Part shown: in pieces, positions 1-64,000 of the stretch | Layout: each line of letters opens with the position of its first letter | Position numbering within the stretch: the stretch's first letter is position 1 | Assembly: GCF_015351075.1 (NCBI RefSeq) | Contig: NZ_JADKRS010000002.1 | Location: 186,001-250,000, forward strand | DNA: 64,000 nucleotides | DNA from: Clavibacter sp. VKM Ac-2873 | Lineage (GTDB): Bacteria; Actinomycetota; Actinomycetes; Actinomycetales; Microbacteriaceae | Reading direction: 5' to 3' | Program-made: the position numbers and the translations under genes | The notes under the pieces: model-generated | Told to the model about the DNA's origin: nothing | Seen by the model: the letters and a program-made list of their open reading frames with translations, nothing else | Databases searched by the model: none

Positions 1-9
1 CAGGCCCAT

Positions 10-1032
10 GTGAACGGCGTGCTGGATGCGTTCTTCGCCCGCTCGCTCGTCCGGGCCGAGGTCATGGGCCCCGAGTACGTGAAGCTGTGGCGCACGCTCG
101 AGTCGAACACGGCGGGCGGCAAGCGGTTCCGGCCCCGCATGGTGATGGCCGCGTACGACGGCCTCGGCGGCCAGGACGTGCAGGCCGCGGCCCACGTCGG
201 CGCCGCGTTCGAGATGCTGCACACCGCGCTCATCGTCCACGACGACGTCATCGACCGCGACTTCACGAGGCGCGGCGGCCCCAACGTCTCCGGCGCCTAC
301 CGCGACATCGCCACCACGCAGGGCCTGCCCCAGCCGCTCGCCGAGCACCGCGGCATGTCGGCCGCCGTCATCGCTGGGGATCTGGCGCTCGTCAACGCCT
401 ACCGCCTGATCGACGCGAGCGGCGTGCGCGACCTGACGCGGGCGCACCTCCTGGAGATCCTCGACGACGCCGTGTTCGCATCGGCCGCGGGCGAGCTCAT
501 CGACGTCGAGTTCTCGCTCACCGCGGACGTGCCGAGCGTCGACGAGATCCTCCGCATGGAGCGGCTCAAGACCGCCGTGTACTCGTTCGAGGCGCCGCTG
601 CAGGCGGGCGCCGTGCTCGCCGGCGCGAGCCCCGCGATCGTCTCGGCGCTCGGCGACTTCGGCCGCGACATCGGCATCGCCTACCAGGTGGTCGACGACG
701 TGCTCGGCGTCTTCGGCGACGAGCAGGAGACGGGCAAGACGAACCTCGGCGACCTCCGCGAGGGCAAGCGCACCGTGCTCATCGCGCACGCCGTGCGCTC
801 GTCGGAGTGGGGCGAGATCAGCGCGCTCGTCGGCAAGGACGACCTCTCCCGCGGCGAGGCGGCGCTCGTCCGCTCGGTGCTGGAGAGCTCGGGCGCCCGG
901 GCCTTCGCCGAGGGCGTCGCGCGGGACCTCGCGGTCGCCGCCGTCGCGCGCCTCGACGATCCCGTCGTGCCGGAGGCGCTCCGCCGGGAGCTCGCGCCCG
1001 TCGCGGAGTCCGTGCTCGGGCGCATCCGATGA
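10..1032 (+). CDS. crtE: Geranylgeranyl diphosphate synthase (polyprenyl synthetase)
   Basis: Makes the C20 precursor GGPP by condensing isopentenyl diphosphate onto allylic diphosphates, the entry step of carotenoid synthesis in the cytosol. The family motifs are clear: GGKRFRPR at residues 36-43, first Asp-rich motif DDVID at 78-82, and second Asp-rich region VVDDVLGVFGDE around 227-238 followed by TGK and DLREGKRT. The second motif is the DDxxG variant that I recall from actinobacterial GGPP synthases. The start used is GTG at 10. The frame is open to the window edge, so the true start could lie upstream. A TGA at 11-13 in another frame would overlap this GTG as GTGA, suggesting coupling to a preceding gene, perhaps idi. 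The stop overlaps the crtB start (ATGA). 340 aa is near family length. Confidence 0.93.
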   Translation: MNGVLDAFFARSLVRAEVMGPEYVKLWRTLESNTAGGKRFRPRMVMAAYDGLGGQDVQAAAHVGAAFEMLHTALIVHDDVIDRDFTRRGGPNVSGAYRDIATTQGLPQPLAEHRGMSAAVIAGDLALVNAYRLIDASGVRDLTRAHLLEILDDAVFASAAGELIDVEFSLTADVPSVDEILRMERLKTAVYSFEAPLQAGAVLAGASPAIVSALGDFGRDIGIAYQVVDDVLGVFGDEQETGKTNLGDLREGKRTVLIAHAVRSSEWGEISALVGKDDLSRGEAALVRSVLESSGARAFAEGVARDLAVAAVARLDDPVVPEALRRELAPVAESVLGRIR

Positions 1033-3689
1033 CGCGTCGCCTCCCCGGCCGCCGGCCCGCCGCCCCCGAGGAGCCCACGGGCCTCGAGAAGTACGACCGC
1101 GTGGCGCAGGAGACGGCCTCCGTCGTGATCCGCCGCTACTCCACCTCCTTCGGCCTGGCGTCCCGGCTGCTCGGCGCCGACGTCCGCCAGCACATCGAGA
1201 ACGTGTACGCGCTCGTGCGCGTGGCCGACGAGATCGTCGACGGCGCCGCGGCCGGTGCCGGCGTGGATCCCGCGCACGTCGAGGAGCTGCTCGACGCGCT
1301 GGAGCAGGAGACCGAGGACGCCATGCTCCGCGGCTACAGCACCAACCTCGTCGTGCACGCGTTCGCGATCACGGCCCGCCGCGCGGGCTTCGGCGCCGAG
1401 CTCACCGCGCCGTTCTTCGCCTCCATGCGCATGGACCTGCGCCGGATGGAGCACACGCCCGCGTCCTTCACGGAGTACGTGTACGGATCCGCCGAGGTCG
1501 TCGGACTCATGTGCCTGCGCGCGTTCCTGGTCGGCCACGCGACGACGCGGCCGGAGCGGATCCGCTTCGAGGAGGGCGCCAAGCGCCTGGGCGCCGCGTT
1601 CCAGAAGGTCAACTTCCTGCGCGACCTCGCCGCCGACCACGGCGCGCTCGGCCGCAGCTACTTCCCCGGCGTCGACGTCGCGAGCTTCTCCGAGGCCGAC
1701 AAGGAGCGCATCCTCGACGACATCGACCACGACCTCCGCATGTCCGGCGCCGTGATCCCCGACCTCCCCGCCTCCAGCCGCCGCGCCGTCGCGCTCGCCC
1801 AGGGCCTGTTCGCCGAGCTCGCCGTCCGCCTGCGCGACACCCCCGCGTCCGAGCTCGTGCGCACGCGCGTTCGGGTGCCGGATCCGGTCAAGGCCCGCAT
1901 CGCGCTCGCCGCCGCCGCGGGCGCCGAGCCGTCCGGGGTCGACGGCCGCCTCGTCCGCCGGTCGCGCGGACCCCGCGCGCACTCCGCCCGCCCGACCCCC
2001 GCGTTCCGTGATCTCGCCGTCCGCCCCGCCCCGACCGAGCCCGCCCCGACCGAGCCCGCCCCGTCCGACCCCGAGCAGCAGGAGAGCGCCATGACCGCAC
2101 CCACCGCCATCGTGATCGGCGGCGGGATCGCCGGCCTCGCCTCCGCGGCGCTCCTCGCCCGCGACGGCTACCGCGTCACCCTCGTCGAGGGCCGCGACGA
2201 GGTCGGCGGCCGCGCGGGCTCCTGGGAGAGGGACGGCTTCCGCTTCGACCTCGGCCCCAGCTGGTACCTGATGCCCGAGGTGTTCGACCACTTCTTCCAT
2301 CTGTTGGGCACGAGCGCGGCCGAGCAGCTCGACCTCGTGCGCCTCCCGGGCTACCGCGTGCTCTTCGAGGGCGACCCCGACCCCATCGACATCCGCGACT
2401 CCCGCGAGGCGAACCTCGACCTGTTCGAGAGCGTCGAGCCCGGATCCCGCCCCGCCATGGCCCGCTACCTCGACTCCGCGAAGGACGTCTACGAGGTCGC
2501 GAAGAAGCGCTTCCTCTACACGACCTTCTCCGACTACCGGCCGCTGCTGAAGCGCGACGTCGTCACCCGCACGGGCACGCTCGCGAAGCTGCTGCTCACG
2601 CCGCTCGAGACGCACGTCGCGCGGTACGTGAAGGACCGGCGCCTGCGCCAGATCCTCGGCTACCCGGCCGTCTTCCTCGGCTCGTCGCCGAAGCTCGCCC
2701 CGAGCATGTACCACCTGATGAGCCACCTCGACCTCGAGGACGGCGTGCTCTACCCGCAGGGCGGCCTCATCACCGTGATCGACGCGATCGAGCGGGTCGC
2801 GCGGGCCGAGGGCGTCGAGATCCGCACGGGCGTGCCCGTCTCGCGCATCCTCACCGAGCCGACGACGGCCGGGAAGGCGCGGGCGCGCGGCGTGCAGATC
2901 ACGACCGACGCCGGCACCGAGACGCTCGACGCCGACGTGGTCGTCTCCACCGCCGACCTGCACCACACCGAGACCGAGCTCGTCCCCGAGGCGTTCCGCA
3001 CCTACCCGCAGTCCTACTGGGACAAGGCCACCGCCGGCCCCGGCGCGGTGCTCGTCTACCTCGGCGTCCGCGGCGAGCTGCCCGAGCTGCACCACCACAC
3101 GCTGCTGTTCACGGAGGACTGGGACGAGAACTTCTCCCGCATCTTCCCGCCGAAGGGCGGCACGACCTCGGTGCCGGATCCCGCGAGCATCTACGTCTGC
3201 AAGCCCAGCGCCACCGACCCGTCGGTCGCGCCCGACGGCCACGAGAACGTCTTCATCCTCGTGCCCATCCCGGCCGACCCGACCATCGGCCGCGGCGGCA
3301 TCGACGGCGCGGGCGACGCCCGTGTGGAGGAGATCGCCGACCGGGCCATCCAGCAGATCAGCGACTGGGCCGGCATCCCCGACCTCGCCGAGCGCATCGT
3401 CCTCCGCCGCACCTCGGGCCCCGGCGACTTCGCGGGCGACCTGCACTCGTGGAAGGGCACCATCCTCGGGCCCGCCCACACGCTCACGCAGTCGGCCATG
3501 TTCCGCGCCGGCAACACGAGCAAGAAGGTCGACGGGCTGCACTACGCCGGCGGATCCACCATCCCCGGCATCGGCCTGCCCATGTGCCTCATCAGCGCGG
3601 AGGTCCTCGTGAAGCGCCTCCGCGACGACACGTCGACCGGCCCGGGCGCCGTGCCGCTCGTGCGCACGGTCGGCCGCCCGGTGGTCTGA
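1029..3689 (+). CDS. crtB: Continuous CrtB-CrtI frame: phytoene synthase joined to phytoene desaturase
   Basis: Residues 1-about 320 are phytoene synthase, which joins two GGPP molecules into phytoene. YSTSFGLASRLL is at 37-48, and the two Mg-binding DxxxD motifs are DEIVD at 67-71 and DLAAD at 199-203. No stop codon follows. The frame runs through an Arg/Pro-rich stretch and a TEPAP-repeat linker straight into the CrtI desaturase, giving 886 aa in total. CrtB proteins normally end near 300-330 aa with their own stop. The ATG at 1029 overlaps the crtE stop. Two readings are possible: a true bifunctional fusion, or a CrtB read-through plus separate initiation of CrtI at ATG 2091, which has its own ribosome binding site. 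The domain assignment is secure; the physical form of the protein is not. Confidence 0.85.
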   Translation: MTRRLPGRRPAAPEEPTGLEKYDRVAQETASVVIRRYSTSFGLASRLLGADVRQHIENVYALVRVADEIVDGAAAGAGVDPAHVEELLDALEQETEDAMLRGYSTNLVVHAFAITARRAGFGAELTAPFFASMRMDLRRMEHTPASFTEYVYGSAEVVGLMCLRAFLVGHATTRPERIRFEEGAKRLGAAFQKVNFLRDLAADHGALGRSYFPGVDVASFSEADKERILDDIDHDLRMSGAVIPDLPASSRRAVALAQGLFAELAVRLRDTPASELVRTRVRVPDPVKARIALAAAAGAEPSGVDGRLVRRSRGPRAHSARPTPAFRDLAVRPAPTEPAPTEPAPSDPEQQESAMTAPTAIVIGGGIAGLASAALLARDGYRVTLVEGRDEVGGRAGSWERDGFRFDLGPSWYLMPEVFDHFFHLLGTSAAEQLDLVRLPGYRVLFEGDPDPIDIRDSREANLDLFESVEPGSRPAMARYLDSAKDVYEVAKKRFLYTTFSDYRPLLKRDVVTRTGTLAKLLLTPLETHVARYVKDRRLRQILGYPAVFLGSSPKLAPSMYHLMSHLDLEDGVLYPQGGLITVIDAIERVARAEGVEIRTGVPVSRILTEPTTAGKARARGVQITTDAGTETLDADVVVSTADLHHTETELVPEAFRTYPQSYWDKATAGPGAVLVYLGVRGELPELHHHTLLFTEDWDENFSRIFPPKGGTTSVPDPASIYVCKPSATDPSVAPDGHENVFILVPIPADPTIGRGGIDGAGDARVEEIADRAIQQISDWAGIPDLAERIVLRRTSGPGDFAGDLHSWKGTILGPAHTLTQSAMFRAGNTSKKVDGLHYAGGSTIPGIGLPMCLISAEVLVKRLRDDTSTGPGAVPLVRTVGRPVV
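2028..2072 (+). repeat. Three tandem 15-bp units in the CrtB-CrtI linker
   Basis: Units start at 2028, 2043 and 2058. The unit is GCCCCGACCGAGCCC; the third copy differs at a few bases. It encodes the proline-rich TEPAP-type linker between the CrtB and CrtI domains. Unit length is a multiple of three, so copy-number change keeps the frame and lengthens or shortens the linker. Confidence 0.85.
2091..3689 (+). CDS. crtI: Phytoene desaturase (CrtI), internal start within the CrtB-CrtI frame
   Basis: FAD-dependent desaturase that converts phytoene to lycopene at the membrane. From ATG 2091 it is 532 aa, the usual CrtI length. The N-terminus has the dinucleotide-binding pattern IGGGIAGLASAALLARDGY, then VEGRDEVGGRAG. 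The C-terminus carries the CrtI signature GLHYAGGSTIPGIGLPM. An AGGAG sits 7 nt upstream of ATG 2091, which supports independent initiation even though the frame is open from crtB. The stop at 3687-3689 overlaps the crtYe ATG. Enzyme family is certain; whether it is made alone, fused to CrtB, or both cannot be read from the DNA. Confidence 0.9.
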   Translation: MTAPTAIVIGGGIAGLASAALLARDGYRVTLVEGRDEVGGRAGSWERDGFRFDLGPSWYLMPEVFDHFFHLLGTSAAEQLDLVRLPGYRVLFEGDPDPIDIRDSREANLDLFESVEPGSRPAMARYLDSAKDVYEVAKKRFLYTTFSDYRPLLKRDVVTRTGTLAKLLLTPLETHVARYVKDRRLRQILGYPAVFLGSSPKLAPSMYHLMSHLDLEDGVLYPQGGLITVIDAIERVARAEGVEIRTGVPVSRILTEPTTAGKARARGVQITTDAGTETLDADVVVSTADLHHTETELVPEAFRTYPQSYWDKATAGPGAVLVYLGVRGELPELHHHTLLFTEDWDENFSRIFPPKGGTTSVPDPASIYVCKPSATDPSVAPDGHENVFILVPIPADPTIGRGGIDGAGDARVEEIADRAIQQISDWAGIPDLAERIVLRRTSGPGDFAGDLHSWKGTILGPAHTLTQSAMFRAGNTSKKVDGLHYAGGSTIPGIGLPMCLISAEVLVKRLRDDTSTGPGAVPLVRTVGRPVV

Positions 3690-4033
3690 TGGGCCTCGTC
3701 TACCTGGTGCTGCTGCTCGGCGCGCTCGGCTGCATGATGCTCATCGACCGGCGGTGGCGCCTGTTCTTCTGGCGCGACCGCACGGCGGCGATCCTCACGA
3801 CCCTCATCGGCGTCGCCTTCTTCCTCGCGTGGGACATCGCGGGCATCTCGCAGGGCATCTTCTTCCGCGGGGAGACGTCGTTCATGACGGGCATCCTCGT
3901 GGGGCCCGAGCTGCCGCTCGAGGAGGTCTTCTTCCTCACGCTGCTCTGCTACCTCACGATGAACCTCGTCAACGGGTTCAGCCGCCTCGCCGACCACCAC
4001 GTCGCCCGGGCCAGGGAGCGCGCGAACCGATGA
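3689..4033 (+). CDS. crtYe: Lycopene cyclase subunit, C50 carotenoid type (CrtYe/LbtA-like)
   Basis: Small integral membrane protein of 114 aa, one half of the heterodimeric lycopene cyclase of actinobacteria. In C50 pathways the two small subunits act together to form the end rings on the elongated chain. It has three hydrophobic segments and the family motif PELPLEE in the third, with acidic residues expected in the active site. The ATG at 3689 overlaps the crtI stop, and its stop overlaps the next ATG (ATGA), so the subunits are translationally coupled, as expected for a 1:1 complex. Ring type (epsilon, beta or gamma) cannot be decided from the sequence alone. Confidence 0.9.
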   Translation: MGLVYLVLLLGALGCMMLIDRRWRLFFWRDRTAAILTTLIGVAFFLAWDIAGISQGIFFRGETSFMTGILVGPELPLEEVFFLTLLCYLTMNLVNGFSRLADHHVARARERANR

Positions 4034-4398
4034 GCTACCTCGCGCTCGACGTGCTGTTCCTGATCCCCGTCGCGGTCGTCGGGTTCCTGTTCCGCCGCCT
4101 CCTGCTGCGCGAGGCGAACGCGGTGCCCTACGGATCCAGCCGCTTCGACTACCCCGAGTACTACTGGTACCGGCGGATGCCCGTCGTGATCCTGCTCGTG
4201 ATGACGCTGATCTTCGACAACATCATGATCAAGGTCGGCCTCGTCGGCTACGACGACGACAAGCTGGTGGGCCTCATCCTCGGCTACGCGCCCATCGAGG
4301 ACTTCGCCTACGCGATCGCCGCGCTCGTGCTGCTGCCCGCGGTCTGGTACCTGCTGCGCCGCCGCCGCAGCGTCTCCGGGATCGAAGCGCATGAGTGA
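4030..4398 (+). CDS. crtYf: Lycopene cyclase second subunit (CrtYf/LbtB-like)
   Basis: Partner of the preceding cyclase subunit, 122 aa with three hydrophobic segments. It carries the matching acidic motif PIEDF near residue 90, the counterpart of PELPLEE in CrtYe. Start ATG 4030 overlaps the crtYe stop by 4 nt; its end overlaps the crtEb start by 8 nt. The order crtYe-crtYf-crtEb is that of the decaprenoxanthin cluster of Corynebacterium and of Microbacteriaceae. Function as heterodimeric C50 cyclase is inferred from family and order. Confidence 0.9.
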   Translation: MSYLALDVLFLIPVAVVGFLFRRLLLREANAVPYGSSRFDYPEYYWYRRMPVVILLVMTLIFDNIMIKVGLVGYDDDKLVGLILGYAPIEDFAYAIAALVLLPAVWYLLRRRRSVSGIEAHE

Positions 4399-5287
4399 CG
4401 TGCGCGCGCGGCCCGGCGCCGCGGAGATGCTGCGCACCATCGCGCTCTCGTCGCGCCCGCTCTCCTGGGTGAACACGGCGTTCCCGTTCGCGGCCGCGTA
4501 CCTCACGGTGACGCGCGAGATCGACCTCACGGCGATCCTCGGCACCCTCTACTTCCTCATCCCGTACAACCTGGCGATGTACGGCATCAACGACGTCTTC
4601 GACTACGAGTCCGACATGCGGAACCCGCGGAAGGGCGGCGTGGAGGGCGCCGTGCTCGCGCGCGCCATGCACCGGCCGGTGCTGGTCGCGGTGCTCGTCA
4701 CGAACGTGCCGTTCCTCGCGTACCTCGTGGCCGTGGGATCCGCGGCGAGCCTCGCGGTGCTCGCCGTGAGCGTCTTCGCCGTGATCGCGTACTCGCTCAA
4801 GGGCCTCCGCTTCAAGGAGCGGCCGGTGCTCGACTCCCTCACCTCGAGCACGCACTTCACGTCCCCCGCGGTCTACGGCATCGTGCTCGCGGGCGGCGCG
4901 TTCACGCCCGCGCTGTGGGCGATCCTCGCGGCGTTCTTCCTGTGGGGGGTCGCCTCGCACGCGTTCGGCGCGGTGCAGGACATCGTGGCCGATCGCGAGG
5001 GCGGCATCTCCTCCATCGCGACCGTGCTCGGCGGCGCCGCGACCGTGCGCATCGCGGTGCTCGCCTACGCCGCGGCCGGGGTCGCGATGCTGTTCACCGG
5101 GCTGCCGGGGATCATCGCCAGCGTGCTCGTGATCCCGTACATCCTCAGCACCGCGCCGTTCTGGTCGATCCGCGACGAGGACGCGGGAGCCGCGAACCGC
5201 GGCTGGCGCCGCTTCCTCGGCCTGAACTTCCTGTCCGGCTTCGTGGTGACGATGCTCCTCATCGCGTACTGGCTCACGAACGCCTGA
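4391..5287 (+). CDS. crtEb: Lycopene elongase, UbiA-family prenyltransferase
   Basis: Adds C5 prenyl units to both ends of lycopene, giving the C50 skeleton. UbiA superfamily membrane protein of 298 aa with about eight hydrophobic segments. The Asp-rich substrate motif NDVFDYESD is at residues 67-75, and a second acidic region (VQDIVADREGG) lies near residue 197. It is the last gene of the crt run and overlaps crtYf by 8 nt. The end product is therefore a cyclic C50 carotenoid, consistent with yellow-orange Microbacteriaceae pigments. Behind it the base composition changes abruptly at the restriction-modification pair. Confidence 0.93.
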   Translation: MSDVRARPGAAEMLRTIALSSRPLSWVNTAFPFAAAYLTVTREIDLTAILGTLYFLIPYNLAMYGINDVFDYESDMRNPRKGGVEGAVLARAMHRPVLVAVLVTNVPFLAYLVAVGSAASLAVLAVSVFAVIAYSLKGLRFKERPVLDSLTSSTHFTSPAVYGIVLAGGAFTPALWAILAAFFLWGVASHAFGAVQDIVADREGGISSIATVLGGAATVRIAVLAYAAAGVAMLFTGLPGIIASVLVIPYILSTAPFWSIRDEDAGAANRGWRRFLGLNFLSGFVVTMLLIAYWLTNA

Positions 5288-5375
5288 CGCATCCGGGGCC
5301 AGCGATCTCGGACGGTCGTCCGGGGACGCGCGGGCCCTCCCAAACTAAGTCGTCTGCTCTCGGTATGGTGTCCGC

Positions 5376-7058
5376 ATGAGTTGGGCTCCGAGGCTGAAGA
5401 TGGCGACCCTTCCGCAGGCGGCCTCAGAGTTCGAGCAGGCGCTCGCATCGATGCGGCCGTGGTGGGCCGCTCGTGTCGAGAAGGCTGGACTTCCCGCGGC
5501 GTGGGCCGACCTCGACCATGCACTCGACGCCCGCCCGCCCGCGCCCATTCCGGCGACGACATCGCTCGAGATCGCATTAGACAGCTGGGCCCTTGGCACG
5601 CAGTACGTCGGCACCCTCGATTCTCACGTGCGCTCGGAGCATGGTCGTCATTACACCCCGCGCGATCTCGCCGAGCGCCTTTGGGCGATGCTGCGTGACG
5701 CCCTCAAATTTGGTGCCGACCCTCACGCTATGCCGGGACTCATTCGCGACCCAGCCGTCGGCGCGGGTGCGCTTCTTATCCCTGTTCTTCGGGAGCACCT
5801 AAAAGCCAGCGAATCCGTCGACCCAGTGCTCGTCCTCCGCTCGCTGCCGAACTTCATCGAGGGTCTCGATAACGATCCTTGGGCTGTTTATCTGGCGAAT
5901 GTCACGCTCGCCGCCGAAATGCTGCCGACTCTCGCGCGAGTATCCGAAAACTTGCGGCGTCCGCTTCCCTCGCTCGCTCGAATCGGTGACGGACTTGCGG
6001 CCGACCTTCCTCCCGCACACTCGTGGATAATGAATCCGCCGTACGGCCGTCAGCGTCTCACGACGGAACGTCGCGAGCAATTCATCGACACCCTCTACGG
6101 GCACGCGAATCTTTACGGCATGTTCATGGCCTCGGCCCTCGACAAGACTCACGCCGACGGCGCGATTGCCGCACTAGTCCCGACGAGCTTTGCATCCGGG
6201 CTTTACTTCCATCGCCTCCGACGGCAGTTGAGCGAGCGCACACCCCTTCGATCTCTCGCATTCGTTCACCAGCGGAACGGTGTCTTCGGGGGAGTGCTAC
6301 AGGAGACGTGTCTCGCTGTCTTCACCGCCCGACGCGGACGGCGAGTCGAGATCACCCGCGTGAATGGCTCCGTGGCCCGGGTTGCGTCTGTCCCGACTCC
6401 TCGCACTAGTGAACCTTGGCTTCTACCCCGTGAGTCGTCTGATGCCGCATTAGCCGCCGTCGCAGCTTCACTTCCCAACACATTAAGTTCCGCTGGTTGG
6501 CATGCTTCGACAGGGCCGCTCGTATGGAATCGCCGTCGCGAGGACCTGTACCGGCGTTCCGCTATCGATCGCAGTCACATCGTGTGGGCGGCCGACATCG
6601 ACGACGGGAAAGTCGGCCGGAACGCAAAGCGCAACACGATGCGTTACCTGAAGCTCCATGGCCTCGCTGATCAGAAGACAATGTCCCTCTCTGCTCCTGC
6701 CATTCTCGTTCAGCGGACGACCGCCCCCGAGCAGACGCGCAGACTAGTAGTAGCGGAGCTGACTCAGGTGGAACTGGATCGGTTGGGCGGAAGCGTGGTC
6801 ATCGAGAATCACCTCAACGTCCTGAAGCCGACCCACGTTGCTCCGCTCGTGTCGCGCGCCACTCTCGCCGCTGTCTTGGCGTCGCGGGTCTTCGATCGAC
6901 TCATGCGCTGTATCTCCGGCTCCGTCGCGGTGAGTTCGTATGAACTTGCGGCGCTGCCGCTGCCCGACGCAGAGACGCTCAACTCGTGGGAAGGGCTCAC
7001 AGGCGAAGAACTTGAAAGAGCCATTGAGCAAGCGTATTCCGTGAGGCCGAGGCCATGA
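5376..7058 (+). CDS. N6-adenine DNA methyltransferase of a type II restriction-modification pair
   Basis: Protective methylase, 560 aa. Motif X-like region GRHYTPRDLAERL is at 90-102, SAM-binding motif I DPAVGAG at 125-131, acidic motif II region EGLDNDPWAV at 162-171, and catalytic motif IV NPPYG at 220-224. NPPY marks an amino-methyltransferase of the adenine class. The C-terminal half contains IENHLNVLKP, typical of target-recognition regions in related methylases. The ATGA overlap with the next gene pairs it with a PstI/BsuBI-type endonuclease. Base composition is clearly lower in GC than the flanking genes, with codons ending in A or T that neighbours avoid, a sign of recent transfer. 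No strong ribosome binding site is visible before ATG 5376, so the start is moderately sure. Confidence 0.88.
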   Translation: MSWAPRLKMATLPQAASEFEQALASMRPWWAARVEKAGLPAAWADLDHALDARPPAPIPATTSLEIALDSWALGTQYVGTLDSHVRSEHGRHYTPRDLAERLWAMLRDALKFGADPHAMPGLIRDPAVGAGALLIPVLREHLKASESVDPVLVLRSLPNFIEGLDNDPWAVYLANVTLAAEMLPTLARVSENLRRPLPSLARIGDGLAADLPPAHSWIMNPPYGRQRLTTERREQFIDTLYGHANLYGMFMASALDKTHADGAIAALVPTSFASGLYFHRLRRQLSERTPLRSLAFVHQRNGVFGGVLQETCLAVFTARRGRRVEITRVNGSVARVASVPTPRTSEPWLLPRESSDAALAAVAASLPNTLSSAGWHASTGPLVWNRRREDLYRRSAIDRSHIVWAADIDDGKVGRNAKRNTMRYLKLHGLADQKTMSLSAPAILVQRTTAPEQTRRLVVAELTQVELDRLGGSVVIENHLNVLKPTHVAPLVSRATLAAVLASRVFDRLMRCISGSVAVSSYELAALPLPDAETLNSWEGLTGEELERAIEQAYSVRPRP

Positions 7059-8182
7059 ACGTGTTCCTACCCACCGTCTCCGTTGACGTCGCTGCCCAGC
7101 GACTCGGTCTCATTTTCCCAATCCTTAGCTTTGATACGACTCTCAGTAACGCGCTTGCGGCGCATGCGCTGCGCGCCTTGATCTATGTGGGAGCCGTTCA
7201 CGACAGTGACGGCGACGCCGAGCAGGCATTCATGCGGCCCTCAATGGCACTGTGGCTGAGTGACGACGCTGCTTCTCACGTCACTGAGGAGGAGCGTCGC
7301 TCCTGGCACGCGGCAGCGTCCCGCTCCGCCGTAGCAGTCGCGCGACTGGAGGCAGAATGGGGGATTACGTTCCGGCCCGGGTACGCGGAGAACACGCGCG
7401 AATCACTGCGCGAGACTCTTGACGGTTGGCTAGAGTACGGCGCGCTCCTTCAGCGAAGCGGCATCGCGAATAACTATCCGGGTCCACGGTGGCAGCTGAC
7501 TCGCGAGTTCGCCGCACTTTTCGATCCCTCCTTGAGCGGCAACAACCTCGCTGCCGCAATCGGATCTTGGGTACTGGATCATATGAGCGCACTCGGCCGC
7601 TACCGTTCGCAGGCCGTGCGTCAACTGGCTCAGGAGGCTCACGCAGTCGATGTGGTGCTCCCCGGCGGGCGACATCGTCAGTTGACGCCTGGCGACGCGT
7701 CGCGCATTTTGAAGGGAGTCGTTGAGGACTGGGCGCCGCGGAAACTACACACGCCGCGCGTGCTCACAATTTCGGAGCCTGGTGATCAAATTTTCGTCGC
7801 CGATGCGAAGACTCTCAGCCAGATCGGTATGGAGATCGACCAATCGTCGCTTCTCCCTGATTGCTTGATCGTCGATATTGGAGCTTCACCCGTCGAGCTT
7901 TGGCTAATAGAGGCCGTTGCGACGGATGGCGTAATCACTGAGCGGCGTAAGTCTGAATTCATATCATGGGCCGCATCGCAGGGCATCCCATCAGCATCGT
8001 GCCGCTTCATGACCGCATTCGTTTCCCGGAACTCCCCGATAGCCAAGCGTCGTCTGAAAGACCTCGCATCCGAGACCACTGCTTGGTTCTTGAATGAGCC
8101 CGAGCATGAACTAAAATGGTCCATTATCGATAGGACCGGATACGTTCCCGTGCTCGCGGTCGTAACGCCGATCGACGGCTAG
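7055..8182 (+). CDS. Type II restriction endonuclease, PstI/BsuBI family
   Basis: 375 aa. The C-terminal part matches the BsuBI/PstI endonuclease domain as I know it: LPD at 267-269, LIEAV at 284-288, then G at 292 and an Arg pair at 297-298. That LPD...LIEAV...G...R pattern holds the presumed metal-binding acidic residues. The N-terminal part fits the helical region that precedes this domain. Family members PstI and BsuBI cut CTGCAG and their methylases modify adenine, which agrees with the NPPY methylase encoded 4 nt upstream; the actual specificity here is unproven. Lower GC than the chromosome, like its partner. Start ATG 7055 is fixed by the overlap. Confidence 0.82.
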   Translation: MNVFLPTVSVDVAAQRLGLIFPILSFDTTLSNALAAHALRALIYVGAVHDSDGDAEQAFMRPSMALWLSDDAASHVTEEERRSWHAAASRSAVAVARLEAEWGITFRPGYAENTRESLRETLDGWLEYGALLQRSGIANNYPGPRWQLTREFAALFDPSLSGNNLAAAIGSWVLDHMSALGRYRSQAVRQLAQEAHAVDVVLPGGRHRQLTPGDASRILKGVVEDWAPRKLHTPRVLTISEPGDQIFVADAKTLSQIGMEIDQSSLLPDCLIVDIGASPVELWLIEAVATDGVITERRKSEFISWAASQGIPSASCRFMTAFVSRNSPIAKRRLKDLASETTAWFLNEPEHELKWSIIDRTGYVPVLAVVTPIDG

Positions 8183-8262
8183 ATAAATTCTTCCGGGTAC
8201 TGCGACGTAAGCTAGCGCCGCGCGCCGTCGCGGCGGCGGCCGGCCGCGGCACCACGCTCCGC

Positions 8263-8583
8263 TCAGTAGTGCGTCGGCAGCATGCCGGTGGCGAGCTCGC
8301 GGCGGCGGCGGGCGTGCTCGCCCGCGAAGGAGAGCAGCTCCATGTCGTGCTCGCGCATCCACGCGACCGCGGCCTCCAGCGTGACGGCCGTCGACACCCA
8401 CACCCGTCGGCCGGAGTCGTCGACCGCGTCGGCGTACACCTCGAACACGGGATCCGCGCCGGCCGCGCGCACGGTGGGCACCACGTAGCCGAGGACGGGC
8501 TGCGACGCGACCTGCACGCGCCAGGCGCCCTGATGGAAGCGGGCGTGCGGGTGGGGGACGAGGGGCTCGGGCTCGCGGATCAT
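8263..8583 (-). CDS. Conserved hypothetical protein, 106 aa
   Basis: I do not recognise the family. The chosen ATG at 8583 gives a protein starting MIREPEPLVPH; the upstream extension to 8727 is Arg/Cys/Ser-rich and does not look coded. It is soluble, with a central part GAWRVQVASQPVLGYVVPTV followed by an acidic beta-like stretch and a basic helix (EHARRRRELATGM) near the end. GC returns to the native level here, so it marks the right edge of the R-M island. It is divergent from the next gene. Confidence 0.6.
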   Translation of the reverse strand: MIREPEPLVPHPHARFHQGAWRVQVASQPVLGYVVPTVRAAGADPVFEVYADAVDDSGRRVWVSTAVTLEAAVAWMREHDMELLSFAGEHARRRRELATGMLPTHY

Positions 8584-8720
8584 CTGGCTCCAGGTGTCAG
8601 GACGGGGGCGCGAGCACCCGGCCGTGCTCGTGGACGACGATAGGCTGTGCGTCCGACACGGGGGTGGTCGGAGCACGGTCAGCGCATGATCGACGGACGC
8701 CCCTCGACACCCAGGAGCCC

Positions 8721-9443
8721 ATGTCACCGCCGATCCGCCTCCTCCACCAGACCGTCCGTCCCTTCGTGGCGGCGGGCCTGCGGGGCGGCATCCCGACCCC
8801 GCTGACCGCGACGGTGCCCACGGACGCGCCCGTCGGCGTGGTGCCGGGGCCGGATCCCGACCGCGTGCTCGCGCTCGGCGGCATCGGCGGCTCCGGCGTG
8901 GGCCTGCGCACCCACGCGGAGGGCGTGGCCGCGCGGTCGGCGCAGGCGCTCGCCGCGATCACCGGCCGCGGCGTCGAGTGGCGCACCGTCCCGCTCGCCG
9001 ACCAGCACATCACCGCGACGCAGGAGGCCGTGCGGCAGATCACCGAGCTGCACCGCTACGACGTCGTGCTCGTGATGCCCGGGGTCGCCGACGCGCTCGA
9101 GCTCGCGCGCCTCACCCCGTGGGTCCACCGCCTCGAGGACCTGCTCGACCACCTCGTGGAGCAGACCGCCGACAACTCGATCGTGCTCGTCTCGGACGTG
9201 CCGCAGGTGTCGCAGTACGTGGAGGCCGGCACGTTCGTGCGGGGCCTCTTCCGGGATCACGCGATGTACCTCTCGCAGCGCAAGGCCGAGGTGTGCGCGC
9301 GCTTCCCGCAGGTCACGTCGGTCAAGCTGCCGGACGCGGGTCCCGTCGACTTCGAGGGCGGCGAGTTCCGCTACGCCTCCATGTACCGCCGCTGGGGCGA
9401 GCACGTGGGCCGCGTGGTCGCCGACCTCCAGGCGGGGCGCTGA
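8721..9443 (+). CDS. SGNH/GDSL-hydrolase-like protein
   Basis: 240 aa from ATG 8721, preceded by AGGAG at a good distance; the longer frame from 8664 lacks this signal. GGIGGSGVG at residues 53-61 is in the place of the SGNH block I nucleophile. The pattern VVLVMPGVADALELARLTPW and a late WGEHVGRVV (possible catalytic His) are compatible with a small esterase of that fold. No signal peptide or membrane span is evident. The substrate is unknown and the family assignment is tentative. Confidence 0.65.
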   Translation: MSPPIRLLHQTVRPFVAAGLRGGIPTPLTATVPTDAPVGVVPGPDPDRVLALGGIGGSGVGLRTHAEGVAARSAQALAAITGRGVEWRTVPLADQHITATQEAVRQITELHRYDVVLVMPGVADALELARLTPWVHRLEDLLDHLVEQTADNSIVLVSDVPQVSQYVEAGTFVRGLFRDHAMYLSQRKAEVCARFPQVTSVKLPDAGPVDFEGGEFRYASMYRRWGEHVGRVVADLQAGR

Positions 9444-9483
9444 CCGGGTCCGGCCGGCCGGGCGGATCCCTCCGCTCGCGCCC

Positions 9484-10500
9484 CTAGCGCCCGCGTCGCT
9501 GGCCGCGCGGCGGGGGAGTGCGCTTGCCGCCGCCCTTCGGGGCCGGCTTCTTCGCGCCCGCGGCGCCCGGCTTGCCCGCGGCCTTGCGCGCGGTCTTCTG
9601 CGCGGCGGTCGGCTTCCGGCGGTCGCGCTCGTCGTCATCGCGGGACGAGCGGGAGCTCGCGGCGGTGCGCCCGCGGACGATGCCCACGAGCTCCTCGATG
9701 TCGGGGGAGGCGTCGCCCTCGCGCCAGGCCACGGCGATCCGCGTCTCGGGCAGGTCGTGCACCGGCACCGCGACGACGTCCTTGCGCGCGTGCAGCCGGC
9801 CGAGCGCGTGCGGCACCACCACGAAGCCGACGCCCGCGGCCACCAGCTCGACGGCCGCGGCGACGTCGTCGGGCATAGGGACGGGATCGGCGCCCGCCGT
9901 GCGCCCGGGCCATCCCGGCACCTGGTCGGCGGGCTGCAGCAGCAGGTCGTCCGCCAGCTCGGCGATCCCGACCGCGTCGGCCGTCGCGCGCGGGTGCTCC
10001 TTGGGCAGGATCGCGACCTGCACCTCGCCGTAGATCGGCACGATCGTGAGGCCGCGGCCGTCGACGGGGAGGCGGAGGAACGCGACGTCCGCGGATCCGT
10101 CGACGAGGGCCGGAGCCGCGTCGGGCTCGGCGAGCGGCACGACCCGCAGCGGCACGTCGGCCACGCGCTCGTCCCAGGCGCGGGTCCACTTGGCGACGGT
10201 GACGCCCGGGACGATGGCGACGACGAGCCCCCGCGGCGGCGCGGCGGCCTCCTCGGCCCGGCGGGCATCCTCCGCGGCGATGGCGGCGCGGGCCTGCGGC
10301 AGCCGCTCCTCGCCTGCGGGGCTGAGGCGCGTGGGGCCGTCGTCGCGCACGAACAGCTCGACGCCCCACAGCGCCTCGAGGTCGAGGATCGAGCGGCTCA
10401 CGGCGATGCGCGAGACGTTGAGGGCCTTCGCGGCGCGGGCGAAGTGCAGCTCGTCGGCGACGGCGGCGAAGTGCCGGAGGGCGGTCGGATCGGCGTCCAC
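9484..10500 (-). CDS. LysR-type transcriptional regulator with basic C-terminal tail
   Basis: 338 aa from GTG 10500, preceded by GAGGGG at 7 nt. An N-terminal winged helix (HFARAAKALNVSRIAVSRSILDLE) is followed by a periplasmic-binding-like effector domain (PRGLVVAIVPGVTVAKW onwards). After about residue 285 comes an Arg/Lys/Pro/Ala-rich, probably disordered tail of some 50 residues, resembling histone-like tails; classic LysR proteins end near 300 aa. It is divergent from the DUF5997 gene, an arrangement I recall from other actinobacteria, so it may control that neighbour. Target and inducer are unknown. Confidence 0.85.
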   Translation of the reverse strand: MDADPTALRHFAAVADELHFARAAKALNVSRIAVSRSILDLEALWGVELFVRDDGPTRLSPAGEERLPQARAAIAAEDARRAEEAAAPPRGLVVAIVPGVTVAKWTRAWDERVADVPLRVVPLAEPDAAPALVDGSADVAFLRLPVDGRGLTIVPIYGEVQVAILPKEHPRATADAVGIAELADDLLLQPADQVPGWPGRTAGADPVPMPDDVAAAVELVAAGVGFVVVPHALGRLHARKDVVAVPVHDLPETRIAVAWREGDASPDIEELVGIVRGRTAASSRSSRDDDERDRRKPTAAQKTARKAAGKPGAAGAKKPAPKGGGKRTPPPRGQRRGR

Positions 10501-10603
10501 GGGGGTCCCCTCGATGGCCCGCTCGATGGTGGCGCGCGGAGCGGCGGCGGGTCCGATCCAGGCTAGTGCAGGGCAGCCGGGGCCCCGACGGTACCCTGGG
10601 CTC

Positions 10604-11035
10604 ATGACGAGCCCCGGATCCAGCCAGACGATGAAGGCCGCGACCGCGGCGAAGAAGCTGGGCGTGCACCTGCCGGCGACCCCCGTGGAGTTCCAGGAGT
10701 CGACCCCGTCCCGGGCCGAGCTCGCCGAGATGCACGAGAACCCGCCCGAGTGGCTGGCCACCCTGCTGCGCGACGGACCCCACCCGCGCCAGGTCATCGC
10801 CGGCAAGCTCGGCATCTCCATCGCCGGCCTCGCCCGCGGCGGCGTCGACGAGGCGCTCACCACCGCCCAGATCAAGGAGCTGCTGCAGGCCCCGCCGCAG
10901 TGGCTCGTGCAGGAGCGCGCGACGCAGGCCGAGGTGCGCGAGGAGCAGATCCGCGTGAAGAACCGCGACGCCGGGCGCGCCGCGATGGCCGCCGAGCGCG
11001 AGCGCCAGGAGGGCACGGGCGGCGCGCGCCGCTGA
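10604..11035 (+). CDS. DUF5997 family protein
   Basis: 143 aa. The N-terminus MTSPGSSQTMKAATAAKKLG and the following VHLPATPVEFQES fit the actinobacterial DUF5997 family as I know it. It contains a helix-turn-helix-like middle (PRQVIAGKLGISIAGLARGG) and an Arg/Glu-rich helical C-terminus. Function is unknown; the middle suggests nucleic-acid or protein binding. It is divergent from the LysR-type gene, with about 100 bp between the starts that should hold both promoters. Confidence 0.8.
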   Translation: MTSPGSSQTMKAATAAKKLGVHLPATPVEFQESTPSRAELAEMHENPPEWLATLLRDGPHPRQVIAGKLGISIAGLARGGVDEALTTAQIKELLQAPPQWLVQERATQAEVREEQIRVKNRDAGRAAMAAERERQEGTGGARR

Positions 11036-11144
11036 GCCCCGACCCTCCCCGCCGCAGCGACCGGGCCGGCACCGACCGGCCCTGAGCGGATGATCCCGGG
11101 GATCGCGCCCCCTCGCACCAGGCCCCGCATGAGACCCTGAAGCC

Positions 11145-12614
11145 GTGACCCGCACGAACGACACGGCCCGCCGCCACGCCGCCGACGACGACGGCTCCGT
11201 CGAGCCGGATCCCACGTCCGCCCTCCGCGCGCCCCTCAGCGGATCCCGCGTCCCCGGCACGGTCGGCGTCATCGTCGTCGCCGCGCTCGTCACGGCCGTC
11301 TACGTGCTCTACTCGGCGCTCGAGTGGCGCCGCTTCACCGTGAAGTCGTGGGACCTCGGCATCTTCACGCAGCTCGCGCAGGACTACGCGCACCTCCGGG
11401 CGCCGCTCGTCTCCATCAAGGGCGACGGCTTCAACCTCATGGGCGACCACTTCCACCCGATCCTCGTGCTGCTCGGCCCGGTCTACGCCGTCTGGCCGCA
11501 CGCGTTCGCGCTGCTCGTGGTGCAGGCCGTCCTCATCGGGATCTCGGTGGTCGGGATCGGCCGCCTGGCCGGCCGGGTCGCGGGCCGGTGGGGCGCGATC
11601 GTCGTCGCGGCGGCGTACGGGCTGAGCTGGGGGATCCAGGGCGCGGTCGCGTTCCAGTTCCACGAGATCGCGTTCGCCCTGCCGCTGCTCGCCTTCGCGC
11701 TCGACGCCGTGATCGCGCGGCGCGCGCTCGCCGCCGCCGCGTGGGCCGTGCCGCTCGTGTTCGTGAAGGAGGACCTCGGCCTCACGGTCGCGGTGCTCGG
11801 CGTGATCATCGCGCTCGCGATGGACCGCCGCATCGGGGTGGCGCTCGCCGGCTGGGGCGTCGCCTGGTTCGTGCTCGCGACCACCGTGATCCTGCCGGCC
11901 TTCAACCGCGAGGCCCGCTGGGACTACGCGTCCAAGCTCGACGCCGGCGGCGCGCTCGCGGATCCCTTCGGCACCATCGCGGGCCTCTTCGTCGCGCCGA
12001 AGCTGGAGACGGTCGCCTTCCTCGTCCTCGCGGGCGCGTTCATCGCGCTCCGCTCGCCGCTGATCCTCCTCGTGGTGCCGACGCTCGCGTGGCGCTTCCT
12101 CTCGCCGACCGAGGCGTACTGGGGGCCCGGCTACCACTACGACGCCGTGCTCATGCCCATCGTGTTCGCCGCCGCGATCGACGGCATCGTGCGCGCACGG
12201 GCGGGTCGGCAGCACTGGATCGCCGTGGCGTCCCGCGCGACCGTGCCCGTGCTCGCGATCGTCGCCGTCGCCCTGTTCTTCCGCTCGCCCATGGCCGAGC
12301 TCACGAAGCCGGCCATCTGGCAGGCGGCGCCCCGGGCCGCGCAGGCGCAGGCCGCGCTCGACCAGGTGCCGGCGGGCGCGAGCGTCCTCAGCGACATCGG
12401 CCTCATGTCGTACCTCGCCGACGACCACGAGGTCTACTGGCTCGGCAACCCGGGCAACCCCGCGCCGCAGTACGTCGTCATCGACACCCTCGGCGGCGGC
12501 CTCGGCCAGGGTGCCCTCAACGCCGACCAGTACGGCGAGGCGACGCAGGCGGGCACGGTCTACGAGATCGTCTACGCCGACGCCGGGTACCAGGTGGCGC
12601 GCCGGGTCTCGTAG
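11145..12614 (+). CDS. DUF2079 polytopic membrane protein
   Basis: 489 aa. After a short hydrophilic N-terminus there is TM1, then a conserved loop SWDLGIFTQLAQDYAHLRAP and GDHFHPILVLLGPVYA. These are hallmarks of DUF2079 proteins, which resemble GT-C glycosyltransferases with acidic and His residues in the first extracellular loop. About 10 further hydrophobic segments follow. A C-terminal soluble part (SVLSDIGLMSYLADDHEVYWL) faces outside. Start is GTG 11145. It is probably involved in cell-envelope glycan assembly, but the substrate is unknown. A strong hairpin follows. Confidence 0.82.
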   Translation: MTRTNDTARRHAADDDGSVEPDPTSALRAPLSGSRVPGTVGVIVVAALVTAVYVLYSALEWRRFTVKSWDLGIFTQLAQDYAHLRAPLVSIKGDGFNLMGDHFHPILVLLGPVYAVWPHAFALLVVQAVLIGISVVGIGRLAGRVAGRWGAIVVAAAYGLSWGIQGAVAFQFHEIAFALPLLAFALDAVIARRALAAAAWAVPLVFVKEDLGLTVAVLGVIIALAMDRRIGVALAGWGVAWFVLATTVILPAFNREARWDYASKLDAGGALADPFGTIAGLFVAPKLETVAFLVLAGAFIALRSPLILLVVPTLAWRFLSPTEAYWGPGYHYDAVLMPIVFAAAIDGIVRARAGRQHWIAVASRATVPVLAIVAVALFFRSPMAELTKPAIWQAAPRAAQAQAALDQVPAGASVLSDIGLMSYLADDHEVYWLGNPGNPAPQYVVIDTLGGGLGQGALNADQYGEATQAGTVYEIVYADAGYQVARRVS

Positions 12615-12662
12615 CCGGCCCGCTCGCACGACGGCCCGCCGGATCCCGCGCCCGCCCGCACG

Positions 12663-12703
12663 CGCGGAGGCCGGGCGCTCCCCCGAGCCGCCCGGCCTCC
12701 GCG
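12663..12703. terminator. Bidirectional hairpin terminator between convergent genes
   Basis: Perfect 15-bp arms CGCGGAGGCCGGGCG (12663-12677) and its complement (12689-12703) around an 11-nt loop. It sits between the ends of the DUF2079 gene and the convergent citrate transporter gene. There is no T-tract, as is common in high-GC actinobacteria. Confidence 0.75.
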
Positions 12704-12731
12704 TGCGCGCGCTCCCGCGGAGCGCTCCCGG

Positions 12732-14195
12732 TCAGATCGGGATCACCGACGTGAGCACGCCCACGGCGAGCATCGTGAGCGACACGAGCACCGCGCGCCA
12801 CAGCACCTTGCGGTGGTGGTCGCCGAGGTTCACGTCCGTGAGCGACACGAGCAGCAGGATCGCCGGCACGAGCGGGCTCTGCAGGTGCACGGGCTGTCCC
12901 GTGATGGACGCGCGCGCCATCTCGACGGGGTCGATGCCGTAGTTCGCGGCGCTCTCCGCGAGCACCGGGAGCATGCCGTAGTAGAAGGCGTCGTTGCTCA
13001 TGAAGAAGGTCATCGGGATGCTGAGCACGCCGGTGATGACCGCGAGGCCCGGGCCGAGGGCGTCCGGGATGATCGTGACGAGCCACGCCGACATCGCCGA
13101 GACCATGCCCGTGCCGTTGAGCACGCCGATGAGGACGCCTGCCGCGAGCACCATCGAGACCACGCCGACCACGCTGGGCGCGTGCGCCGCGATGCGCTCG
13201 CCCTGGTGCTTGAGGTCGCGGAAGTTGGCGATCAGCGCGATGGCCGCGCCCACCATGAAGACGTAGGCGAGGGGCAGCTGGTCCATGATCAGCAGCGCGA
13301 GCACCACGATCGTGAGGCCCAGGTTGAACCAGATCATGCGCGGGCGCAGGGTCTCGCGGTCGGGGTCGAGCATGGTCGTGCCGAGCGTGGAGACGGCGGC
13401 CGTCTCGGCGCGGACGAGGGCCGGGGCCATGGTGATGAGGCCGCCGCGCGGGGTCGCGGGGGCGCCGCGACCGGCGCGCCACCAGCCCGAGCCGCCCGTG
13501 GATCCGCCGGAGCCGGAGCCGGAGCCGGAGCCGCTGCCGCCGGCGGCGTCGAGGCCGCCCTCGGCGCGCGCCTCGCCGAGCGCGGCCAGGCGGCTGCGCT
13601 CGCGGAGGCCCATGGTCCAGGCGAAGATCATGACGAGCGCGATGCCCACGAGGAGCGACGGGATCATCGGCACGAAGATGTCGGTCGGCGAGACCTTGAG
13701 GGCCGCCGCCGCGCGGACGGTCGGGCCGCCCCACGGGACGATGTTGAGCGTGCCGTTCGCGAGCCCGGCGGTGCAGGTGAGCACCACCGGGCTCATCCCG
13801 AGCTTGCGGTAGATGGGCAGCATGGCCGCCGTCGTGACGATGAAGGTCGTGGATCCGTCGCCGTCGAGGGAGACCGCGGCCGCGAGGATCGCCGTACCCA
13901 GCACGATCTTGGCCGGGTCGCCGCCCGCGAGGCGGAGGATGAGGCGCACGAGCGGGTCGAACAGGCCCACGTCGATCATGATGCCGAAGTAGATGATGGC
14001 GAACATCAGCAGCGCGGCCGTGGGGGCCAGGTCGCCGAGCGCCTCGATGACCATGTCGCCGATGCCGAGGCCGGCGCCCGCGAAGAGCCCGAAGATCGTG
14101 GGCACGAGGATGAGGGCGACCATGGGCGTCAGCCGCTTGGTCATGATGAGGGCCATGAAGGTGAGGACCATGGCGAAGCCCAGGAATACCAGCAC
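12732..14195 (-). CDS. CitMHS-family citrate transporter
   Basis: Imports citrate, usually as a divalent-metal complex, by proton symport across the plasma membrane. 487 aa from GTG 14195, which has AAGGAG upstream; the longer frame to 14240 is not coding-like. It has about 11-12 hydrophobic segments with conserved stretches such as DGDGSTTFIVTTAAMLP and NGTLNIVPWGGPTVRAAAAL, typical of CitM/CitH. A cytoplasmic loop around residues 222-235 is a pure Gly/Ser repeat that splits the two halves. It is divergent from a CitA/CitB-like two-component system, which is its likely regulator. Confidence 0.88.
   Translation of the reverse strand: MLVFLGFAMVLTFMALIMTKRLTPMVALILVPTIFGLFAGAGLGIGDMVIEALGDLAPTAALLMFAIIYFGIMIDVGLFDPLVRLILRLAGGDPAKIVLGTAILAAAVSLDGDGSTTFIVTTAAMLPIYRKLGMSPVVLTCTAGLANGTLNIVPWGGPTVRAAAALKVSPTDIFVPMIPSLLVGIALVMIFAWTMGLRERSRLAALGEARAEGGLDAAGGSGSGSGSGSGGSTGGSGWWRAGRGAPATPRGGLITMAPALVRAETAAVSTLGTTMLDPDRETLRPRMIWFNLGLTIVVLALLIMDQLPLAYVFMVGAAIALIANFRDLKHQGERIAAHAPSVVGVVSMVLAAGVLIGVLNGTGMVSAMSAWLVTIIPDALGPGLAVITGVLSIPMTFFMSNDAFYYGMLPVLAESAANYGIDPVEMARASITGQPVHLQSPLVPAILLLVSLTDVNLGDHHRKVLWRAVLVSLTMLAVGVLTSVIPI
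13507..13530 (+). repeat. Four tandem CCGGAG units inside the citrate transporter gene
   Basis: Four exact 6-bp units, read on the minus strand as alternating Gly and Ser codons. They encode the flexible loop between the two halves of the CitMHS transporter. Hexamer copy change would alter loop length without shifting the frame. Confidence 0.8.
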
Positions 14196-14319
14196 GCGTG
14201 ACTCCTTCGTCGGTGGGCGGGACGCCCGGCTGAACACCACACGCTAGGTCGGCGTCCGCATTCCGTCGCGCTTGTGCCGCTTGATCGCGATAGTGCACGT
14301 ATACGAGGTTCTGCGCATT

Positions 14320-16197
14320 ATGCTCACGATGGTGGATCGGGCGACGGGGCGACGACGGGCGGGGCTCGACTTCGCGCGCCGCACCCTCGTCCTCCAGCTG
14401 CTCGTCGTGCTCGTCGTGGTGGGCATCGCGACCGTCGCGTACGGCCTGCTCAGCTCCTCCGAGAACCGCGAGGAGGCGCAGGCGACGGCGCTCGCGATCG
14501 CCCGGACGGCCGCCGAGGATCCGGCGCTCCGGGCCGCCGTGACGGCCGAGACCGCGGATCCCACGGCGGCGGAGGCGGCCGACCTCGCCGACGGCCCCGT
14601 GCAGCGCACGGCCGAGTCCGTGCGGGAGCGCACCGGCGCGCTCTTCGTCGTGGTCACCGACGACCGCGGGCTGCGGCTCGCCCACCCGGATGCCTCGGAG
14701 CTCGGGCAGCGCGTGAGCACGGATCCGACGGTCGCGCTCGCGGGGCGCGAGGAGGTGACGTGGGCCACCGGCACGCTCGGGGAGTCGGCGCGGGCGAAGG
14801 TGCCGGTGCGGGCGCTGGACGCGGCGGTGTCGGAGGGCGGGTCCGCCGACGCTGACGCCCGCGTCGTCGGCGAGGTCAGCGTCGGCTTCGCCGCGGCGAC
14901 CGTGCGCGACTCCATCGGCGTCGACATCGCGGCCATCGCGGTCGTGGCCCTGCTCGCGCTCGGCGTGGGGGCGGTGGCCAGCGGGATCCTCTCCCGGCGG
15001 CTCGCGCGCCTCACCCTCGGCCTCCAGCCGTCCGAGCTCGCCGGCCTCGTGCAGGACCAGGCGGCCGTGCTCTCCGGCGTCGGCGAGGGCGTGCTCGGCC
15101 TCGGCCCCGACGGGCGGGTGACCGTCTGCAATCCGCGCGCCGCCGCGCTCCTCGGCCTCGTGGATCCGGTCGGCCGCACGCTCGCGGACCTCTGCGTCGC
15201 GCCGGTGCTGCGCGACGCGGTCGTCGCGGCGCGGGCCGGCGCGGGATCCGCGTCCGGGCCCGTCGGCGCTCCCGCCGCCGGATCCGCGTCGCTGCGCGCG
15301 GTGGTCGACGACCGGCTCCTCTTCGTCGACGTCGCCCGCGTCGACCGCGACGGGCGCGACCTCGGCACCGTGATGGTCCTCCGCGACGAGACGGACGTCG
15401 AGGCGATGAGCCGCCGCCTCACCGCCGTCACCGCGATGTCGACGGCGCTCCGGGTGCAGCGGCACGAGTTCGCGAACCGCCTCCACGTCGTGCGCGGCCT
15501 CGTCGCCACCGGCCGGGTGGAGGAGGCCGACGACTACCTCGCCGGAGTGCTCGAGCAGGGTCCCGTCGCGTTCCCGACGGTGGACGCGGGGCTCGTCGAC
15601 GAGCCCTACCTGCAGGCGTTCCTCGGCGCGAAGGCGATGGAGGCGGTGGAGCGGGGCGTGACCCTGCGGGTCGGGCCCGGCACGCTCGTGCGCGGGATCC
15701 TCGTGCGGCCCGAGGAGGTCACGACCGTCCTCGGCAACCTCGTCGACAACGCGCTGCACGCGGCCGTGCGCGGATCCCGCACCGACAGGTGGGTGGAGGT
15801 GGAGGCGCTCGACGACGGCGTCGACCTGCACCTCGCGGTCGCGGACTCGGGCGACGGGCTCGGCTCGGCGGACGCCGCGGGGATCTTCCGGCGCCGGCCC
15901 GACGACGTGGGCGGGGCCGCGGAGGCGCTCGCGGCGGCCGGGGGAGCGGATCCCGCGCACGGGCTCGGCTTCGGGCTGCCGCTCGTGCGCGACATCGCCC
16001 GGCGCGACGGCGGGGACGTGTGGGTCGCGGATCCCGGCGGCCCGCCGCCCCACGCGGAGTCCGGCGCGGTGTTCTGCGCGCGGCTCGCGGGCGTGGTCGA
16101 ACCGCCCGACGCGGATCCGGCAGAGGACGACTCGCCCGCCTCCGACGAGGAACCCCACGATCCCGCCACCCCCGACCCCGACGGAGCGCCCGCATGA
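14320..16197 (+). CDS. CitA/DcuS-type sensor histidine kinase
   Basis: Membrane sensor, 625 aa from ATG 14320 (GAGG 11 nt upstream; ATG 14329 is the alternative). Domains in order: TM1 near residues 22-45; extracytoplasmic PAS-like citrate/dicarboxylate sensor (ALFVVVTDDRGLRLAHPD); TM2 near 205-228; cytoplasmic PAS (GEGVLGLGPDGRVTVCNPRA); dimerisation/phosphoacceptor helix RHEFANRLHVVRGL with the H box; and an HATPase domain with LGNLVDNALHA, DSGDGLG and GLGFGLPLVRDI. It overlaps the response regulator by 4 nt. Divergent position next to CitMHS makes citrate or a similar acid the likely ligand. Confidence 0.9.
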   Translation: MLTMVDRATGRRRAGLDFARRTLVLQLLVVLVVVGIATVAYGLLSSSENREEAQATALAIARTAAEDPALRAAVTAETADPTAAEAADLADGPVQRTAESVRERTGALFVVVTDDRGLRLAHPDASELGQRVSTDPTVALAGREEVTWATGTLGESARAKVPVRALDAAVSEGGSADADARVVGEVSVGFAAATVRDSIGVDIAAIAVVALLALGVGAVASGILSRRLARLTLGLQPSELAGLVQDQAAVLSGVGEGVLGLGPDGRVTVCNPRAAALLGLVDPVGRTLADLCVAPVLRDAVVAARAGAGSASGPVGAPAAGSASLRAVVDDRLLFVDVARVDRDGRDLGTVMVLRDETDVEAMSRRLTAVTAMSTALRVQRHEFANRLHVVRGLVATGRVEEADDYLAGVLEQGPVAFPTVDAGLVDEPYLQAFLGAKAMEAVERGVTLRVGPGTLVRGILVRPEEVTTVLGNLVDNALHAAVRGSRTDRWVEVEALDDGVDLHLAVADSGDGLGSADAAGIFRRRPDDVGGAAEALAAAGGADPAHGLGFGLPLVRDIARRDGGDVWVADPGGPPPHAESGAVFCARLAGVVEPPDADPAEDDSPASDEEPHDPATPDPDGAPA

Positions 16198-16856
16198 CCG
16201 ACGACCTCACCGTCCTGATCGTCGACGACGACTTCCGCATCGCCCGCCTGCACGAGGGCATCGTGGAGCAGGCGCCGGGCTTCCGGGCCGTCGGCACCGC
16301 GGGCAGCGTGCGGGCGGCGCTCGCCGTGCTCGACACCTCGCGCCCCGACCTCGTGCTGCTGGACGCGTACCTGCCCGACGGCAGCGGGATCGACCTGGTG
16401 CGGCGCATCGAGCCCGACGTGATCCTCGTCACGGCCGCGGACGACCCCGCGACCGTCCGCCGGGCGCTGCGCGGCGGCGCCGTCTCCTACCTCGTGAAGC
16501 CGTTCGCGCCCGAGCTGCTCACCGCGCGCCTCGCGGCCTACGCGGCCTTCCGCGCCGGGCTCGCGAGCGACCGCCCGCTCGACCAGGCCGGCATCGACCG
16601 CGCGATCCACGCCCTGCGGCCCGGCAGGGTCTCGGCGCGCGAGCGACCCGCGACGGAGCAGGCCGTGCTCGACGCCCTGTCCGCGTCCGACCAGGAGCTG
16701 AGCGCCCCGGAGATCGCCGAGCGGGTGGGCGTCTCCCGCGCCACCGCGCAGCGCTACCTCGGCGCGCTCGCCCGCGATCGCGTGGTCGACGTGCAGCTCA
16801 ACTACGGATCCACGGGCCGCCCGGAGCACCGCTACCGGATCCTGCGGCCGCGGTAG
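16194..16856 (+). CDS. CitB/DcuR-type response regulator
   Basis: 220 aa. The receiver domain has acidic pocket DDD at 11-13, phosphoacceptor Asp57 in LVLLDAYLPDGSG, and Lys in YLVKPF. The C-terminal winged-helix part (APEIAERVGVSRATAQRYLGAL) matches DcuR/CitB-like regulators. The ATG overlaps the kinase stop, so the two are coupled. It is expected to activate the divergent citrate transporter when the kinase senses its ligand. Confidence 0.9.
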   Translation: MTDDLTVLIVDDDFRIARLHEGIVEQAPGFRAVGTAGSVRAALAVLDTSRPDLVLLDAYLPDGSGIDLVRRIEPDVILVTAADDPATVRRALRGGAVSYLVKPFAPELLTARLAAYAAFRAGLASDRPLDQAGIDRAIHALRPGRVSARERPATEQAVLDALSASDQELSAPEIAERVGVSRATAQRYLGALARDRVVDVQLNYGSTGRPEHRYRILRPR

Positions 16857-16905
16857 CCGGCCCGCTCGCGGCGCCCGGCCTCGTCGCCGCCCGTAGGCTC
16901 GATGG

Positions 16906-17253
16906 ATGTCTGCTGCCGATGCCCAGGTGATCCGCTTCCACCGGAAGCACCACGACGCGATCGTCAGCGGCGAGAAGGTCACCACCGTGCGCTTCGAGGA
17001 GGACCTGCGGGTCGGTCCGGCCACGTTCGTCTTCGACGAGCACCCCACCGCCGTCCCGCTCGCCGGTCGCGTCACCTCCGTGCGGCAGCACCTCCTGGCC
17101 GATCTCACGCCGGAGGACGCGCATCAGCCGCCGGACACGGACATGGCCCTCTTCGCCGAGCAGCTCCGCGAGAACTACTACCCGACCATGCCGGCATCGG
17201 CGGCCGTAGTGGTCGCGGAGATCGAGGTCGAGGGCGTCGCGCCCGTCGGCTGA
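16906..17253 (+). CDS. ASCH-domain protein
   Basis: 115 aa. The start VIRFHRKHHDAIVSGEKVTTVRF and the following VGPATFVFDEH and PLAGRVTSV strands fit the small ASCH fold (PUA-like beta barrel, RNA-binding or nucleoside-derivative hydrolase). The conserved Lys-x-x-Thr-x-R pattern is present as EKVTTVRF. Specific substrate unknown. A second, unrelated ASCH protein lies at 34225-34740. Confidence 0.75.
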   Translation: MSAADAQVIRFHRKHHDAIVSGEKVTTVRFEEDLRVGPATFVFDEHPTAVPLAGRVTSVRQHLLADLTPEDAHQPPDTDMALFAEQLRENYYPTMPASAAVVVAEIEVEGVAPVG

Positions 17254-17260
17254 CTCGAGT

Positions 17261-17296
17261 GCGGCCCGCGTCGATGCGCGACTGCGCTCGGGCCGC
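17261..17296. terminator. Possible terminator hairpin between convergent genes
   Basis: Arms GCGGCCCG (17261-17268) and CGGGCCGC (17289-17296) around a 20-nt GC-rich loop, between the ASCH gene and the convergent toxin gene. The loop is long, so this is a modest candidate. Confidence 0.4.
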
Positions 17297-17346
17297 CCGA
17301 GACGCCGGCGCGGATCCTGCGGCCCAGCTGACCGAGAGCGACCGCC

Positions 17347-17637
17347 TCAGGAGTCCCTCTCCCAATCGCGATCGCTCGAGTGGATACGGAGCACGACGAC
17401 GTGGGAGGGAGAGATGTCGTAGGCGACGATGATCCCGGGCTTGGCCGCGAGCGTCCGTAGCCCAGGGCGCAGGTCGGACCGATCACGCCCGATTGCGGGG
17501 AATCCGACCAGCGCTTCGCATCGGGCGATGATGCCGGAGATGAAGGCCTCTGCTCGCTCAGGCGAGTCGCGCTCCGCGATGTAGGTCTGCATCGCCGCGA
17601 GGTCGTCGAGCGCCCGCGGTGAGAACAGCAGATCCAT
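17347..17637 (-). CDS. RelE/ParE-family toxin
   Basis: 96 aa. The pattern FSPRALDDLAAMQTYIAERDSP, then a middle Arg-rich stretch (IGRDRSDLRPGLRTL), and the C-terminal VVVLRIHSSDRDW are those of ParE toxins, which generally poison DNA gyrase; RelE-type ribosome cleavage is the alternative. The C-terminal Ile-His is in the usual ParE position. The start lies 2 nt past the end of the antitoxin gene, so both are made from one transcript with antitoxin first. Confidence 0.85.
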   Translation of the reverse strand: MDLLFSPRALDDLAAMQTYIAERDSPERAEAFISGIIARCEALVGFPAIGRDRSDLRPGLRTLAAKPGIIVAYDISPSHVVVLRIHSSDRDWERDS

Positions 17638-17639
17638 GC

Positions 17640-17906
17640 TCAGCGGGGCGGAAGGCGACGGGCCAGCTCCGATCGGATCTCTGCCGCCGTGAGGCCGCTC
17701 TCCGGGTCGCGCCGCATCTCGTCGTAGGTCGTGACGACCTCGTCACGCAGCCACTCCTCGACGGCGCGATCGCGTGCCAGCAGCGCACGGAGTCCTTCGC
17801 GGACGACCTCGCTCTCGCTGGCGAAGTCCCCTGACTCCACCCGGCTCCGGACAGCGTCGGCCATGGCCGTCGGCAACGTGATGCTCATCTGGCGTGTGGT
17901 CCTCAT
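17640..17906 (-). CDS. ParD-family antitoxin (ribbon-helix-helix)
   Basis: 88 aa. The N-terminal ribbon-helix-helix (MSITLPTAMADAVRSRVESG, then SESEVVREGLRAL) binds DNA, and the C-terminal helix (LTAAEIRSELARRL) would wrap the toxin. It neutralises the toxin encoded directly downstream. An inverted repeat 16 bp upstream of its start is the likely autoregulatory operator. Confidence 0.87.
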   Translation of the reverse strand: MRTTRQMSITLPTAMADAVRSRVESGDFASESEVVREGLRALLARDRAVEEWLRDEVVTTYDEMRRDPESGLTAAEIRSELARRLPPR

Positions 17907-17921
17907 GCGGCCTCCTCGATC

Positions 17922-17940
17922 AGTAGGACTGGATCCTACT
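17922..17940. promoter_or_regulatory. Inverted repeat upstream of the parDE-like operon (putative operator)
   Basis: AGTAGGA (17922-17928), 5-nt spacer, TCCTACT (17934-17940): a perfect 7-bp inverted repeat. It lies 16 bp upstream of the antitoxin start, the usual site where a ParD dimer or ParDE complex represses its own promoter. Confidence 0.65.
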
Positions 17941-18076
17941 CGCCGAGGTGCCGACGCGCCGGTCGACTCCGCGCTGCAGAGGCCTCACCAACGGAGTCGT
18001 CTGCCAGCGATCATCGGAGACTTCGGCCGACACCCCGCGGAGGTGGCGGCCCGGGTCCGCGTCAGTCGCGGGCGGA

Positions 18077-19387
18077 TCAGCTCCCGACGACCACCGGCAG
18101 CGGCACCTCGTCGGCCGCGAGCTCCTCGCTCGTGGATCCGAGGACCTCGGCGACGGACGCGCGGATGATCGCGAGCCCCTCCTCGACCTGCTCGTCGGTG
18201 ATGGTGAGCGCGGGCAGCACCTTCATGACCGTGCCGCCGGCGCCGCTCGTCTCCATGAGCATCCCGCGCTCGAACGCCGCCCGGCAGACCGCGCCCGCGA
18301 GCTCGCCCGAGGGGAACTCGATGCCGCGCGCGAGGCCGCGGCCGCGCACCTTCAGCGTCATCTCGGGTGCCACGGAGGCGGCGATCTCGGTGAACACCTC
18401 GTGGATCCGCTCGCCCTTGCGCAGCGTGGACGCCTCGAGCTCGCCGTCGGCCCAGTAGAGGCGGATGGCCTCGGCGCCCGTGAGGAACGCGGGCGCGATG
18501 CCGCGGAAGGTGCCGTTGTGCTCGCCCGGCTTCCACTGGTCGAGCTCGGGCTTGAGGAGCGTGAGCGCCATGGGCAGGCCGTAGCCGCCGATGGACTTGG
18601 AGAGCGTGACGATGTCGGGGACGATGCCCGACTCCTCGAAGCTGAAGAACCCGCCCGTGCGGCCGCAGCCCATCTGCACGTCGTCGACGATGAGCACTAT
18701 GCCGTGGCGCGTGGTCAGGTCGCGCAGCTTCCGCAGCCACTCGGGCGTAGCGACGTTGATGCCGCCCTCGCCCTGCACGGTCTCGACGATGACGCCGGCG
18801 GGCGTGTCGACGCCCGAACCGGAGTCGTCGAGCAGCTTCTCGAAGTACGCGAGGGTGTCGGTCCCGCCGCCGAGGTAGCCGTCGAACGGCACCGCGACCG
18901 CGTGGTGCAGCGGGTGGCCCGCGCCGCCGCGCTTGAGCGCGTTGCCCGTGACCGAGAGCGCGCCCTCGGTCATGCCGTGGAACGAGTTGGTGAAGTGGAC
19001 GATCGTGGTGCGGCCGGTGACCTTGCGCGCGAGCTTCATCGCGGCCTCCACCGCGTTCGCGCCGCCCGGGCCGGGGAACATGATGCGGTAGTCGAGCCCG
19101 CGCGGCTGGAGGATCACGTCCTGGAAGGTCTGCAGGAAGTCGCGGCGGGCCTCCGTGAACATGTCGAGGGAGTGCGTGACGCCGTCGCGGAGGATGTAGT
19201 CGACCAGCTTCTGCTTGAGCGCGGGGTTGTTGTGCCCGTAGTTGAGCGCACCGGCGCCCGCGAAGAAGTCGAGGTAGCGGTCGCCGTCGGCCGTGAACAT
19301 CTCGCTGCCCACCGCGCGGTCGAACACGACCGGCCAGCCGCGGCTGTAGCTCCGGACCTCGGACTCCATCTGCTCGAAGATCGTCAT
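18077..19387 (-). CDS. ectB: Diaminobutyrate--2-oxoglutarate aminotransferase, EctB type
   Basis: PLP-dependent class III aminotransferase that makes L-2,4-diaminobutyrate from aspartate semialdehyde and glutamate. 436 aa from ATG 19387, with AAGGAG 10 nt upstream. FEQMESEVRSYSRGWPVVFDRA and FFAGAGALNYGHNNP are diagnostic of EctB. Asp235 (VDDVQMGCGRTG) binds the cofactor ring nitrogen and Lys264 (LSKSIGGYG) forms the Schiff base. No ectA or ectC lies next to it, so here it may feed a siderophore, a cell-wall diamino acid or an unlinked ectoine pathway. In plant-pathogenic corynebacteria diaminobutyrate is a cross-linking residue of the peptidoglycan (from memory), which makes a wall role attractive. 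Confidence 0.88.
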   Translation of the reverse strand: MTIFEQMESEVRSYSRGWPVVFDRAVGSEMFTADGDRYLDFFAGAGALNYGHNNPALKQKLVDYILRDGVTHSLDMFTEARRDFLQTFQDVILQPRGLDYRIMFPGPGGANAVEAAMKLARKVTGRTTIVHFTNSFHGMTEGALSVTGNALKRGGAGHPLHHAVAVPFDGYLGGGTDTLAYFEKLLDDSGSGVDTPAGVIVETVQGEGGINVATPEWLRKLRDLTTRHGIVLIVDDVQMGCGRTGGFFSFEESGIVPDIVTLSKSIGGYGLPMALTLLKPELDQWKPGEHNGTFRGIAPAFLTGAEAIRLYWADGELEASTLRKGERIHEVFTEIAASVAPEMTLKVRGRGLARGIEFPSGELAGAVCRAAFERGMLMETSGAGGTVMKVLPALTITDEQVEEGLAIIRASVAEVLGSTSEELAADEVPLPVVVGS

Positions 19388-19559
19388 GCCGTGTCGCTCC
19401 TTGATGCTCATCGGCGACCTGGGTCGATCGCCGCACGTCGGGCGGGCTCGTGGCTCCGGGCGACGGGGAAGGGCGCTGCGATGCGCAGCCCCTCCATCGT
19501 CGCACCTCCTCCCGACATCGCTGAATCCCTCGCGCGGGGGATCTCGGTAGGGTCGCGGC

Positions 19560-20426
19560 ATGGCCGCATCCGGGGACGTCGATCCGCTCCGGGCGCCGGG
19601 GACCGCCATGATCCGCATCGACGGGCGCGACATGCGGCACCGCGTGACCGGCTCCGGGGATCCGCTCCTCCTCCTGCACGGCATCGGCCGCAGCCTCGAG
19701 GACTGGGACGAGCAGCACGCGCGCCTCTCCGGGGGCCACGAGCTGCACAGCGTCGACCTGCCCGGCTTCGGCTGGTCGGATCCCGTCGCCGGGACCACGA
19801 CGCTCGATTCGCTCGCCGACGCGCTGCCCGGCTACCTCGACGCGGCGGGCGTGGCCGGTCCCGTGACGGTGGTGGGCAACTCGCTCGGCGGGGCGGTCGC
19901 GATGACCCTCGCGACCCGGCACCCGGATCGCGTGCGCGCGCTCGTGCTCGCCGACAGCGCGGGCTTCGGCCGGCAGGTCACCGTGGGCCTCCGCATGCTC
20001 GCCTTCGACCCGCTCGCGACGCTCCTGATGCGGCCGACGCCCGGCAACTCCCGACGCTCGACCCGCACGATCTTCCACGACCCGGCGCTCACGACCGACG
20101 CGCGCGTGCGGCACGCGCAGGAGCTCTCGGCGCGGCCCGCCCACGCGGCCACGATGCTCGACATCGCGCGGGACCTCGGCACGGTCCGCGGCGTCAGCTC
20201 GCGCTGGCGCCGGCCGCTCGTGGAGGGCGTGCGCCTGTCGGGCCTGCCGGTGCTCGCCGTGTGGGGCGACCGCGACCGGATCCTCCCGCCCGCGCACCTC
20301 GCGGCCGTCGCGCGCGAGCTGCCCGACGCGCGCACCCGCCTCATCCCCGACTGCGGGCACATGCCGCAGATCGAGCGGCCGGACCTCTTCGCGGCGCTGG
20401 TCGAGGACTTCCTCGCGGGCACCTGA
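19560..20426 (+). CDS. Alpha/beta-fold hydrolase
   Basis: 288 aa. The oxyanion-hole region LLLLHGIGRS is at 36-45 and the nucleophile elbow GNSLGG has Ser108. The acid is Asp237 or Asp239 (WGDRDRI), and His267 (CGHMPQ) completes the triad. A cap region lies between residues 140 and 220. No signal peptide, so it acts in the cytoplasm. An inner start (MIRIDGRD, residue 17) is also possible. The substrate cannot be told. Confidence 0.85.
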   Translation: MAASGDVDPLRAPGTAMIRIDGRDMRHRVTGSGDPLLLLHGIGRSLEDWDEQHARLSGGHELHSVDLPGFGWSDPVAGTTTLDSLADALPGYLDAAGVAGPVTVVGNSLGGAVAMTLATRHPDRVRALVLADSAGFGRQVTVGLRMLAFDPLATLLMRPTPGNSRRSTRTIFHDPALTTDARVRHAQELSARPAHAATMLDIARDLGTVRGVSSRWRRPLVEGVRLSGLPVLAVWGDRDRILPPAHLAAVARELPDARTRLIPDCGHMPQIERPDLFAALVEDFLAGT

Positions 20427-20532
20427 CGCCGGCGGGCCGCGCTGGGGAGCGTCCGCGCGCGCCACCGCGGGCCGCCCTACCGTGGCCCCATCGCGCGGGA
20501 CCGCCTCGCCCCGATCGTCCGGAGGGCGTCCC

Positions 20533-22023
20533 ATGGGCCTCGCCCCGCACCGCATCCGCGCCCTGCTGGTCGACGGCCTGCTCCTCGTGGCGGTCCTCGC
20601 CTCGGTCGTCACCCTCGCCGCGGCGCCGCCGGGCGCCGCGTCCGTCTCGGCGTCGGGCGCCGCGGCATCCGCCGTGCACGGCGACCGTCGCGCCGTCGCG
20701 GAGCCGGTCGCGCCGGCGACCACGTGCGCCACCGTCCCGGCGCTCACCGCGATGGCCGAGCGGCAGGCGTCGGCGGCGGACGAGGCGCACGCCCCGGACA
20801 CCGCCCGCATCCAGGCCGCGCTCGACGGGTGCGCGGGATCCGGCGGGGCCGTCGTCCTCGCCGCGTCGAGCACCACGGCCGCGTTCCTCAGCGCGCCGAT
20901 CACCGTGCGCACCGGCGAGGTGCTCGTCTTCGATCCCGCGGTCGTGCTGCACGCCTCCCGGGCGGCCGCCGACTACCAGGTGGCGGGACGCGCCACGTGC
21001 GGCACCGTCGGCGGCGCGGGCGACGGCTGCCGGCCCTTCCTCACCCTGTCCTCGCACTCCGGGCTCGCGTCGAGCGCGGCGACCGGCCTCGACCAGGGCC
21101 GGGTCGACGGCCGGGGCGACCTCCCCATCCTCGGCGGGACCGCGAGCTGGTGGCAGGTCGCCGGGGGCGCCAAGCAGGGCGGCCACCAGAACGTGCCCCG
21201 GCTCGTCGCGGCGACGCGGGCGGACGACGTGACGCTGCACGACGTGGACCTCGTCGACTCGCCCGGCACGCACGTGTCCTTCGACCACGGCGACGGCCTG
21301 ACCGTCTGGGGCGTGCGGATCCGGACGCCGGCCGGCGCCCGCAACACGGACGGCATCGACCCGGCCGGCGCCACCGACGTGACGATCGCCCGGTCGTGGA
21401 TCAGCGCCGGCGACGACGGCATCGCCGTCAAGGCGGGCACCGCGGCGTCGGCGCACATCAGCGTGCTCGACGACCACCTGTTCGGCACGCACGGCATCGC
21501 GATCGGCAGCGAGACGCAGTCCGGGGTGAGCGACGTGCTCGTCGCCGGCGTGACCGTCAGCGGACGGGACGCCTTCGGGACGCTGAGCGTCGCGGCCGGG
21601 GGCATCCGCATCAAGGGATCCTCGGCGACCGGCGGCCCCGTGCACGACGTCGAGTACCGCGACGTGTGCGTCGACGAGGTGAAGGACCCCCTGGCGTTCG
21701 ATCCGCGCTACTCGACGGCGGCCGGCAGCGCGATCCCGACGATGACGGGGATCGTGGTCGACGGCTTCCGGGCGACCCGGTCGCTGCACCTCGCGTCGTC
21801 CCAGCTCGACGGGTACGACGCCGCGCATCCGCTCGGCCTCGCGCTCCGCCGCACGGTGGTCGACGCGGGCAGCGTCGACATGGCGGCGGCGGACATCACG
21901 ACGGCGGGCGCGACCTTCGGGGGCGCGCCGCTCGCGTCCACGGCGCCGGACGTGCGGGTGACCGCGGGACCGGATGCCGGTGATCCGCCGACCTGCGCGT
22001 TCCCGGCGTTCCCCGACCTCTGA
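20533..22023 (+). CDS. pgaA: Secreted polygalacturonase-like glycoside hydrolase (GH28)
   Basis: Cuts alpha-1,4-linked galacturonan of plant pectin outside the cell. 496 aa from ATG 20533 with GGAGGG upstream. Residues 1-35 form a signal peptide (basic start, hydrophobic core, Ala-rich cleavage zone). A right-handed beta helix follows with all GH28 catalytic blocks: NTDGID at 271-276, GDD at 293-295, GTHGIAIGSE at 318-327 and RIK at 359-361. Cys pairs (CATV, CGTV, CRPF, DVCV) could form disulphides. From memory, Clavibacter michiganensis names its chromosomal polygalacturonase pgaA; the symbol is given on that basis. Confidence 0.85.
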   Translation: MGLAPHRIRALLVDGLLLVAVLASVVTLAAAPPGAASVSASGAAASAVHGDRRAVAEPVAPATTCATVPALTAMAERQASAADEAHAPDTARIQAALDGCAGSGGAVVLAASSTTAAFLSAPITVRTGEVLVFDPAVVLHASRAAADYQVAGRATCGTVGGAGDGCRPFLTLSSHSGLASSAATGLDQGRVDGRGDLPILGGTASWWQVAGGAKQGGHQNVPRLVAATRADDVTLHDVDLVDSPGTHVSFDHGDGLTVWGVRIRTPAGARNTDGIDPAGATDVTIARSWISAGDDGIAVKAGTAASAHISVLDDHLFGTHGIAIGSETQSGVSDVLVAGVTVSGRDAFGTLSVAAGGIRIKGSSATGGPVHDVEYRDVCVDEVKDPLAFDPRYSTAAGSAIPTMTGIVVDGFRATRSLHLASSQLDGYDAAHPLGLALRRTVVDAGSVDMAAADITTAGATFGGAPLASTAPDVRVTAGPDAGDPPTCAFPAFPDL

Positions 22024-22050
22024 GGGCGCGGGCGGGGGATCCGCTCCGCG

Positions 22051-22686
22051 TCAGTCCTCGCGGTCCTCGTCGTCGTCGTCGCCGTCCGCGTCCGCGACCG
22101 GAGCGCTCGCCTCCGCCGCGGCGGCCGCGTGCCGGCCGGCGGGCGAGAGCACCTGCTCGTGGCGGGCGGCGAGGGCCTCGAGGCCGTCGTGCGCGGCGAC
22201 GCGGACGGAGGTGTCGGGGTCGGTCAGCGCGCGGCGGATGACCTCCTCGTCGGCCGGGCCGCCGACGGCGCCGAGCGCGCGGAGGGCCGCGCCGCGGACG
22301 CGGGCGTTCTCGTCGGTGACGAGCACCGTGAGCGCGCGCACGAGCGGCAGCTGCCGGGTCGCGACGACCTTCGCGCACGCCTCGCGCACGCGCCAGGCGC
22401 GGTTGGTGAGGTTCTTCTCGACGACCTTCGCGGCCTCGGGCGTCCAGGCGTAGAGGAGCGCGCGGGCGCCCCAGGCCTCGGGCCAGTACAGGGGAGGGGC
22501 GCCGTTGAGGATCCCGCGGGCGTGGCGTCCGCCGACCAGCAGCAGGAAGTCGTCGCCCTCGTACAGCCCGTCCAGCAGGCCCATCGCCCGCAGGGCGACC
22601 TCCCGCTCGCTCGTGCGCGACACCGCGTCGCTCATGCGCGTCGCGAGGGAGTCCTCGCGACGGCGGGGGTCATCTCCGTCAGCCAT
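22051..22686 (-). CDS. HEAT-repeat protein
   Basis: 211 aa. Residues about 85-180 are consecutive alpha-helical HEAT-like units: VVEKNLTNRAWRVREACAKV, ALTVLVTDENARVRGAALRAL and VIRRALTDPDTSVRVAAHDGL. These form a protein-protein interaction scaffold. The C-terminus is Ala-rich, then an acidic run of Asp/Glu. It is soluble, with no catalytic motif. Function unknown. Confidence 0.78.
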   Translation of the reverse strand: MADGDDPRRREDSLATRMSDAVSRTSEREVALRAMGLLDGLYEGDDFLLLVGGRHARGILNGAPPLYWPEAWGARALLYAWTPEAAKVVEKNLTNRAWRVREACAKVVATRQLPLVRALTVLVTDENARVRGAALRALGAVGGPADEEVIRRALTDPDTSVRVAAHDGLEALAARHEQVLSPAGRHAAAAAEASAPVADADGDDDDEDRED

Positions 22687-22761
22687 GCGGACAACCGTAT
22701 CGGCTGCGGCGGGCCCGTCCCGCCGCCCGCGGGAGGTGGGACGGGCGCCGGGAGCGCGGGA

Positions 22762-23871
22762 TCAGCCCGCCTGCGTGTTGAAGAGCAGCCCCAGCAGGTA
22801 GGTGGCCCCGGCGGCGCCGAAGCCGATGAGCAGCTGGCGTCCCGCGCGGCGCAGCGGCGGGCCGCCCGACAGGAGGCCCGTGACCGCGCCCGTGATCGAC
22901 AGCGCGATGGCCACGAGCACGCACGCGATGGCGAGGGCCGCGAGGCCCTGGAGGCCGAAGAGGTACGGGAGCACGGGGATCACGGCGCCCGACGCGAAGA
23001 AGCAGAAGCTCGAGATCGCCGCGCCCCACGCGGTGCCGACGCTCTCGTGGTCGTCCTCCGGCGCGGCGACGCCCGCGATGCTGACGGGGATCGGCCGGGT
23101 CTCGGCCGCGAGGTCGCGCAGCACCTCGTCGGCGTGCGCGAGCGCCTCCTCCTCGGTCATGCCGCGGGCGCGGTAGACGAGGGCGAGCTCGTTGGCGTCG
23201 ACGTCGAGGTGGGGGAGCGCGTCGCGCGTGCCCGGATCCGGGGCCGAGGCCTCGAGCAGCTCGCGCTGCGAGCGCACGGACACGAACTCGCCCGCGCCCA
23301 TCGAGAGCGCGCCGGCGAGGAGTCCCGCGAGGCCCGTGGCGAGGATCACGGCGTTGGGCACGCCCGTCGCCGTGATGCCGAGGACGAGCGCGAGGTTGCT
23401 CACGAGGCCGTCGTTCGCGCCGAAGACGGCCGCGCGGAAGGTCCCGGAGAGGCGCATGCGGCCGCGGGTGGCGAGGCCGCGCACGACCTCCTCGTGCACG
23501 CGCTCGTCGGCGGCCATCGCGTCGGTGGCGTCGGCGTCGTCCGCGTAGGGCGAGCGGCTCTCGGCGCGCTGGGCGAGGGCGAGCACGAAGACGGATCCGA
23601 AGCGGCGGGCGAGCAGGCCGAGGATGCGGGTGCGGATGTCGCCGCGCACGGGCTTGCCGACGCGGTCGCCGAGCAGGTCGATCCAGTGGTCGGCGTGGCG
23701 GCCCTCGGCCTCGGCGAGGGCGAGCAGGATCTCGCGCTCCTCGCCCGTGCGGCGGCCGGCGAGGTCGCGGTAGACGGCGGCCTCCGCGCGCTCGTCGGCG
23801 AGGTGCTGCCGCCAGCGGCGCACCTGGGCGGGCGTCGGATCGGGCGTTGGGGCAGGGGGCATGGATGTCAT
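22762..23871 (-). CDS. Rubrerythrin-like/VIT1-CCC1 fusion, probable iron or manganese exporter
   Basis: 369 aa from ATG 23871, preceded by GGAGG at 6 nt; the longer frame to 24024 is not supported. Residues about 20-130 form a ferritin-like four-helix part with Glu/His metal ligands (DERAEAAVYRDLAGRR, LAEAEGRHADHWIDLL). The rest is the VIT1/CCC1 transporter (GANDGLVSNLALVLG near 150, then GAGEFVSVRSQREL and three C-terminal TM segments). This two-domain layout is that of MbfA-type metal exporters, in which the ferritin-like part senses or loads iron. The 268 bp upstream carry no gene and should hold its promoter. Confidence 0.85.
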   Translation of the reverse strand: MTSMPPAPTPDPTPAQVRRWRQHLADERAEAAVYRDLAGRRTGEEREILLALAEAEGRHADHWIDLLGDRVGKPVRGDIRTRILGLLARRFGSVFVLALAQRAESRSPYADDADATDAMAADERVHEEVVRGLATRGRMRLSGTFRAAVFGANDGLVSNLALVLGITATGVPNAVILATGLAGLLAGALSMGAGEFVSVRSQRELLEASAPDPGTRDALPHLDVDANELALVYRARGMTEEEALAHADEVLRDLAAETRPIPVSIAGVAAPEDDHESVGTAWGAAISSFCFFASGAVIPVLPYLFGLQGLAALAIACVLVAIALSITGAVTGLLSGGPPLRRAGRQLLIGFGAAGATYLLGLLFNTQAG

Positions 23872-24139
23872 GGGTCCTCCGGTCGGGCGACGACCGGGGA
23901 CGTGGGGGTCTCCGGCCGACGCGACGGCGCGTGGTGCGCCTGTCGTTCGTCTGGCCGAAGGTCTCGTCCGCCCGCCTCGCTCGTGCTCCGTGGCGGGTGA
24001 TGCACCGGGCCCGGGGGCCAGCATGTCGACGCATCGCCGTCCGGCTCGAGGGCCGGGGGGACTACTCCCCTTCTGCGAGAGACCCTACCGCACGGGTCCG
24101 GGCGGGCTCCGGCCGGCAGCCGATCAGGCCGGCAGCGGA

Positions 24140-25012
24140 TCAGGCCGGCGGCGGCAGCAGCACGATGACGAGCGGCAGCACGGGGAGCGCGCACGCGACC
24201 GCGCACAGCAGCCGCAGGGCGACGCGGTGCCCGCCGCGCGGGTGGCGCATGCGGTCGGCGCGGAGGGCGGAGAGGCCGCCGTCGGGATCCAGCTTGCGGA
24301 GCGCCGCGGCGACCGTCCCCGGCCCGGTGGCGCGGGCCGCGTGGTCGTCGGCGATGAACTCGATGGCGATGGTGGATGAGAGCGCGAGGCGCTGGCTCGC
24401 GGGCAGGGCCGGGAGGATCGCGCGGGAGACCTGGGCGATGCGCACCGCGAGCGCGTGCCGCTGCTCGAGGTGCGCGGTCTCGTGCTCCAGGACGGCCGTG
24501 AGCTCGTCGTCGTCGAGGCGGGCGCGCGCCTCCGTGGTGAGGAGGATCACGCCGGTGGCGGGGGAGAGCGCGGCGAGCGGCACGTCGGACTCCACGATGC
24601 GCGCGTCGCGCCCGGCCACCCGGTACGGCCGCGACGCCAGCAGCAGGGTGGCGACCTCGCCCGCCCGCTGCCGGGCCTCGCGCACCACCCGTCCGCCCTC
24701 CTCCACGATGCGGAAGAGCAGCACGCCGAGCACGCCGGCGGCCACGTAGGCGAGCGGGATCGCGGCGAGCGGGGCGGTGCCGGCGTCCTGCGCGGGGCCC
24801 GCGCCCGCCTGCATCGCCATGCCCTGGTGGATGAGGAGGCCGAGCCCGGATCCGAGGCTCAGCACCGCGGTGACGAGGAACCCGTGCCAGGCCGCGAGCA
24901 TCGCGACGGGCCGCTGCGCGACGAGCGGCAGGCGGCCGAGGAGGAGCGGCGCCAGGAGAGTGACGGTGACGTAGCACTCGAGCAGGAGCACCGCGCGGAC
25001 CGTGTCGCTCAC
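24140..25012 (-). CDS. M56-family membrane metallopeptidase
   Basis: 290 aa, GTG start at 25012. Three hydrophobic segments in the N-terminal half flank a cytoplasmic catalytic region with the zinc motif HETAH at 177-181 and third ligand Glu218 in EFIAD. One or two further membrane spans end the protein. M56 proteins are BlaR1/MecR1-like without the sensor domain and are usually paired with a BlaI repressor. Here the gene upstream encodes a MarR-type regulator instead, separated by 62 bp, so partnership is uncertain. Confidence 0.83.
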   Translation of the reverse strand: MSDTVRAVLLLECYVTVTLLAPLLLGRLPLVAQRPVAMLAAWHGFLVTAVLSLGSGLGLLIHQGMAMQAGAGPAQDAGTAPLAAIPLAYVAAGVLGVLLFRIVEEGGRVVREARQRAGEVATLLLASRPYRVAGRDARIVESDVPLAALSPATGVILLTTEARARLDDDELTAVLEHETAHLEQRHALAVRIAQVSRAILPALPASQRLALSSTIAIEFIADDHAARATGPGTVAAALRKLDPDGGLSALRADRMRHPRGGHRVALRLLCAVACALPVLPLVIVLLPPPA

Positions 25013-25074
25013 TGGTCGCGCTCCGATCGGGTGGTGCGGTGGTGCGGTGGTGCCGGTGGCGCGGGGACGGCCGG

Positions 25075-25536
25075 TCAGATGGTCTCGGGGAGGGCCTTCG
25101 CGTTGTCGATGACCTGGCTCAGCACGGTCTTGAGGCCCTCGAGCTGCTCCTCCGTCATGGAGAGGCGGTCGCGGATCTGCTGCGGGATGGCGACGGCCTT
25201 CTCGCGCAGCTCCCGGCCCTGGTCGGTGAGCCCGATCTCCAGCACGCGCTCGTCGGTGGCCCGGCGCACGCGCCAGACGTGGCCCATGGCCTCCAGTCGC
25301 TTGAGGAGCGGGGAGAGGGTGGCGCTGTCGAGCTGGAGCTCGTGGCTGAGGTCCTTGACCGAGCGTGGCCCCCGCGCCCAGAGCGCGAGGAGCACGAGGT
25401 ACTGGGGGTGGGTGAGCCCCAGCGGATCGAGGATGGGTCGATAGAGGGCGGTCACGCTGCGGGCGGCCACGACGAGCGAGTAGCTGACCTGCCTGTCGAG
25501 CGCGAGCGGGTCCTGCAGGTCCTGCGGTGTTGACAT
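25075..25536 (-). CDS. MarR-family transcriptional regulator (OhrR-like)
   Basis: 153 aa from ATG 25536, with GGAGG 6 nt upstream. The winged helix PRSVKDLSHELQLDSATLSPLLKRLE and the wing with RRATDERVLEIGLTDQG place it near OhrR. The N-terminal segment reads DRQVSYSLVVAARS, where OhrR carries its peroxide-sensing Cys; no Cys is present, so it should not be redox-controlled in the OhrR manner. It lies upstream of the M56 peptidase on the same strand and may control it. Confidence 0.88.
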   Translation of the reverse strand: MSTPQDLQDPLALDRQVSYSLVVAARSVTALYRPILDPLGLTHPQYLVLLALWARGPRSVKDLSHELQLDSATLSPLLKRLEAMGHVWRVRRATDERVLEIGLTDQGRELREKAVAIPQQIRDRLSMTEEQLEGLKTVLSQVIDNAKALPETI

Positions 25537-25649
25537 GGTTCCTCCGCGGGTCATTCTGTCACTCCGTGTTGCTAACCCCGGGGCGATCGGGCGCCGGCAG
25601 CTGGATCTGTGGAAAGGCTCTTGCGTGTGAGGGATTCGGAGCGGCCGTC

Positions 25650-26366
25650 TCAGGCGGCGGGTCGAGCCGCCATCGGGAGCAGGCGGGCCTCGAGCTCGGC
25701 GGCCGTCTCGACCACCGCGATGGTGCCCGCGGCCTCCGCCGGGCTGCCGTAGCCCCAGCCGACCATCACCGTCGGGATCCCGTGGGCCGCCGCGCCCTGC
25801 ACGTCGTGCTCGCGGTCGCCCACCATCACCGCGTTGCCGAGGTCGACCCCGGCCTCGCGCAGCCGGCGCAGGGCCTCCTCGATGACGTCGGCCTTCGCGG
25901 ATCGCACCTCGTCCTCGCTCGCGCCGCAGATCTCGGTGAAGAAGGGGGTGAGGCCGTAGTGGTCGAGCACGCGGCGGGCCTGCGACTCGGGCTTGCTCGT
26001 GGCGAGGGAGAGCGGGACGCCGGCCGCGTGGATCGCGCGCAGCACCTCCGGGACGCCCGCGTACACCGAGCTGTCGAAGACGCCGCCGCCCGCGTAGCCC
26101 GCGCGGTAGTGGGCGAGCGCGCGCTGCTGGGCGTCGTCGTCCATGCCGGCGAGGTCGCGGAACGAGTCGAGGATGGGCGGGCCCACGTACTCGAGGAGCT
26201 GGGCCGGGCCGGGCACGGGCAGGCCCATGAAGACCAGGGTCTTCGCGAGCTGCGCGGTGATCCCGGGGGCCGAGTCGGTGATGGTGCCGTCGAGGTCGAA
26301 GAGGATGCAGCTCCAGGGCGCTGGGCCCGCGACGGGGGACGGCGTGGACGTGTCGGGTGCGGTCAC
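25650..26366 (-). CDS. HAD-family phosphatase, phosphoglycolate phosphatase-like
   Basis: 238 aa. Motif I DLDGTITDS gives the nucleophile Asp; the helical cap follows; motif II is LATSKP; motif III Lys is in RSAKADVIEEAL; and motif IV is MVGDREHD. The layout is that of the Gph/PGP subgroup with a C1 cap, which removes phosphate from small metabolites. The exact substrate is not fixed by sequence. It stands alone between oppositely regulated units. Confidence 0.85.
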   Translation of the reverse strand: MTAPDTSTPSPVAGPAPWSCILFDLDGTITDSAPGITAQLAKTLVFMGLPVPGPAQLLEYVGPPILDSFRDLAGMDDDAQQRALAHYRAGYAGGGVFDSSVYAGVPEVLRAIHAAGVPLSLATSKPESQARRVLDHYGLTPFFTEICGASEDEVRSAKADVIEEALRRLREAGVDLGNAVMVGDREHDVQGAAAHGIPTVMVGWGYGSPAEAAGTIAVVETAAELEARLLPMAARPAA

Positions 26367-26415
26367 ATCCCCACCCTACGAGGGTCGATCGGATGGCCGC
26401 CGGGAACCCCCACCG

Positions 26416-28143
26416 TCATTGCTGCGTGAGACCGTGCTCGGTCTTCTCCCAGTAGTGCGGGCGGGTGAGCAGCTGCCAGAGGCCCTTGTACGCGGCGATG
26501 GAGTGCAGGATCCAGTACACGGGGTTGAGCAGCGACCACAGGATCAGGTGGAACGTGCCGCGCTTGAACGGCCCCATCATCGAGACGTAGACCATGACCC
26601 CGTTGCCGATGAGGAAGTTGAACAGGCTCGTCCAGAGCGCCCACGCCGGGAAGACGGAGGTGAGGAGCGTGCTCGGGATCGCCAGCGACGCGATCGTCAC
26701 GAGGTAGAACGGGATCACCCCGAGGAACGTGGCCGGCGTCCCGCCGATGAGGAGCGCGAACGACGCGAAGCGCACGATCCCGACCTCGCGGATGAGGGCC
26801 AGGGGGCGGCGGGCGTGCACGAGCGTCGTCTGCATGTAGCCCTTGATCCACCGGGAGCGCTGGCGGATGAAGTTGGGGATGGAGGTGTTGGCCTCCTCCA
26901 TGGTGGTGGAGTTGATGACGCCCACGCGGTAGCCGACGGCCGAGGCGCGGATGCCGAGGTCGGCGTCCTCCGTCACGTTGTAGGGATCCCAGCCGCCGAG
27001 CTCGACGAGCGCGTCGGTGCGGAAGTGGTTCGAGGTGCCGCCGAGGGGGATCGGCAGCTCCGAGTGGTCGAGGCCCGCGAGCATGTAGTCGAACCAGTAC
27101 GAGTACTCGAGCGTGAACATGCGCGTGAGCGCGTTCTCGGTGGCGTTGAAGTAGTTGAGGGCGGCCTGCACGCACACCATCTCGGGGCCGCCGCGCTCGA
27201 AGGCGATGAGGGCCTTCTTGAGCTGGTCGGGATCCGGCGTGTCCTCGGCGTCGTAGATGACGAGGAACTCGCCCGACGCGAGGGTGAGGCCCACGTTGCA
27301 GGCGCGCGGCTTCGTCTGCGGCTGGCCCGCGGGCACGGTGACGATGTGGAAGTGGGCGGGCGGATCCGCGTGGACGATCGCCTCGCGCGTCTCGGAGTCC
27401 TCCTCCTCGATGAGGATGAGCACCTCGAGCTTGTGCGCCGGGTAGTCGAGGCCGCCGAGGTTCTCGATGAGCTGGGCGACGATGTTGGCCTCCCGGAACA
27501 CCGGCACGAGGACCGTGTAGACCGGCAGGTCGGCGTCGTCGAGCCGCGCGACCTCCGTGTCGGTGACGCGGTCCACCACGTCGAAGCGCGCGCCCTGCAG
27601 CGCCACCAGGAACTTGAACGTCGTCGCCGCGAGGAACGCGAGGCTCACCACGGAGAGCGCGCCGACGGCGGTCTGCCGCGGCCACACCACGGCCAGCGCG
27701 ACGACGAGGATCGCGGCCACCAGGGCGCCCGCCTTCTGGCCGCGGGAGAAGACGAAGCGGCCGGACAGCTCCGGGTTCCGGCGGAAGAGCTGGTTGGCGG
27801 CGTCGTCGGCGACGGCCTCGCCGAACAGGCGGAGGACGGCGTCCTTGAGCTCCCACGGGTCGACGGGCACGAGGACGACGGGCCCGCCCAGCTCCTCGGC
27901 CAGGGCCGCCGCGAACGCGGGATCCCGGTGCCGCTCCTCCGCCGCGACGAGCTGCCTGCCGTCGTCGAGCCGGCGGACCGGGAGCCAGCCCTCGGCGAGG
28001 TAGCGCGCGCGGTCGTCCGGGCGCGCGAGGCGCGGATCGATCGCGTCGGTCCAGGCCGGGCGCGCGGGCGCATCGGGCGCGTCGGGCGCGTCAGGCGTCG
28101 GATCGAGGGCGTCGACGCCGTGCGTCCCCGGGACGGTCGTCAT
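26416..28143 (-). CDS. Membrane glycosyltransferase (GT2) with N-terminal MshEN-like domain
   Basis: 575 aa. Residues about 30-110 (LAEGWLPVRRL, LVAAEERHRDPAFAAALAEELG, VPVDPWELKDAVLRLFGEAV) resemble the MshEN/GspE N-terminal fold, which in several proteins binds cyclic di-GMP. Two TM segments follow, then a processive-type GT2 catalytic domain: DAEDTPDP near 297, TEDADLG, and QRSRW at about 428-432. Four C-terminal TM segments close the channel. The architecture resembles NfrB-like and cellulose-synthase-like enzymes that polymerise and export a glycan. The gene starts 1 nt after the stop of an upstream membrane-protein gene, so the two form an operon. Confidence 0.85.
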   Translation of the reverse strand: MTTVPGTHGVDALDPTPDAPDAPDAPARPAWTDAIDPRLARPDDRARYLAEGWLPVRRLDDGRQLVAAEERHRDPAFAAALAEELGGPVVLVPVDPWELKDAVLRLFGEAVADDAANQLFRRNPELSGRFVFSRGQKAGALVAAILVVALAVVWPRQTAVGALSVVSLAFLAATTFKFLVALQGARFDVVDRVTDTEVARLDDADLPVYTVLVPVFREANIVAQLIENLGGLDYPAHKLEVLILIEEEDSETREAIVHADPPAHFHIVTVPAGQPQTKPRACNVGLTLASGEFLVIYDAEDTPDPDQLKKALIAFERGGPEMVCVQAALNYFNATENALTRMFTLEYSYWFDYMLAGLDHSELPIPLGGTSNHFRTDALVELGGWDPYNVTEDADLGIRASAVGYRVGVINSTTMEEANTSIPNFIRQRSRWIKGYMQTTLVHARRPLALIREVGIVRFASFALLIGGTPATFLGVIPFYLVTIASLAIPSTLLTSVFPAWALWTSLFNFLIGNGVMVYVSMMGPFKRGTFHLILWSLLNPVYWILHSIAAYKGLWQLLTRPHYWEKTEHGLTQQ

Positions 28144-28144
28144 G

Positions 28145-29353
28145 TCAGGCCCACCCGAGGACGCGGGCGATGGATCCCATCCAGTCGAGGACCACGGGCC
28201 GGTTGTACGCGGCCGCCCACGCGATCGCGATCTGGACGCCGGCGACGATCGTGATCAGCACGTCGGCCCGTCGGGTCGTGGCGGCCGGGAGGATCGCCAT
28301 GCCCATCATCGTCATGATGAAGAAGGTGTTGCCGGCGGAGTTGGCGGGGATCAGGCCGAGGATGTAGCCGACCAGCAGCCCGAGGAACAGGAGCGTCGAG
28401 ATGAGGATCGCGCCCGGCCGGCGGACCAGGAGCGCGAGGATCCAGCCGGAGATCATCGGCGCGAGCAGCAGGAACCCGTTGAGGGTGGTGACCAGCTGCG
28501 GCACCGTGTCCCAGAGCGCCGGGTCGTACCGGAACTGCGCCGTGAGGAACGCGAACGGCCGGTGGAGGAACACGAGCTGCAGGAACGACACCGTGAGGAA
28601 CGCCGAGAGGGTCGGGAACAGGAGCACGAGGATGTTCGACGCCCGCGCCCCGCGCTCGCCGTGTCGGGCGAGCGTGACCAGCGGCGCGGCCAGCCCGATG
28701 ACGACGATGTAGACGATGCCGCTCGCGCTGGACAGGGCCGCGAGCGAGAACAGCAACCCCGCGCGGAAGCCGGCCTGCGTGTTCCGGTAGGCGACGAACC
28801 GGACCATGCTGGTCGCTCCCACGCCGAACGCCGCGACGCCGAGGAACGCCTCGAGGTTGGTGGTGACCATGTGGGCGAACAGCGGGTTGGCGCCGAGGGC
28901 GGCCATGAACATGGCCGACTCGACGGGCGGGAAGCGCCGCTGCTGCATCGCCTGGAGCATCTGCTGGAGGAACGGGCCCGCGATGAGGGCGCCGACGATC
29001 CCGAGGCCCAGCGTGCCGCCCGGGGTGAGGGCGGCGACGACCGTCGCCACGGGCGGGTAGAGGTCGCCCACCCAGGCGGCGTCGGCGCGGGTCCAGTCGA
29101 TCCGGGCGACCCGCGCGAGGAGGTCGGCGTTCACCGTGCTCATCGCCGGGGGCGTCTGCGCGGCCGCCCGCTCGCCGAGGATCGCGACCACGACGTACGG
29201 GAGGGAGAAGAGCAGGCGCAGCAGCCAGCGGTTCCGGAGACGGAGCGGGTACGGGTCGATGCGGACGCGCGCGGCGGACGGCCCCGAGCCGGCGCCCGCG
29301 GCCTTCGCGGCGGCGCGGGACGTGGTCGCGTCGACGACGGTCATCGCCGTCAT
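28145..29353 (-). CDS. Polytopic membrane protein, partner of the GT2 enzyme
   Basis: 402 aa with about ten hydrophobic segments after a 45-residue cytoplasmic N-terminus. A first extracytoplasmic loop contains RIDWTRADAAWVGDLYPP, the place where GT-C type glycosyltransferases bear acidic catalytic residues. I do not recognise a named family. Tight coupling to the downstream glycosyltransferase (1 nt gap) points to joint work on an exported polysaccharide, as exporter, lipid-linked sugar transferase or acceptor handler. The ATG at 29344 is an alternative start; neither has a strong ribosome binding site. Confidence 0.72.
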   Translation of the reverse strand: MTAMTVVDATTSRAAAKAAGAGSGPSAARVRIDPYPLRLRNRWLLRLLFSLPYVVVAILGERAAAQTPPAMSTVNADLLARVARIDWTRADAAWVGDLYPPVATVVAALTPGGTLGLGIVGALIAGPFLQQMLQAMQQRRFPPVESAMFMAALGANPLFAHMVTTNLEAFLGVAAFGVGATSMVRFVAYRNTQAGFRAGLLFSLAALSSASGIVYIVVIGLAAPLVTLARHGERGARASNILVLLFPTLSAFLTVSFLQLVFLHRPFAFLTAQFRYDPALWDTVPQLVTTLNGFLLLAPMISGWILALLVRRPGAILISTLLFLGLLVGYILGLIPANSAGNTFFIMTMMGMAILPAATTRRADVLITIVAGVQIAIAWAAAYNRPVVLDWMGSIARVLGWA

Positions 29354-29601
29354 GGGCGCATGGCCGGGGATGCGGATGCGTTCGCCCGGGCACGGCGGAG
29401 CGCGCGGCGGCGGGACGCACCGGACACCATCAGATCCACCCCCGAGGACACGGCGGCGAGGCGCCGCTCCTCGTCAGTATGGGCGGGTCCCCGGCGGCCG
29501 GACGGGGCCCGACGGTGAGCGGATAGGCGGGCAGGAGCGCGCGGGACGGCGGACCGCGTCCACCCGTCCACGGCCCCGTTGGGGCGATCCCGGCGGGCGG
29601 A

Positions 29602-30297
29602 TCAGAACAGGCGCGCGTGCCCGTCGTCCATGCCGCGCATGGCGTCGTAGTCGAGGAGGAGGCAGCGGATCCCGCGGTCCTCGGCGAGCGTGCGGGCCTG
29701 CGGCTTGATCTCCTGCGCGGCGTAGACGCCCGCGACCGGCGCGAGGTGCGGATCCCGGTTCATCAGCTCGAGGTAGCGCGTGAGCTGCTCGACGCCGTCG
29801 ATGTCGCCGCGGCGCTTGAGCTCCACCGCGACCGACCGGCCCGAGGCGTCGCGCGCGAGGATGTCCACCGGCCCGATCGCGGTCATGTACTCGCGGCGCA
29901 CCAGCTCGTGGCCGTCGCCCAGCAGGTGGATCTGCTCGGCCAGCAGCTTCTGCAGGTGCGCCTCCACGCCGTCCTTGACGAGGCCCGGGTCGACGCCGAG
30001 GTCGTGCGCGGAGTCGTGCAGCACCTCGTGGATCGAGACGACGAGCATGTCGGCCGTCTTCGGCTGCACGACGCGCCAGATCTCGCGGACGCCCGCGAGC
30101 GCCTGGTCGTCGTCGGGCTCGACCTCGACGATCGTGCAGGGCGGGCTCATCCAGTTCAGCGGCTTGTAGGAGCCGCCGTCCGAGTGGACGAGGAGGCTCC
30201 CGTCGGCCTTGACCATGAGGAGGCGGGTGGCGAGGGGGAGATGCGCGCTGAGACGGCCGGCGTAGTCGACGGAGCAGCGGGCGATGACGAGACGCAC
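29602..30297 (-). CDS. nucS: Mismatch-specific endonuclease NucS (EndoMS)
   Basis: Cuts both strands around G-T, G-G and T-T mismatches and is the core of non-canonical mismatch repair in actinobacteria without MutS/MutL. 231 aa, GTG start. The N-terminal beta-rich dimerisation/DNA-binding part starts [16 protein letters not shown]. The C-terminal nuclease part has GPVDILARD and VAVELKRRG, with catalytic Asp145, Glu159 and Lys161. The protein ends ARLF, the short C-terminal peptide that binds the replication clamp in characterised NucS proteins. Confidence 0.95.
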
Positions 30298-30306
30298 CCG
30301 GCGAGC

Positions 30307-31350
30307 CTATCCGGGCGTCGGAGGGGTGCGCGTCGCGGCCGGTGCGGCGGGTGCGGGGGCTGAGGTCACGGATCCGCGCACGGCGCGGCGGCGGCCCTGC
30401 GAGAGGAGCACGCCGAGGAGCACGAGGACGGCACCCGCGGGCTCGTTCCAGTGCAGGGTCTCGCCGAGCACGAGGATCCCGAGCGCGACGCCCACGACGG
30501 GCGTGATGTACGTGACGGTCGAGGTGGCCGTGGGGCCCCAGGCGAGGAGCACGTTCATGTTCCACAGGTACGCGAGCCCCGTGCCGACCACGCCGAGCGC
30601 CACGAGGCTGAGCACGACGGGCAGGTCGAGCGACACCGGGCCGGTGGCGAGGAACGGGGTGGCGAGGATCATCGCGGCGGCGCCCATGCCGATCTGCATG
30701 AACGCGGTGACGACGCCGGGGATGCCGCGGTGCGTGAGGAACCGGCGGAGGTAGCCGAAGGTGATCCCGTAGCAGAGGGCCGCGCCGAGGCACGCGAGCT
30801 GGCCGGCGAGCTCGAGGAGGGGCTCGCCGGACGCGGCCGCCTCCGCGCTCGGGGCCAGGCGCCAGGGGCCGATGATCACGACGACGCCGACGATGCCCAG
30901 CGCGATCCCCGCGAGCTGCCGACGCCCCAGCTTCTCGACGCGGAACGCGAGGGTCGCGAGGAGCGCGGTCATGATCGGCGTGGTGGCGTTGTAGATGCTC
31001 GCGACGCCCGAGGTCACGTGCTGCTCGGCCCAGGCGAACAGCGAGTACGGGATGGCGGATCCGACGACGCCCACCACCGCGAAGTGCAGCCACACGACGC
31101 GCTCCCTCGGGAGCGGCAGGCGACGCGCGGCGACGATGAGGCCGAGCGCGACGGCGCCGAGCACCAGCCGCGTCCACGAGACCTGGCCGAACGAGACGCC
31201 CTCGAGCGCGACCTTCATGAAGAGGAAGCTCGCTCCCCACACCGTGCCCATCGCGGCGAACTGGACGGCGATGCGGCGGCCGCCGGGGAGCGCGAGCGGC
31301 GAGGCGGAGGAGGCGGGCGCGGAGGGTGCAGGTGCGCCGGGGGGTGTCAC
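30307..31350 (-). CDS. EamA/DMT-superfamily transporter
   Basis: 347 aa with ten hydrophobic segments in two EamA repeats (first repeat GTVWGASFLFMKVALEG, second ACLGAALCYGITFGYLRRFL). Such proteins export metabolites or drugs across the plasma membrane. The GTG start at 31350 overlaps the stop of the upstream kinase gene by 4 nt. The hydrophilic N-terminus and Ala/Pro-rich C-terminus look disordered. Substrate unknown. Confidence 0.85.
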   Translation of the reverse strand: MTPPGAPAPSAPASSASPLALPGGRRIAVQFAAMGTVWGASFLFMKVALEGVSFGQVSWTRLVLGAVALGLIVAARRLPLPRERVVWLHFAVVGVVGSAIPYSLFAWAEQHVTSGVASIYNATTPIMTALLATLAFRVEKLGRRQLAGIALGIVGVVVIIGPWRLAPSAEAAASGEPLLELAGQLACLGAALCYGITFGYLRRFLTHRGIPGVVTAFMQIGMGAAAMILATPFLATGPVSLDLPVVLSLVALGVVGTGLAYLWNMNVLLAWGPTATSTVTYITPVVGVALGILVLGETLHWNEPAGAVLVLLGVLLSQGRRRAVRGSVTSAPAPAAPAATRTPPTPG

Positions 31351-31766
31351 GTCGTCAGCGTATCGGCGGGGTGCGACGGCGACGGCGGCTGGTCGTGCTC
31401 CGGGCCCGGTGGGCGCGTCTCGTGCCGGCGTGCCGTCTCGTCGAAGGGCAGGTCGAAGGCGTGGAAGCGGGCGTCGTCGGCGTCGTCCGCGATGCGCTGG
31501 AGGGCGTCCGCGTAGTGCGAGGCGCGCATGATGCCCTCGACGATGACGTGATGACCGGCCGCGAGGGCGTGCCGCGCGGCGACCTCGAGCAGGTCGACGT
31601 GCGCGGTGCCCTCCGGGACGCCGCCCGGCTCCTCGCTCTCGCGGTACACGACCCGGCGGAGGTGGTCCTGCCCGAGGACGGCGGTCGGCCAGCCGAGCTC
31701 GCGCTGGAGCGCAGCGGCGAGCGTGGACTTCCCGGATCCGGAGCTGCCGCGGATCACGATGAGCAT
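31347..31766 (-). CDS. Short P-loop kinase-like ATPase
   Basis: 139 aa. Walker A GSSGSGKST is at residues 7-15, then VLGQDHLRRVVYRE and VIVEGIMRASHYADAL as in AAA-33/zeta-type small-molecule kinases. Such proteins usually run to about 170-200 aa and contain a lid with catalytic Arg residues after RRHETRP. Here that part is replaced by a Pro-rich end of about 20 residues, and the gene stops inside the EamA start (GTGA). It may be C-terminally truncated or a short variant; see finding. Confidence 0.7.
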   Translation of the reverse strand: MLIVIRGSSGSGKSTLAAALQRELGWPTAVLGQDHLRRVVYRESEEPGGVPEGTAHVDLLEVAARHALAAGHHVIVEGIMRASHYADALQRIADDADDARFHAFDLPFDETARRHETRPPGPEHDQPPSPSHPADTLTT

Positions 31767-31805
31767 GAGGGGGATCCTAGGCAGCCGGCCGGATCGCCGC
31801 GCGGA

Positions 31806-32414
31806 TCAGCGGCGGGCGTCGCGGGGCCGGCCGAGCCGCTCGGCCGGGATGGCCACGAGGAGGACGAGCAGCGCCGACGTCCCGACGCCGGGGATCGCGG
31901 CGGCGAGGACGAGGGCGAGGAGCATGAGGCCCGCGGGGATCCATCGCCGCCGGCGGAGCGAGCGGGTCGCGGCCTCCGCGGCGTCGTCCTCGACTCCCGC
32001 GCGGTGGGCGAGCTCGGCGACGATCGCCAGGCAGGCGGTCGCGACGAACATGGTGCCGATGTAGATCACGACGCCGAGCCGGTCCTCGCGGGTCGTCCCG
32101 ACGATGAGCACGGTGGGCAGCGGCAGGAAGACGATCGCCGCGAGCCAGGCGAAGTTCATCCGCATCATGCCGCGCGTCGCCGTCGTGAAGCGGCCCCACA
32201 CGGAGTGGTGCGCCTGCCACAGGCTCGCGATCACCACGAAGCTCAGCGCCGCCGCGCCGAGCGGGGCCGCGTTCTCCCCGAGGAAGTCGACGACGCTGTC
32301 GCTCGCGCCGTCGCGCGCCGTGTCGACGAGCGGGAGCACGATCAGCGTGATGGCGATGGCGACGACCGCGTCGCTGAAGGCGACGAGGCGGTCGAGTCCG
32401 CGTTCCGAGGGCAT
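31806..32414 (-). CDS. TMEM175-family (DUF1211) membrane protein, putative K+ channel
   Basis: 202 aa with six hydrophobic segments. The N-terminal motif RLVAFSDAVVAIAITLIVLPL contains the FSD signature of TMEM175 pore helices, and LWQAHHSVWGRF follows TM3 as in the family. Bacterial members form tetrameric potassium channels. It is divergent from a GNAT gene. Confidence 0.85.
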   Translation of the reverse strand: MPSERGLDRLVAFSDAVVAIAITLIVLPLVDTARDGASDSVVDFLGENAAPLGAAALSFVVIASLWQAHHSVWGRFTTATRGMMRMNFAWLAAIVFLPLPTVLIVGTTREDRLGVVIYIGTMFVATACLAIVAELAHRAGVEDDAAEAATRSLRRRRWIPAGLMLLALVLAAAIPGVGTSALLVLLVAIPAERLGRPRDARR

Positions 32415-32467
32415 GGGGCCATCAGATCACACGCGGCGGCCTGCCCGACACGTGCGAGCATCGGGCG

Positions 32468-32989
32468 ATGACGACGACGCCGGCCCCCGTGCTCGTCACG
32501 GCGCGGTTCGCGCTCGAGCCGCTGGTGGTCGCGCACGCGCGGGAGATGGTCGGGGTGCTCGCGGATCCGGCCCTGTACCGCTTCACCGGAGGAGAGCCGC
32601 CGTCGCCCGCCGCGCTCGAGGTCCGCTTCGCGCGACAGGCGGCGGGGCGCTCGCCGGACGGGTCCGCGCGATGGCTCGTGTGGATCCTCCGTGAGCGCGC
32701 GTCGGGGCGCGCGGCCGGGTTCGTGCAGGCGACCGTGACCGGCGTCGACGGCGGCGCGCGGGTCGCGGAGGTCGCGTGGCTCGTGGGCACCGCGTCGCAG
32801 GGATCCGGCGCGGCGGCCGAGTGCGCGGCGGCGATGGTCGCGTGGCTGCGGGAGGACGGCGTGGGCGTCGTGCGGGCGCACATCCACCCGGATCACGCGG
32901 CGTCCGCGGCCGTGGCCCGGCGGCTCGGGCTCGCGGCGACCGACGAGCGCGTCGACGGCGAGGTGCGCTGGGAGTCGCGGGCGGACTAG
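32468..32989 (+). CDS. GNAT-family acetyltransferase
   Basis: 173 aa. Beta strands and acetyl-CoA site are as in RimJ/RimL-like GNATs: VAEVAWLVGTASQGSGAAAECAAAMVAWL, where QGSGAA is the Q/R-x-x-G-x-G/A loop, then VRAHIHPDHAASAAVARRLGL. The acceptor could be an N-terminal amine, a small molecule or an antibiotic. Its stop overlaps by 4 bp the stop of another GNAT gene on the opposite strand. Confidence 0.82.
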   Translation: MTTTPAPVLVTARFALEPLVVAHAREMVGVLADPALYRFTGGEPPSPAALEVRFARQAAGRSPDGSARWLVWILRERASGRAAGFVQATVTGVDGGARVAEVAWLVGTASQGSGAAAECAAAMVAWLREDGVGVVRAHIHPDHAASAAVARRLGLAATDERVDGEVRWESRAD

Positions 32990-33546
32990 GCGTCGACGGC
33001 GGTCGTGATCCGGAGGTCGCACGTCATCCACACGGTGTCGCCGTCCTCGGGATCCGGCGTCACGCGCCCGCTGTCCGTGAAGCCCGCCTTCTCCAGCACG
33101 CGCAGGGACGCGGAGTTCCACCGACGCACGGTCGACCACAGCCGTCCGCGACCGGACGCGCGGGCGGCGTCGACCACGGCGCGCGCCGCCTCCGTCGCGA
33201 GCCCCGCGCCGTGGACGTCGCGCAGCAGCTCGAAGGCCATCTCGGGCTCCTCGACGGAGGCGCTCCCGACGACGACGCCGCAGTACCCGACGACGCCCGG
33301 CTCGTCCCGCCGTTCGATCGCGAGCAGCCCGATCCCCGTCCGGAGCGACTCCTCCGCCTGCACCGCCAGGCGGTCGCGCACCTCGTCGCGCGACGGGCGC
33401 CCCTCCTCGTCGACGCGGCGGTGCGCGGGATGGCGCGGGTCGCGCTCGGCCCAGAGGCGGTGGACGACGTCGACGTCCGACGGGCCCAGCGGCCGCATCC
33501 GGAGGCGGGCGGTCTCGAGGAGCGCGGGCAGCGGGGACGCGGTCAT
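32986..33546 (-). CDS. GNAT-family acetyltransferase (RimJ/RimL-like)
   Basis: 186 aa. The start LETARLRMRPLGPSDVDVVHRLWAER is typical of RimJ/RimL-type N-acetyltransferases. The CoA-binding loop is in LLRDVHGAGLATEAARAVV, and WNSASLRVLEKAGFTDSGRV is the canonical C-terminal helix. It is convergent with the GNAT gene to its left and overlaps it by 4 bp at the stops; the two are only distantly similar. Confidence 0.85.
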   Translation of the reverse strand: MTASPLPALLETARLRMRPLGPSDVDVVHRLWAERDPRHPAHRRVDEEGRPSRDEVRDRLAVQAEESLRTGIGLLAIERRDEPGVVGYCGVVVGSASVEEPEMAFELLRDVHGAGLATEAARAVVDAARASGRGRLWSTVRRWNSASLRVLEKAGFTDSGRVTPDPEDGDTVWMTCDLRITTAVDA

Positions 33547-33600
33547 GCCCTCACGCTACGTCGGCGGGGTCCGGGCGTCCCGATCGCGGCGCCGAGCGGA

Positions 33601-34128
33601 TCAGTGGACGGCGAGCTCCACCGCGAGCACCGCGGCACCCAGCACCGCCACGCCCGCGAGCACCAGGAGCTTCACGCCGATGCGCACGCGGAGGCGGCGG
33701 ACGGCGACGAGCGTCACGATCACGAGCGTCGCCACGAGCACGACCGAGATGATCCGCAGGGCGGCCTGGAGCTCGAGCGCACCGAGCGCGGAGACGCCGA
33801 GGATCACGAGCGGTGCTGGCAGCACCCCGAGCGAGCTGAGGGCCACGTAGAGGATGTGCCCCACGTCGCGCCGGTCCGGCACCTCGCCGTCGCGCACCAT
33901 CTGCGCGATGTACTCGGCGACCGACACCGCGAGCAGCGTGCCGACCACCGTGAGCACGAGCGTGAGCGCGGCCCCGCCGACGGTCACGTGCTCGGCCTCG
34001 CGCTCGGTCGCGATGGTGACCGCGAGCGCGGTGAAGGTGACGTAGATCCGCTCCTTGAGGGCCTCGGAGCGCTGCGCGGCGTCGGGGACGCGGCGACCGC
34101 GGGCGGGCTGCTTTTCCGGTTCCGTCAC
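33601..34128 (-). CDS. Integral membrane protein, unknown function
   Basis: 175 aa from GTG 34128. The hydrophilic N-terminus (about 40 residues) is followed by four hydrophobic segments; the stretch between TM2 and TM3 (AQMVRDGEVPDRRDVGHIL) is charged and cytoplasmic or outside. The layout suggests a VIT-like or general four-helix membrane protein, but I do not recognise the family. No operon partner. Confidence 0.65.
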   Translation of the reverse strand: MTEPEKQPARGRRVPDAAQRSEALKERIYVTFTALAVTIATEREAEHVTVGGAALTLVLTVVGTLLAVSVAEYIAQMVRDGEVPDRRDVGHILYVALSSLGVLPAPLVILGVSALGALELQAALRIISVVLVATLVIVTLVAVRRLRVRIGVKLLVLAGVAVLGAAVLAVELAVH

Positions 34129-34224
34129 GGGATCAGCGTAGGCGGCCGCCCGATACCGTCGTGCGGCGCGCGCCGGCGGCATAGCCCGTCCGGCGGTCTC
34201 GCGCCCCGTGGGAGCATCGGATCC

Positions 34225-34740
34225 ATGAGCGATGCGACCGCGCCCGTCTCCCCGCCCGACCTCGCCGCGGCCGTCGAGATGTGGGATGCGTACGCCGCCG
34301 CGCACCCGCAGGCCGTCGCGGCGGGTCCCGAGCACACGGTCGAGCACTTCGGGGATCACGCCCGGCTCGCCGACGAGCTGCTCGGCATCGTGCTGTCCGG
34401 CCGGAAGCGCGCCACCGCCGAGCTCGTCGCAGACTTCCTCGCGCGGGGCGACGAGGTGCCGCGCATCGGATCCCACTGGATCGCCTGCGACAGCACCGGG
34501 GCGCCGCGCATCGTGATCCGCAGCACCGAGCTCCGCGTCGGCCCGTTCACCAGCGCCGACGCCGCCTTCGCGCGCGACGAGGGCGAGGACGACCTCTCGC
34601 TCGCGAGCTGGCGCACGCAGCACCGCATCTACTGGGAGCGCGTCAGCGCGGCCCGCGGCGCCGCGTGGTCCGAGGACGACGAGATCGTCTTCGAGCGCTT
34701 CGCCGTGGTGTGGCCGCCGGAGCACGCGGACGCGCGGTGA
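34225..34740 (+). CDS. ASCH-domain protein
   Basis: 171 aa. The pattern VEMWDAYAAAHPQ, then LADELLGIVLSGRKRATAELVADF and GSHWIACDSTGAPRIVIRSTELRVGPF, matches the larger ASCH proteins of actinobacteria. The GRKRAT stretch lines up with the conserved Lys-x-x-Thr of the fold, which binds RNA or hydrolyses acetylated cytidine derivatives in studied members. ATG 34225 has GGGAG upstream. Confidence 0.82.
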   Translation: MSDATAPVSPPDLAAAVEMWDAYAAAHPQAVAAGPEHTVEHFGDHARLADELLGIVLSGRKRATAELVADFLARGDEVPRIGSHWIACDSTGAPRIVIRSTELRVGPFTSADAAFARDEGEDDLSLASWRTQHRIYWERVSAARGAAWSEDDEIVFERFAVVWPPEHADAR

Positions 34741-34818
34741 TGCGCGGCCGCGGTGACGCGGGCAGCCGGCGCCGCGATGCCTTGGCCAGGCTCGCCCGAC
34801 CGGCGCAGGATGGAGGAG

Positions 34819-35670
34819 ATGGCTGACACCGACACCCCCATGACCACCTTCCCCGACGGCCGCACCGCCGTCGCCCTCGCGCAGGGCACCTGGAACATGG
34901 GCGACGACCGCGCTGCCCGCGCGACCGAGCTCGACGCCCTGCGCGCCGGGATCGACGCGGGCCTCACCGCGATCGACACCGCCGAGATGTACGGCAGCGG
35001 GCGATCCGAGGAGCTCGTCGGCGAGGCGATCGCCGGCCGCCGCGACGAGGTGTTCCTGATCAGCAAGGTGCTCCCGTCGAACGCGTCCCGCCGCGGCACG
35101 GGCGAGGCCGCCCGCCGCAGCCTCTCGCGCCTCGGCACCGACCGGCTCGACCTCTACCTGCTGCACTGGCGCGGATCCCACCCGCTCGCCGACACCGTCG
35201 CCGCGATGCAGGAGCTCGTCGAGGAGGGCCTCGTCCGCGCGTGGGGCGTCAGCAACCTCGACGCGGACGACCTCGACGAGCTGGCCGCGATCCCCGGCGG
35301 CGACGCCGCGCAGACCGACCAGGTGCTCTACAACCTCGCCCAGCGCGGGCCCGAGCACGACGTGATCCCGTGGGCGGCCTCCCGCCGCATGCCCGTCATG
35401 GCCTACTCGCCGCTCGACCAGGGCCGGCTCGCGACGGATCCGACGCTCGCCGCCCTCGCGCAGCCGCTCGGCGTGAGCGCGGGCCAGCTCGCGCTCGCGT
35501 GGGTCGTCCGCCAGGCGCCGCACGTCTTCGCGACCGCCAAGGCCGCGACGGCCGCGCACGTCGCCGAGAACCGCGCCGCGCTCGACCTCGCGATCCCGGA
35601 CGAGACGCTCGCCGCGCTCGACCGCGCGTTCCCGGGGCCGCGCGGCGCGGGTCCGCTCGCGATGTACTGA
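34819..35670 (+). CDS. Aldo/keto reductase
   Basis: NADPH-dependent carbonyl reductase, 283 aa, TIM barrel. The catalytic tetrad is visible: Asp53, Tyr58 (AIDTAEMYGSGRSEELVG), Lys83 (LISKVLP) and His116 (LYLLHWRG). C-terminal cofactor residues are in FATAKAATAAHVAEN. The start is uncertain among ATG 34810, 34819 and 34840; 34819 is chosen by family length although GGAGGAG lies very close to it. Substrate unknown. Confidence 0.85.
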   Translation: MADTDTPMTTFPDGRTAVALAQGTWNMGDDRAARATELDALRAGIDAGLTAIDTAEMYGSGRSEELVGEAIAGRRDEVFLISKVLPSNASRRGTGEAARRSLSRLGTDRLDLYLLHWRGSHPLADTVAAMQELVEEGLVRAWGVSNLDADDLDELAAIPGGDAAQTDQVLYNLAQRGPEHDVIPWAASRRMPVMAYSPLDQGRLATDPTLAALAQPLGVSAGQLALAWVVRQAPHVFATAKAATAAHVAENRAALDLAIPDETLAALDRAFPGPRGAGPLAMY

Positions 35671-35819
35671 CGCGGGGCGCGATCTCCCTCCTCCCCAGGA
35701 AGTCCTGTTCCCGGCATCCCTCCTCCTCGACCTCGGACGTGACGACGCCGCTCCCGCGTGCAACAGTGCGCCGCCGGCGCGGGCTGAGGTGCGCCCGCTC
35801 GCGAGGAGACGAGGCGCCC

Positions 35820-36197
35820 GTGTTCCATCCCGAGGCGGTGACGGCTGCGGTCCAGGGCGCGGCCACGCTCTGGGCCGCGGTCATCGCCGGAGGGGCAGCG
35901 CTCCTCTCGGCCGCGCTGTCCGCGGTGGCCGCCCACCGCTCCGGTCGGTGGACGCAGCGCGAGCAGTGGTGGCAGCGCTTCACCTGGGCCTGCGAGAAGT
36001 GCATCAGTCGAGAACCGGGGGCATCGGAGGTGGGCGCTTCCGTGATGGACGCCCTCATCGCCGTGCCCTGGGCCTCGGCCGCCGATCACGAGATGGCACT
36101 GGCGATGAGCAACGTCATCGTCGATCATGTGCTGGAGCCCGCCGCTCGACCAGGAGCGGTGGGCAGGAGGAACCGGAGGAGATGGTGGCCCGCATGA
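35820..36197 (+). CDS. Hypothetical membrane-anchored small protein
   Basis: 125 aa from GTG 35820, with a purine-rich GAGGAGACGAGG stretch ending 5 nt before the start. One N-terminal hydrophobic segment (AAVIAGGAALLSAALSAVAA) precedes a Trp-rich soluble part (WTQREQWWQRFTWACEKC) and a basic end. The sequence is short and I recognise no family. It overlaps the next frame by 16 nt, which supports a two-gene unit, as in phage-like or accessory hypotheticals of actinobacteria. Confidence 0.5.
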   Translation: MFHPEAVTAAVQGAATLWAAVIAGGAALLSAALSAVAAHRSGRWTQREQWWQRFTWACEKCISREPGASEVGASVMDALIAVPWASAADHEMALAMSNVIVDHVLEPAARPGAVGRRNRRRWWPA

Positions 36198-36421
36198 CGC
36201 CCTACAGCGCCGAGGCCCAGCGCAGGGCGCACCGGCTCGCAGCCCACGCCGCGGAGAACCTCCGCCGCTTCGGCAAGAGCGTCTACTTCGACCCGGGCGA
36301 AGGGCGGTATGTCGTCGTCGACGTCGACGGAGAGGTCGATGCTGGATGGATCCGTGTGGTCGACGCGCCCGGTGCGTGGGCCCTCCGTCGGGCCCGGCTG
36401 CGCCGTCGCCTCGGGCGCTGA
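36182..36421 (+). CDS. Small hypothetical protein, 79 aa
   Basis: Basic N-terminal helix (SAEAQRRAHRLAAHAAENLRR) followed by beta-like strands (KSVYFDPGEGRYVVVDVDGE) and an Arg-rich end. The ATG at 36182 is preceded by AGGAGG about 10 nt upstream; ATG 36194 is the alternative. It overlaps the upstream hypothetical gene by 16 nt. Function unknown. Confidence 0.5.
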   Translation: MVARMTPYSAEAQRRAHRLAAHAAENLRRFGKSVYFDPGEGRYVVVDVDGEVDAGWIRVVDAPGAWALRRARLRRRLGR

Positions 36422-36447
36422 GACGCCAGGCGAATCGGCCGACGGCC

Positions 36448-37917
36448 TCAGGCCCGCGCGATCCCCGTCACGATCCACCGGTCGCCGCGCGCCCGGAGCC
36501 CCAGCGTGAGCGCCCGCGCGCCGATGTAGACGAGGCCGAAGGCCGCCCACAGCGCGAGGAGGGCGGGGGTGCCGGCGACGCGGCCGGTCTCCGTGAGCCA
36601 CGCCACGAGGATCAGCGCGGGGGCGTAGATCGCGAGGTTCACGAGGCCGGCGAGGGCGAGGTAGCGGGCGTCGCCCGCGCCGATGAGCACGCCGTCGAGC
36701 ACGAACACGTAGCCCGCGACGGGCAGGCCGAGGGCGAGCACGAGCGTCACGGCGGTGAGCATGCGGTGGATGTCCGCGTCGCCCGTGAAGACCGGCCCGA
36801 GCAGCGGCGAGAGGGCCGCGAGCACGAGGCCGAGGATCGCGCCGAGGCCCACGCCCCACTGCACGAGGCGGCGGGAGACGGCGCGGACGCGCGGCACGTC
36901 GTCGGCGCCGAGGCCGTGCCCGACGAGGGCCTGGCCGGCGATCGCGAGCGCGTCGAGCACGAACGCCACGGTCGAGAAGAGGGTGAGCGCGATCTGCAGG
37001 GTCGCGAGTCCCGTGACCCCGAGGCCCGCGCCCACGGCGACCGTCGCGAGGATCGCCGCCCGGAGCGACGCCGTGCGCACCAGCAGCCAGCCGCCGGACG
37101 CCGCCGAGCGCGCGACCCCGCGGATCCCGGGGCGCAGCGTCGTGCCGGTCGCGCGGGCGGCGCGCACGGCGATCACGACGAACACCGCGGCCATGCCCCA
37201 CTGCGCGGCGACGGTGCCCCATGCGGATCCCGCGATGCCGAGCCCGAGCCCGTAGATGAGGAACGCGTTGAGCGCCGCGTTCGCCGCGAAGCCGGAGACC
37301 GCGACGACGAGCGGGGTGCGCGTGTCCTGCAGGCCGCGGAGGAGGCCGGTCGCGGCGATGACGAGGAGCATCGCGGGGATCCCGGCGAGCGAGATGCCGA
37401 GGTAGGTGCGCGCGGCGTCGACCACGGCGGCGGTGGCCGCCGGATCCGCGTCGGCGCCGCCGGTGTCCGCGAGGGCGCGCACGAGCGGATCCGCGACCAC
37501 GAGCCCCACGACCAGCACCACCGCGCCGAGCGCGAGCGCGAGCCACAGGCCGTCGATTCCCGCGCGGATCGCGCCCGGCCGGTCGCCCGCGCCGAGCCGC
37601 CGGGCGACCGTGGGCGTCGTCGCGTAGGCGAGGAAGACGAGGAGGCCGACGATCGTCTGCAGGATCACGCTCGCGATGCCGAGGCCCGCGAGCGGCGCGC
37701 TGCCGAGGTGGCCGACGAGCGCGGTGTCGGTGAGGAGGAACAGCGGCTCGGCCACGAGCGCGCCGAGCGCGGGCACGGCCAGCGCGAGGATCTCGCGGTC
37801 GAGCGGGCGGCGGATCCGCGGACCGCGGCCGGCAGACCCGCGCCCGGCAGACCCGCGACCGGCGGATCCGCGCCCGCCCGCGGCCGGCCCGGATCCGCCC
37901 TCGGACGCGCCCGTCAG
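36448..37917 (-). CDS. MATE-family efflux transporter
   Basis: Twelve hydrophobic segments, starting DREILALAVPALGALVAEPLF and LLTDTALVGHLG, the signature of MATE (DinF-type) cation-coupled drug exporters; the middle has LLRGLQDTRTPL. The frame has no ATG, GTG or TTG near the required start. A CTG at 37917 overlaps the stop of the upstream ATPase gene (CTGA) and would give 489 aa with a GSAGR-repeat N-terminus. The first standard codon (GTG 37776) falls inside TM1 and would give 442 aa. I favour the CTG start. It is coupled to the MinD/ParA-like gene. Confidence 0.8.
   Translation of the reverse strand: MTGASEGGSGPAAGGRGSAGRGSAGRGSAGRGPRIRRPLDREILALAVPALGALVAEPLFLLTDTALVGHLGSAPLAGLGIASVILQTIVGLLVFLAYATTPTVARRLGAGDRPGAIRAGIDGLWLALALGAVVLVVGLVVADPLVRALADTGGADADPAATAAVVDAARTYLGISLAGIPAMLLVIAATGLLRGLQDTRTPLVVAVSGFAANAALNAFLIYGLGLGIAGSAWGTVAAQWGMAAVFVVIAVRAARATGTTLRPGIRGVARSAASGGWLLVRTASLRAAILATVAVGAGLGVTGLATLQIALTLFSTVAFVLDALAIAGQALVGHGLGADDVPRVRAVSRRLVQWGVGLGAILGLVLAALSPLLGPVFTGDADIHRMLTAVTLVLALGLPVAGYVFVLDGVLIGAGDARYLALAGLVNLAIYAPALILVAWLTETGRVAGTPALLALWAAFGLVYIGARALTLGLRARGDRWIVTGIARA
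37829..37873 (+). repeat. Three tandem 15-bp units at the 5' end of the MATE gene
   Basis: Units start at 37829, 37844 and 37859 with core CCGGCAGACCCGCG; the third is diverged. On the minus strand they encode repeated Gly-Ser-Ala-Gly-Arg ahead of TM1. Unit length keeps the frame when copy number changes. Confidence 0.8.
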
Positions 37918-39740
37918 CGGACCGCGTGCGCGAGCCGCTGCACGACCCCGGCCGTCGCGGCCGTGAACGCGCGCGCGACCACGGGGTCGAGCGAGGCGAG
38001 CGAGATCGGCCCGCGCTCCGCGATGTGCGCGTCGTACGGCACCGTGAAGATCTGCGCCGGGCGGGCGTCGCCGAGGATGCGGTCGATGCGCGCGACGACC
38101 GCGGGGTCCTCCGGGCGGCCGTCGTGCAGGCGGATGATGACGGCGTTGTCGGCGAGCATGGCCGCGTGGCCGCCGAGCTCGCGCAGGAAGTCGAGGAGCG
38201 CCACGGCCTCGAGCACCGCGTCGCCCGCGTTGAGCACGGGGACGACGAGCACGTCGGTGACCTCGATGGCGCCGCGGAACGCGGACGACGACGGCTGGTT
38301 GCCGGAGTCCATCACGCGCACCGCGTAGTACTCGTCGATGAGGCGCGCGACGCCGATCACGTCGTCGCCCGTGAGCTCGCGACGCGGCCCGACGGACGCG
38401 ACGACCGACGCGAAGCTCGTCTGCGGCGCGGTGTAGCCGGCGAGCTGGCCGGCGCTGTGGATCTCGTCGCGGTCGCGCACGAGCTCGCCGAGCCCGCGCT
38501 GCGGCTGGCCCTCGGCGCGGTAGCCGAGCGCCCCGGGATCGTCGGTGACCTCGACCACCGCGACGGATCCGCCGCGGATGGAGCCGAGCACGCCGCCGAG
38601 GATGAGGGAGGTGGGCGTCTTGCCGACGCCGCCCTTGCGGTTGGCGACCAGCACGCTGACGGCACGCGACCAGGTGGCCTGGCGGATCACGCGCTCGTCG
38701 CCCTCGCGGCGGGCGACCTCCGCGTTCGCGGCGGCCTCCTCGGCGCCGGGGCCGATCTTGAAGACGCCGCCCGTGACGGTGTTCATGAAGCCGCGGAAGC
38801 CCGTGCGCGCGATCGCGGGGCCGCGCGGCGGGCGCTGGCCGGTCTGCTCGGGGAAGAGGGTGAGGGCGCTCGTGGCGGCGTCGGCGCGCGGGGTGCGCAT
38901 GACGTAGCGCTGCGGATCCGCGTCGGGGAACGCCGTGAGGTCGGTGCCGGGGCGACGGTCGTCGGCGGGCTCCTCGATGTCGTCGGGGGCGGCGGGGAGC
39001 GAGGCGACCGGGGTCGGGGTCGGCTGGGGCTCGACCGGCGCAGCGGCGGTGCGGGCGGGCGGCGCGTCGTCGACGGGGGAGGACTCGACGGGGGCGGACC
39101 CGGCGGGCGCGGCCGGGGACCCGGACCAGGCGGGGACGGTGCTCGCGCCGTCGGCCGGCTCGGATGCCTCCGCGCTCGGGCGGAGCGGCATGCGGAAGGG
39201 GTGCGCGTTGACGACGTGCGGGGCGGGGACGGTCCACGCGGATCCGACCTCGGGGGAGACGACGGCGTCGAAGGGGGACGGCGCGGCGGCGGGGCGGGCG
39301 TCGTCCCCGGCGACGTCCTCGGCGGGAGCGGCGGTGTCGGGGACGCGGTCCTCGGGATCCACGTCGTCGTCGTCCGCGTCGTCGAAGAGCTCGTCGAAGG
39401 CGTGCGTGCCGACGACGACCTCCTCGTCGGGCTCCGTGCCCGACGCATCGTCGTCGTGCGCGTCGGCGTCCGCGTGGGGCGCGGCCTCGGCCTCGTCGCC
39501 GGGCGCCGCGGCCTCGACGGGAGCGGCACCGGGGCGCACGCGGTCCGGCCCGAACAGGCCGCCATCGGAGGTGCGGGGCACGGCGGGGAACGGATCCACC
39601 CAGCGGTGCGCGTCGCCCGACGGCTCGGCCGAGCTGCGCTCCATCTCCTGCTGGCGGCGACGCAGCTCCCGGCGGCTGAGGAGGGGAGGCTCGGTCGTTC
39701 CGCCGTCGCGGTGGCCGGTGTCGTGCGTGTCGTCGGTCAT
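37914..39740 (-). CDS. MinD/ParA-like ATPase with long disordered N-terminus
   Basis: 608 aa. Residues 1-about 350 are low-complexity, rich in Asp/Glu, Ala and Pro, with one basic heptad (LSRRELRRRQQEMER). The C-terminal part is a deviant Walker ATPase: KGGVGKTP at about 369-376, MDSGNQPSSSAFRG as the switch region, and VLVVPVLNAGDAVLEAV. Such ParA/MinD relatives position cargo or act in cell-wall or secretion machinery. The Thr-Pro after the Walker Lys is a slight departure from the usual Thr-Thr/Ser. It is coupled to the MATE gene through an overlap at the stop. Confidence 0.85.
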   Translation of the reverse strand: MTDDTHDTGHRDGGTTEPPLLSRRELRRRQQEMERSSAEPSGDAHRWVDPFPAVPRTSDGGLFGPDRVRPGAAPVEAAAPGDEAEAAPHADADAHDDDASGTEPDEEVVVGTHAFDELFDDADDDDVDPEDRVPDTAAPAEDVAGDDARPAAAPSPFDAVVSPEVGSAWTVPAPHVVNAHPFRMPLRPSAEASEPADGASTVPAWSGSPAAPAGSAPVESSPVDDAPPARTAAAPVEPQPTPTPVASLPAAPDDIEEPADDRRPGTDLTAFPDADPQRYVMRTPRADAATSALTLFPEQTGQRPPRGPAIARTGFRGFMNTVTGGVFKIGPGAEEAAANAEVARREGDERVIRQATWSRAVSVLVANRKGGVGKTPTSLILGGVLGSIRGGSVAVVEVTDDPGALGYRAEGQPQRGLGELVRDRDEIHSAGQLAGYTAPQTSFASVVASVGPRRELTGDDVIGVARLIDEYYAVRVMDSGNQPSSSAFRGAIEVTDVLVVPVLNAGDAVLEAVALLDFLRELGGHAAMLADNAVIIRLHDGRPEDPAVVARIDRILGDARPAQIFTVPYDAHIAERGPISLASLDPVVARAFTAATAGVVQRLAHAVR

Positions 39741-39922
39741 GTGGCTCGCCTTCGTCGTCCCCGCCTGCGCGGACGAGGCTACCAGGGGGCGGCCGGGCGC
39801 CCGGATCCACGGGCCCGCCGACCGCCCCGCGCCCCCGCCGCGCCCTCCGTCGTGCCCCCGCGTCTGGCCGCCGTCCGCGAGCGTGGCGGGCGCGCGGATC
39901 GCGGTCGGTTAGGGTCTCCTCC

Positions 39923-40423
39923 GTGATCCCCGGAACCGCCGACGTGCCCGCGCCCGCCGACGACCCCTCGGCCGCCGTCTCCTCCGGCGTCTCCGCCGTC
40001 GCGACCGAGCTCGGGGCCCTCCTCATGCAGATCCGCTCGCTGCGCGTCGAGGAGGCGGCCGCGTTCCACGCCGGCCTCCAGCCCGGCGCGTTCGCCGTGG
40101 CCCGGTGGATCCGCACCGAGGGGCCCGCATCCGCGGGCGCCGTCGCCGCCGGCCTCGTCATGGACAAGAGCTCGGTGAGCCGGCACCTCCGCGTGCTGCG
40201 CGAGGCCGGGTACGTGCAGGACGAGCCGGATCCCGCCGACCGCCGCTCCACGATCCTCACCCTCACGCCGCTCGCCGAGGAGCGTCTCGAGCAGGTGCGG
40301 AAGGGCACGCGCGAGCGCCTGCAGAACCGGCTGCACGCGTGGGACGCCGCCGACGTCGAGCAGTTCGCGGCGCTGCTGCACCGCTTCAACGTGTCGCCGC
40401 GCGACCGTCCCGCCGACGCCTGA
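39923..40423 (+). CDS. MarR-family transcriptional regulator
   Basis: 166 aa, GTG start. The winged helix ASAGAVAAGLVMDKSSVSRHLRVLREAGYV is followed by the wing DEPDPADRRSTILTLTPLAEERL. Dimerisation helices stand at both ends. It is divergent from the MinD-like/MATE unit, separated by about 180 bp, so it may regulate that operon, as MarR proteins often control neighbouring exporters. Ligand unknown. Confidence 0.88.
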   Translation: MIPGTADVPAPADDPSAAVSSGVSAVATELGALLMQIRSLRVEEAAAFHAGLQPGAFAVARWIRTEGPASAGAVAAGLVMDKSSVSRHLRVLREAGYVQDEPDPADRRSTILTLTPLAEERLEQVRKGTRERLQNRLHAWDAADVEQFAALLHRFNVSPRDRPADA

Positions 40424-40448
40424 GGGCAGCGGCGGCGGATCCGCCCGC

Positions 40449-41099
40449 TCAGCGGGGCCGGCTCCTCCGATCCTCCGTGCGGAGGTCCTTGGGGAGCCCG
40501 CGGGAGAGGCGGAGCTTCTGGGCCTTCCGCTCCACGCGGTAGAGGTGCCACCCGGCGAGCGGGGCGAGGAAGGACACGGCCACGAAGAACCACTCGACCG
40601 GAGTGAGCACCCTGTCCCCCGGGGTCTTCGCCAGGAGGCCCGCATCCTGCGCGATGAGGATCCCGATCATGACGAGCACGAAGACGGAGATCGCCGTCAA
40701 CGCGAGGGAGAGCGCCAGGAGCCCGCTCGCCGAGGTGACCGTCAGCCTCCCCGGGTTCAGCACGAAGAGGTCGCCCTTGTAGACGCCGTACTCCTCGCGC
40801 GTCAGACCCCGACGCGCGGCGTCCGCGTCGGCGAGCCTCCCGAAGACGCCGGGGCGGCGCGGGTGCTTCCTCGCCCACAGCGCATTGACGATCGAGAGCA
40901 CGATGGCGGCCACGGGACCGAGGAGGGCGATGCCGGTGGGGATCATCGCGAGCAGGTGCCAGACGCGCCCGTCCGCGTCCAGCATCGCGCCGCTGATGAG
41001 GATGGACACGACGAAGATCACCGGGGCGGCGAGCAGCGGCAGGATCCACGATCGATGCCAGCGCGGTCGGTCTGACGCGGATCCGGGAGCATCGGTCAC
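40449..41099 (-). CDS. Four-TM membrane protein, unknown function
   Basis: 216 aa from GTG 41099. TM1 ILPLLAAPVIFVVSILISG and TM2 IALLGPVAAIVLSIVNALW come first, then a charged cytoplasmic loop with LTREEYGVYKGDLFVL, then two more TM segments and a basic tail (VERKAQKLRLSRGLPKDL). I recognise no family. Confidence 0.68.
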   Translation of the reverse strand: MTDAPGSASDRPRWHRSWILPLLAAPVIFVVSILISGAMLDADGRVWHLLAMIPTGIALLGPVAAIVLSIVNALWARKHPRRPGVFGRLADADAARRGLTREEYGVYKGDLFVLNPGRLTVTSASGLLALSLALTAISVFVLVMIGILIAQDAGLLAKTPGDRVLTPVEWFFVAVSFLAPLAGWHLYRVERKAQKLRLSRGLPKDLRTEDRRSRPR

Positions 41100-41147
41100 C
41101 GGGGAAGTCTCTCAGCTCAGCGGGGATCGCGACGGTCCCGATCGGCC

Positions 41148-41884
41148 TCACCCCGCCTGGTGCACCGCGTAGCTCGCCACGAACCCGAGCACGGTCACGA
41201 GCCCGGTGAGCGCCTGCGCCTTGCGGAACGCCTCGGGGATCATCGTGTCGCAGATCATCGCGAGGATCGCGCCGGCCGCGAACGCCATCACGACCGACTG
41301 GCCGCTCTCCGGCAGGCCGCCGAGGAGCGCGTAGCCGCCGAGGGACGAGAGCGCGCAGATCACGGCGATGGAGGTCCAGAGCCCGAACACGTAGCGCGCG
41401 CTCCGGCCGGACTGCGTGAGGTCGGCCGTGCTCGACATGCCCTCGGGGAAGTTCGAGATCACCACGGCGACCAGCACGCCGATGCTCAGCGCCCCGCCGC
41501 CCGTGAGGCTGAGGCCCTGCACGGCCGTCTCGGGTACGCCGTCGAGGAGGGCGCCGAGCGCGATCCCCACCCCGGTGCCGCCCCGCCGCCCGACCTCCCG
41601 TGGTGCTTCCGGCGGAAGCCGCCGTGCTCGAGGATCTGGTCGAGCACCACGTACACGACCGCGCCCGCGACGAAGCCGCCGAGCGTGGGGATCACGCCGC
41701 CGCTCGCCGCCGCCTCGTCGACCAGGTCGAACGACAGCGCCGAGATGAGCACGCCCGCGCCGAACGCCATCACGAGCGCGACGACCTCGCGCGGCACCTT
41801 CACGAACCAGGCGACGAGGGATCCGACGACGAGCGACAGCCCGGAGAGCAGGCCGGCCAGACCGGCCAGGAGGAGAGGGGACAT
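41148..41884 (-). pseudogene. ZIP-family metal transporter interrupted by a frameshift
   Basis: The N-terminal half starts at ATG 41884 (MSPLLLAGLAGLLSG) with three TM segments and a His/Arg-rich loop (FRRKHHGRSGGG). The C-terminal half lies in another frame (GVGIALGALLDGVPETAVQG, GVLVAVVISNFPEGMSS) and contains the ZIP metal-site motifs, TM4 GALLDGVPE and TM5 NFPEG. The change of frame is needed within the C-run at about 41575-41595 (minus-strand GGGGCGGCACC). One extra G would restore a 245-aa protein. It is either a real one-base loss that kills a zinc/iron transporter, phase variation at a homopolymer, or a sequencing error. Confidence 0.8.
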
Positions 41885-41957
41885 GGCTTCGAGGATGCTC
41901 CTCGACCGCGCCCCCGTCACGTCGACGCGGTTGCGGGAGGCGTCCGGAGCCGATCTG

Positions 41958-42464
41958 ATGGGGTGGATGCGGAGTACCCGGGGGACCACGGCCATCCATC
42001 GACAGCGCGCGTTCGCGGTGGCGGCGCTCGCCGCGCTGCTGCTCGCCGGCTGCACCGCGGGGACGCCGCCCGAGCCGGGCGCCGCCCCCGCGCCGACGAC
42101 GGCCTCTCCCTCAGCGGAAGCCGCGGATGGTGTGACCGACCCGCTCGCGATCGTGACCACGCCCGGCACGGGCGCGTTCATCGCCGAGGACGTGCAGGCG
42201 GCGCTGCACGAGGGCGGCACGGGACCGGCGACGTTCGAGGTGCCGCAACCGGAGTCCACGGTCGGATCCCTGCAGTTCTTCGTCACGTGCGCGACCGGCG
42301 AGTACCGGATCCTGGTGGGAGGCGTCTTCGTCTACGGCTCGGGCTGCTCGCCGACGACCGCGAACAGCGCCGCCATGCCGATCCCGCAGCGCGACACCCC
42401 GCTGACCGTCACCGTGGAGGTGCCGGAGGGCGTCGCGTTCCGGATCCTCGCGGTGCCGGTCTAG
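41958..42464 (+). CDS. Secreted lipoprotein, unknown function
   Basis: 168 aa from ATG 41958 with CGGAG upstream (ATG 41967 also possible). The signal peptide ends in the lipobox LLAGC, so the Cys would be lipid-anchored on the outer face of the membrane. A Pro/Ala/Thr/Ser-rich tether of about 30 residues follows, then a beta-rich domain with two Cys (FFVTCATGEYRI, VYGSGCSPTTAN) that could form a disulphide. The family is not recognised. Confidence 0.75.
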   Translation: MGWMRSTRGTTAIHRQRAFAVAALAALLLAGCTAGTPPEPGAAPAPTTASPSAEAADGVTDPLAIVTTPGTGAFIAEDVQAALHEGGTGPATFEVPQPESTVGSLQFFVTCATGEYRILVGGVFVYGSGCSPTTANSAAMPIPQRDTPLTVTVEVPEGVAFRILAVPV

Positions 42465-42502
42465 GGATGCGGAGCGGGGCGCCCGATCAGGTCGGGGACG
42501 CG

Positions 42503-43390
42503 TCAGCCGACGGCGAGGATCTCCAGGAACGTCTGCTCCGTCACTATCTCGATCGACTGGCCGGCAGCTGCCAGTTCCTTCGCCTTCATCACCTTCGAGC
42601 TGAGGGTGGCACCGGGGCGGAGGGTCGCCGGGTCGAAGCCGCCCATGACCACGAGGGTCGTCTTCTTCGTCACGTTGCTGGAGACGGTGGCGCCGAAGGA
42701 CGAGACGACCTCCTGCCCGCGCGCTCTCGTGTACGAGTCCAGGTCCCCGGAGAAGCAGACGACCTCGCCGAAGAGCGGGTGGCTGGGATCTGCCGCCGCG
42801 CTGGGCTGGGGGAGGTCGGCCTTGCGCACGTAGTCACGAGGGGACCGCGTACGAGGCTTCGGTTCCTTTGCCCACAGCTCCTCGAGTGTGTCCAGACCCC
42901 TTTCCTCGGCGATGCGGAGGGCGACCAGCGCGCATGCACGGGAGTCCGCTCCCGCTTCGTGGTGATCGAAGGACGGCAGCCCGAGGTGCTCGACGACGAG
43001 CGGGAGACGATGGCTGGGCAGCTGGCAATGGCGTCGTGCGATGGCGAGTGCGTCCAGGAAGACGAATCCGGGATCCTCGACGCCGGAGGTCCGGTTGGCC
43101 GCGTTGTAGACGCCCTTGTCGAATGGGCTGTACGCCACCAGCGGCAGCCCGTCGGCGATCTCGGCTAGACGTCCGAGGGTCTCGAGCCACGTGGGGGCAC
43201 CTACGACATGCTCCGGTCCGATCCCGTGCAGGTACGTGTTGGTGAACGAGGCATCTCCGGGCGGCTGGACGAACCAGGACCGTGTCGTGCCCACGCGGCC
43301 GTCGAGGACCTTTGTGACTCCGACTGCGCATGCGGAGTCGCGATTGAAGTTGGCTGTCTCGAAGTCGATGGAGACGAAGCTGAGCGGCAT
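42503..43390 (-). CDS. DnaQ-like 3'-5' exonuclease with C-terminal BRCT domain
   Basis: 295 aa from ATG 43390. The exonuclease domain covers residues 1-about 170: ExoI IDFET with Asp9 and Glu11, middle region PLVAYSPFDKGVYN, and ExoIII HHEAGADSRACALV. A BRCT fold follows at about 205-295 (EVVCFSGDLDSYTRARGQEVVSSFGATVSSNVTKKTTLVV shape). The exonuclease-BRCT combination occurs in the DNA polymerase III epsilon-like repair proteins of actinobacteria. Codon use is noticeably less GC-biased than in neighbours, hinting at transfer. Confidence 0.85.
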   Translation of the reverse strand: MPLSFVSIDFETANFNRDSACAVGVTKVLDGRVGTTRSWFVQPPGDASFTNTYLHGIGPEHVVGAPTWLETLGRLAEIADGLPLVAYSPFDKGVYNAANRTSGVEDPGFVFLDALAIARRHCQLPSHRLPLVVEHLGLPSFDHHEAGADSRACALVALRIAEERGLDTLEELWAKEPKPRTRSPRDYVRKADLPQPSAAADPSHPLFGEVVCFSGDLDSYTRARGQEVVSSFGATVSSNVTKKTTLVVMGGFDPATLRPGATLSSKVMKAKELAAAGQSIEIVTEQTFLEILAVG

Positions 43391-43477
43391 GATCGGAGTG
43401 TAAGTACGAGGCGGAGGCGAACCCACGCCATCCCGGCCATGCGCGGACCCCCAGTTCGCGGCGCTCTCTCCCCGGGA

Positions 43478-44083
43478 TCACCGCCCCGCCGGCACCCCCG
43501 CGTCGCGCAGCGCCAGGTCGGCGAGCTGACGGACGACGCGCGGGTCGCCCGCGCGCCAGGCCGCGACCGGATCCGGGTGCGCCTTCAGGAGCGCCGCCGG
43601 CTTGCGCGACGACAGCGCCCGGAGCGCGAGCAGCTCGGTGCCGCCGGGAGTCGACGCGAGCACGCGGGCGGCCGCCGCGCGCCGCACGAACGAGATCCGG
43701 CGCAGCAGCCAGTGCCGCACGATGAAGGCGATCGGCACGAGCGCCACGAGGAGCCCCAGCAGGAGCGCGATGGTGCCGACGAGCGACTGCTGGTCGCGCC
43801 CCGCCTGCACGAGGCCGGATCCGATCCCGCTCGCGTCCTCGAACGGCCCGCGCGCGGCGTCGCCCACGAGGGGCAGGCGGCCGAGGGCGTCGGCGGCGTC
43901 GGTCATGGATCCGCTGAGCCGCGTGCCCGACTCCTCCATGCTGCGCCCGAGGTCGCCGAGCGGGCGGATGAGCGCGGCCACCGCGATCCCCACCAGCACC
44001 GACACGACGATGCCCGCGAGCGCCGCGGTGTCCGCCGCGATCTGCCGGGCGCGGACGAGGGGGAGCGCGGAGTAGAGCTGCAT
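43478..44083 (-). CDS. Two-TM membrane protein, unknown function
   Basis: 201 aa from ATG 44083. TM1 AALAGIVVSVLVGIAVAALI, an extracytoplasmic helical loop of about 70 residues (LGRSMEESGTRLSGSMTDAADAL), TM2 GTIALLLGLLVALVPIAFIV, then a basic cytoplasmic region ending with RRISFVRRAAAARVLA and a Leu/Ala-rich helical tail. Not a recognised family. Confidence 0.75.
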   Translation of the reverse strand: MQLYSALPLVRARQIAADTAALAGIVVSVLVGIAVAALIRPLGDLGRSMEESGTRLSGSMTDAADALGRLPLVGDAARGPFEDASGIGSGLVQAGRDQQSLVGTIALLLGLLVALVPIAFIVRHWLLRRISFVRRAAAARVLASTPGGTELLALRALSSRKPAALLKAHPDPVAAWRAGDPRVVRQLADLALRDAGVPAGR

Positions 44084-44130
44084 GCGTCCAGCCTGGCCCG
44101 CAGGCCGTCCCGGGTGCGCCGGGCGAGGGA

Positions 44131-44499
44131 TCAGCCGGATGCGTCGAGCGCCTCCAGCGCCCGCAGCGCCTCCTGCGCCCGCTCGAGGCGCGCGTCCTCC
44201 GGCTCGTCCCACCAGCGCGGGCCGCGCTCGCCGAGGCCGTGCTTCGCGAGGCTCACCCGCTCCCGGGCCGTCGCGATCGCGGCGTCGTCGGCCGCGCGCT
44301 TCGCCGCGCGCACACCCGAGCGGCCGCGGCCGAGGTGCGACGTCAGCGCCTCGACCAGCTCGGCCGGCAGCGACGGATCCGTGCGGGGCCAGCGCCGCCC
44401 GTCCACGACCAGCCAGCGCTCCGCCTCGATCGCGGCGGCGGACGCCGCGTCGGCAGACGCGTCGGCGTCGGCGTCGGGATCCCGGGGACGCTCGGTCAT
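44131..44499 (-). CDS. Conserved actinobacterial hypothetical protein (often labelled biopolymer transporter Tol)
   Basis: 122 aa. The core ERWLVVDGRRWPRTDPSLPAEL, ALTSHLGRGRSGVRAAKRA and HGLGERGPRWWDEP is one I recall from actinobacterial proteins carrying a Tol-like name without evidence of that role. An acidic Ala/Asp N-terminus precedes it. All alpha-helical, soluble; it may bind nucleic acid through its Arg/Lys helix. Function unknown. Confidence 0.78.
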   Translation of the reverse strand: MTERPRDPDADADASADAASAAAIEAERWLVVDGRRWPRTDPSLPAELVEALTSHLGRGRSGVRAAKRAADDAAIATARERVSLAKHGLGERGPRWWDEPEDARLERAQEALRALEALDASG

Positions 44500-44578
44500 G
44501 GTCCGACGCTAGCCCCGGCCGCGGCGGACGACCGACCGCGCTCGGCGATCGGCCACCCGCCGGCGCCCGCACGCGCAC

Positions 44579-44610
44579 GAGGGCCGGGGCGCACGCACGC
44601 CCCGGCCCTC
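44579..44610. terminator. Hairpin terminator downstream of phoX
   Basis: Perfect 13-bp arms GAGGGCCGGGGCG (44579-44591) and its complement (44598-44610) around a 6-nt loop. It lies 55 bp beyond the phoX stop and ends that minus-strand transcript before the start of the 122-aa gene. Confidence 0.75.
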
Positions 44611-44665
44611 CGATCGGCCCCCCGATTAGCTCAGCGGGTCACCCCGCCGAGCAGCTCTCCGCGGA

Positions 44666-46741
44666 TCAGCCGCGCCACACCTGGATCACCGACGGGCGCG
44701 GTCCGCGCCAGGCGCCCTTCGGCGGGGTGGCGCCGGCGGGCACGTAGTCGGGGAAGAACGAGTGCTGCTCGGCGAACGAGCCGTCCTCGCCCGGATGCTG
44801 CACCGCGACGAACACCATGCCCTCGGTGTCGTGCACGACCGGGCCGCAGGTCTCGGCCTCGGTGGGCACGGAGAGGAACTGCTGCACGTGGCCGCGCTCT
44901 TCGCCCTCCACCGGCACCTTGAACAGGCCGTCGTTGAGGCCGATGGTGCTCGGGGCGCCGTCGGTGGAGATCCAGAGGGCGCCCTCGGAGTCGAACGCGA
45001 CGTTGTCCGGGCAGCTGATGGGCGAGACCTTGTCCTTCGGGAAGCCCGCGAAGTAGGTCGACTCGTTCTTCGCCGGGTCGCCCGCGACGAGCAGCAGGTT
45101 CCACGTGAAGGTGGTGGAGCGGGCGTCGCCGCCGTCCTCGGTGATCTCCACGATGTGGCCGTCGCGGTTGGTCGTCCGCGGGTTCATCTCCGTGGCGCCC
45201 TCCTTGCCGGCCTTGCCGCGGTCGGTGTTGTTGGTGCACGCGACGTAGATCTTGCCGGTGACGGGGCTGGGCTGGACGTCCTCGCAGCGGTCCATCTTCG
45301 TGGCGCCCGCGGCATCCGCGACGAGGCGCGTGTGCACGAGCGCCTCCTCGGTCGTGAAGCCGGGGATCTGGCAGACGCCGTCGACCACCAGCGGGATCCA
45401 CTCGCCGATGCCGTCGAACGAGCCGTCGGACGGGAGCTGGCCGGTGCCGGTGATCTCCGCGACGGGCGAGTCGCCCGTGAAGCGCGCCACGTAGAGCGCG
45501 CCGCGGGTGAGCAGCTGCTTGTTCCGCTTGCGGTCCTGGCGGGTGGTGCCCGTGACCATCTGGTCGTGCGACACGAACTTGTAGAGGTAGTCGAAGCGCT
45601 CGTCGTCGCCCATGTACGCGGCGACGTGGCCGCTCGTCCCGAGGATGACGTTCGCGCCCTCGTGCTTGAACCGGCCGAGCGCGGTGTGCTTCACGGGCGC
45701 CTCGCCGGGCTCGAACGGGTCGACCTCGACGATCCAGCCGAAGCGGTTCGGCTCGTTCTCGTAGCCGGCGGTGCGGGCGTCGAAGCGGGGGTCGATGGCC
45801 TCCCAGCCGCGGGTCGTCGACTTGTCGGCGAGGCCGTAGCGCTTGTCGGCGGCGGAGGTGCCCGCGGTGCGGAAGTAGCCGTTGAAGTTCTCCTCGCCGG
45901 AGAGCACGGTGCCCCACGGGGTGGTGCCGCCGGAGCAGTTGCCGAGGGTGCCGAGGATCCGCGTGCCCTTCGGGTCGTCCTTGGTGCGCAGCGACGCCGA
46001 TCCTGCGGCGGGGCCCGTGACGGTGAAGGGCGTGTCCGCGGTGATGCGGCGGTTGCGGTGGTGGCCGATCGTGTAGGTCCACGGCTGGCCGACCGTCTTC
46101 CGGCGGAGCGCGACGACGGACATGCCGTGGGACGCCTTCCCGATGCGGCGCTGCTCGGCGAGCTCGGCGTCGTCGGCCGCGGGCGGGAACATGATGTTCT
46201 CGTTCGTGTACTCGTGGTTGGCGACGAGGAGCGCCTCCTTGTTCCGCGAGTTGATCGGGATGATGTCGAGGTAGTCGTTGTTGTAGCCGAACTGGCGCGA
46301 CGCGAGCTTGGCCGTCTGGTTGTCCGCGTCGAAGTCGTCGGCGTAGCTGAAGAGCGGGTCGCCCCAGCGGATGATCGGCTGCCAGCGGTACCCGGTCGGG
46401 ACCGTGAACCGGTCGACGGCGGCGTCGACGGGCGTGATCGCCGTGAAGGGCAGGTTCGACGCGGCCTGCGCGGCGGCGGCCTCGGCGCCGGGGGCGGCCG
46501 CGTTCTGCGCCACGAGGATCGCGAGGGCACCGGCGCCCGCGCCGCCGAGCAGCGTGCGGCGCGAGAGGGCGCGGCCCGCGATGTCGCGGAAGTAGGAGTT
46601 GTCGGTGACGTTCGGCACGGGCTTGGTGCACGCGTCGTCGCACTTGAGGTGGCAGGTGACCGTGCTGCGCTTGCCGCGGGCGTGGGGGTCGCGGGACAGG
46701 ATCGGCAGCAGCCGGTGGTGGGTCTCACGGGTGAGGGTCAT
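44666..46741 (-). CDS. phoX: PhoX-family alkaline phosphatase, Tat-exported
   Basis: Releases phosphate from organic esters outside the cell, using iron and calcium. 691 aa from ATG 46741, with GGAG 7 nt upstream. The Tat signal SRRTLLGGAG is at residues 60-69 with a hydrophobic core after it; it is unusually far from the start, behind a leader with Cys30, Cys34 and Cys38. The mature part shows PhoX landmarks: WGDPLF, NNDYLDIIPIN, NHEYTNENIMFPP, GNCSGGTTPWGTVLSGEENFNGYF and CPDNVAFDSEGALWISTDG. A three-repeat PHO box lies about 100 bp upstream of the start, so it should be induced by phosphate starvation. Confidence 0.9.
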   Translation of the reverse strand: MTLTRETHHRLLPILSRDPHARGKRSTVTCHLKCDDACTKPVPNVTDNSYFRDIAGRALSRRTLLGGAGAGALAILVAQNAAAPGAEAAAAQAASNLPFTAITPVDAAVDRFTVPTGYRWQPIIRWGDPLFSYADDFDADNQTAKLASRQFGYNNDYLDIIPINSRNKEALLVANHEYTNENIMFPPAADDAELAEQRRIGKASHGMSVVALRRKTVGQPWTYTIGHHRNRRITADTPFTVTGPAAGSASLRTKDDPKGTRILGTLGNCSGGTTPWGTVLSGEENFNGYFRTAGTSAADKRYGLADKSTTRGWEAIDPRFDARTAGYENEPNRFGWIVEVDPFEPGEAPVKHTALGRFKHEGANVILGTSGHVAAYMGDDERFDYLYKFVSHDQMVTGTTRQDRKRNKQLLTRGALYVARFTGDSPVAEITGTGQLPSDGSFDGIGEWIPLVVDGVCQIPGFTTEEALVHTRLVADAAGATKMDRCEDVQPSPVTGKIYVACTNNTDRGKAGKEGATEMNPRTTNRDGHIVEITEDGGDARSTTFTWNLLLVAGDPAKNESTYFAGFPKDKVSPISCPDNVAFDSEGALWISTDGAPSTIGLNDGLFKVPVEGEERGHVQQFLSVPTEAETCGPVVHDTEGMVFVAVQHPGEDGSFAEQHSFFPDYVPAGATPPKGAWRGPRPSVIQVWRG

Positions 46742-46837
46742 GTGGGGTCTCCATCGATCTCGGGCGTCTCCACCCGGGGCGGCGGACGCATCACGCTCGA
46801 AAGGTATTGGCGCCCCCGGACGCGCCCCCGAAGCCAG

Positions 46838-46866
46838 GGTGGACGCCGGGTGAACCCCGGATGGAC
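46838..46866 (-). promoter_or_regulatory. PHO box: three 7-bp repeats at 11-bp spacing upstream of phoX
   Basis: On the minus strand GTCCATC, GTTCACC and GTCCACC follow one another with 4-nt gaps, i.e. exactly 11 bp apart (plus-strand units start at 46838, 46849 and 46860). The middle unit is the PhoP consensus GTTCACC known from Streptomyces. A TACCTT hexamer at 46806-46801 could be the -10 element. Distance and orientation fit PhoP activation of phoX. Confidence 0.72.
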
Positions 46867-46933
46867 GGAACTCGCGGGCGTACCGTCGAGGGGCGGCGCG
46901 GATCCGCGCCGCCTCGACCCGAGGAGGATCCCC

Positions 46934-47686
46934 ATGGCCAGGTTCGACACGAAGACCGCTCTCGTGACAGGCGGAGGCAGTGGCATCGGCGCCGCGATCT
47001 CCCGCGCGCTCGCCGCGGAGGGCGCGTCGGTCGTCGTCACCGACATCCAGCTGGAGGCGGCGGAGCGCGTCGTCGCCGAGATCGAGCAGGCGGGCGGCAC
47101 CGCCACCGCGTTCCGCCAGGACACGGCGAAGGCGGAGGACTCGGAGGCCGCGGTCGCGCACGCCGTCGACGCCTACGGCGCGCTGCACCTCGCCGTGAAC
47201 AACGCCGGCGTCAGTGCCCCGGCAGCCGACATCGGCGACTACGAGATCTCCGCCTGGGACCGCACGCGCGCCATCGACCTCGACGGCGTCTTCTACGGCC
47301 TCCGCTACCAGCTCCCCGCGATGGTGGCGGCGGGCGGCGGCGCGGTCGTCAACATGAGCTCGGTGCTCGGATCCGTCGGCTTCGCGCAGAACGCCGCCTA
47401 CGTCGCGAGCAAGCACGCCCTCGTCGGCCTCACCAAGGTCGCCGCGCTCGAGTACACGGCCCGCGGCGTGCGCACCAACGCGGTCGGCCCCGGCTTCATC
47501 GACACCCCGCTCGTGCGCTCGTCCCTCTCGGCCGAGGCGCTCGCGTACCTCGAGAGCCAGCACGCGACCGGCCGGCTCGGCACGGATAAAGAGGTCGCGG
47601 CGCTCGTGCTGTTCCTCCTCAGCGACGACGCGTCCTTCATCTCGGGCAGCTACCACCTGGTGGACGGCGGCTACTCGGCGCGCTGA
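46934..47686 (+). CDS. Short-chain dehydrogenase/reductase
   Basis: 250 aa Rossmann-fold oxidoreductase. The cofactor loop TGGGSGIG is at 12-19; Asp37 after the second strand (VVVTDIQ) indicates NAD(H) preference; NNAG is at 89-92; the catalytic Ser lies in NMSSVLG (142-143), with Tyr156 and Lys160 in YVASK. The C-terminus LVDGGYSAR is typical of SDRs of the FabG/glucose-dehydrogenase type. GAGGAGG stands upstream of ATG 46934. It is divergent from phoX. Confidence 0.87.
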   Translation: MARFDTKTALVTGGGSGIGAAISRALAAEGASVVVTDIQLEAAERVVAEIEQAGGTATAFRQDTAKAEDSEAAVAHAVDAYGALHLAVNNAGVSAPAADIGDYEISAWDRTRAIDLDGVFYGLRYQLPAMVAAGGGAVVNMSSVLGSVGFAQNAAYVASKHALVGLTKVAALEYTARGVRTNAVGPGFIDTPLVRSSLSAEALAYLESQHATGRLGTDKEVAALVLFLLSDDASFISGSYHLVDGGYSAR

Positions 47687-47729
47687 CCCGCTGGCCGCGC
47701 GCGCACCCACGGCGCACGACCGCGCACGA

Positions 47730-47769
47730 CCGCGGCCGCCCGGCGCGTCGAGACGCCGGGCGGCCGCGG
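47730..47769. terminator. Bidirectional hairpin terminator between SDR and ABC operon
   Basis: Perfect 16-bp arms CCGCGGCCGCCCGGCG (47730-47745) and its complement (47754-47769) around an 8-nt loop, between convergent genes. The strongest hairpin seen in the window. Confidence 0.78.
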
Positions 47770-47786
47770 GGCCGGTGCCGCGCCCG

Positions 47787-48080
47787 TCAGACGGGCGCGA
47801 GGAACGTGAGCTGGGATCCGTCCTCCACGATGAGCGGGCCGAGCGCCGCGTTGAACTCCGCCCCGTACGGCGCCCCGATGTGCGCCTGGAACGCGGCCTC
47901 GTCGCGGTACACCTCGTGCACCACGAAGCGCGCCGGATCCTCCACCCGCCGGTACGGCTCGAACACGACGTTGCCGGGCTCGGCCCGCACGAGCTCCGCG
48001 AGCCCGGCGATCATCCGCGCGACCTGCTCCTCCTGGCCCGGCAGCGCCGTGAACTCCGCGTACAGGACGGTGGCCGTCAT
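47787..48080 (-). CDS. Antibiotic biosynthesis monooxygenase (ABM)-fold protein
   Basis: 97 aa ferredoxin-like alpha/beta protein: TVLYAEFTALPGQEEQVARMI, then EPGNVVFEPYRRVEDPARFVVHEVYRDEAAFQAH, typical of YgiN/ABM small monooxygenases that act on quinols or aromatic rings. The ATG overlaps the stop of the sugar ABC ATPase (ATGA), so it is the last gene of that operon. A role in sugar metabolism is not obvious; a mutarotase-like function of this fold is one possibility (inference). Confidence 0.82.
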   Translation of the reverse strand: MTATVLYAEFTALPGQEEQVARMIAGLAELVRAEPGNVVFEPYRRVEDPARFVVHEVYRDEAAFQAHIGAPYGAEFNAALGPLIVEDGSQLTFLAPV

Positions 48081-48874
48081 GCCGTGGCCGCGCCCGTCAT
48101 GATCGCGACCGCGTCGGTCATCGAGTGCGACTGCGGCGTGATGGTCGCGGCCTTCTTGCCCAGGCGCTGGATGTGGATCCGGTCGGCGACCTCGAACACC
48201 TGCGGCATGTTGTGGCTGATGAGGATCACCGGGATGCCCCGGTCGCGCAGGTTCCGCACGAGCTCCAGCACCTGGTTCGACTCGCGCACGCCGAGCGCCG
48301 CGGTCGGCTCGTCGAGCACCACGACCTTCGACCCGAACGCCGCGGCGCGCGCCACGGCGACCGCCTGCCGCTGCCCGCCGGACAGGTTCTCGACGGGCAC
48401 GGTCACGTCCTGCAGCGTCGAGATCCCGAGCTCGGTCAGCTCCGCCTTGGCGTCGCGGCGCATGCCGGCCGTGTCGAGCATGCGGAACACGGATCCGAGG
48501 ATCCCCTTCTTCCGCTTCTCCCGCCCGAGGTAGAGGTTCGACGCCACGTCGAGCGCGGGCGAGACGGCGAGGTTCTGGTACACCGTCTCGATCCCCGCGG
48601 CCCGGGCGTCCTGCGGACGCTTGAACGACACCGGCTTGCCGTCGAGGAACAGCTCGCCCTCGTCGGGCGTCTCCGCTCCCGTGAGGCACTTGATGAGCGT
48701 CGACTTGCCGGCGCCGTTGTCGCCGATGATCGCGAGCACCTCGCCGGGGAAGAGCTCGAGGCTCACGCCGTCGAGTCCGACGACCCGGCCGAAGGTCTTC
48801 ACGAGCCGCTTCGCCTCGAGGACGGGCGTGCGGGTCGGGGCGGGGGCGCTCCCCGCGGGGTCGGTGAGGGTCAC
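48077..48874 (-). CDS. Sugar ABC transporter ATPase, single-domain (FrcA-like)
   Basis: 265 aa from GTG 48874, which overlaps the permease stop (GTGA). Walker A is GDNGAGKST, the signature LSGGQRQAVAVARA, Walker B VVVLDEPTAALG, and the switch His lies in LISHNMP. Only one nucleotide-binding domain is present, unlike the double-domain RbsA, XylG or MglA proteins; this length is that of FrcA of rhizobial fructose importers. It powers the permease encoded upstream. Confidence 0.9.
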   Translation of the reverse strand: MTLTDPAGSAPAPTRTPVLEAKRLVKTFGRVVGLDGVSLELFPGEVLAIIGDNGAGKSTLIKCLTGAETPDEGELFLDGKPVSFKRPQDARAAGIETVYQNLAVSPALDVASNLYLGREKRKKGILGSVFRMLDTAGMRRDAKAELTELGISTLQDVTVPVENLSGGQRQAVAVARAAAFGSKVVVLDEPTAALGVRESNQVLELVRNLRDRGIPVILISHNMPQVFEVADRIHIQRLGKKAATITPQSHSMTDAVAIMTGAATA

Positions 48875-49920
48875 TTGCGCACCTTTCGGATCCACTGGTC
48901 GACGGAGACCGCCACGATGATCAGGACGCCCACGGCGAGGGTCTGGTACAGCACGTCCAGCCCGGCGAGCGAGAGCCCGTTGCGGAAGACGCCGACGATG
49001 AGCGCGCCGAGGAGCGTGCCCCACACCGTGCCGCGACCGCCGAAGAGGCTCGTGCCGCCGATGACCACCGCGGTGATGGAGTCGAGGTTGAGGTCGGCCC
49101 CGGCGTTGGGGCTGGCGGCGTTGCTGCGGCCGATCGCGATCCACGCGCCGACGGCGAGGATCGCCCCGGCCGCGAGGTACACGCTCATGAGCACCCGGTT
49201 GACGCTGATGCCGGCGAGGCGGGCGGCCTCCTTGTCGTCGCCGACCGCGTAGACGTGCCGGCCCCACGCGGTCTTCCCGAGGATGAAGGCGACCACGACG
49301 TAGAGCACGAGCATGAGGACCACGCCGAAGCTGATCTTCACCCCGGCCAGGTCGAACGTGCGCCCCGTCCAGGAGAGCGCGGCCGGCATGTCCACGCCGC
49401 GGATGGTCGCGCCGTTGGAGTAGAGGAGCGTGAGCGCCACGAAGATGTTCAGCGTCCCGAGCGTGACGATGAACGGGGGGAGCCGCAGCCGCGTCACGAG
49501 CAGGCCGTTGAACGCGCCGGCCGCGAGGCCCACGACGAGCCCGGCGACCAGGGCGGCGGGTGCCGGCAGTCCGTTCTGGCTGGCCGTCTGCGCGATCACC
49601 ATCGACGTGAGCACCATGACCGCGCCCACCGACAGGTCGATGCCCGCGGTGAGGATGATCAGCGTCTGCGCCACCGCGAGCGTGCCGACCACGGCGACCT
49701 GCTGCGTGACGAGCGACAGGTTGGCGGGATCGAGGAAGCGGTCGTTGAGCAGGCCGAACACGACGATCGCGAGCACCAGCACGACGGCGGGGCTGACGGC
49801 GGGGTAGCGGTGGAGCACCCCGCGGATGCGGTCGACGGGGGAGCGGCGGTCGAGGAACTCGTTGGCGAGGTCGAGCGCCGAGGTGGGCGGGTTCGGGTCG
49901 GTGGTCCGGCTCACGGTCAC
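48871..49920 (-). CDS. Sugar ABC transporter permease (RbsC/FrcC type)
   Basis: 349 aa from GTG 49920, overlapping the stop of the binding-protein gene. About nine or ten TM segments, with conserved ILTAGIDLSVGAVMVLTSM, VTRLRLPPFIVTLGTLNIF and GTSLFGGRGTVWGTLLGALIVG, where GGRG is part of the ATPase-contact loop of the CUT2 permeases. Ribose, fructose, xylose or similar monosaccharides are the usual cargo. Confidence 0.92.
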   Translation of the reverse strand: MTVSRTTDPNPPTSALDLANEFLDRRSPVDRIRGVLHRYPAVSPAVVLVLAIVVFGLLNDRFLDPANLSLVTQQVAVVGTLAVAQTLIILTAGIDLSVGAVMVLTSMVIAQTASQNGLPAPAALVAGLVVGLAAGAFNGLLVTRLRLPPFIVTLGTLNIFVALTLLYSNGATIRGVDMPAALSWTGRTFDLAGVKISFGVVLMLVLYVVVAFILGKTAWGRHVYAVGDDKEAARLAGISVNRVLMSVYLAAGAILAVGAWIAIGRSNAASPNAGADLNLDSITAVVIGGTSLFGGRGTVWGTLLGALIVGVFRNGLSLAGLDVLYQTLAVGVLIIVAVSVDQWIRKVRK

Positions 49921-51008
49921 TCGCCCCAGCACTTCGTCGCGGCGTCGTCGGCCGTGATGCTGTCGAGGCCGTCGACGGGGGTGTCGGTGACGAGCGCGGA
50001 TCCGGTGTCGAAGAAGTCGAGCCCGGCGCTGGTGGCGGGCTTCGTGCCGTCCTTCGCGAGCTGCGCGATGGCCTCGACGCCGAGCTGCGCCATCTTCACC
50101 GGGTACTGCTGGGCGGTGGCGCCGATGACGCCCTCCTTGACGTTCTTCACGCCCGCGCAGCCGCCGTCGACCGAGACGAGGACGACGTCCTTCTCCTTGC
50201 CGGCCGCCTGGAGCGCCTGGTACGCGCCGAACGCGGCCGGCTCGTTGATCGTGTAGACGACGTTGATGTCGGGGTCCTTCGACAGCAGCGTCTCCATCGC
50301 CGTGCGGCCGCCGTCCTCGGCGCCCTGCGTGGCCTCGTTGCCGACGATCTCGTAGGAGCCGCCGCTGTAGTCGCCGGTCTTCGCCTCGTCGCCGTTCTTC
50401 GCCTTGTCGGCCACGTCGATGCCCATGCCCGTGAGGAAGCCCTGGTCGCGGTTGTAGTCGACCGAGATGGCCTTGTCGTCGTACAGGTCGAGGAGGGCGA
50501 TGGTGGCCTTCTTGCCGCCGAGCTGCGCGGCCGCCCACTTGCCGATGGACTCGCCCGCGGCGAAGTTGTCGGTGGCGAAGGTGATGTCGACCGAGTCGGC
50601 CGGGTCGGGCGCCGTGTCGAGCGCGATGACGAAGAGGCCGGCGTCGCGGGCCTTCTGGATCGCGTCGAGGACCGACGGGCCGTTGATCGTGATGAGGATG
50701 CCCTTGTCGCCCTTCGAGATGGCGTTCTCGATGGCCTGGATCTGGCTGTCCTCGTCGCCGTCCGCCTTGCCGGCGGCGAGCGTGAGGTCGATGCCGTCCT
50801 TCGCCGCGGCGTCCTTCGCGCCGTCCTCCATCGCGACGAAGAAGGGGTTCGTGGTCGTCTTCACGATGAGGGAGACGCCGACGTCGCCGGAGCCGCCGGA
50901 TCCGGAGCCGCCGCTCGAGCTGGAGCAGCCGGCGAGCCCGCCCGCGGCGATGAGGGCCGCCGAGCCGAGGGCGATGGTGCGCACGAGACGCGGGGATCGG
51001 TTCGTCAT
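49917..51008 (-). CDS. Sugar ABC transporter substrate-binding lipoprotein (RbsB/FrcB-like)
   Basis: 363 aa. The signal peptide ends in LAGC; the lipid-anchored Cys is followed by a Ser/Gly tether (SSSSGGSGSGGSGD). The mature part is a type I periplasmic-binding fold: GVSLIVKTTTNPFFVAMEDGAKDAAAK, then ALDTAPDPADSVDITFATDN and VVYTINEPAAFGAYQAL. It delivers a pentose or hexose to the permease. First gene of the operon and divergent from the LacI-type gene, with an operator between them. Confidence 0.92.
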   Translation of the reverse strand: MTNRSPRLVRTIALGSAALIAAGGLAGCSSSSGGSGSGGSGDVGVSLIVKTTTNPFFVAMEDGAKDAAAKDGIDLTLAAGKADGDEDSQIQAIENAISKGDKGILITINGPSVLDAIQKARDAGLFVIALDTAPDPADSVDITFATDNFAAGESIGKWAAAQLGGKKATIALLDLYDDKAISVDYNRDQGFLTGMGIDVADKAKNGDEAKTGDYSGGSYEIVGNEATQGAEDGGRTAMETLLSKDPDINVVYTINEPAAFGAYQALQAAGKEKDVVLVSVDGGCAGVKNVKEGVIGATAQQYPVKMAQLGVEAIAQLAKDGTKPATSAGLDFFDTGSALVTDTPVDGLDSITADDAATKCWGE

Positions 51009-51044
51009 TGATGGATCCTGTCCTTCGGGTGGGAGCGCACTCCC

Positions 51045-51056
51045 GACAACGTTGTC
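51045..51056. promoter_or_regulatory. LacI-family operator 1, between importer operon and regulator
   Basis: GACAACGTTGTC is a perfect 12-bp palindrome with the central CG typical of LacI-family sites. A minus-strand promoter can be drawn just upstream for the importer operon: TTGACC at 51093-51088 and TAGACC at 51069-51064 with an 18-bp spacer. The operator would then cover its transcription start, so the regulator should repress the importer. Confidence 0.75.
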
Positions 51057-51121
51057 AAGGAGAGGTCTATCGGGTGCGACCCGCTATGGTCAACCCATTG
51101 CGCAGAGAGCGAGACTCATTC

Positions 51122-52174
51122 GTGACACCGTTGTCATCCCCGCCCGGATCGTCGTCGGGCGCGCGCCGCCCCACGATGAAGCACGTGGCCCGGCTGGCAG
51201 GCGTGGGCCTCAAGACCGTGTCGCGGGTCGTCAACGGCGAGGCGAACGTCTCCGCGGAGCTCACCGCGCGGGTGCGGGCGGCGGTCGAGCAGCTGCAGTA
51301 CCAGCCGGATCTGCACGCCGGGAACCTGCGCCGCGCCGACCGGCGCACCAACACGCTCGGCCTCCTCGTCGGCAGCGTGGCCAACCCGTTCTCCGGCGCC
51401 GTGCACCGGGCGGTCGAGGAGGTGGCGAAGGAGCGCCGCGTCGCCGTGTTCGCCTCGAGCCTCGACGACGACCCCGAGCGGGAGCGCTCCTCCGTCGACG
51501 CCTTCCTCGCCCGCCGGGTCGACGGCCTCATCCTCACCACCATCGCGCCCAGCCAGGCCTACCTCGGCGTCGCGGCGTCGCGCGGCACGCCGCTCGTGTT
51601 CGTCGACCGCGTGCCCGCGGGGCTGGAGGCGGACGCGATCATCGTCGACAACGCGGCCGGCGTCTCCCGCGCCGTGGCGCACCTCGCCGACCAGGGCCAC
51701 CGCCGCATCGCCTTCCTCGGCGACCGGCCGGAGATCTTCACGGCCCGGGAGCGCGAGCGCGGCTTCGTCGAGGAGATGCAGCGCCGCGGGCTGCCCGTGC
51801 CGCCCGGGCTCGTGCTCGACGGCGCGTACGACGAGCGCGTGGCCGAGGCGCTCGCCGAGCGCCTGCTCGCCCTGCCCGAGCCGCCGACGGCGATCGTCAG
51901 CGGGCAGAACCTCATCACCATCGGCGTCATCACGGCGCTCCGGCGGCACGGCGCCCACCGCCGCATCGCGCTCGTCGGGTTCGACGACCTGCCGATGGCC
52001 GAGCTGCTGGATCCGGCGGTCACGGTGATCGCGCAGGACCCGTCGGGCATCGGCCACGCCGCCGCCGCGCGCGTCTTCGCCCGGCTCGACGGCGACGTCG
52101 GCCCCGCGCAGACCGTCGTCGTCCCCACCACGCTCATCGTCCGAGGCTCAGGAGAGGTCCCCCACCATGCATGA
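51122..52174 (+). CDS. LacI-family transcriptional regulator
   Basis: 350 aa from GTG 51122. The helix-turn-helix with hinge is TMKHVARLAGVGLKTVSRVVNGEANVS; the effector domain follows (LGLLVGSVANPFSGAVHRAVEEVAKE), shaped like sugar-binding proteins. Other start candidates are GTG 51075, which has a better ribosome binding site (AGGAGAGG), and ATG 51176. It should repress the divergent sugar importer and itself through the two operators and release DNA when the sugar or its phosphate binds. It overlaps the kinase gene by 8 nt. Confidence 0.87.
   Translation: MTPLSSPPGSSSGARRPTMKHVARLAGVGLKTVSRVVNGEANVSAELTARVRAAVEQLQYQPDLHAGNLRRADRRTNTLGLLVGSVANPFSGAVHRAVEEVAKERRVAVFASSLDDDPERERSSVDAFLARRVDGLILTTIAPSQAYLGVAASRGTPLVFVDRVPAGLEADAIIVDNAAGVSRAVAHLADQGHRRIAFLGDRPEIFTARERERGFVEEMQRRGLPVPPGLVLDGAYDERVAEALAERLLALPEPPTAIVSGQNLITIGVITALRRHGAHRRIALVGFDDLPMAELLDPAVTVIAQDPSGIGHAAAARVFARLDGDVGPAQTVVVPTTLIVRGSGEVPHHA
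51123..51136. promoter_or_regulatory. LacI-family operator 2, over the lacI-type start
   Basis: TGACACCGTTGTCA has the same half-site TTGTCA as operator 1 and one mismatch in the palindrome. It begins one base into the GTG start codon of the regulator gene. Centre-to-centre distance to operator 1 is 79 bp, about seven and a half helical turns, so both could be bound and possibly looped. Confidence 0.65.
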
Positions 52175-53057
52175 CCAGCCCATCGTCGTCGTCGGCGACG
52201 CCCTGATCGACCTCATCCGCGAGGACGGCGAGGAGACCGCGTTCGTCGGCGGCGCGGCCCTCAACGTCGCCGTCGGGCTCGCCATCCTCGGGCACCGCGT
52301 GCAGCTCGTCGCGATGGTCGGCGACGACGCCCACGGCGACCGCATCCGGGCCGATCTCGACGGGCACGGGGTCGAGCTCCTCGCCACCGCGGGCCCGTCG
52401 GGCACCTCCGTCGCGGTCAGCGAGAGGGAGGACGGCGAGCCGCGGTACTCCTTCAACGAGGCCGCGTGGAACCGGCGCGTGCGCATCGGCCAGGCGGAGC
52501 GGGCGGCGCTCGACGCGGCGTCGCTCGTGGTCGTCAGCTGCTTCCCCTACGACGACCACGCGCAGGCCGACGAGCTGCTGGCCGCCGTGCGGGATCCGCG
52601 CGAGCGCCTCCTCGTCGACCCGAACCCCCGCGCCGGCATGCTCCACGACGCCGCCCGGTTCCGCGCCGGCTTCGCGCGCGCGGCCGCCGGGTCGCTGCTC
52701 GTGAAGATCGGCGACGACGACACGGAGCTGCTCGGTCTGGGCGCGCTCGCCGACGCCCGCGCGCAGCTGCACGACGCGGGGAGCCGCCTCGTGCTCGCCA
52801 CCGAGGGCGCGCGCGGCGCGTCCGTGCAGCTCGAGGGCGGCGAGGTCGTGGCGGCGGGCATCGCGCCGGATCCGCGTCCCATCGTCGACACCATGGGCGC
52901 CGGGGACGCGTGCCTCGCCGCCGCGGCCGACGCCATCGCGCGGCGGGGTGCGCCCGCCACGCCCGCGGAGGGCGAGGCGATGCTGCGCACCTGCATGGCG
53001 ATCGCCGCGGCCACCTGCCGCGAGCACGGCGCGCTGCTGCGCCTGCCGACCGCCTGA
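52167..53057 (+). CDS. PfkB-family carbohydrate kinase (fructokinase-like)
   Basis: 296 aa. The N-terminal VVVGDALIDLIREDG and the substrate loop FVGGAALNVAVGLAILG are PfkB signature 1; C-terminal DTMGAGDAC is signature 2, with catalytic Asp247 and the anion hole. Phosphorylates a sugar brought in by the divergent ABC importer, so importer, regulator and kinase form one sugar-use unit. Fructose fits the FrcA-like ATPase, but ribose, ketohexoses or deoxysugars are not excluded. Confidence 0.87.
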   Translation: MHDQPIVVVGDALIDLIREDGEETAFVGGAALNVAVGLAILGHRVQLVAMVGDDAHGDRIRADLDGHGVELLATAGPSGTSVAVSEREDGEPRYSFNEAAWNRRVRIGQAERAALDAASLVVVSCFPYDDHAQADELLAAVRDPRERLLVDPNPRAGMLHDAARFRAGFARAAAGSLLVKIGDDDTELLGLGALADARAQLHDAGSRLVLATEGARGASVQLEGGEVVAAGIAPDPRPIVDTMGAGDACLAAAADAIARRGAPATPAEGEAMLRTCMAIAAATCREHGALLRLPTA

Positions 53058-53292
53058 GGGGGGGGCGCAGGGCGGAGGGTACCGCCGCGCGGCGCTGTCC
53101 GATCCGGCTCCCGCGTGCGGCGTAGCCTTCTATGCGTACGAATCGAACCAGCCGCCGCACGGCCCTGCCCTCGGCGGCCGTGCCTGAGCAGGCCGACGCC
53201 GTCGTCCGTGACGGATCCTCCCCCGACGAGCCTCCATCGCGGACGGCGGATGGGCCCTGCCGGGCACGACGAGACAGACGAGGAGATCCATC

Positions 53293-54162
53293 GTGAGCGA
53301 AGCACGAACCCTGATCATCGGCGGCACCGGCACGGTCGGCTCGGCCGTCATCGCCGAGGCCCTCCGCCGCGGCATGACCGGACTGCGGGTCCTCAGCCGC
53401 GACGCGACGCGGCTCGCCGACCTCCCCGACGGCGTCGAAGGGGTGGTCGGCGATCTCGGCGACCCCTACGACGCGGAGCCGGCGTTCGACGGCGTCGAGC
53501 AGGTCTTCCTGGCCCTGACCGGGACGCGCACCGAGCTGTACGAGACGACCGTGGCCGTGAACCACGCCGTGGCTGCGGGGGTGCGCCGGATCGTCTACCT
53601 GTCGGTCCAGGACCTCGAGCGGGCGCCGCAGGTGCCGCACAACTCCGCGAAGCTCGCGGTGGAGTCCCTCCTCGAGCACAGCGGCGTCGAGGCCTGCTTC
53701 CTGCGGGTCAACAACTTCTTCCAGAACGACGCCTGGTACCTCGACGCGATCCGCGCCGGCGTGTACCCGCAGCCCCTCGGCGTGACGGGCGTCTCCCGGG
53801 TTGACGTCCGCGACATCGCGGAGGTCGCGGTGAGCGCGCTGACCCCCGCGACGGAGCTCGCCGGACCGATCGACGTGGCCGGCCCGGCCGCGTGGACCGG
53901 GGAGGCGACGGCCGCGGCCCTGTCCGAGGCCCTGGGCACGACGGTGACGTACGGGGGAGACGACCTGGTGGCCTGGCGCGACGCGTCCTCGGCCACCATG
54001 CCGTCCTGGCTCGTGTACGACTACGAGCGCATGTACTCCGGCTTCCAGCGGGACGGCCTCGTCGCCGGTCCCGAGGTCATCGCGCGTCTCACCGCGATCC
54101 TCGGGCACGCGCCGCGCTCCTATGAGGACTTCGTGCGCGAGGTGCTGGTGCCCGCGCTGTAG
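53293..54162 (+). CDS. NmrA/SDR-a family NAD(P)-binding protein
   Basis: 289 aa, GTG start with GAGGAG upstream. The Rossmann loop LIIGGTGTVGSAVIAEALRRG, LSRDATRL and VVGDLGDP follow the atypical SDR (NmrA-like/QorB-like) pattern, without a Tyr-x-x-x-Lys active site. It is likely a redox sensor or a quinone reductase. It is related in fold to the qorB-like gene at 59824-60687. The 235 bp in front contain no gene that I can support. Confidence 0.82.
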   Translation: MSEARTLIIGGTGTVGSAVIAEALRRGMTGLRVLSRDATRLADLPDGVEGVVGDLGDPYDAEPAFDGVEQVFLALTGTRTELYETTVAVNHAVAAGVRRIVYLSVQDLERAPQVPHNSAKLAVESLLEHSGVEACFLRVNNFFQNDAWYLDAIRAGVYPQPLGVTGVSRVDVRDIAEVAVSALTPATELAGPIDVAGPAAWTGEATAAALSEALGTTVTYGGDDLVAWRDASSATMPSWLVYDYERMYSGFQRDGLVAGPEVIARLTAILGHAPRSYEDFVREVLVPAL

Positions 54163-54195
54163 GGCGGTGGCGCCCGATCCGCCGCCGCCGCCGGC

Positions 54196-54552
54196 TCAGC
54201 GGGCGAGCGCGAGGGCCAGCGCGGCCACGCCCGCGCACGCGGTGAGCGCCGCCACGAGCGCGGGGAGCGCGCCGCCGGGGAGCGCGGTGGTGCCGGGGCC
54301 CGCGGATGCCGACGTGAGGATCCGGTGCACCTGCCGGTAGCGGAGGTGCGCGGCCACGAGCACCCCGAGCGCGAGCACCACCCCGGCCGCGGCGACGACC
54401 AGGCCGGCCGCGCCGAGGAGCGCCGGGAGCACGCGCAGCCCGAGGAGGGATCCGACGACGAGCGCCAGCGCCGTGCGCCGCCACGCGAGGGCCGTGCGCT
54501 CGGGCTGGAGGCCGGGGTCGGAGGGGCGGCCGGTCGGATCCGGGGCGCTCAC
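54196..54552 (-). CDS. DUF202 membrane protein
   Basis: 118 aa from GTG 54552. The start GLQPERTALAWRRTALALVVGSLLGLR is the DUF202 signature (RT-x-LAW-R-T-x-LAL), followed by two more TM segments. The GTG overlaps the stop of the adjacent DUF202-type gene (GTGA). The two together probably form a small hetero-oligomeric membrane complex of unknown role. Confidence 0.82.
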   Translation of the reverse strand: MSAPDPTGRPSDPGLQPERTALAWRRTALALVVGSLLGLRVLPALLGAAGLVVAAAGVVLALGVLVAAHLRYRQVHRILTSASAGPGTTALPGGALPALVAALTACAGVAALALALAR

Positions 54553-54938
54553 GCCGTCAGCACGCCCAGCAGCACGAGCAGCCCCGCCGCGACCACGGCG
54601 ATCCCGAGCGGCAGCGACAGCGCCGCCGACGGCAGCGGGCGGTCCATCCGCAGGGCGCGCTCGGTGCGCATCCAGCCGATCCACGCCTGGGCCGGCGCGG
54701 CGATGCCGGTGACGATCAGCACGATCGAGGCCGCCAGCCGGAACCCCGGCTGCAGCCCGAGCCCCAGTGCCTCGAGCGCGACGCCGCCCGCGATGAGGGC
54801 GAGCGAGGTGCGGATCCACGCGAGGAACGTGCGTTCGTTCGCGAGCGTGAAGCGCACGTCGGGCTCGGCGCCCTCGCGGTAGACGCTCCGCGGGAAGCGG
54901 CGGTCGCTCGGCGGGAAGCGGCGGTCGGGGTCGGTCAT
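54549..54938 (-). CDS. YidH/DUF202-family membrane protein
   Basis: 129 aa from ATG 54938. A basic N-terminus (DRRFPPSDRRFPRSVYREG) is followed by FTLANERTFLAWIRTSLALIAGG, the YidH/DUF202 hallmark, and two further hydrophobic segments. It forms an overlapping pair with the second DUF202 gene and begins within 4 nt of the end of a DMT transporter gene, so all three are likely co-transcribed. Confidence 0.86.
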   Translation of the reverse strand: MTDPDRRFPPSDRRFPRSVYREGAEPDVRFTLANERTFLAWIRTSLALIAGGVALEALGLGLQPGFRLAASIVLIVTGIAAPAQAWIGWMRTERALRMDRPLPSAALSLPLGIAVVAAGLLVLLGVLTA

Positions 54939-55912
54939 GCGGCGGGGGTCGCGGAGCGAGGGGCCGGGGCGCGCGAGGGCATGCCGCCATTCTGCCGATC
55001 CGCGACGACGGCCGCGCCGATCCGCGCCCGGTGCCGCCGCTCGATCGCCTGGCCCGCGTACGACGCGGCGACGATGAGCGCCGCGCCGCCCGCGCCGATC
55101 GGCCCGATCGCCTCGCCCGCGACCACCACGCCCACCAGCAGCGCCCACACCGGTTCGGTGCCCATGAGGATGCTCGCGCGCGACGCCGACGTGCGCCGCA
55201 CGGCCCAGAGCTGCACCGCGAACGCGAACAGCGAGCACAGCACCCCGAGGAAGAGGACGCCCGCCCAGCCCCGGGCGTCGAGCGCCGTGGCCGCCGCGGG
55301 CAGGTCGCCACCCGCCATCGCGGAGAAGAGGGCCGCGCACACGGCCATCTGCACGAGGACCACGCCGAGGGATCCCTCGCTGCGCCCGCGCGTGAGGTGC
55401 CCGCTCGCGGTGACGTGCACGGCCCGCACGACCGCCGCGGCGATCACCAGCCCGTCGCCCGGCGTCGGCGCGCGGAGGCCGCCCTCGGAGACGAGCAGCG
55501 CGACGCCGACCACGGCCGCGACGGCCGCCACGAAGTACGACCGCGGGAGCCACGACCGCGACGCGACGCCCTCGAGCACGGGCGTCATCACGAGCGCCAG
55601 GCTGATGAGGAGGCCCGCGTTGGTCGCGCTCGTCAGGTGCACGCCCCACGTCTCCAGCCCGATGACCGCGGCCTGCGAGCAGCCGAGCGCCGCCGCGATG
55701 AGGAGGCCGCGGCCCCGCGGCAGCCGCTCGCGCCGGGCCAGGCAGACCATCCCGGTCGCGACGGCGGCGACGAGGAAGCGCAGCGCGACGGCCGCCGGCA
55801 CGCCCGTCTCCGCCGCGAGGTCCTTGGCCGCGAGGAAGCTCGCGCCCCACACCGCCGCGACGGCCAGGAGCAGCAGGTCGACGACGGGCTCGGGGCGGGT
55901 GCGGGGTGCCAT
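54935..55912 (-). CDS. EamA/DMT-superfamily transporter
   Basis: 325 aa from ATG 55912 with a G-rich stretch upstream (ATG 55963 would lie in the repeats upstream). Ten hydrophobic segments in two EamA repeats: LAVAAVWGASFLAAKDLAAE, then ILMGTEPVWALLVGVVVAGEAIGP near the end. Likely an amino-acid or metabolite exporter. It is divergent from a LysR gene, the classic exporter-regulator pair. Confidence 0.86.
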   Translation of the reverse strand: MAPRTRPEPVVDLLLLAVAAVWGASFLAAKDLAAETGVPAAVALRFLVAAVATGMVCLARRERLPRGRGLLIAAALGCSQAAVIGLETWGVHLTSATNAGLLISLALVMTPVLEGVASRSWLPRSYFVAAVAAVVGVALLVSEGGLRAPTPGDGLVIAAAVVRAVHVTASGHLTRGRSEGSLGVVLVQMAVCAALFSAMAGGDLPAAATALDARGWAGVLFLGVLCSLFAFAVQLWAVRRTSASRASILMGTEPVWALLVGVVVAGEAIGPIGAGGAALIVAASYAGQAIERRHRARIGAAVVADRQNGGMPSRAPAPRSATPAA

Positions 55913-55964
55913 GCCCCCACTGTCCGGCAGACGACCCGGAAGATCGACGGGCATCGTCTTCATC

Positions 55965-55992
55965 GATGCGTTAGCGCGCGCTGATGCGTTAG
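55965..55992 (+). repeat. Direct repeat GATGCGTTAG in the DMT-LysR intergenic region
   Basis: GATGCGTTAG occurs at 55965-55974 and again at 55983-55992, an 18-bp period, just before the LysR start at 56002. It could be a binding element for the regulator; the sequence is not a classical LysR T-N11-A motif. Confidence 0.6.
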
Positions 55993-56001
55993 ACAGGGCT
56001 C

Positions 56002-56949
56002 ATGGATCCCGCCCGCCTCCGCCTCCTGCGGGAGCTCGGCGACCGGGGCAGCGTCGCGGCCGTCGCGGTCGCGATGCACGTGAGCGCATCCGCCGTCTCG
56101 CAGCAGCTCGCCGCGCTGCAGGCCGGCGTCGCGGTGCCGCTGACCACCCGGCGCGGACGGCGGCTCGTGCTCACCGAGGCCGGGGAGGCGCTCGCCGCGG
56201 CGTCGGTCCGCGTGGACGAGGCGCTCGCCGCCGCCCGGGACGCCGTCGGGTCGTTCCTCGCGCACGATGCCCGCGCCGTCCGCGTGTCCGCGTTCCACAG
56301 CGCCGGGCTCGCGTTCTTCGGGCCGCTGCTCGCGGAGCTGGCGGGGTCGGAGGCCGGCTCGGGGGGATCCGGCACGAGCGTCGCGCTCGCCGACGCCGAC
56401 GTGGCGCAGGGCGACTTCGCCGGCCTCACCGCGGATCACGACCTCGTCGTCGCGCACCGCCTCCCGCACGATGCGCCGTGGCCGACCGCCCGGCTCGTGG
56501 TCGTGCCGCTCCTGGTGGAGCCGCTCGACGTCGCGCTGCACGCCGGGCACCCGCTCGCGTCGTCCGCGGGCATCACGCCGGACCAGCTCCGCGACGAGCG
56601 CTGGATCTCCACCCACGCCGGGTTCCCGCTCGCGGGCGTGCTCGACCACCTCGGCGCGCTCATCGGGCAGGCGCCGCGCATCGTCCACCGCGTCAACGAG
56701 TTCTCGGTGGCGGCGCAGATCGTGCGGGCCGGCGACGCGATCGCGGTGATGCCCCGCACGACCGGTGCCCCGCTCGCGGTCGACGGGATGGTGCTGCGGC
56801 CGGTCGTCGGCGCGCGGCTCGTGCGGCACGTCGACGTGCTCGCCCGGCCGGACGCGCTCGCGCAGGCGCCCGTCCGCGTGGTGCTGGCGGCGCTGCGGCG
56901 GGTGGCGGATGCCGCGGCCGACGCCGCCGAGCGGGCCGCCGCGAGCTGA
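56002..56949 (+). CDS. LysR-family transcriptional regulator
   Basis: 315 aa. The helix-turn-helix LRELGDRGSVAAVAVAMHVSASAVSQQLAAL is followed by an effector domain (VRVSAFHSAGLAFFGPLLAEL; EPLDVALHAGHPLA). It is divergent from the DMT exporter, from which it is separated by the GATGCGTTAG repeats, so it should control that exporter and itself. Ligand unknown. Confidence 0.9.
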   Translation: MDPARLRLLRELGDRGSVAAVAVAMHVSASAVSQQLAALQAGVAVPLTTRRGRRLVLTEAGEALAAASVRVDEALAAARDAVGSFLAHDARAVRVSAFHSAGLAFFGPLLAELAGSEAGSGGSGTSVALADADVAQGDFAGLTADHDLVVAHRLPHDAPWPTARLVVVPLLVEPLDVALHAGHPLASSAGITPDQLRDERWISTHAGFPLAGVLDHLGALIGQAPRIVHRVNEFSVAAQIVRAGDAIAVMPRTTGAPLAVDGMVLRPVVGARLVRHVDVLARPDALAQAPVRVVLAALRRVADAAADAAERAAAS

Positions 56950-56965
56950 CGCGGCCCGCCGCTCG

Positions 56966-57832
56966 TCAGCCCCCGATCCCCTCCAGCTCCGCGAGCGCAT
57001 CCTCGGGCAACCGGATCCGCGCCCCCGCCACGTTCTCGCGCAGGTGCTCCACCGACGACGTGCCCGCGATGACCAGCACGTTCGGCGACCGCTGCAGGAG
57101 CCAGGCGAGCGCGACGGGCAGCGGCGCGGATCCGAGGTCGGCGGCCACGCGCGCCAGCGTCTCCGACTGCAGCGGCGAGAACCCGCCGAGCGGGAAGTAC
57201 GGCACGTACGCGATGCCGTCGGCGGCCAGCTCGTCGATCAGCGCGTCGTCGTCGCGGCGCGCGAGGTTGTAGTGGTTCTGCACGCTCACGATCGGCGCGA
57301 TCCCGCGGGCCTCGGCGACCTGCGCGGGCGTCACGTTGCTCACGCCGAGGTGCCGGATCAGCCCCTCCCGCTGCAGCTCGGCCAGGGCCGTGAACGGCTC
57401 CTCGAGGGATCCGTCTGTCGGGCTGTCGAACGCGCCGACGCGGAGGTTCACGACGTCGAGCACGTCGAGCGTCAGGTGCGTGAGGTTGTCGTAGACGGCC
57501 TGGCGGAGCTCGGCCGCGGAGAGCGCCTGCGGCCAGCGGCCCTTCTCGTCGCGCAGGGATCCGACCTTGGTCACGATGTGCAGGCGCTCCGGATACGGGA
57601 AGAGCGCCTCCTCGATGAGCGCGTTCGTGTGGCCGGGGCCGTAGAAGTCGGCCGTGTCGATGTGCGTGATCCCGAGCGCGACGGCCTCGCGCAGCACGGC
57701 GCGGGCGGCCTCCGGATCCGCGGGCGGCCCGAACACGCGCGGCCCCGCGAGCTGCATGGCGCCGTAGCCGAAGCGCGTGACGGTGAGGTCGTGGGCGAGC
57801 GGGAACAGCCCTCCGGGCAGGTCGGTGGACAT
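56966..57832 (-). CDS. Aldo/keto reductase with altered active-site residue
   Basis: 288 aa from ATG 57832, with GAGAGGATC upstream; the longer frame is not supported. The barrel carries Asp59, Tyr64 (HIDTADFYGPG) and Lys89 (IVTKVG). The usual catalytic His after the fourth strand is replaced by Asn129 (DVVNLRVG), as I recall for some AKR subgroups. The C-terminal cofactor loop is VIAGTSSVEHLREN. An uncharacterised carbonyl reductase. Confidence 0.87.
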   Translation of the reverse strand: MSTDLPGGLFPLAHDLTVTRFGYGAMQLAGPRVFGPPADPEAARAVLREAVALGITHIDTADFYGPGHTNALIEEALFPYPERLHIVTKVGSLRDEKGRWPQALSAAELRQAVYDNLTHLTLDVLDVVNLRVGAFDSPTDGSLEEPFTALAELQREGLIRHLGVSNVTPAQVAEARGIAPIVSVQNHYNLARRDDDALIDELAADGIAYVPYFPLGGFSPLQSETLARVAADLGSAPLPVALAWLLQRSPNVLVIAGTSSVEHLRENVAGARIRLPEDALAELEGIGG

Positions 57833-57941
57833 GGCGATCCTCTCGGGTGGCGCGGCGGGCGGCGTGCGCCCACTCTCCCGCGGCGACGGCGTGCGCGACG
57901 GCACTCGCAGGAGCCCGTGAGCGGATCCGCCCGCGCTCGCC

Positions 57942-59240
57942 CTAGGAGCCGGCGGCCGATCCCGCCCCCGGCGCCGCCTGCGCCGGCGGGTGCGCGCGCC
58001 TGGTCGCCAGCACGCGCGAGAACACGAGCACGAGGAGACCGGCCGCCGGGATGAAGATCAGGCCGAACCGCAGCGACGACGCGTCCGCGATGGCGCCGAC
58101 CACGGGCGGCGAGACGAGGAAGCCGAGCCGAAGCAGCCAGCCGACGATCGTGAGGCCAGTGCCGGGCTTGAACCCGGGGAGCTCGTCGGCGGCCTGCATC
58201 GCGGCCGGGATGAGGGTCGCGACGCCGAAGCCCGCGACGCCGAAGCCGATGATGGTGCCGACCACGCCCGGGAACGCGAGCGCCCCGCCCATGCCGACGA
58301 GCACGAGGACGCCGCCGAGGCGGGCGACGGCGCGCTGGCCGAAGCGGTCGACCATGCGGTCGCCGAGCATCCGGCCGATGAACTGCATGCCCTGCAGGGA
58401 GATGAAGCCGAGGCCGGCGACGAAGGCCGACGCGCCGAGGTCGCGCGAGAGGTAGATGGCCGACCAGGTGCTGCCCGCGTCCTCGACGATGGCGCCGCCG
58501 GACGCGATGATCACGAGCGCGAGCAGTACGCCGTACTTCGCGACGAGGCCGAGCGCGCGCGGGGAGGCGCCGCGCGCGACGCCGCCCTCGGGATCCGGCG
58601 CGTGCGCGTGGGCGGCGCCTCCCTCGCCGGGCTCCGGCTCCGGACCCGTCAGGAGCCACAGCAGCGACAGCAGGGCCAGCGCGCTGAACAGCACGGCCGA
58701 GATGGAGAGGTGCACGATGAGCGGCAGCCCGATCTGCGCGGCGGCCGCGCCCATCAGCCCGCCGGCGACCGCGCCGATCGACCAGACCGCGTGGAACGAG
58801 TTGATGATCGACCGCCCGTACAGCCGCTGCACCCGGAGCGCGTGCGAGTTCTGCGCGACGTCGGTGATCGAGTCCATGGCGCCCGCGAGGAACAGCGCCA
58901 TCGCGAGCACGAGCCAGCCGGGCGCGAGGCCGGCCAGCAGGATCCCGATGGAGGCCACCACGGTCGCGGCGACCGCCACGCGCGCCGACCGGTACCGGCG
59001 GATGAGCACGCCCGCGGCGAGCCCGGCGATGAGCGCGCCGAGCGGGGAGGCGGCGACCGCGGCGCCGAACTCGACGTTGGTCAGCCCGAGCTCCGCCTTG
59101 ATGGACGGGTAGCGCGGCAGCAGGTTCGCGAAGATCGCGCCGTTCGTGAAGAAGAGGATGCCGACCGCGACGCGCGCGCGGCGCACCTCGCGGGTCGGGG
59201 CGGACGTGCGCGACAGCGTCGGCGCGGACGGGGAGGGCAT
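57942..59240 (-). CDS. MFS transporter
   Basis: 432 aa from ATG 59240 with about twelve hydrophobic segments. The first-half loop LIRRYRSARVAV stands at the place of MFS motif A, and LYGRSIINSFHAVWSIGAVAGG is typical of the YbjJ/FucP-like group. A charged middle loop (GPEPEPGEGGAAHAHAPDPEGG) contains His residues. Substrate unknown; sugar or drug. The HxlR gene starts upstream on the same strand. Confidence 0.85.
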   Translation of the reverse strand: MPSPSAPTLSRTSAPTREVRRARVAVGILFFTNGAIFANLLPRYPSIKAELGLTNVEFGAAVAASPLGALIAGLAAGVLIRRYRSARVAVAATVVASIGILLAGLAPGWLVLAMALFLAGAMDSITDVAQNSHALRVQRLYGRSIINSFHAVWSIGAVAGGLMGAAAAQIGLPLIVHLSISAVLFSALALLSLLWLLTGPEPEPGEGGAAHAHAPDPEGGVARGASPRALGLVAKYGVLLALVIIASGGAIVEDAGSTWSAIYLSRDLGASAFVAGLGFISLQGMQFIGRMLGDRMVDRFGQRAVARLGGVLVLVGMGGALAFPGVVGTIIGFGVAGFGVATLIPAAMQAADELPGFKPGTGLTIVGWLLRLGFLVSPPVVGAIADASSLRFGLIFIPAAGLLVLVFSRVLATRRAHPPAQAAPGAGSAAGS

Positions 59241-59329
59241 CGTCGGTCTCTCTCTGGCCGGGTGGCGCGGGCGGCGGTGGCGCCGTGGCGCGGGCGGGCG
59301 GCGCCGATTCCCCGGCTGCCGGATCCAGC

Positions 59330-59710
59330 CTAGGGTCGGCGCGACGCCAGCGGCGACGTGTCCTCGGTGATGTCCATCACGAGGTCCATCAGCGGCACGA
59401 GCCGGGCGCTCACCTCGTGGCCGAGCTCGGTGAGCCGGTAGTCGACCCGCGGCGGGATCGTGGGCTGCGCCTCGCGGATCACGAGCCCGTCGTCGGCGAG
59501 CGTGCGCAGCGTGGAGGCGAGCATCTTCTCGCTGATGCCCTCGACCTCGCGTCGCAGCTCGCCCCAGCGGCGCGACCGCTCGCCGAGCGCGAGGAGCACG
59601 AGCACGCCCCACTTGCTCGTGATGTGGTCGAGCAGCGTGCGCGACGGGCAGTTCGCGGGGTAGCGGCCCTCGGTCACGCCGGGTCGGTCGCGGCTCACCC
59701 GGAAGCTCAT
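59330..59710 (-). CDS. HxlR-family transcriptional regulator (QorR-like)
   Basis: 126 aa from ATG 59710. NCPSRTLLDHITSKWGVLVLLALG and the winged helix RWGELRREVEGISEKMLASTLRTLADDGLV are hallmarks of HxlR; the wing reads TIPPRVDYRLTELG. Cys at the N-terminal helix (YPANCPSR) matches the redox-sensing Cys of HypR/QorR relatives. It is divergent from a qorB-like gene as in the known qorR-qorB pairs, so it should respond to quinones or diamide-type stress. Confidence 0.87.
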   Translation of the reverse strand: MSFRVSRDRPGVTEGRYPANCPSRTLLDHITSKWGVLVLLALGERSRRWGELRREVEGISEKMLASTLRTLADDGLVIREAQPTIPPRVDYRLTELGHEVSARLVPLMDLVMDITEDTSPLASRRP

Positions 59711-59727
59711 CTGCGTCACATCCCACA

Positions 59728-59745
59728 ACTTACCAGAAGGTGGGT
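59728..59745. promoter_or_regulatory. Imperfect inverted repeat between hxlR and qorB (putative operator)
   Basis: ACTTACC (59728-59734), 4-nt spacer, GGTGGGT (59739-59745): five of seven arm positions pair. It sits 18 bp upstream of the regulator start and about 80 bp from qorB, where the HxlR protein would repress both. Confidence 0.5.
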
Positions 59746-59823
59746 ACCCCTCTGTGGGAAGGTACTCGGCGACGGAGTCGTTGACCCCGGCGTACCGCTC
59801 CTCTCGACTCGAAAGGCACCCCC

Positions 59824-60687
59824 ATGACCATCGTCGTCACCGCCGCCACCGGCCGCCTCGGATCGCGCATCGTCGCGTCCCTCCTCGCCCGCGGCGCCGC
59901 CGCCTCCGACGTGCTCGCCACCGCGCGCCGCCCCGAGGCCCTCGCCGACCTCGCCGCGCAGGGCGTCCGCACCGCGCGCCTCGAGTACACGGACGCCGAG
60001 AGCGTCGCCGCCGCCATCCAGCCCGGCGACACCCTCGTGCTCGTCTCCGGCAGCGAGGTCGGCCAGCGCGTGCCGCAGCACACCACCGTCATCGAGGCCG
60101 CGAAGGCCGCGGGCGTCGGCCGGATCCTCTACACGAGCGTCCTCCGGGCCTCCACCACCGAGCTCTTCATCGCGGGCGAGCACAAGGCCACGGAGGAGGT
60201 GCTCGCCGCCTCGGGCGTGCCCGTCACGCTGCTCCGCAACGGCTGGTACACCGAGAACTACGCGGGCACGGTCGACACCGTGAAGCAGACGGGCGCGCTC
60301 CTCACCAGCGCGGGCGACGGCCGCGTCGCCAGCGCCACCATCGCCGACTTCGCCGAGGCCACCGCGGTCGCGGCCCTCGACGACTCGCTCGCCGGGCAGA
60401 CCCTCGAGCTCGCGGGCGACGAGCGCTGGACCCAGGACGACCTCGCCCAGGCGATCTCCGGCATCCTCGGCCAGCCCGTCCCCGTGTCGCAGGTCTCGAG
60501 CGAGGAGCACGCGCGGATCCTCGGCGGCGCCGGCCTCGACGAGGGCACCGTCGGCTTCGTCGTGGGCCTCGACGCCGCCACCGCCGCCGGCCAGCTCGAC
60601 GACGAGACGGGCGACCTCGCGCGCCTGCTCGGGCGTCCCACCACGTCGCTCGCCGACGGCCTCCGCCAGGCGGTCGCGGGCGCCTGA
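59824..60687 (+). CDS. qorB: NAD(P)H:quinone oxidoreductase, QorB-like SDR
   Basis: 287 aa. The Rossmann loop VVTAATGRLGSRIVASLLARG is followed by VLATARRPEAL and LRNGWYTENYAGTV, the QorB/YtfG signature. It lacks the SDR Tyr-x-x-x-Lys pair, as expected. It reduces quinones with NADPH and is paired with a divergent HxlR regulator, the same arrangement as E. coli ytfG-ytfH. Strong assignment by sequence and context. Confidence 0.87.
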   Translation: MTIVVTAATGRLGSRIVASLLARGAAASDVLATARRPEALADLAAQGVRTARLEYTDAESVAAAIQPGDTLVLVSGSEVGQRVPQHTTVIEAAKAAGVGRILYTSVLRASTTELFIAGEHKATEEVLAASGVPVTLLRNGWYTENYAGTVDTVKQTGALLTSAGDGRVASATIADFAEATAVAALDDSLAGQTLELAGDERWTQDDLAQAISGILGQPVPVSQVSSEEHARILGGAGLDEGTVGFVVGLDAATAAGQLDDETGDLARLLGRPTTSLADGLRQAVAGA

Positions 60688-60724
60688 CCCGCCCGGATCC
60701 GCACCCGACGCGGATCCGCACGCC

Positions 60725-60760
60725 ACGACGGCCCGTCCCCTCGCGGGGGCGGGCCGTCGT
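60725..60760. terminator. Hairpin terminator between qorB and the 173-aa secreted protein gene
   Basis: ACGACGGCCCG (60725-60735) and its complement (60750-60760), with further G-C pairs inside (CCCC against GGGG) and a 4-nt loop. It stands 38 bp after the qorB stop, between convergent genes. Confidence 0.75.
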
Positions 60761-60787
60761 CGTGTCGCGCTGTCGTGGGGAGCCGGA

Positions 60788-61309
60788 TCAGCCCACCGCG
60801 TAGTCGACCCAGGTCGCGCCCTGGACGGTGCCGGACACGGTCTGCGGGGTGCCGAGCTGGCCGTCGTTCATGCACGTCGTCGTCGTGCCCGACCACGAGA
60901 TGTCCTCGAATCCGTACGTGGCGGTGAGCGTCCCTCCGGCGGGCACGTCGACCGGTCCGAGCGTGGAGCCGGCGGACCATGAGGCGGACTCGGTCGCGGT
61001 CGCGCTGACCTGCAACGTGATGGCGCCCATCAGAGGCCCGATCGATGCGCCGGCCGACACCGTGGACCCGCGCGTCACGTCGGCGGACACGGTCGCGGAG
61101 AGCGGGCCGCCGGTGGTGGCGGTGGAGGTCTGCGACCCGGCGACCACGCGGTTCGACGAGTCCTTGGTGAGCGTGGTCGAGACGGTACCCGGCTCGCATT
61201 CGGTCGGGGCGGCGTTCGCGGCGGTCGGGACGGCGAGGCCCACGGCGATGAGTGCGGCGGTGGCCCCGACGGATCCGAGGCGGCGAGCGGTGCTGCGGGT
61301 GATGGTCAT
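60788..61309 (-). CDS. Secreted small protein, unknown function
   Basis: 173 aa from ATG 61309 with AGGAGG 9 nt upstream. A classical signal peptide of about 34 residues ends in ANA/A. The mature part is Thr/Ser/Gly-rich and beta-like (VSADVTRGSTVSAGASIGP, TLTATYGFEDISWSGTTTTC), with one Cys near the start (TECEPG) and one late that can pair. No known domain is seen. Secretion is clear and function is not. Confidence 0.8.
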   Translation of the reverse strand: MTITRSTARRLGSVGATAALIAVGLAVPTAANAAPTECEPGTVSTTLTKDSSNRVVAGSQTSTATTGGPLSATVSADVTRGSTVSAGASIGPLMGAITLQVSATATESASWSAGSTLGPVDVPAGGTLTATYGFEDISWSGTTTTCMNDGQLGTPQTVSGTVQGATWVDYAVG

Positions 61310-61559
61310 GCGGATCGTCCTCCTGTAGGGGCTCCAGCGGGGCCCGGTCATCGGTTCGATGTGCTGGACCCATCCCGCTCCGGGTCCCTGGGTGCCCGGT
61401 GGGAAGCCTCCGCATCCGCTGGGAGGACGCGCGGACGCCGATGGAGTCGATCCGCGCGGTGCCGCGCGTCGACGCCGGGTCGGCGCACGACGATTGGGGC
61501 GCTGCCGGTTGCGCGATCCGGATCGACGCGCCAGGGTGCGCCCACGATCGTGCCGGCGG

Positions 61560-62465
61560 TCAGCCCAGCGCGTCCCGCATGCGCCGGATCTCGTCAGGGC
61601 CGACCCGGCAGCACCCGCCCACGAGGCTCGCGCCCGCCCGGATCCACGCGTCGACGGCCGGCAGCGCCGGGTCACCGCCCCAGGCGCGCGCGACCGCGTC
61701 CCAGCGCTCGCCGGAGTTCGGGTAGACGACGACCGGCCGGTCGGTGGCGTTCCGGGCGGCGGCGATCGCGGCCGGCACCTCCTCGGGGTGCGCGCAGTTG
61801 ATCCCCACGGCCACGACCTCGTCGGCCTCATCCGCGAGCCGGAACCCCTCGGCCATCGGCTCGCCCGAGCGCAGCCGCCCGCCCGCGACCGTGAACGCGA
61901 GCCAGGCGGACGCGCCCGAGCCGCGCGCGAGATCCACCAGCGCGCGGCCCTCGTCGAGGCTCGGGATGGTCTCGCAGGCGAGGAGGTCGGCGCCGGCGTC
62001 GGCGAGCACGGCGAAGCGCGGGGCGTGCCAGCGGCGGAGCTCGCCGCGCGTCAGGCCGGTGGATCCCGCGTACTCGGAGCCGTCGCCGAGCGTCGCGCCG
62101 TACGGGCCGACGGACGCGGCGATCCACCGGTCGCGGCCCGCGCCGGGGGCGTCCGCCCGCGCGACCTCGTCCCTCGCCTCGGCCGCGAGCCGCACGCTCG
62201 CCCGCAGCAGCGCCTCCGTCTCCGCCGTTCCCAGCCCCCGCGCCGCGAAGGCCGCGAACCCCACCTGGTACGACGCCGTGATCGCGACGTCCGCGCCCGC
62301 GCGGAAGAACTCGGCGTGCGCCGCCCGCACCGCGTCGGGCTCGTCGGCCAGCACGCGCGCGCTCCACAGCGGATCCGAGAGGTCGTGCCCGCGCGCCTCC
62401 AGCAGCGTGCCGAGGCCGCCGTCGAGCACCAGCGGGCGGTCGGGGAGGGGGAGCGGCCGGGTCAT
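61560..62465 (-). CDS. mmuM: Homocysteine S-methyltransferase
   Basis: Methylates homocysteine to methionine from S-methylmethionine or SAM. 301 aa from ATG 62465. LVLDGGLGTLLEARG begins the betaine-homocysteine-methyltransferase fold; zinc ligands are Cys224 (GINCAHP) and the Cys285-Cys286 pair in GGCCRV. ADVAITASYQVGF and CETIPSLDEG are family landmarks. S-methylmethionine is abundant in plants, which fits a plant-associated host life. The 250 bp on its downstream side, to 61309, show no gene. Confidence 0.92.
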   Translation of the reverse strand: MTRPLPLPDRPLVLDGGLGTLLEARGHDLSDPLWSARVLADEPDAVRAAHAEFFRAGADVAITASYQVGFAAFAARGLGTAETEALLRASVRLAAEARDEVARADAPGAGRDRWIAASVGPYGATLGDGSEYAGSTGLTRGELRRWHAPRFAVLADAGADLLACETIPSLDEGRALVDLARGSGASAWLAFTVAGGRLRSGEPMAEGFRLADEADEVVAVGINCAHPEEVPAAIAAARNATDRPVVVYPNSGERWDAVARAWGGDPALPAVDAWIRAGASLVGGCCRVGPDEIRRMRDALG

Positions 62466-62598
62466 GCGCACATCCTGCCGGAGCGGGCGGCCGGATCCGC
62501 GGTCCGCGACGCCCCGCGACATCCGCCGTCCGTCGCGCCCGCGGCGGCTCGCCGAGCCCGCCGGTCCCGGTACCGTGGACGCGACGGTGGGAGTCCCG

Positions 62599-63111
62599 AT
62601 GAAGGATGACGACGACGTCGACCTGGTGATCGACGCGTGGGGCGCGGCCATGCCCGACGTCGACTTCGCGCCGCTCGACGTGGTGTCGAGGCTGCGGCGC
62701 CTGCTGCCGCAGATGCAGCGGATCCGCGAGGGCGCGTTCGCCGCCGAGGGCCTCACCACGAGCGAGTTCGAGTTCCTCTCCGTCCTCCGCCAGCAGGGCG
62801 ACGCGGGCCTCACGCGCGCCGGGCTCGCCGAGCGCCTCGGCACCGACACGGGCAGCCTCGTGCACCGGGTCAACCGGCTTACCGCGCGCTCCTTCATCAC
62901 GCGCGAGGAGGATCCGGCCGGCGGCCGCAGCCGGCTCGTGGTGCTCACGCCGTTCGGCATCGAGCGCGTCGACCGGGCCATGCGCCGCCTCGTCGCCGAC
63001 GAGGACGAGGTGCTCGCCGACCTCAGCCGCGCGCAGATCGCGACGCTCATCGACAGCCTGCGCGTCATCGCGCGCACCACCGAGCGGGTCCGCGCGCGCC
63101 GCTCGTCCTGA
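62599..63111 (+). CDS. MarR-family transcriptional regulator
   Basis: 170 aa from ATG 62599 with GGGAG at 6 nt. The helix-turn-helix DAGLTRAGLAERLGTDTGSLVHRVNRL and the wing REEDPAGGRSRLVVLTPFG are flanked by dimerisation helices. It is divergent from mmuM, but the intergenic space is only about 130 bp, so shared control is possible. Ligand unknown. Confidence 0.87.
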   Translation: MKDDDDVDLVIDAWGAAMPDVDFAPLDVVSRLRRLLPQMQRIREGAFAAEGLTTSEFEFLSVLRQQGDAGLTRAGLAERLGTDTGSLVHRVNRLTARSFITREEDPAGGRSRLVVLTPFGIERVDRAMRRLVADEDEVLADLSRAQIATLIDSLRVIARTTERVRARRSS

Positions 63112-63160
63112 TCCGGTCCCGCGGTTGGGCGCGTCGCGCCGCCCGGAGCACGATGGAGGG

Positions 63161-63859
63161 ATGGCCGACACCGATCGCACCCCGCCCGCCGTCCTCTTCG
63201 ACATCGACGAGACCCTCATCCACACGGGCGGGTCCGGCGCCCGCAGCTGGGCGATGGCGTTCCGCGACCTGCACGACGTGGAGGCCGACATCGGCGAGCA
63301 CTCGTCGGCGGGGGAGACGGATCCGCAGGTCGGCGCCGCGACCTTCCGCGGCGTGATGGGCCGGGATCCGCAGCCCGCCGAGCTCGCCCGCCTCTACGCC
63401 TCCTACCTCCGCCATCTCGCCGACGACATCCGCGTCTCCGATGGCTACCGCGTGCTCGACGGCGCCGAGGCGCTGCTCGACCGGCTCGCCGACGCGGGCG
63501 TGATCCTCGGCGTCGTCTCCGGCGCGATGGAGGGCGCGGCCCGCACGAAGATGGAACCCGCGCGGCTCGGCCGGTTCTTCGTGTTCGGCGCGTACGGATC
63601 CGACTCGCCCGACCGCGTCGACGTCGTGCGCCGGGCGATCGCGACGGCCGGCACCCTGCGCGGTGCCGCGCCCGCGCGCGACGAGGTGCTCGTCGTCGGC
63701 GACACCCCGAACGACATCACCTCGGCGCACGACGCGGGCGCGACCGCGGTCGGCGTCGCGAGCGGCCACTATTCCGCGGATGAGCTGCGCGGCGCGGGCG
63801 CGGATCTCGTGCTGGAGTCCCTCGAGGATCCGGCGCTGGAGCGGCTGCTCGGGCTCTGA
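63161..63859 (+). CDS. HAD-family hydrolase
   Basis: 232 aa. Motif I FDIDETLIHTGG, a C1 cap, motif II VVSGAM, Lys/Arg region, and motif IV VVGDTPNDITSAHDAGA are typical of phosphoglycolate-phosphatase-like HADs. Motif I has Asp-x-Asp-Glu-Thr rather than Asp-x-Asp-Gly-Thr, a common variant. ATG 63161 follows GGAGGG closely. Substrate unknown. Confidence 0.85.
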   Translation: MADTDRTPPAVLFDIDETLIHTGGSGARSWAMAFRDLHDVEADIGEHSSAGETDPQVGAATFRGVMGRDPQPAELARLYASYLRHLADDIRVSDGYRVLDGAEALLDRLADAGVILGVVSGAMEGAARTKMEPARLGRFFVFGAYGSDSPDRVDVVRRAIATAGTLRGAAPARDEVLVVGDTPNDITSAHDAGATAVGVASGHYSADELRGAGADLVLESLEDPALERLLGL

Positions 63860-63935
63860 GTCGCGTATCCCCAAGAGGATTGCGTGATTCACGACCACAA
63901 CTGCGGTAGGGTTATGCGCAACCGAAGGAGATCTC

Positions 63936-64000
63936 ATGGCTGACGCGCTGATCAAGGAGCCCACGCCCGATCCGAACGTGGAGTCGCGTCTCGCACGACT
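63936..64000 (+). CDS. Start of a gene cut by the window edge
   Basis: GAAGGAG at 63924-63930 stands 5 nt before ATG 63936; the visible residues read MADALIKEPTPDPNVESRLAR and the frame is open to the end. The upstream stretch is comparatively AT-rich, as for a promoter (for example TTATGC at 63912). Too short to name. Confidence 0.6.
   Translation, partial: MADALIKEPTPDPNVESRLAR

What the first reader, a model, noticed from the sequence alone, without database searches (positions are those of the whole stretch)
1029..3689. crtB and crtI form one uninterrupted reading frame joined by a TEPAP-repeat linker
No stop codon separates the phytoene synthase and phytoene desaturase domains; both starts (1029 and 2091) are in the same frame. 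The link is Pro-rich and made of three 15-bp direct repeats (2028-2072), and CrtI keeps its own AGGAG and ATG. If translated through, this is an 886-aa bifunctional enzyme that would channel phytoene; if not, the cell makes CrtI by internal initiation and the fused form as well. Loss of the stop by repeat-related rearrangement is an inference.
Basis: partly seen in the sequence, partly recalled or inferred. Interest (0 to 1): 0.72.

Follow-up and report, generated by a model that had tools for sequence, protein, structure and literature searches.

The report
Two carotenoid enzymes fused, start kept
In most of the Clavibacter genomes examined, the genes for two consecutive pigment enzymes are joined into one long gene, yet the second enzyme's own start signal is kept letter for letter, so one gene may make both a fused enzyme and a free one.

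Summary
In detail: window 1029-3689 (+) is one open frame of 886 codons, phytoene synthase then CrtI, with AGGAG (2080-2084) and ATG (2091) inside. It is not a sequencing accident: 16 of 18 genomes of the genus have the fused frame, over linkers of 126-174 nt. The other two are split at an ATGA overlap; one of them (G007) has frameshifts in rpoB and crtE and is doubtful. Of 135 split loci in the order, 111 have a 4-bp ATGA/GTGA overlap, so fusion probably arose by a frame change, not by the 15-bp repeats. Rathayibacter and a third genus are fused too, apparently independently, without an internal ATG. Clavibacter differs: 79 nt around the CrtI start (2065-2143) are identical in 18 of 18 genomes; the next longest such run in the compared crtB and crtI stretches is 32 nt. 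Best reading: a real crtBI fusion with a selected internal start that also yields free CrtI. No protein was tested. A crtBI annotation is published for Rathayibacter toxicus (PMC5552033, passages).

The parts
10..1032 (+). crtE, polyprenyl (GGPP) synthase; its stop overlaps the crtB start as ATGA
   Evidence: ORF 10-1032, PF00348 E 1.4e-52
1029..3689 (+). fused crtBI open frame, 886 aa
   Evidence: one stop-free frame in 16 of 18 genomes of the genus
1128..1880 (+). phytoene synthase domain (SQS_PSY, residues 34-284)
   Evidence: mostly confident helices in the model
1959..2093 (+). low-confidence (probably disordered) Pro/Ala/Thr-rich linker, residues 311-355, pLDDT below 50
   Evidence: length varies in the genus
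2028..2072 (+). two exact and one imperfect 15-bp repeats (APTEP APTEP APSDP)
2065..2143 (+). 79-nt block identical in 18 of 18 Clavibacter genomes, from -26 to +52 about the CrtI ATG
   Evidence: single full-length copy in the own genome
2080..2084 (+). Shine-Dalgarno-like AGGAG of crtI
2091..3689 (+). CrtI reading frame with its own ATG, 532 aa (phytoene desaturase family)
   Evidence: TIGR02734, E 4.7e-165 for the whole protein, residues 360-875
3689..4033 (+). probable crtYe (TGATG overlap with crtBI)
   Evidence: no Pfam match at 1e-5, named by position
4030..4398 (+). probable crtYf, lycopene cyclase type
   Evidence: PF18916 E 8.4e-08
4391..5287 (+). probable crtEb, UbiA-type prenyltransferase
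   Evidence: PF01040 E 6.9e-26

Best explanation
crtBI is a genuine gene fusion of the genus. Ribosomes starting at 1029 read through a flexible linker and make an 886-aa enzyme that joins two GGPP into phytoene (CrtB part) and desaturates it (CrtI part). A second set of ribosomes starts at the AGGAG/ATG at 2080-2093 and makes free CrtI of 532 aa, so that CrtI exceeds CrtB. Shown: the frame, its conservation, the two domains, the invariant start region. Inferred: that both proteins are made, and that the excess of CrtI or the tether is what selection keeps. Origin (inferred): from an ATGA overlap, by a change of linker length that put the two frames in register.
For: 16 of 18 genomes fused. 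Linkers of 126-174 nt, all divisible by 3 in the 16; no length difference in the 780 nt of crtB compared in 18, nor in crtI in the 16. 79-nt invariant run in 18 of 18; next longest in the compared stretches 32 nt. Degenerate codons with invariant amino acid: 8 of 8 at the linker end (16 fused) and 16 of 16 at the crtI start (18) never vary, against 333 of 625 elsewhere in crtB and crtI. Control starts crtB, crtYe, crtYf, crtEb: 52, 54, 60 and 49 of 79 positions invariant. Contrast: fused Rathayibacter (n=13) has no such block, longest run 5 nt. Model: two mostly confident domains, linker pLDDT below 50.
Against: No protein, ribosome or transcript evidence. The block runs 52 nt into crtI, more than a ribosome site needs. 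Short parts of it are not unique: 10 of 2198 body windows of 27 nt are as invariant as -15..+11, 79 of 2198 as -27..-1, and 53 of 2150 windows of 51 nt as -33..+17; one 17-codon body window reaches 0.93 invariant degenerate codons. The 16 were chosen for being fused; over all 18, at least 12 length changes are needed and two genomes are out of frame. Many changes are 15-nt steps that keep the frame whatever the selection. A CCC-C, a possible +1 slip site (recalled), lies in the linker of 15 of 16 fused genomes.
Confidence: 0.58

Rival explanations
1. Obligate fusion only: one 886-aa protein; the 79-nt block is kept for another nucleotide-level reason (a regulator or RNA site), or as a relic.
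For: Rathayibacter and the third genus are fused with no internal ATG, so fusion alone seems to work there; the block is longer than a ribosome site.
Against: The block contains AGGAG plus ATG and is the same in the split G002 and G007. RNA fold of 2046-2153 z +0.57; the only Rfam hit up to E 1 in window 1-6000 lies elsewhere; no sigma-70-type site in 1-6000 (other promoter types not covered). A relic would hardly stay invariant.
Confidence: 0.22
2. Mainly separate proteins: the linker is cut by a protease, or a +1 slip ends crtB at the TGA at 2092 and crtI starts there.
For: In the four fused genomes sampled the +1 frame ends exactly at the TGA of the ATGA. A CCC-C, a codon context recalled as prone to +1 slips, stands at the same linker codon in 15 of 16 fused genomes. 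Disordered linkers are protease-prone.
Against: The CCC-C encodes a conserved Pro-Arg and may mean nothing; G003 lacks it. Keeping the zero frame would be of little use if most ribosomes slipped.
Confidence: 0.14
3. Sequencing or assembly error erased a stop.
For: Such errors exist here: G007 has frameshifts in rpoB and crtE.
Against: 16 assemblies of the genus agree.
Confidence: 0.01
4. The fused frame is neutral drift of a dispensable C-terminal tail; CrtI comes from its own start and the fusion is a by-product.
For: Linker sequence and length are variable; the conserved element is the start; G002 does without the fusion.
Against: One frame kept in 16 of 18 genomes over a length-variable linker, including at least 4 changes of length modulo 15 among the 16.
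Confidence: 0.05

Closest known systems
crtBI 'bifunctional phytoene synthase/oxidoreductase' of Rathayibacter toxicus (PMC5552033, passages)
   Same: one crtBI gene in a cluster with crtEb, crtYf, crtYe and crtE, as listed in the passage
   Different: the 13 fused Rathayibacter loci read here have no ATG from 150 nt before to 8 nt after the junction motif and no invariant start block; the rpoB tree puts the genus apart from Clavibacter
crtIBY trifunctional fusion of thraustochytrids (PMC10016063, abstract and passages; PMC5924542, search listing)
   Same: phytoene synthase and desaturase in one chain
   Different: order I-B-Y, with a cyclase, in protists
Fungal phytoene synthase fused to a CrtYcd-type cyclase (mentioned in PMC2889829, passages)
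   Same: natural fusion of a phytoene synthase
   Different: other partner domain
Genes with a long form and an internally started short form, such as infB and cheA (recalled, no call)
   Same: one frame, two starts
   Different: second product not demonstrated here; here the long form is a two-enzyme fusion

Membership tests
phytoene synthase (SQS_PSY) | family profile above cut-off | tested here: met
   PF00494 116.6 bits, cut-off 26; NCBIfam CrtB equivalog models match only below their cut-offs
phytoene synthase (SQS_PSY) | two DxxxD motifs (motif recalled) | tested here: met
   DEIVD and DLAAD read in the translation
CrtI phytoene desaturase | family profile above cut-off and N-terminal GxGxxG (motif recalled) | tested here: met
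   TIGR02734 550.1 bits, cut-off 238.1; GGGIAG
CrtI phytoene desaturase | desaturation of phytoene to lycopene | not testable with these tools
   no assay
natural crtBI fusion | both domains in one stop-free frame in related genomes | tested here: met
   16 of 18 genomes
natural crtBI fusion | a single chain is made in cells | not testable with these tools
   no proteome held
dual-product gene by internal initiation | in-frame start with a Shine-Dalgarno-like word | tested here: met
   AGGAG 2080-2084, ATG 2091
dual-product gene by internal initiation | start region conserved beyond the protein sequence | tested here: met
   24 of 24 degenerate codons invariant against 333 of 625 elsewhere
dual-product gene by internal initiation | short product observed | not testable with these tools
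   needs mass spectrometry or ribosome data

The most novel reading that the evidence does not exclude
Clavibacter crtBI is a dual-output gene: selection keeps at once a read-through frame (fused CrtB-CrtI) and a 79-nt invariant internal start (free CrtI), setting enzyme ratio and tethering in one cistron. A frame change in the length-variable linker can return it to the ATGA arrangement, as in G002.
Probability: 0.5. Interest if true: 0.58.

Novelty: new variant of a known kind. Interest (0 to 1): 0.5.

Why it matters
Fusion of CrtB to CrtI seems to have arisen at least three times in one order (Clavibacter, Rathayibacter, one unnamed genus), which hints at a selected benefit of tethering the two enzymes. 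Of the three, only Clavibacter keeps an internal ATG with a Shine-Dalgarno word, so it offers a natural case in which the value of a fused against a free enzyme could be measured. It also suggests how a 4-bp gene overlap can turn into a fusion by a small frame change.

Tried and rejected
Considered and rejected: repeat-driven loss of the stop (whole 15-bp units keep the frame; the ATGA/GTGA overlap is the common state); a homogenised second copy of the block (one full-length match in the own genome, next match 31 of 85 positions, 42.8 bits); an RNA element (fold z +0.57; one Rfam hit at E 0.55 elsewhere in window 1-6000); an internal sigma-70-type promoter (0 found in 1-6000).

Failures and dropped rows. 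The overlap tally was wrong (script index error, everything fell into 'other'); the tally used is. Scripts 47 and 50 failed and were corrected as 48 and 51. In one search, 5 of 11 Arthrobacter loci were skipped because the motif search missed them. In one search, L017 and L018 (second pieces of G002 and G007) and L021-L030 (weak matches) were left out; its 164 loci hold some genomes twice (unnamed handles and named records). In one search, 24 of 135 split loci had no 4-bp overlap, and 9 of the 111 could not be scored for Shine-Dalgarno words. One search lists 150 of its 167 matching genomes (my count from the E-values); the other 17 were not examined. In one search, 146 of 175 loci remained after removing identical pairs.

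Full report
WHAT IS THERE. Window 1029-3689 (+) is an uninterrupted frame of 886 codons. Residues 34-284 match squalene/phytoene synthase (PF00494) and residues 360-875 the phytoene desaturase family (TIGR02734). ATG 1029 overlaps the crtE stop as ATGA, and the frame ends at 3687-3689 with a TGATG junction to the next gene. The operon reads crtE, crtBI, probable crtYe, crtYf and crtEb (crtYe by position only). By sequence, solved relatives include a gamma-carotene desaturase (4rep) and a phytoene dehydrogenase (4dgk) for the CrtI part and a phytoene synthase (5iys) for the CrtB part.

IS IT MORE THAN CHANCE. Long open frames are cheap at this base composition, so I compared relatives. A search of the 18 genomes of the genus gave one stop-free match of residues 1-886 or 1-885 in 16; in two, G002 and G007, the match lay in two pieces. 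The genus is named through four records whose contig lengths equal those of G004, G006, G013 and G016; all four are titled Clavibacter. Between the anchors used the 16 fused genomes have linkers of 126, 129, 141, 144, 150, 159, 162, 165 or 174 nt, all multiples of three; the 780 nt of crtB compared have one length in 18 genomes and crtI has one length in the 16 (the crtI pieces of G002 and G007 were cut by the locus end). On a tree from crt genes plus rpoB the 16 need at least 10 length changes; a separate count of length modulo 15 gives at least 4. Because 15-nt steps keep the frame by themselves and the 16 were picked for being fused, this is moderate evidence only. Over all 18 at least 12 length changes are needed, and two genomes are out of frame.

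THE TWO EXCEPTIONS. In G002 and G007 crtB ends at a TGA that overlaps the crtI ATG (ATGA). G007 is a single contig listed at 92% completeness. Its rpoB lies in two frames, residues 1-1146 and 1143-1301 of the window genome's frame, and its crtE is split between two frames, so its crtBI split is doubtful. In G002, 11 of 12 conserved open frames of the 19-kb neighbourhood are whole and only crtBI is broken (some of the 12 may be antisense shadows). G002 falls in a group with G007, G014, G015, G016 and G017, of which the last four are fused; support for the group is 100 in the rpoB and combined trees but 51 in the crt tree, and its closest relative differs between trees (support 89, 63 and 42). 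The frame state needs two changes on the combined tree, so a return to the split state in G002 is the simplest reading.

THE COMMON STATE AND OTHER FUSIONS. In 164 loci examined 135 were split and 29 fused, with some genomes counted twice. Of the 135, 111 have a 4-bp ATGA or GTGA overlap. Of 199 family genomes 167 had matches, and 150 of these were listed (my count). Outside Clavibacter 43 listed genomes had an open frame of at least 800 codons; all 43 were read: 3 fused, all in genus g45, and 40 split. Two of the three share contig lengths with records titled Rathayibacter. In that genus 13 of 15 genomes have both genes on the stretch read, and all 13 are fused; G217 and G224 could not be judged. 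In an order-wide sample 54 of 119 genomes matched; 14 with frames of at least 800 codons outside Clavibacter were read, 1 fused (G296) and 13 split. In the genus of G296, 32 of 38 genomes matched; of the 10 with such frames 3 are fused (G296, G348, G366) and 7 split. One search counts a TAG inside the G348 match; the stops of that frame lie well before the junction and after CrtI. The rpoB tree of 28 genomes separates Clavibacter plus its split neighbour genus g71 from the rest, Rathayibacter included, with support 98. In the CrtB+CrtI tree the Rathayibacter fusions form a separate clade (1.0), but g71 next to Clavibacter is weak (0.565). The third genus is in another family by the tool's kinship table and was not in the rpoB tree. 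At least three origins is therefore an inference.

THE INTERNAL START. The 79 nt from -26 to +52 about the CrtI ATG are identical in 18 of 18 genomes; the next longest invariant run in the compared stretches (780 nt of crtB, 36 nt of linker, 1530 nt of crtI) is 32 nt. Shorter pieces are less exceptional: 10 of 2198 body windows are as invariant as -15..+11, 19 of 2204 as 0..+23, 79 of 2198 as -27..-1, 392 of 2186 as -33..-1. Of degenerate codons with invariant amino acid, 8 of 8 at the linker end (16 genomes) and 16 of 16 at the start of crtI (18 genomes) never vary, against 119 of 232 in crtB and 214 of 393 in crtI codons 18-510; the most invariant 17-codon window of the body reaches 0.93. 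Other starts of the operon are not special: 52 (crtB), 54 (crtYe), 60 (crtYf) and 49 (crtEb) of 79 positions invariant. The block is the same in the split genomes, where crtB is read through it in another frame, so the constraint appears to be on the nucleotides. In 13 fused Rathayibacter loci there is no such block (longest run 5 nt; four-fold differences 0.30 at the motif, 0.34 in the body), no ATG from 150 nt before to 8 nt after the junction motif in 13 of 13, and no GTG at the motif in 3 of 13. In split Cryobacterium (13 loci) and Arthrobacter (6 of 11 loci) the longest runs are 5 and 7 nt; Arthrobacter shows a milder dip just before the motif (0.19 against 0.45). These genera are more diverged, which weakens the comparison. 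The three fused loci of the third genus have no ATG in the 200 nt before CrtI; the GTG at the motif follows no clear Shine-Dalgarno word. Of 102 scored split loci with a 4-bp overlap, 26 carry a Shine-Dalgarno match of 5 or more nt, G002 and G007 among them, so the word as such is not peculiar to Clavibacter.

STRUCTURE. A model from 64 sequences has mean pLDDT 84; both domains are mostly confident, 311-355 is below 50, and one further short stretch (815-824) and the ends are low too, which fits a flexible tether. pTM is 0.63, so the relative placing of the domains is not known.

HOW IT PROBABLY WORKS. Read-through yields a fused synthase-desaturase; internal initiation yields extra CrtI. CrtI acts several times per phytoene, so an excess of CrtI with one copy tethered beside the synthase would make sense (inference from pathway knowledge). 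The reach of the invariant block into crtI is not explained by ribosome binding alone. A +1 slip at the CCC-C found in 15 of 16 linkers, which would end crtB at the ATGA, is not excluded.

LITERATURE. R. toxicus has an annotated 'crtBI, bifunctional phytoene synthase/oxidoreductase' (PMC5552033, passages). Searches: Clavibacter with crtB, crtI and carotenoid (0 papers); carotenoid enzyme fusions; crtIB; Clavibacter with carotenoid biosynthesis and phytoene (14 papers); Rathayibacter and phytoene (2); crtBI (20); Clavibacter and phytoene desaturase (17); Microbacteriaceae with fused genes. No title or abstract start that I saw describes the Clavibacter fusion; of the listed papers I opened passages of PMC2889829, PMC10016063, PMC11577799 and PMC5552033 only. 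Subscription papers are mostly not held.

Noticed in passing
window 2065-2143: The 79-nt block invariant in 18 of 18 Clavibacter genomes extends 52 nt into crtI, further than a ribosome site should need; reason unknown.
   Followed up: partly
L200, L230 (genome G007): Single-contig genome with frameshifts in rpoB and crtE; probably an assembly with indel errors.
   Followed up: partly
window, linker codon 19 (CCC before CGC, in GGA CCC CGC): A CCC-C stands at the same linker codon in 15 of 16 fused genomes; its meaning is unknown.
   Followed up: partly
L133: A contig labelled Vibrio cholerae strain 35D carries crtB and crtI with a junction like those of the Arthrobacter loci; probably a contaminant.
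   Followed up: no
window 5376-8182: N6 adenine methylase and BsuBI/PstI-type restriction endonuclease genes directly downstream of the carotenoid operon.
   Followed up: no
L266, L284, L285: A third, unnamed genus has crtBI fusions with a long Pro/Ala-rich linker in 3 of 32 matching genomes.
   Followed up: partly
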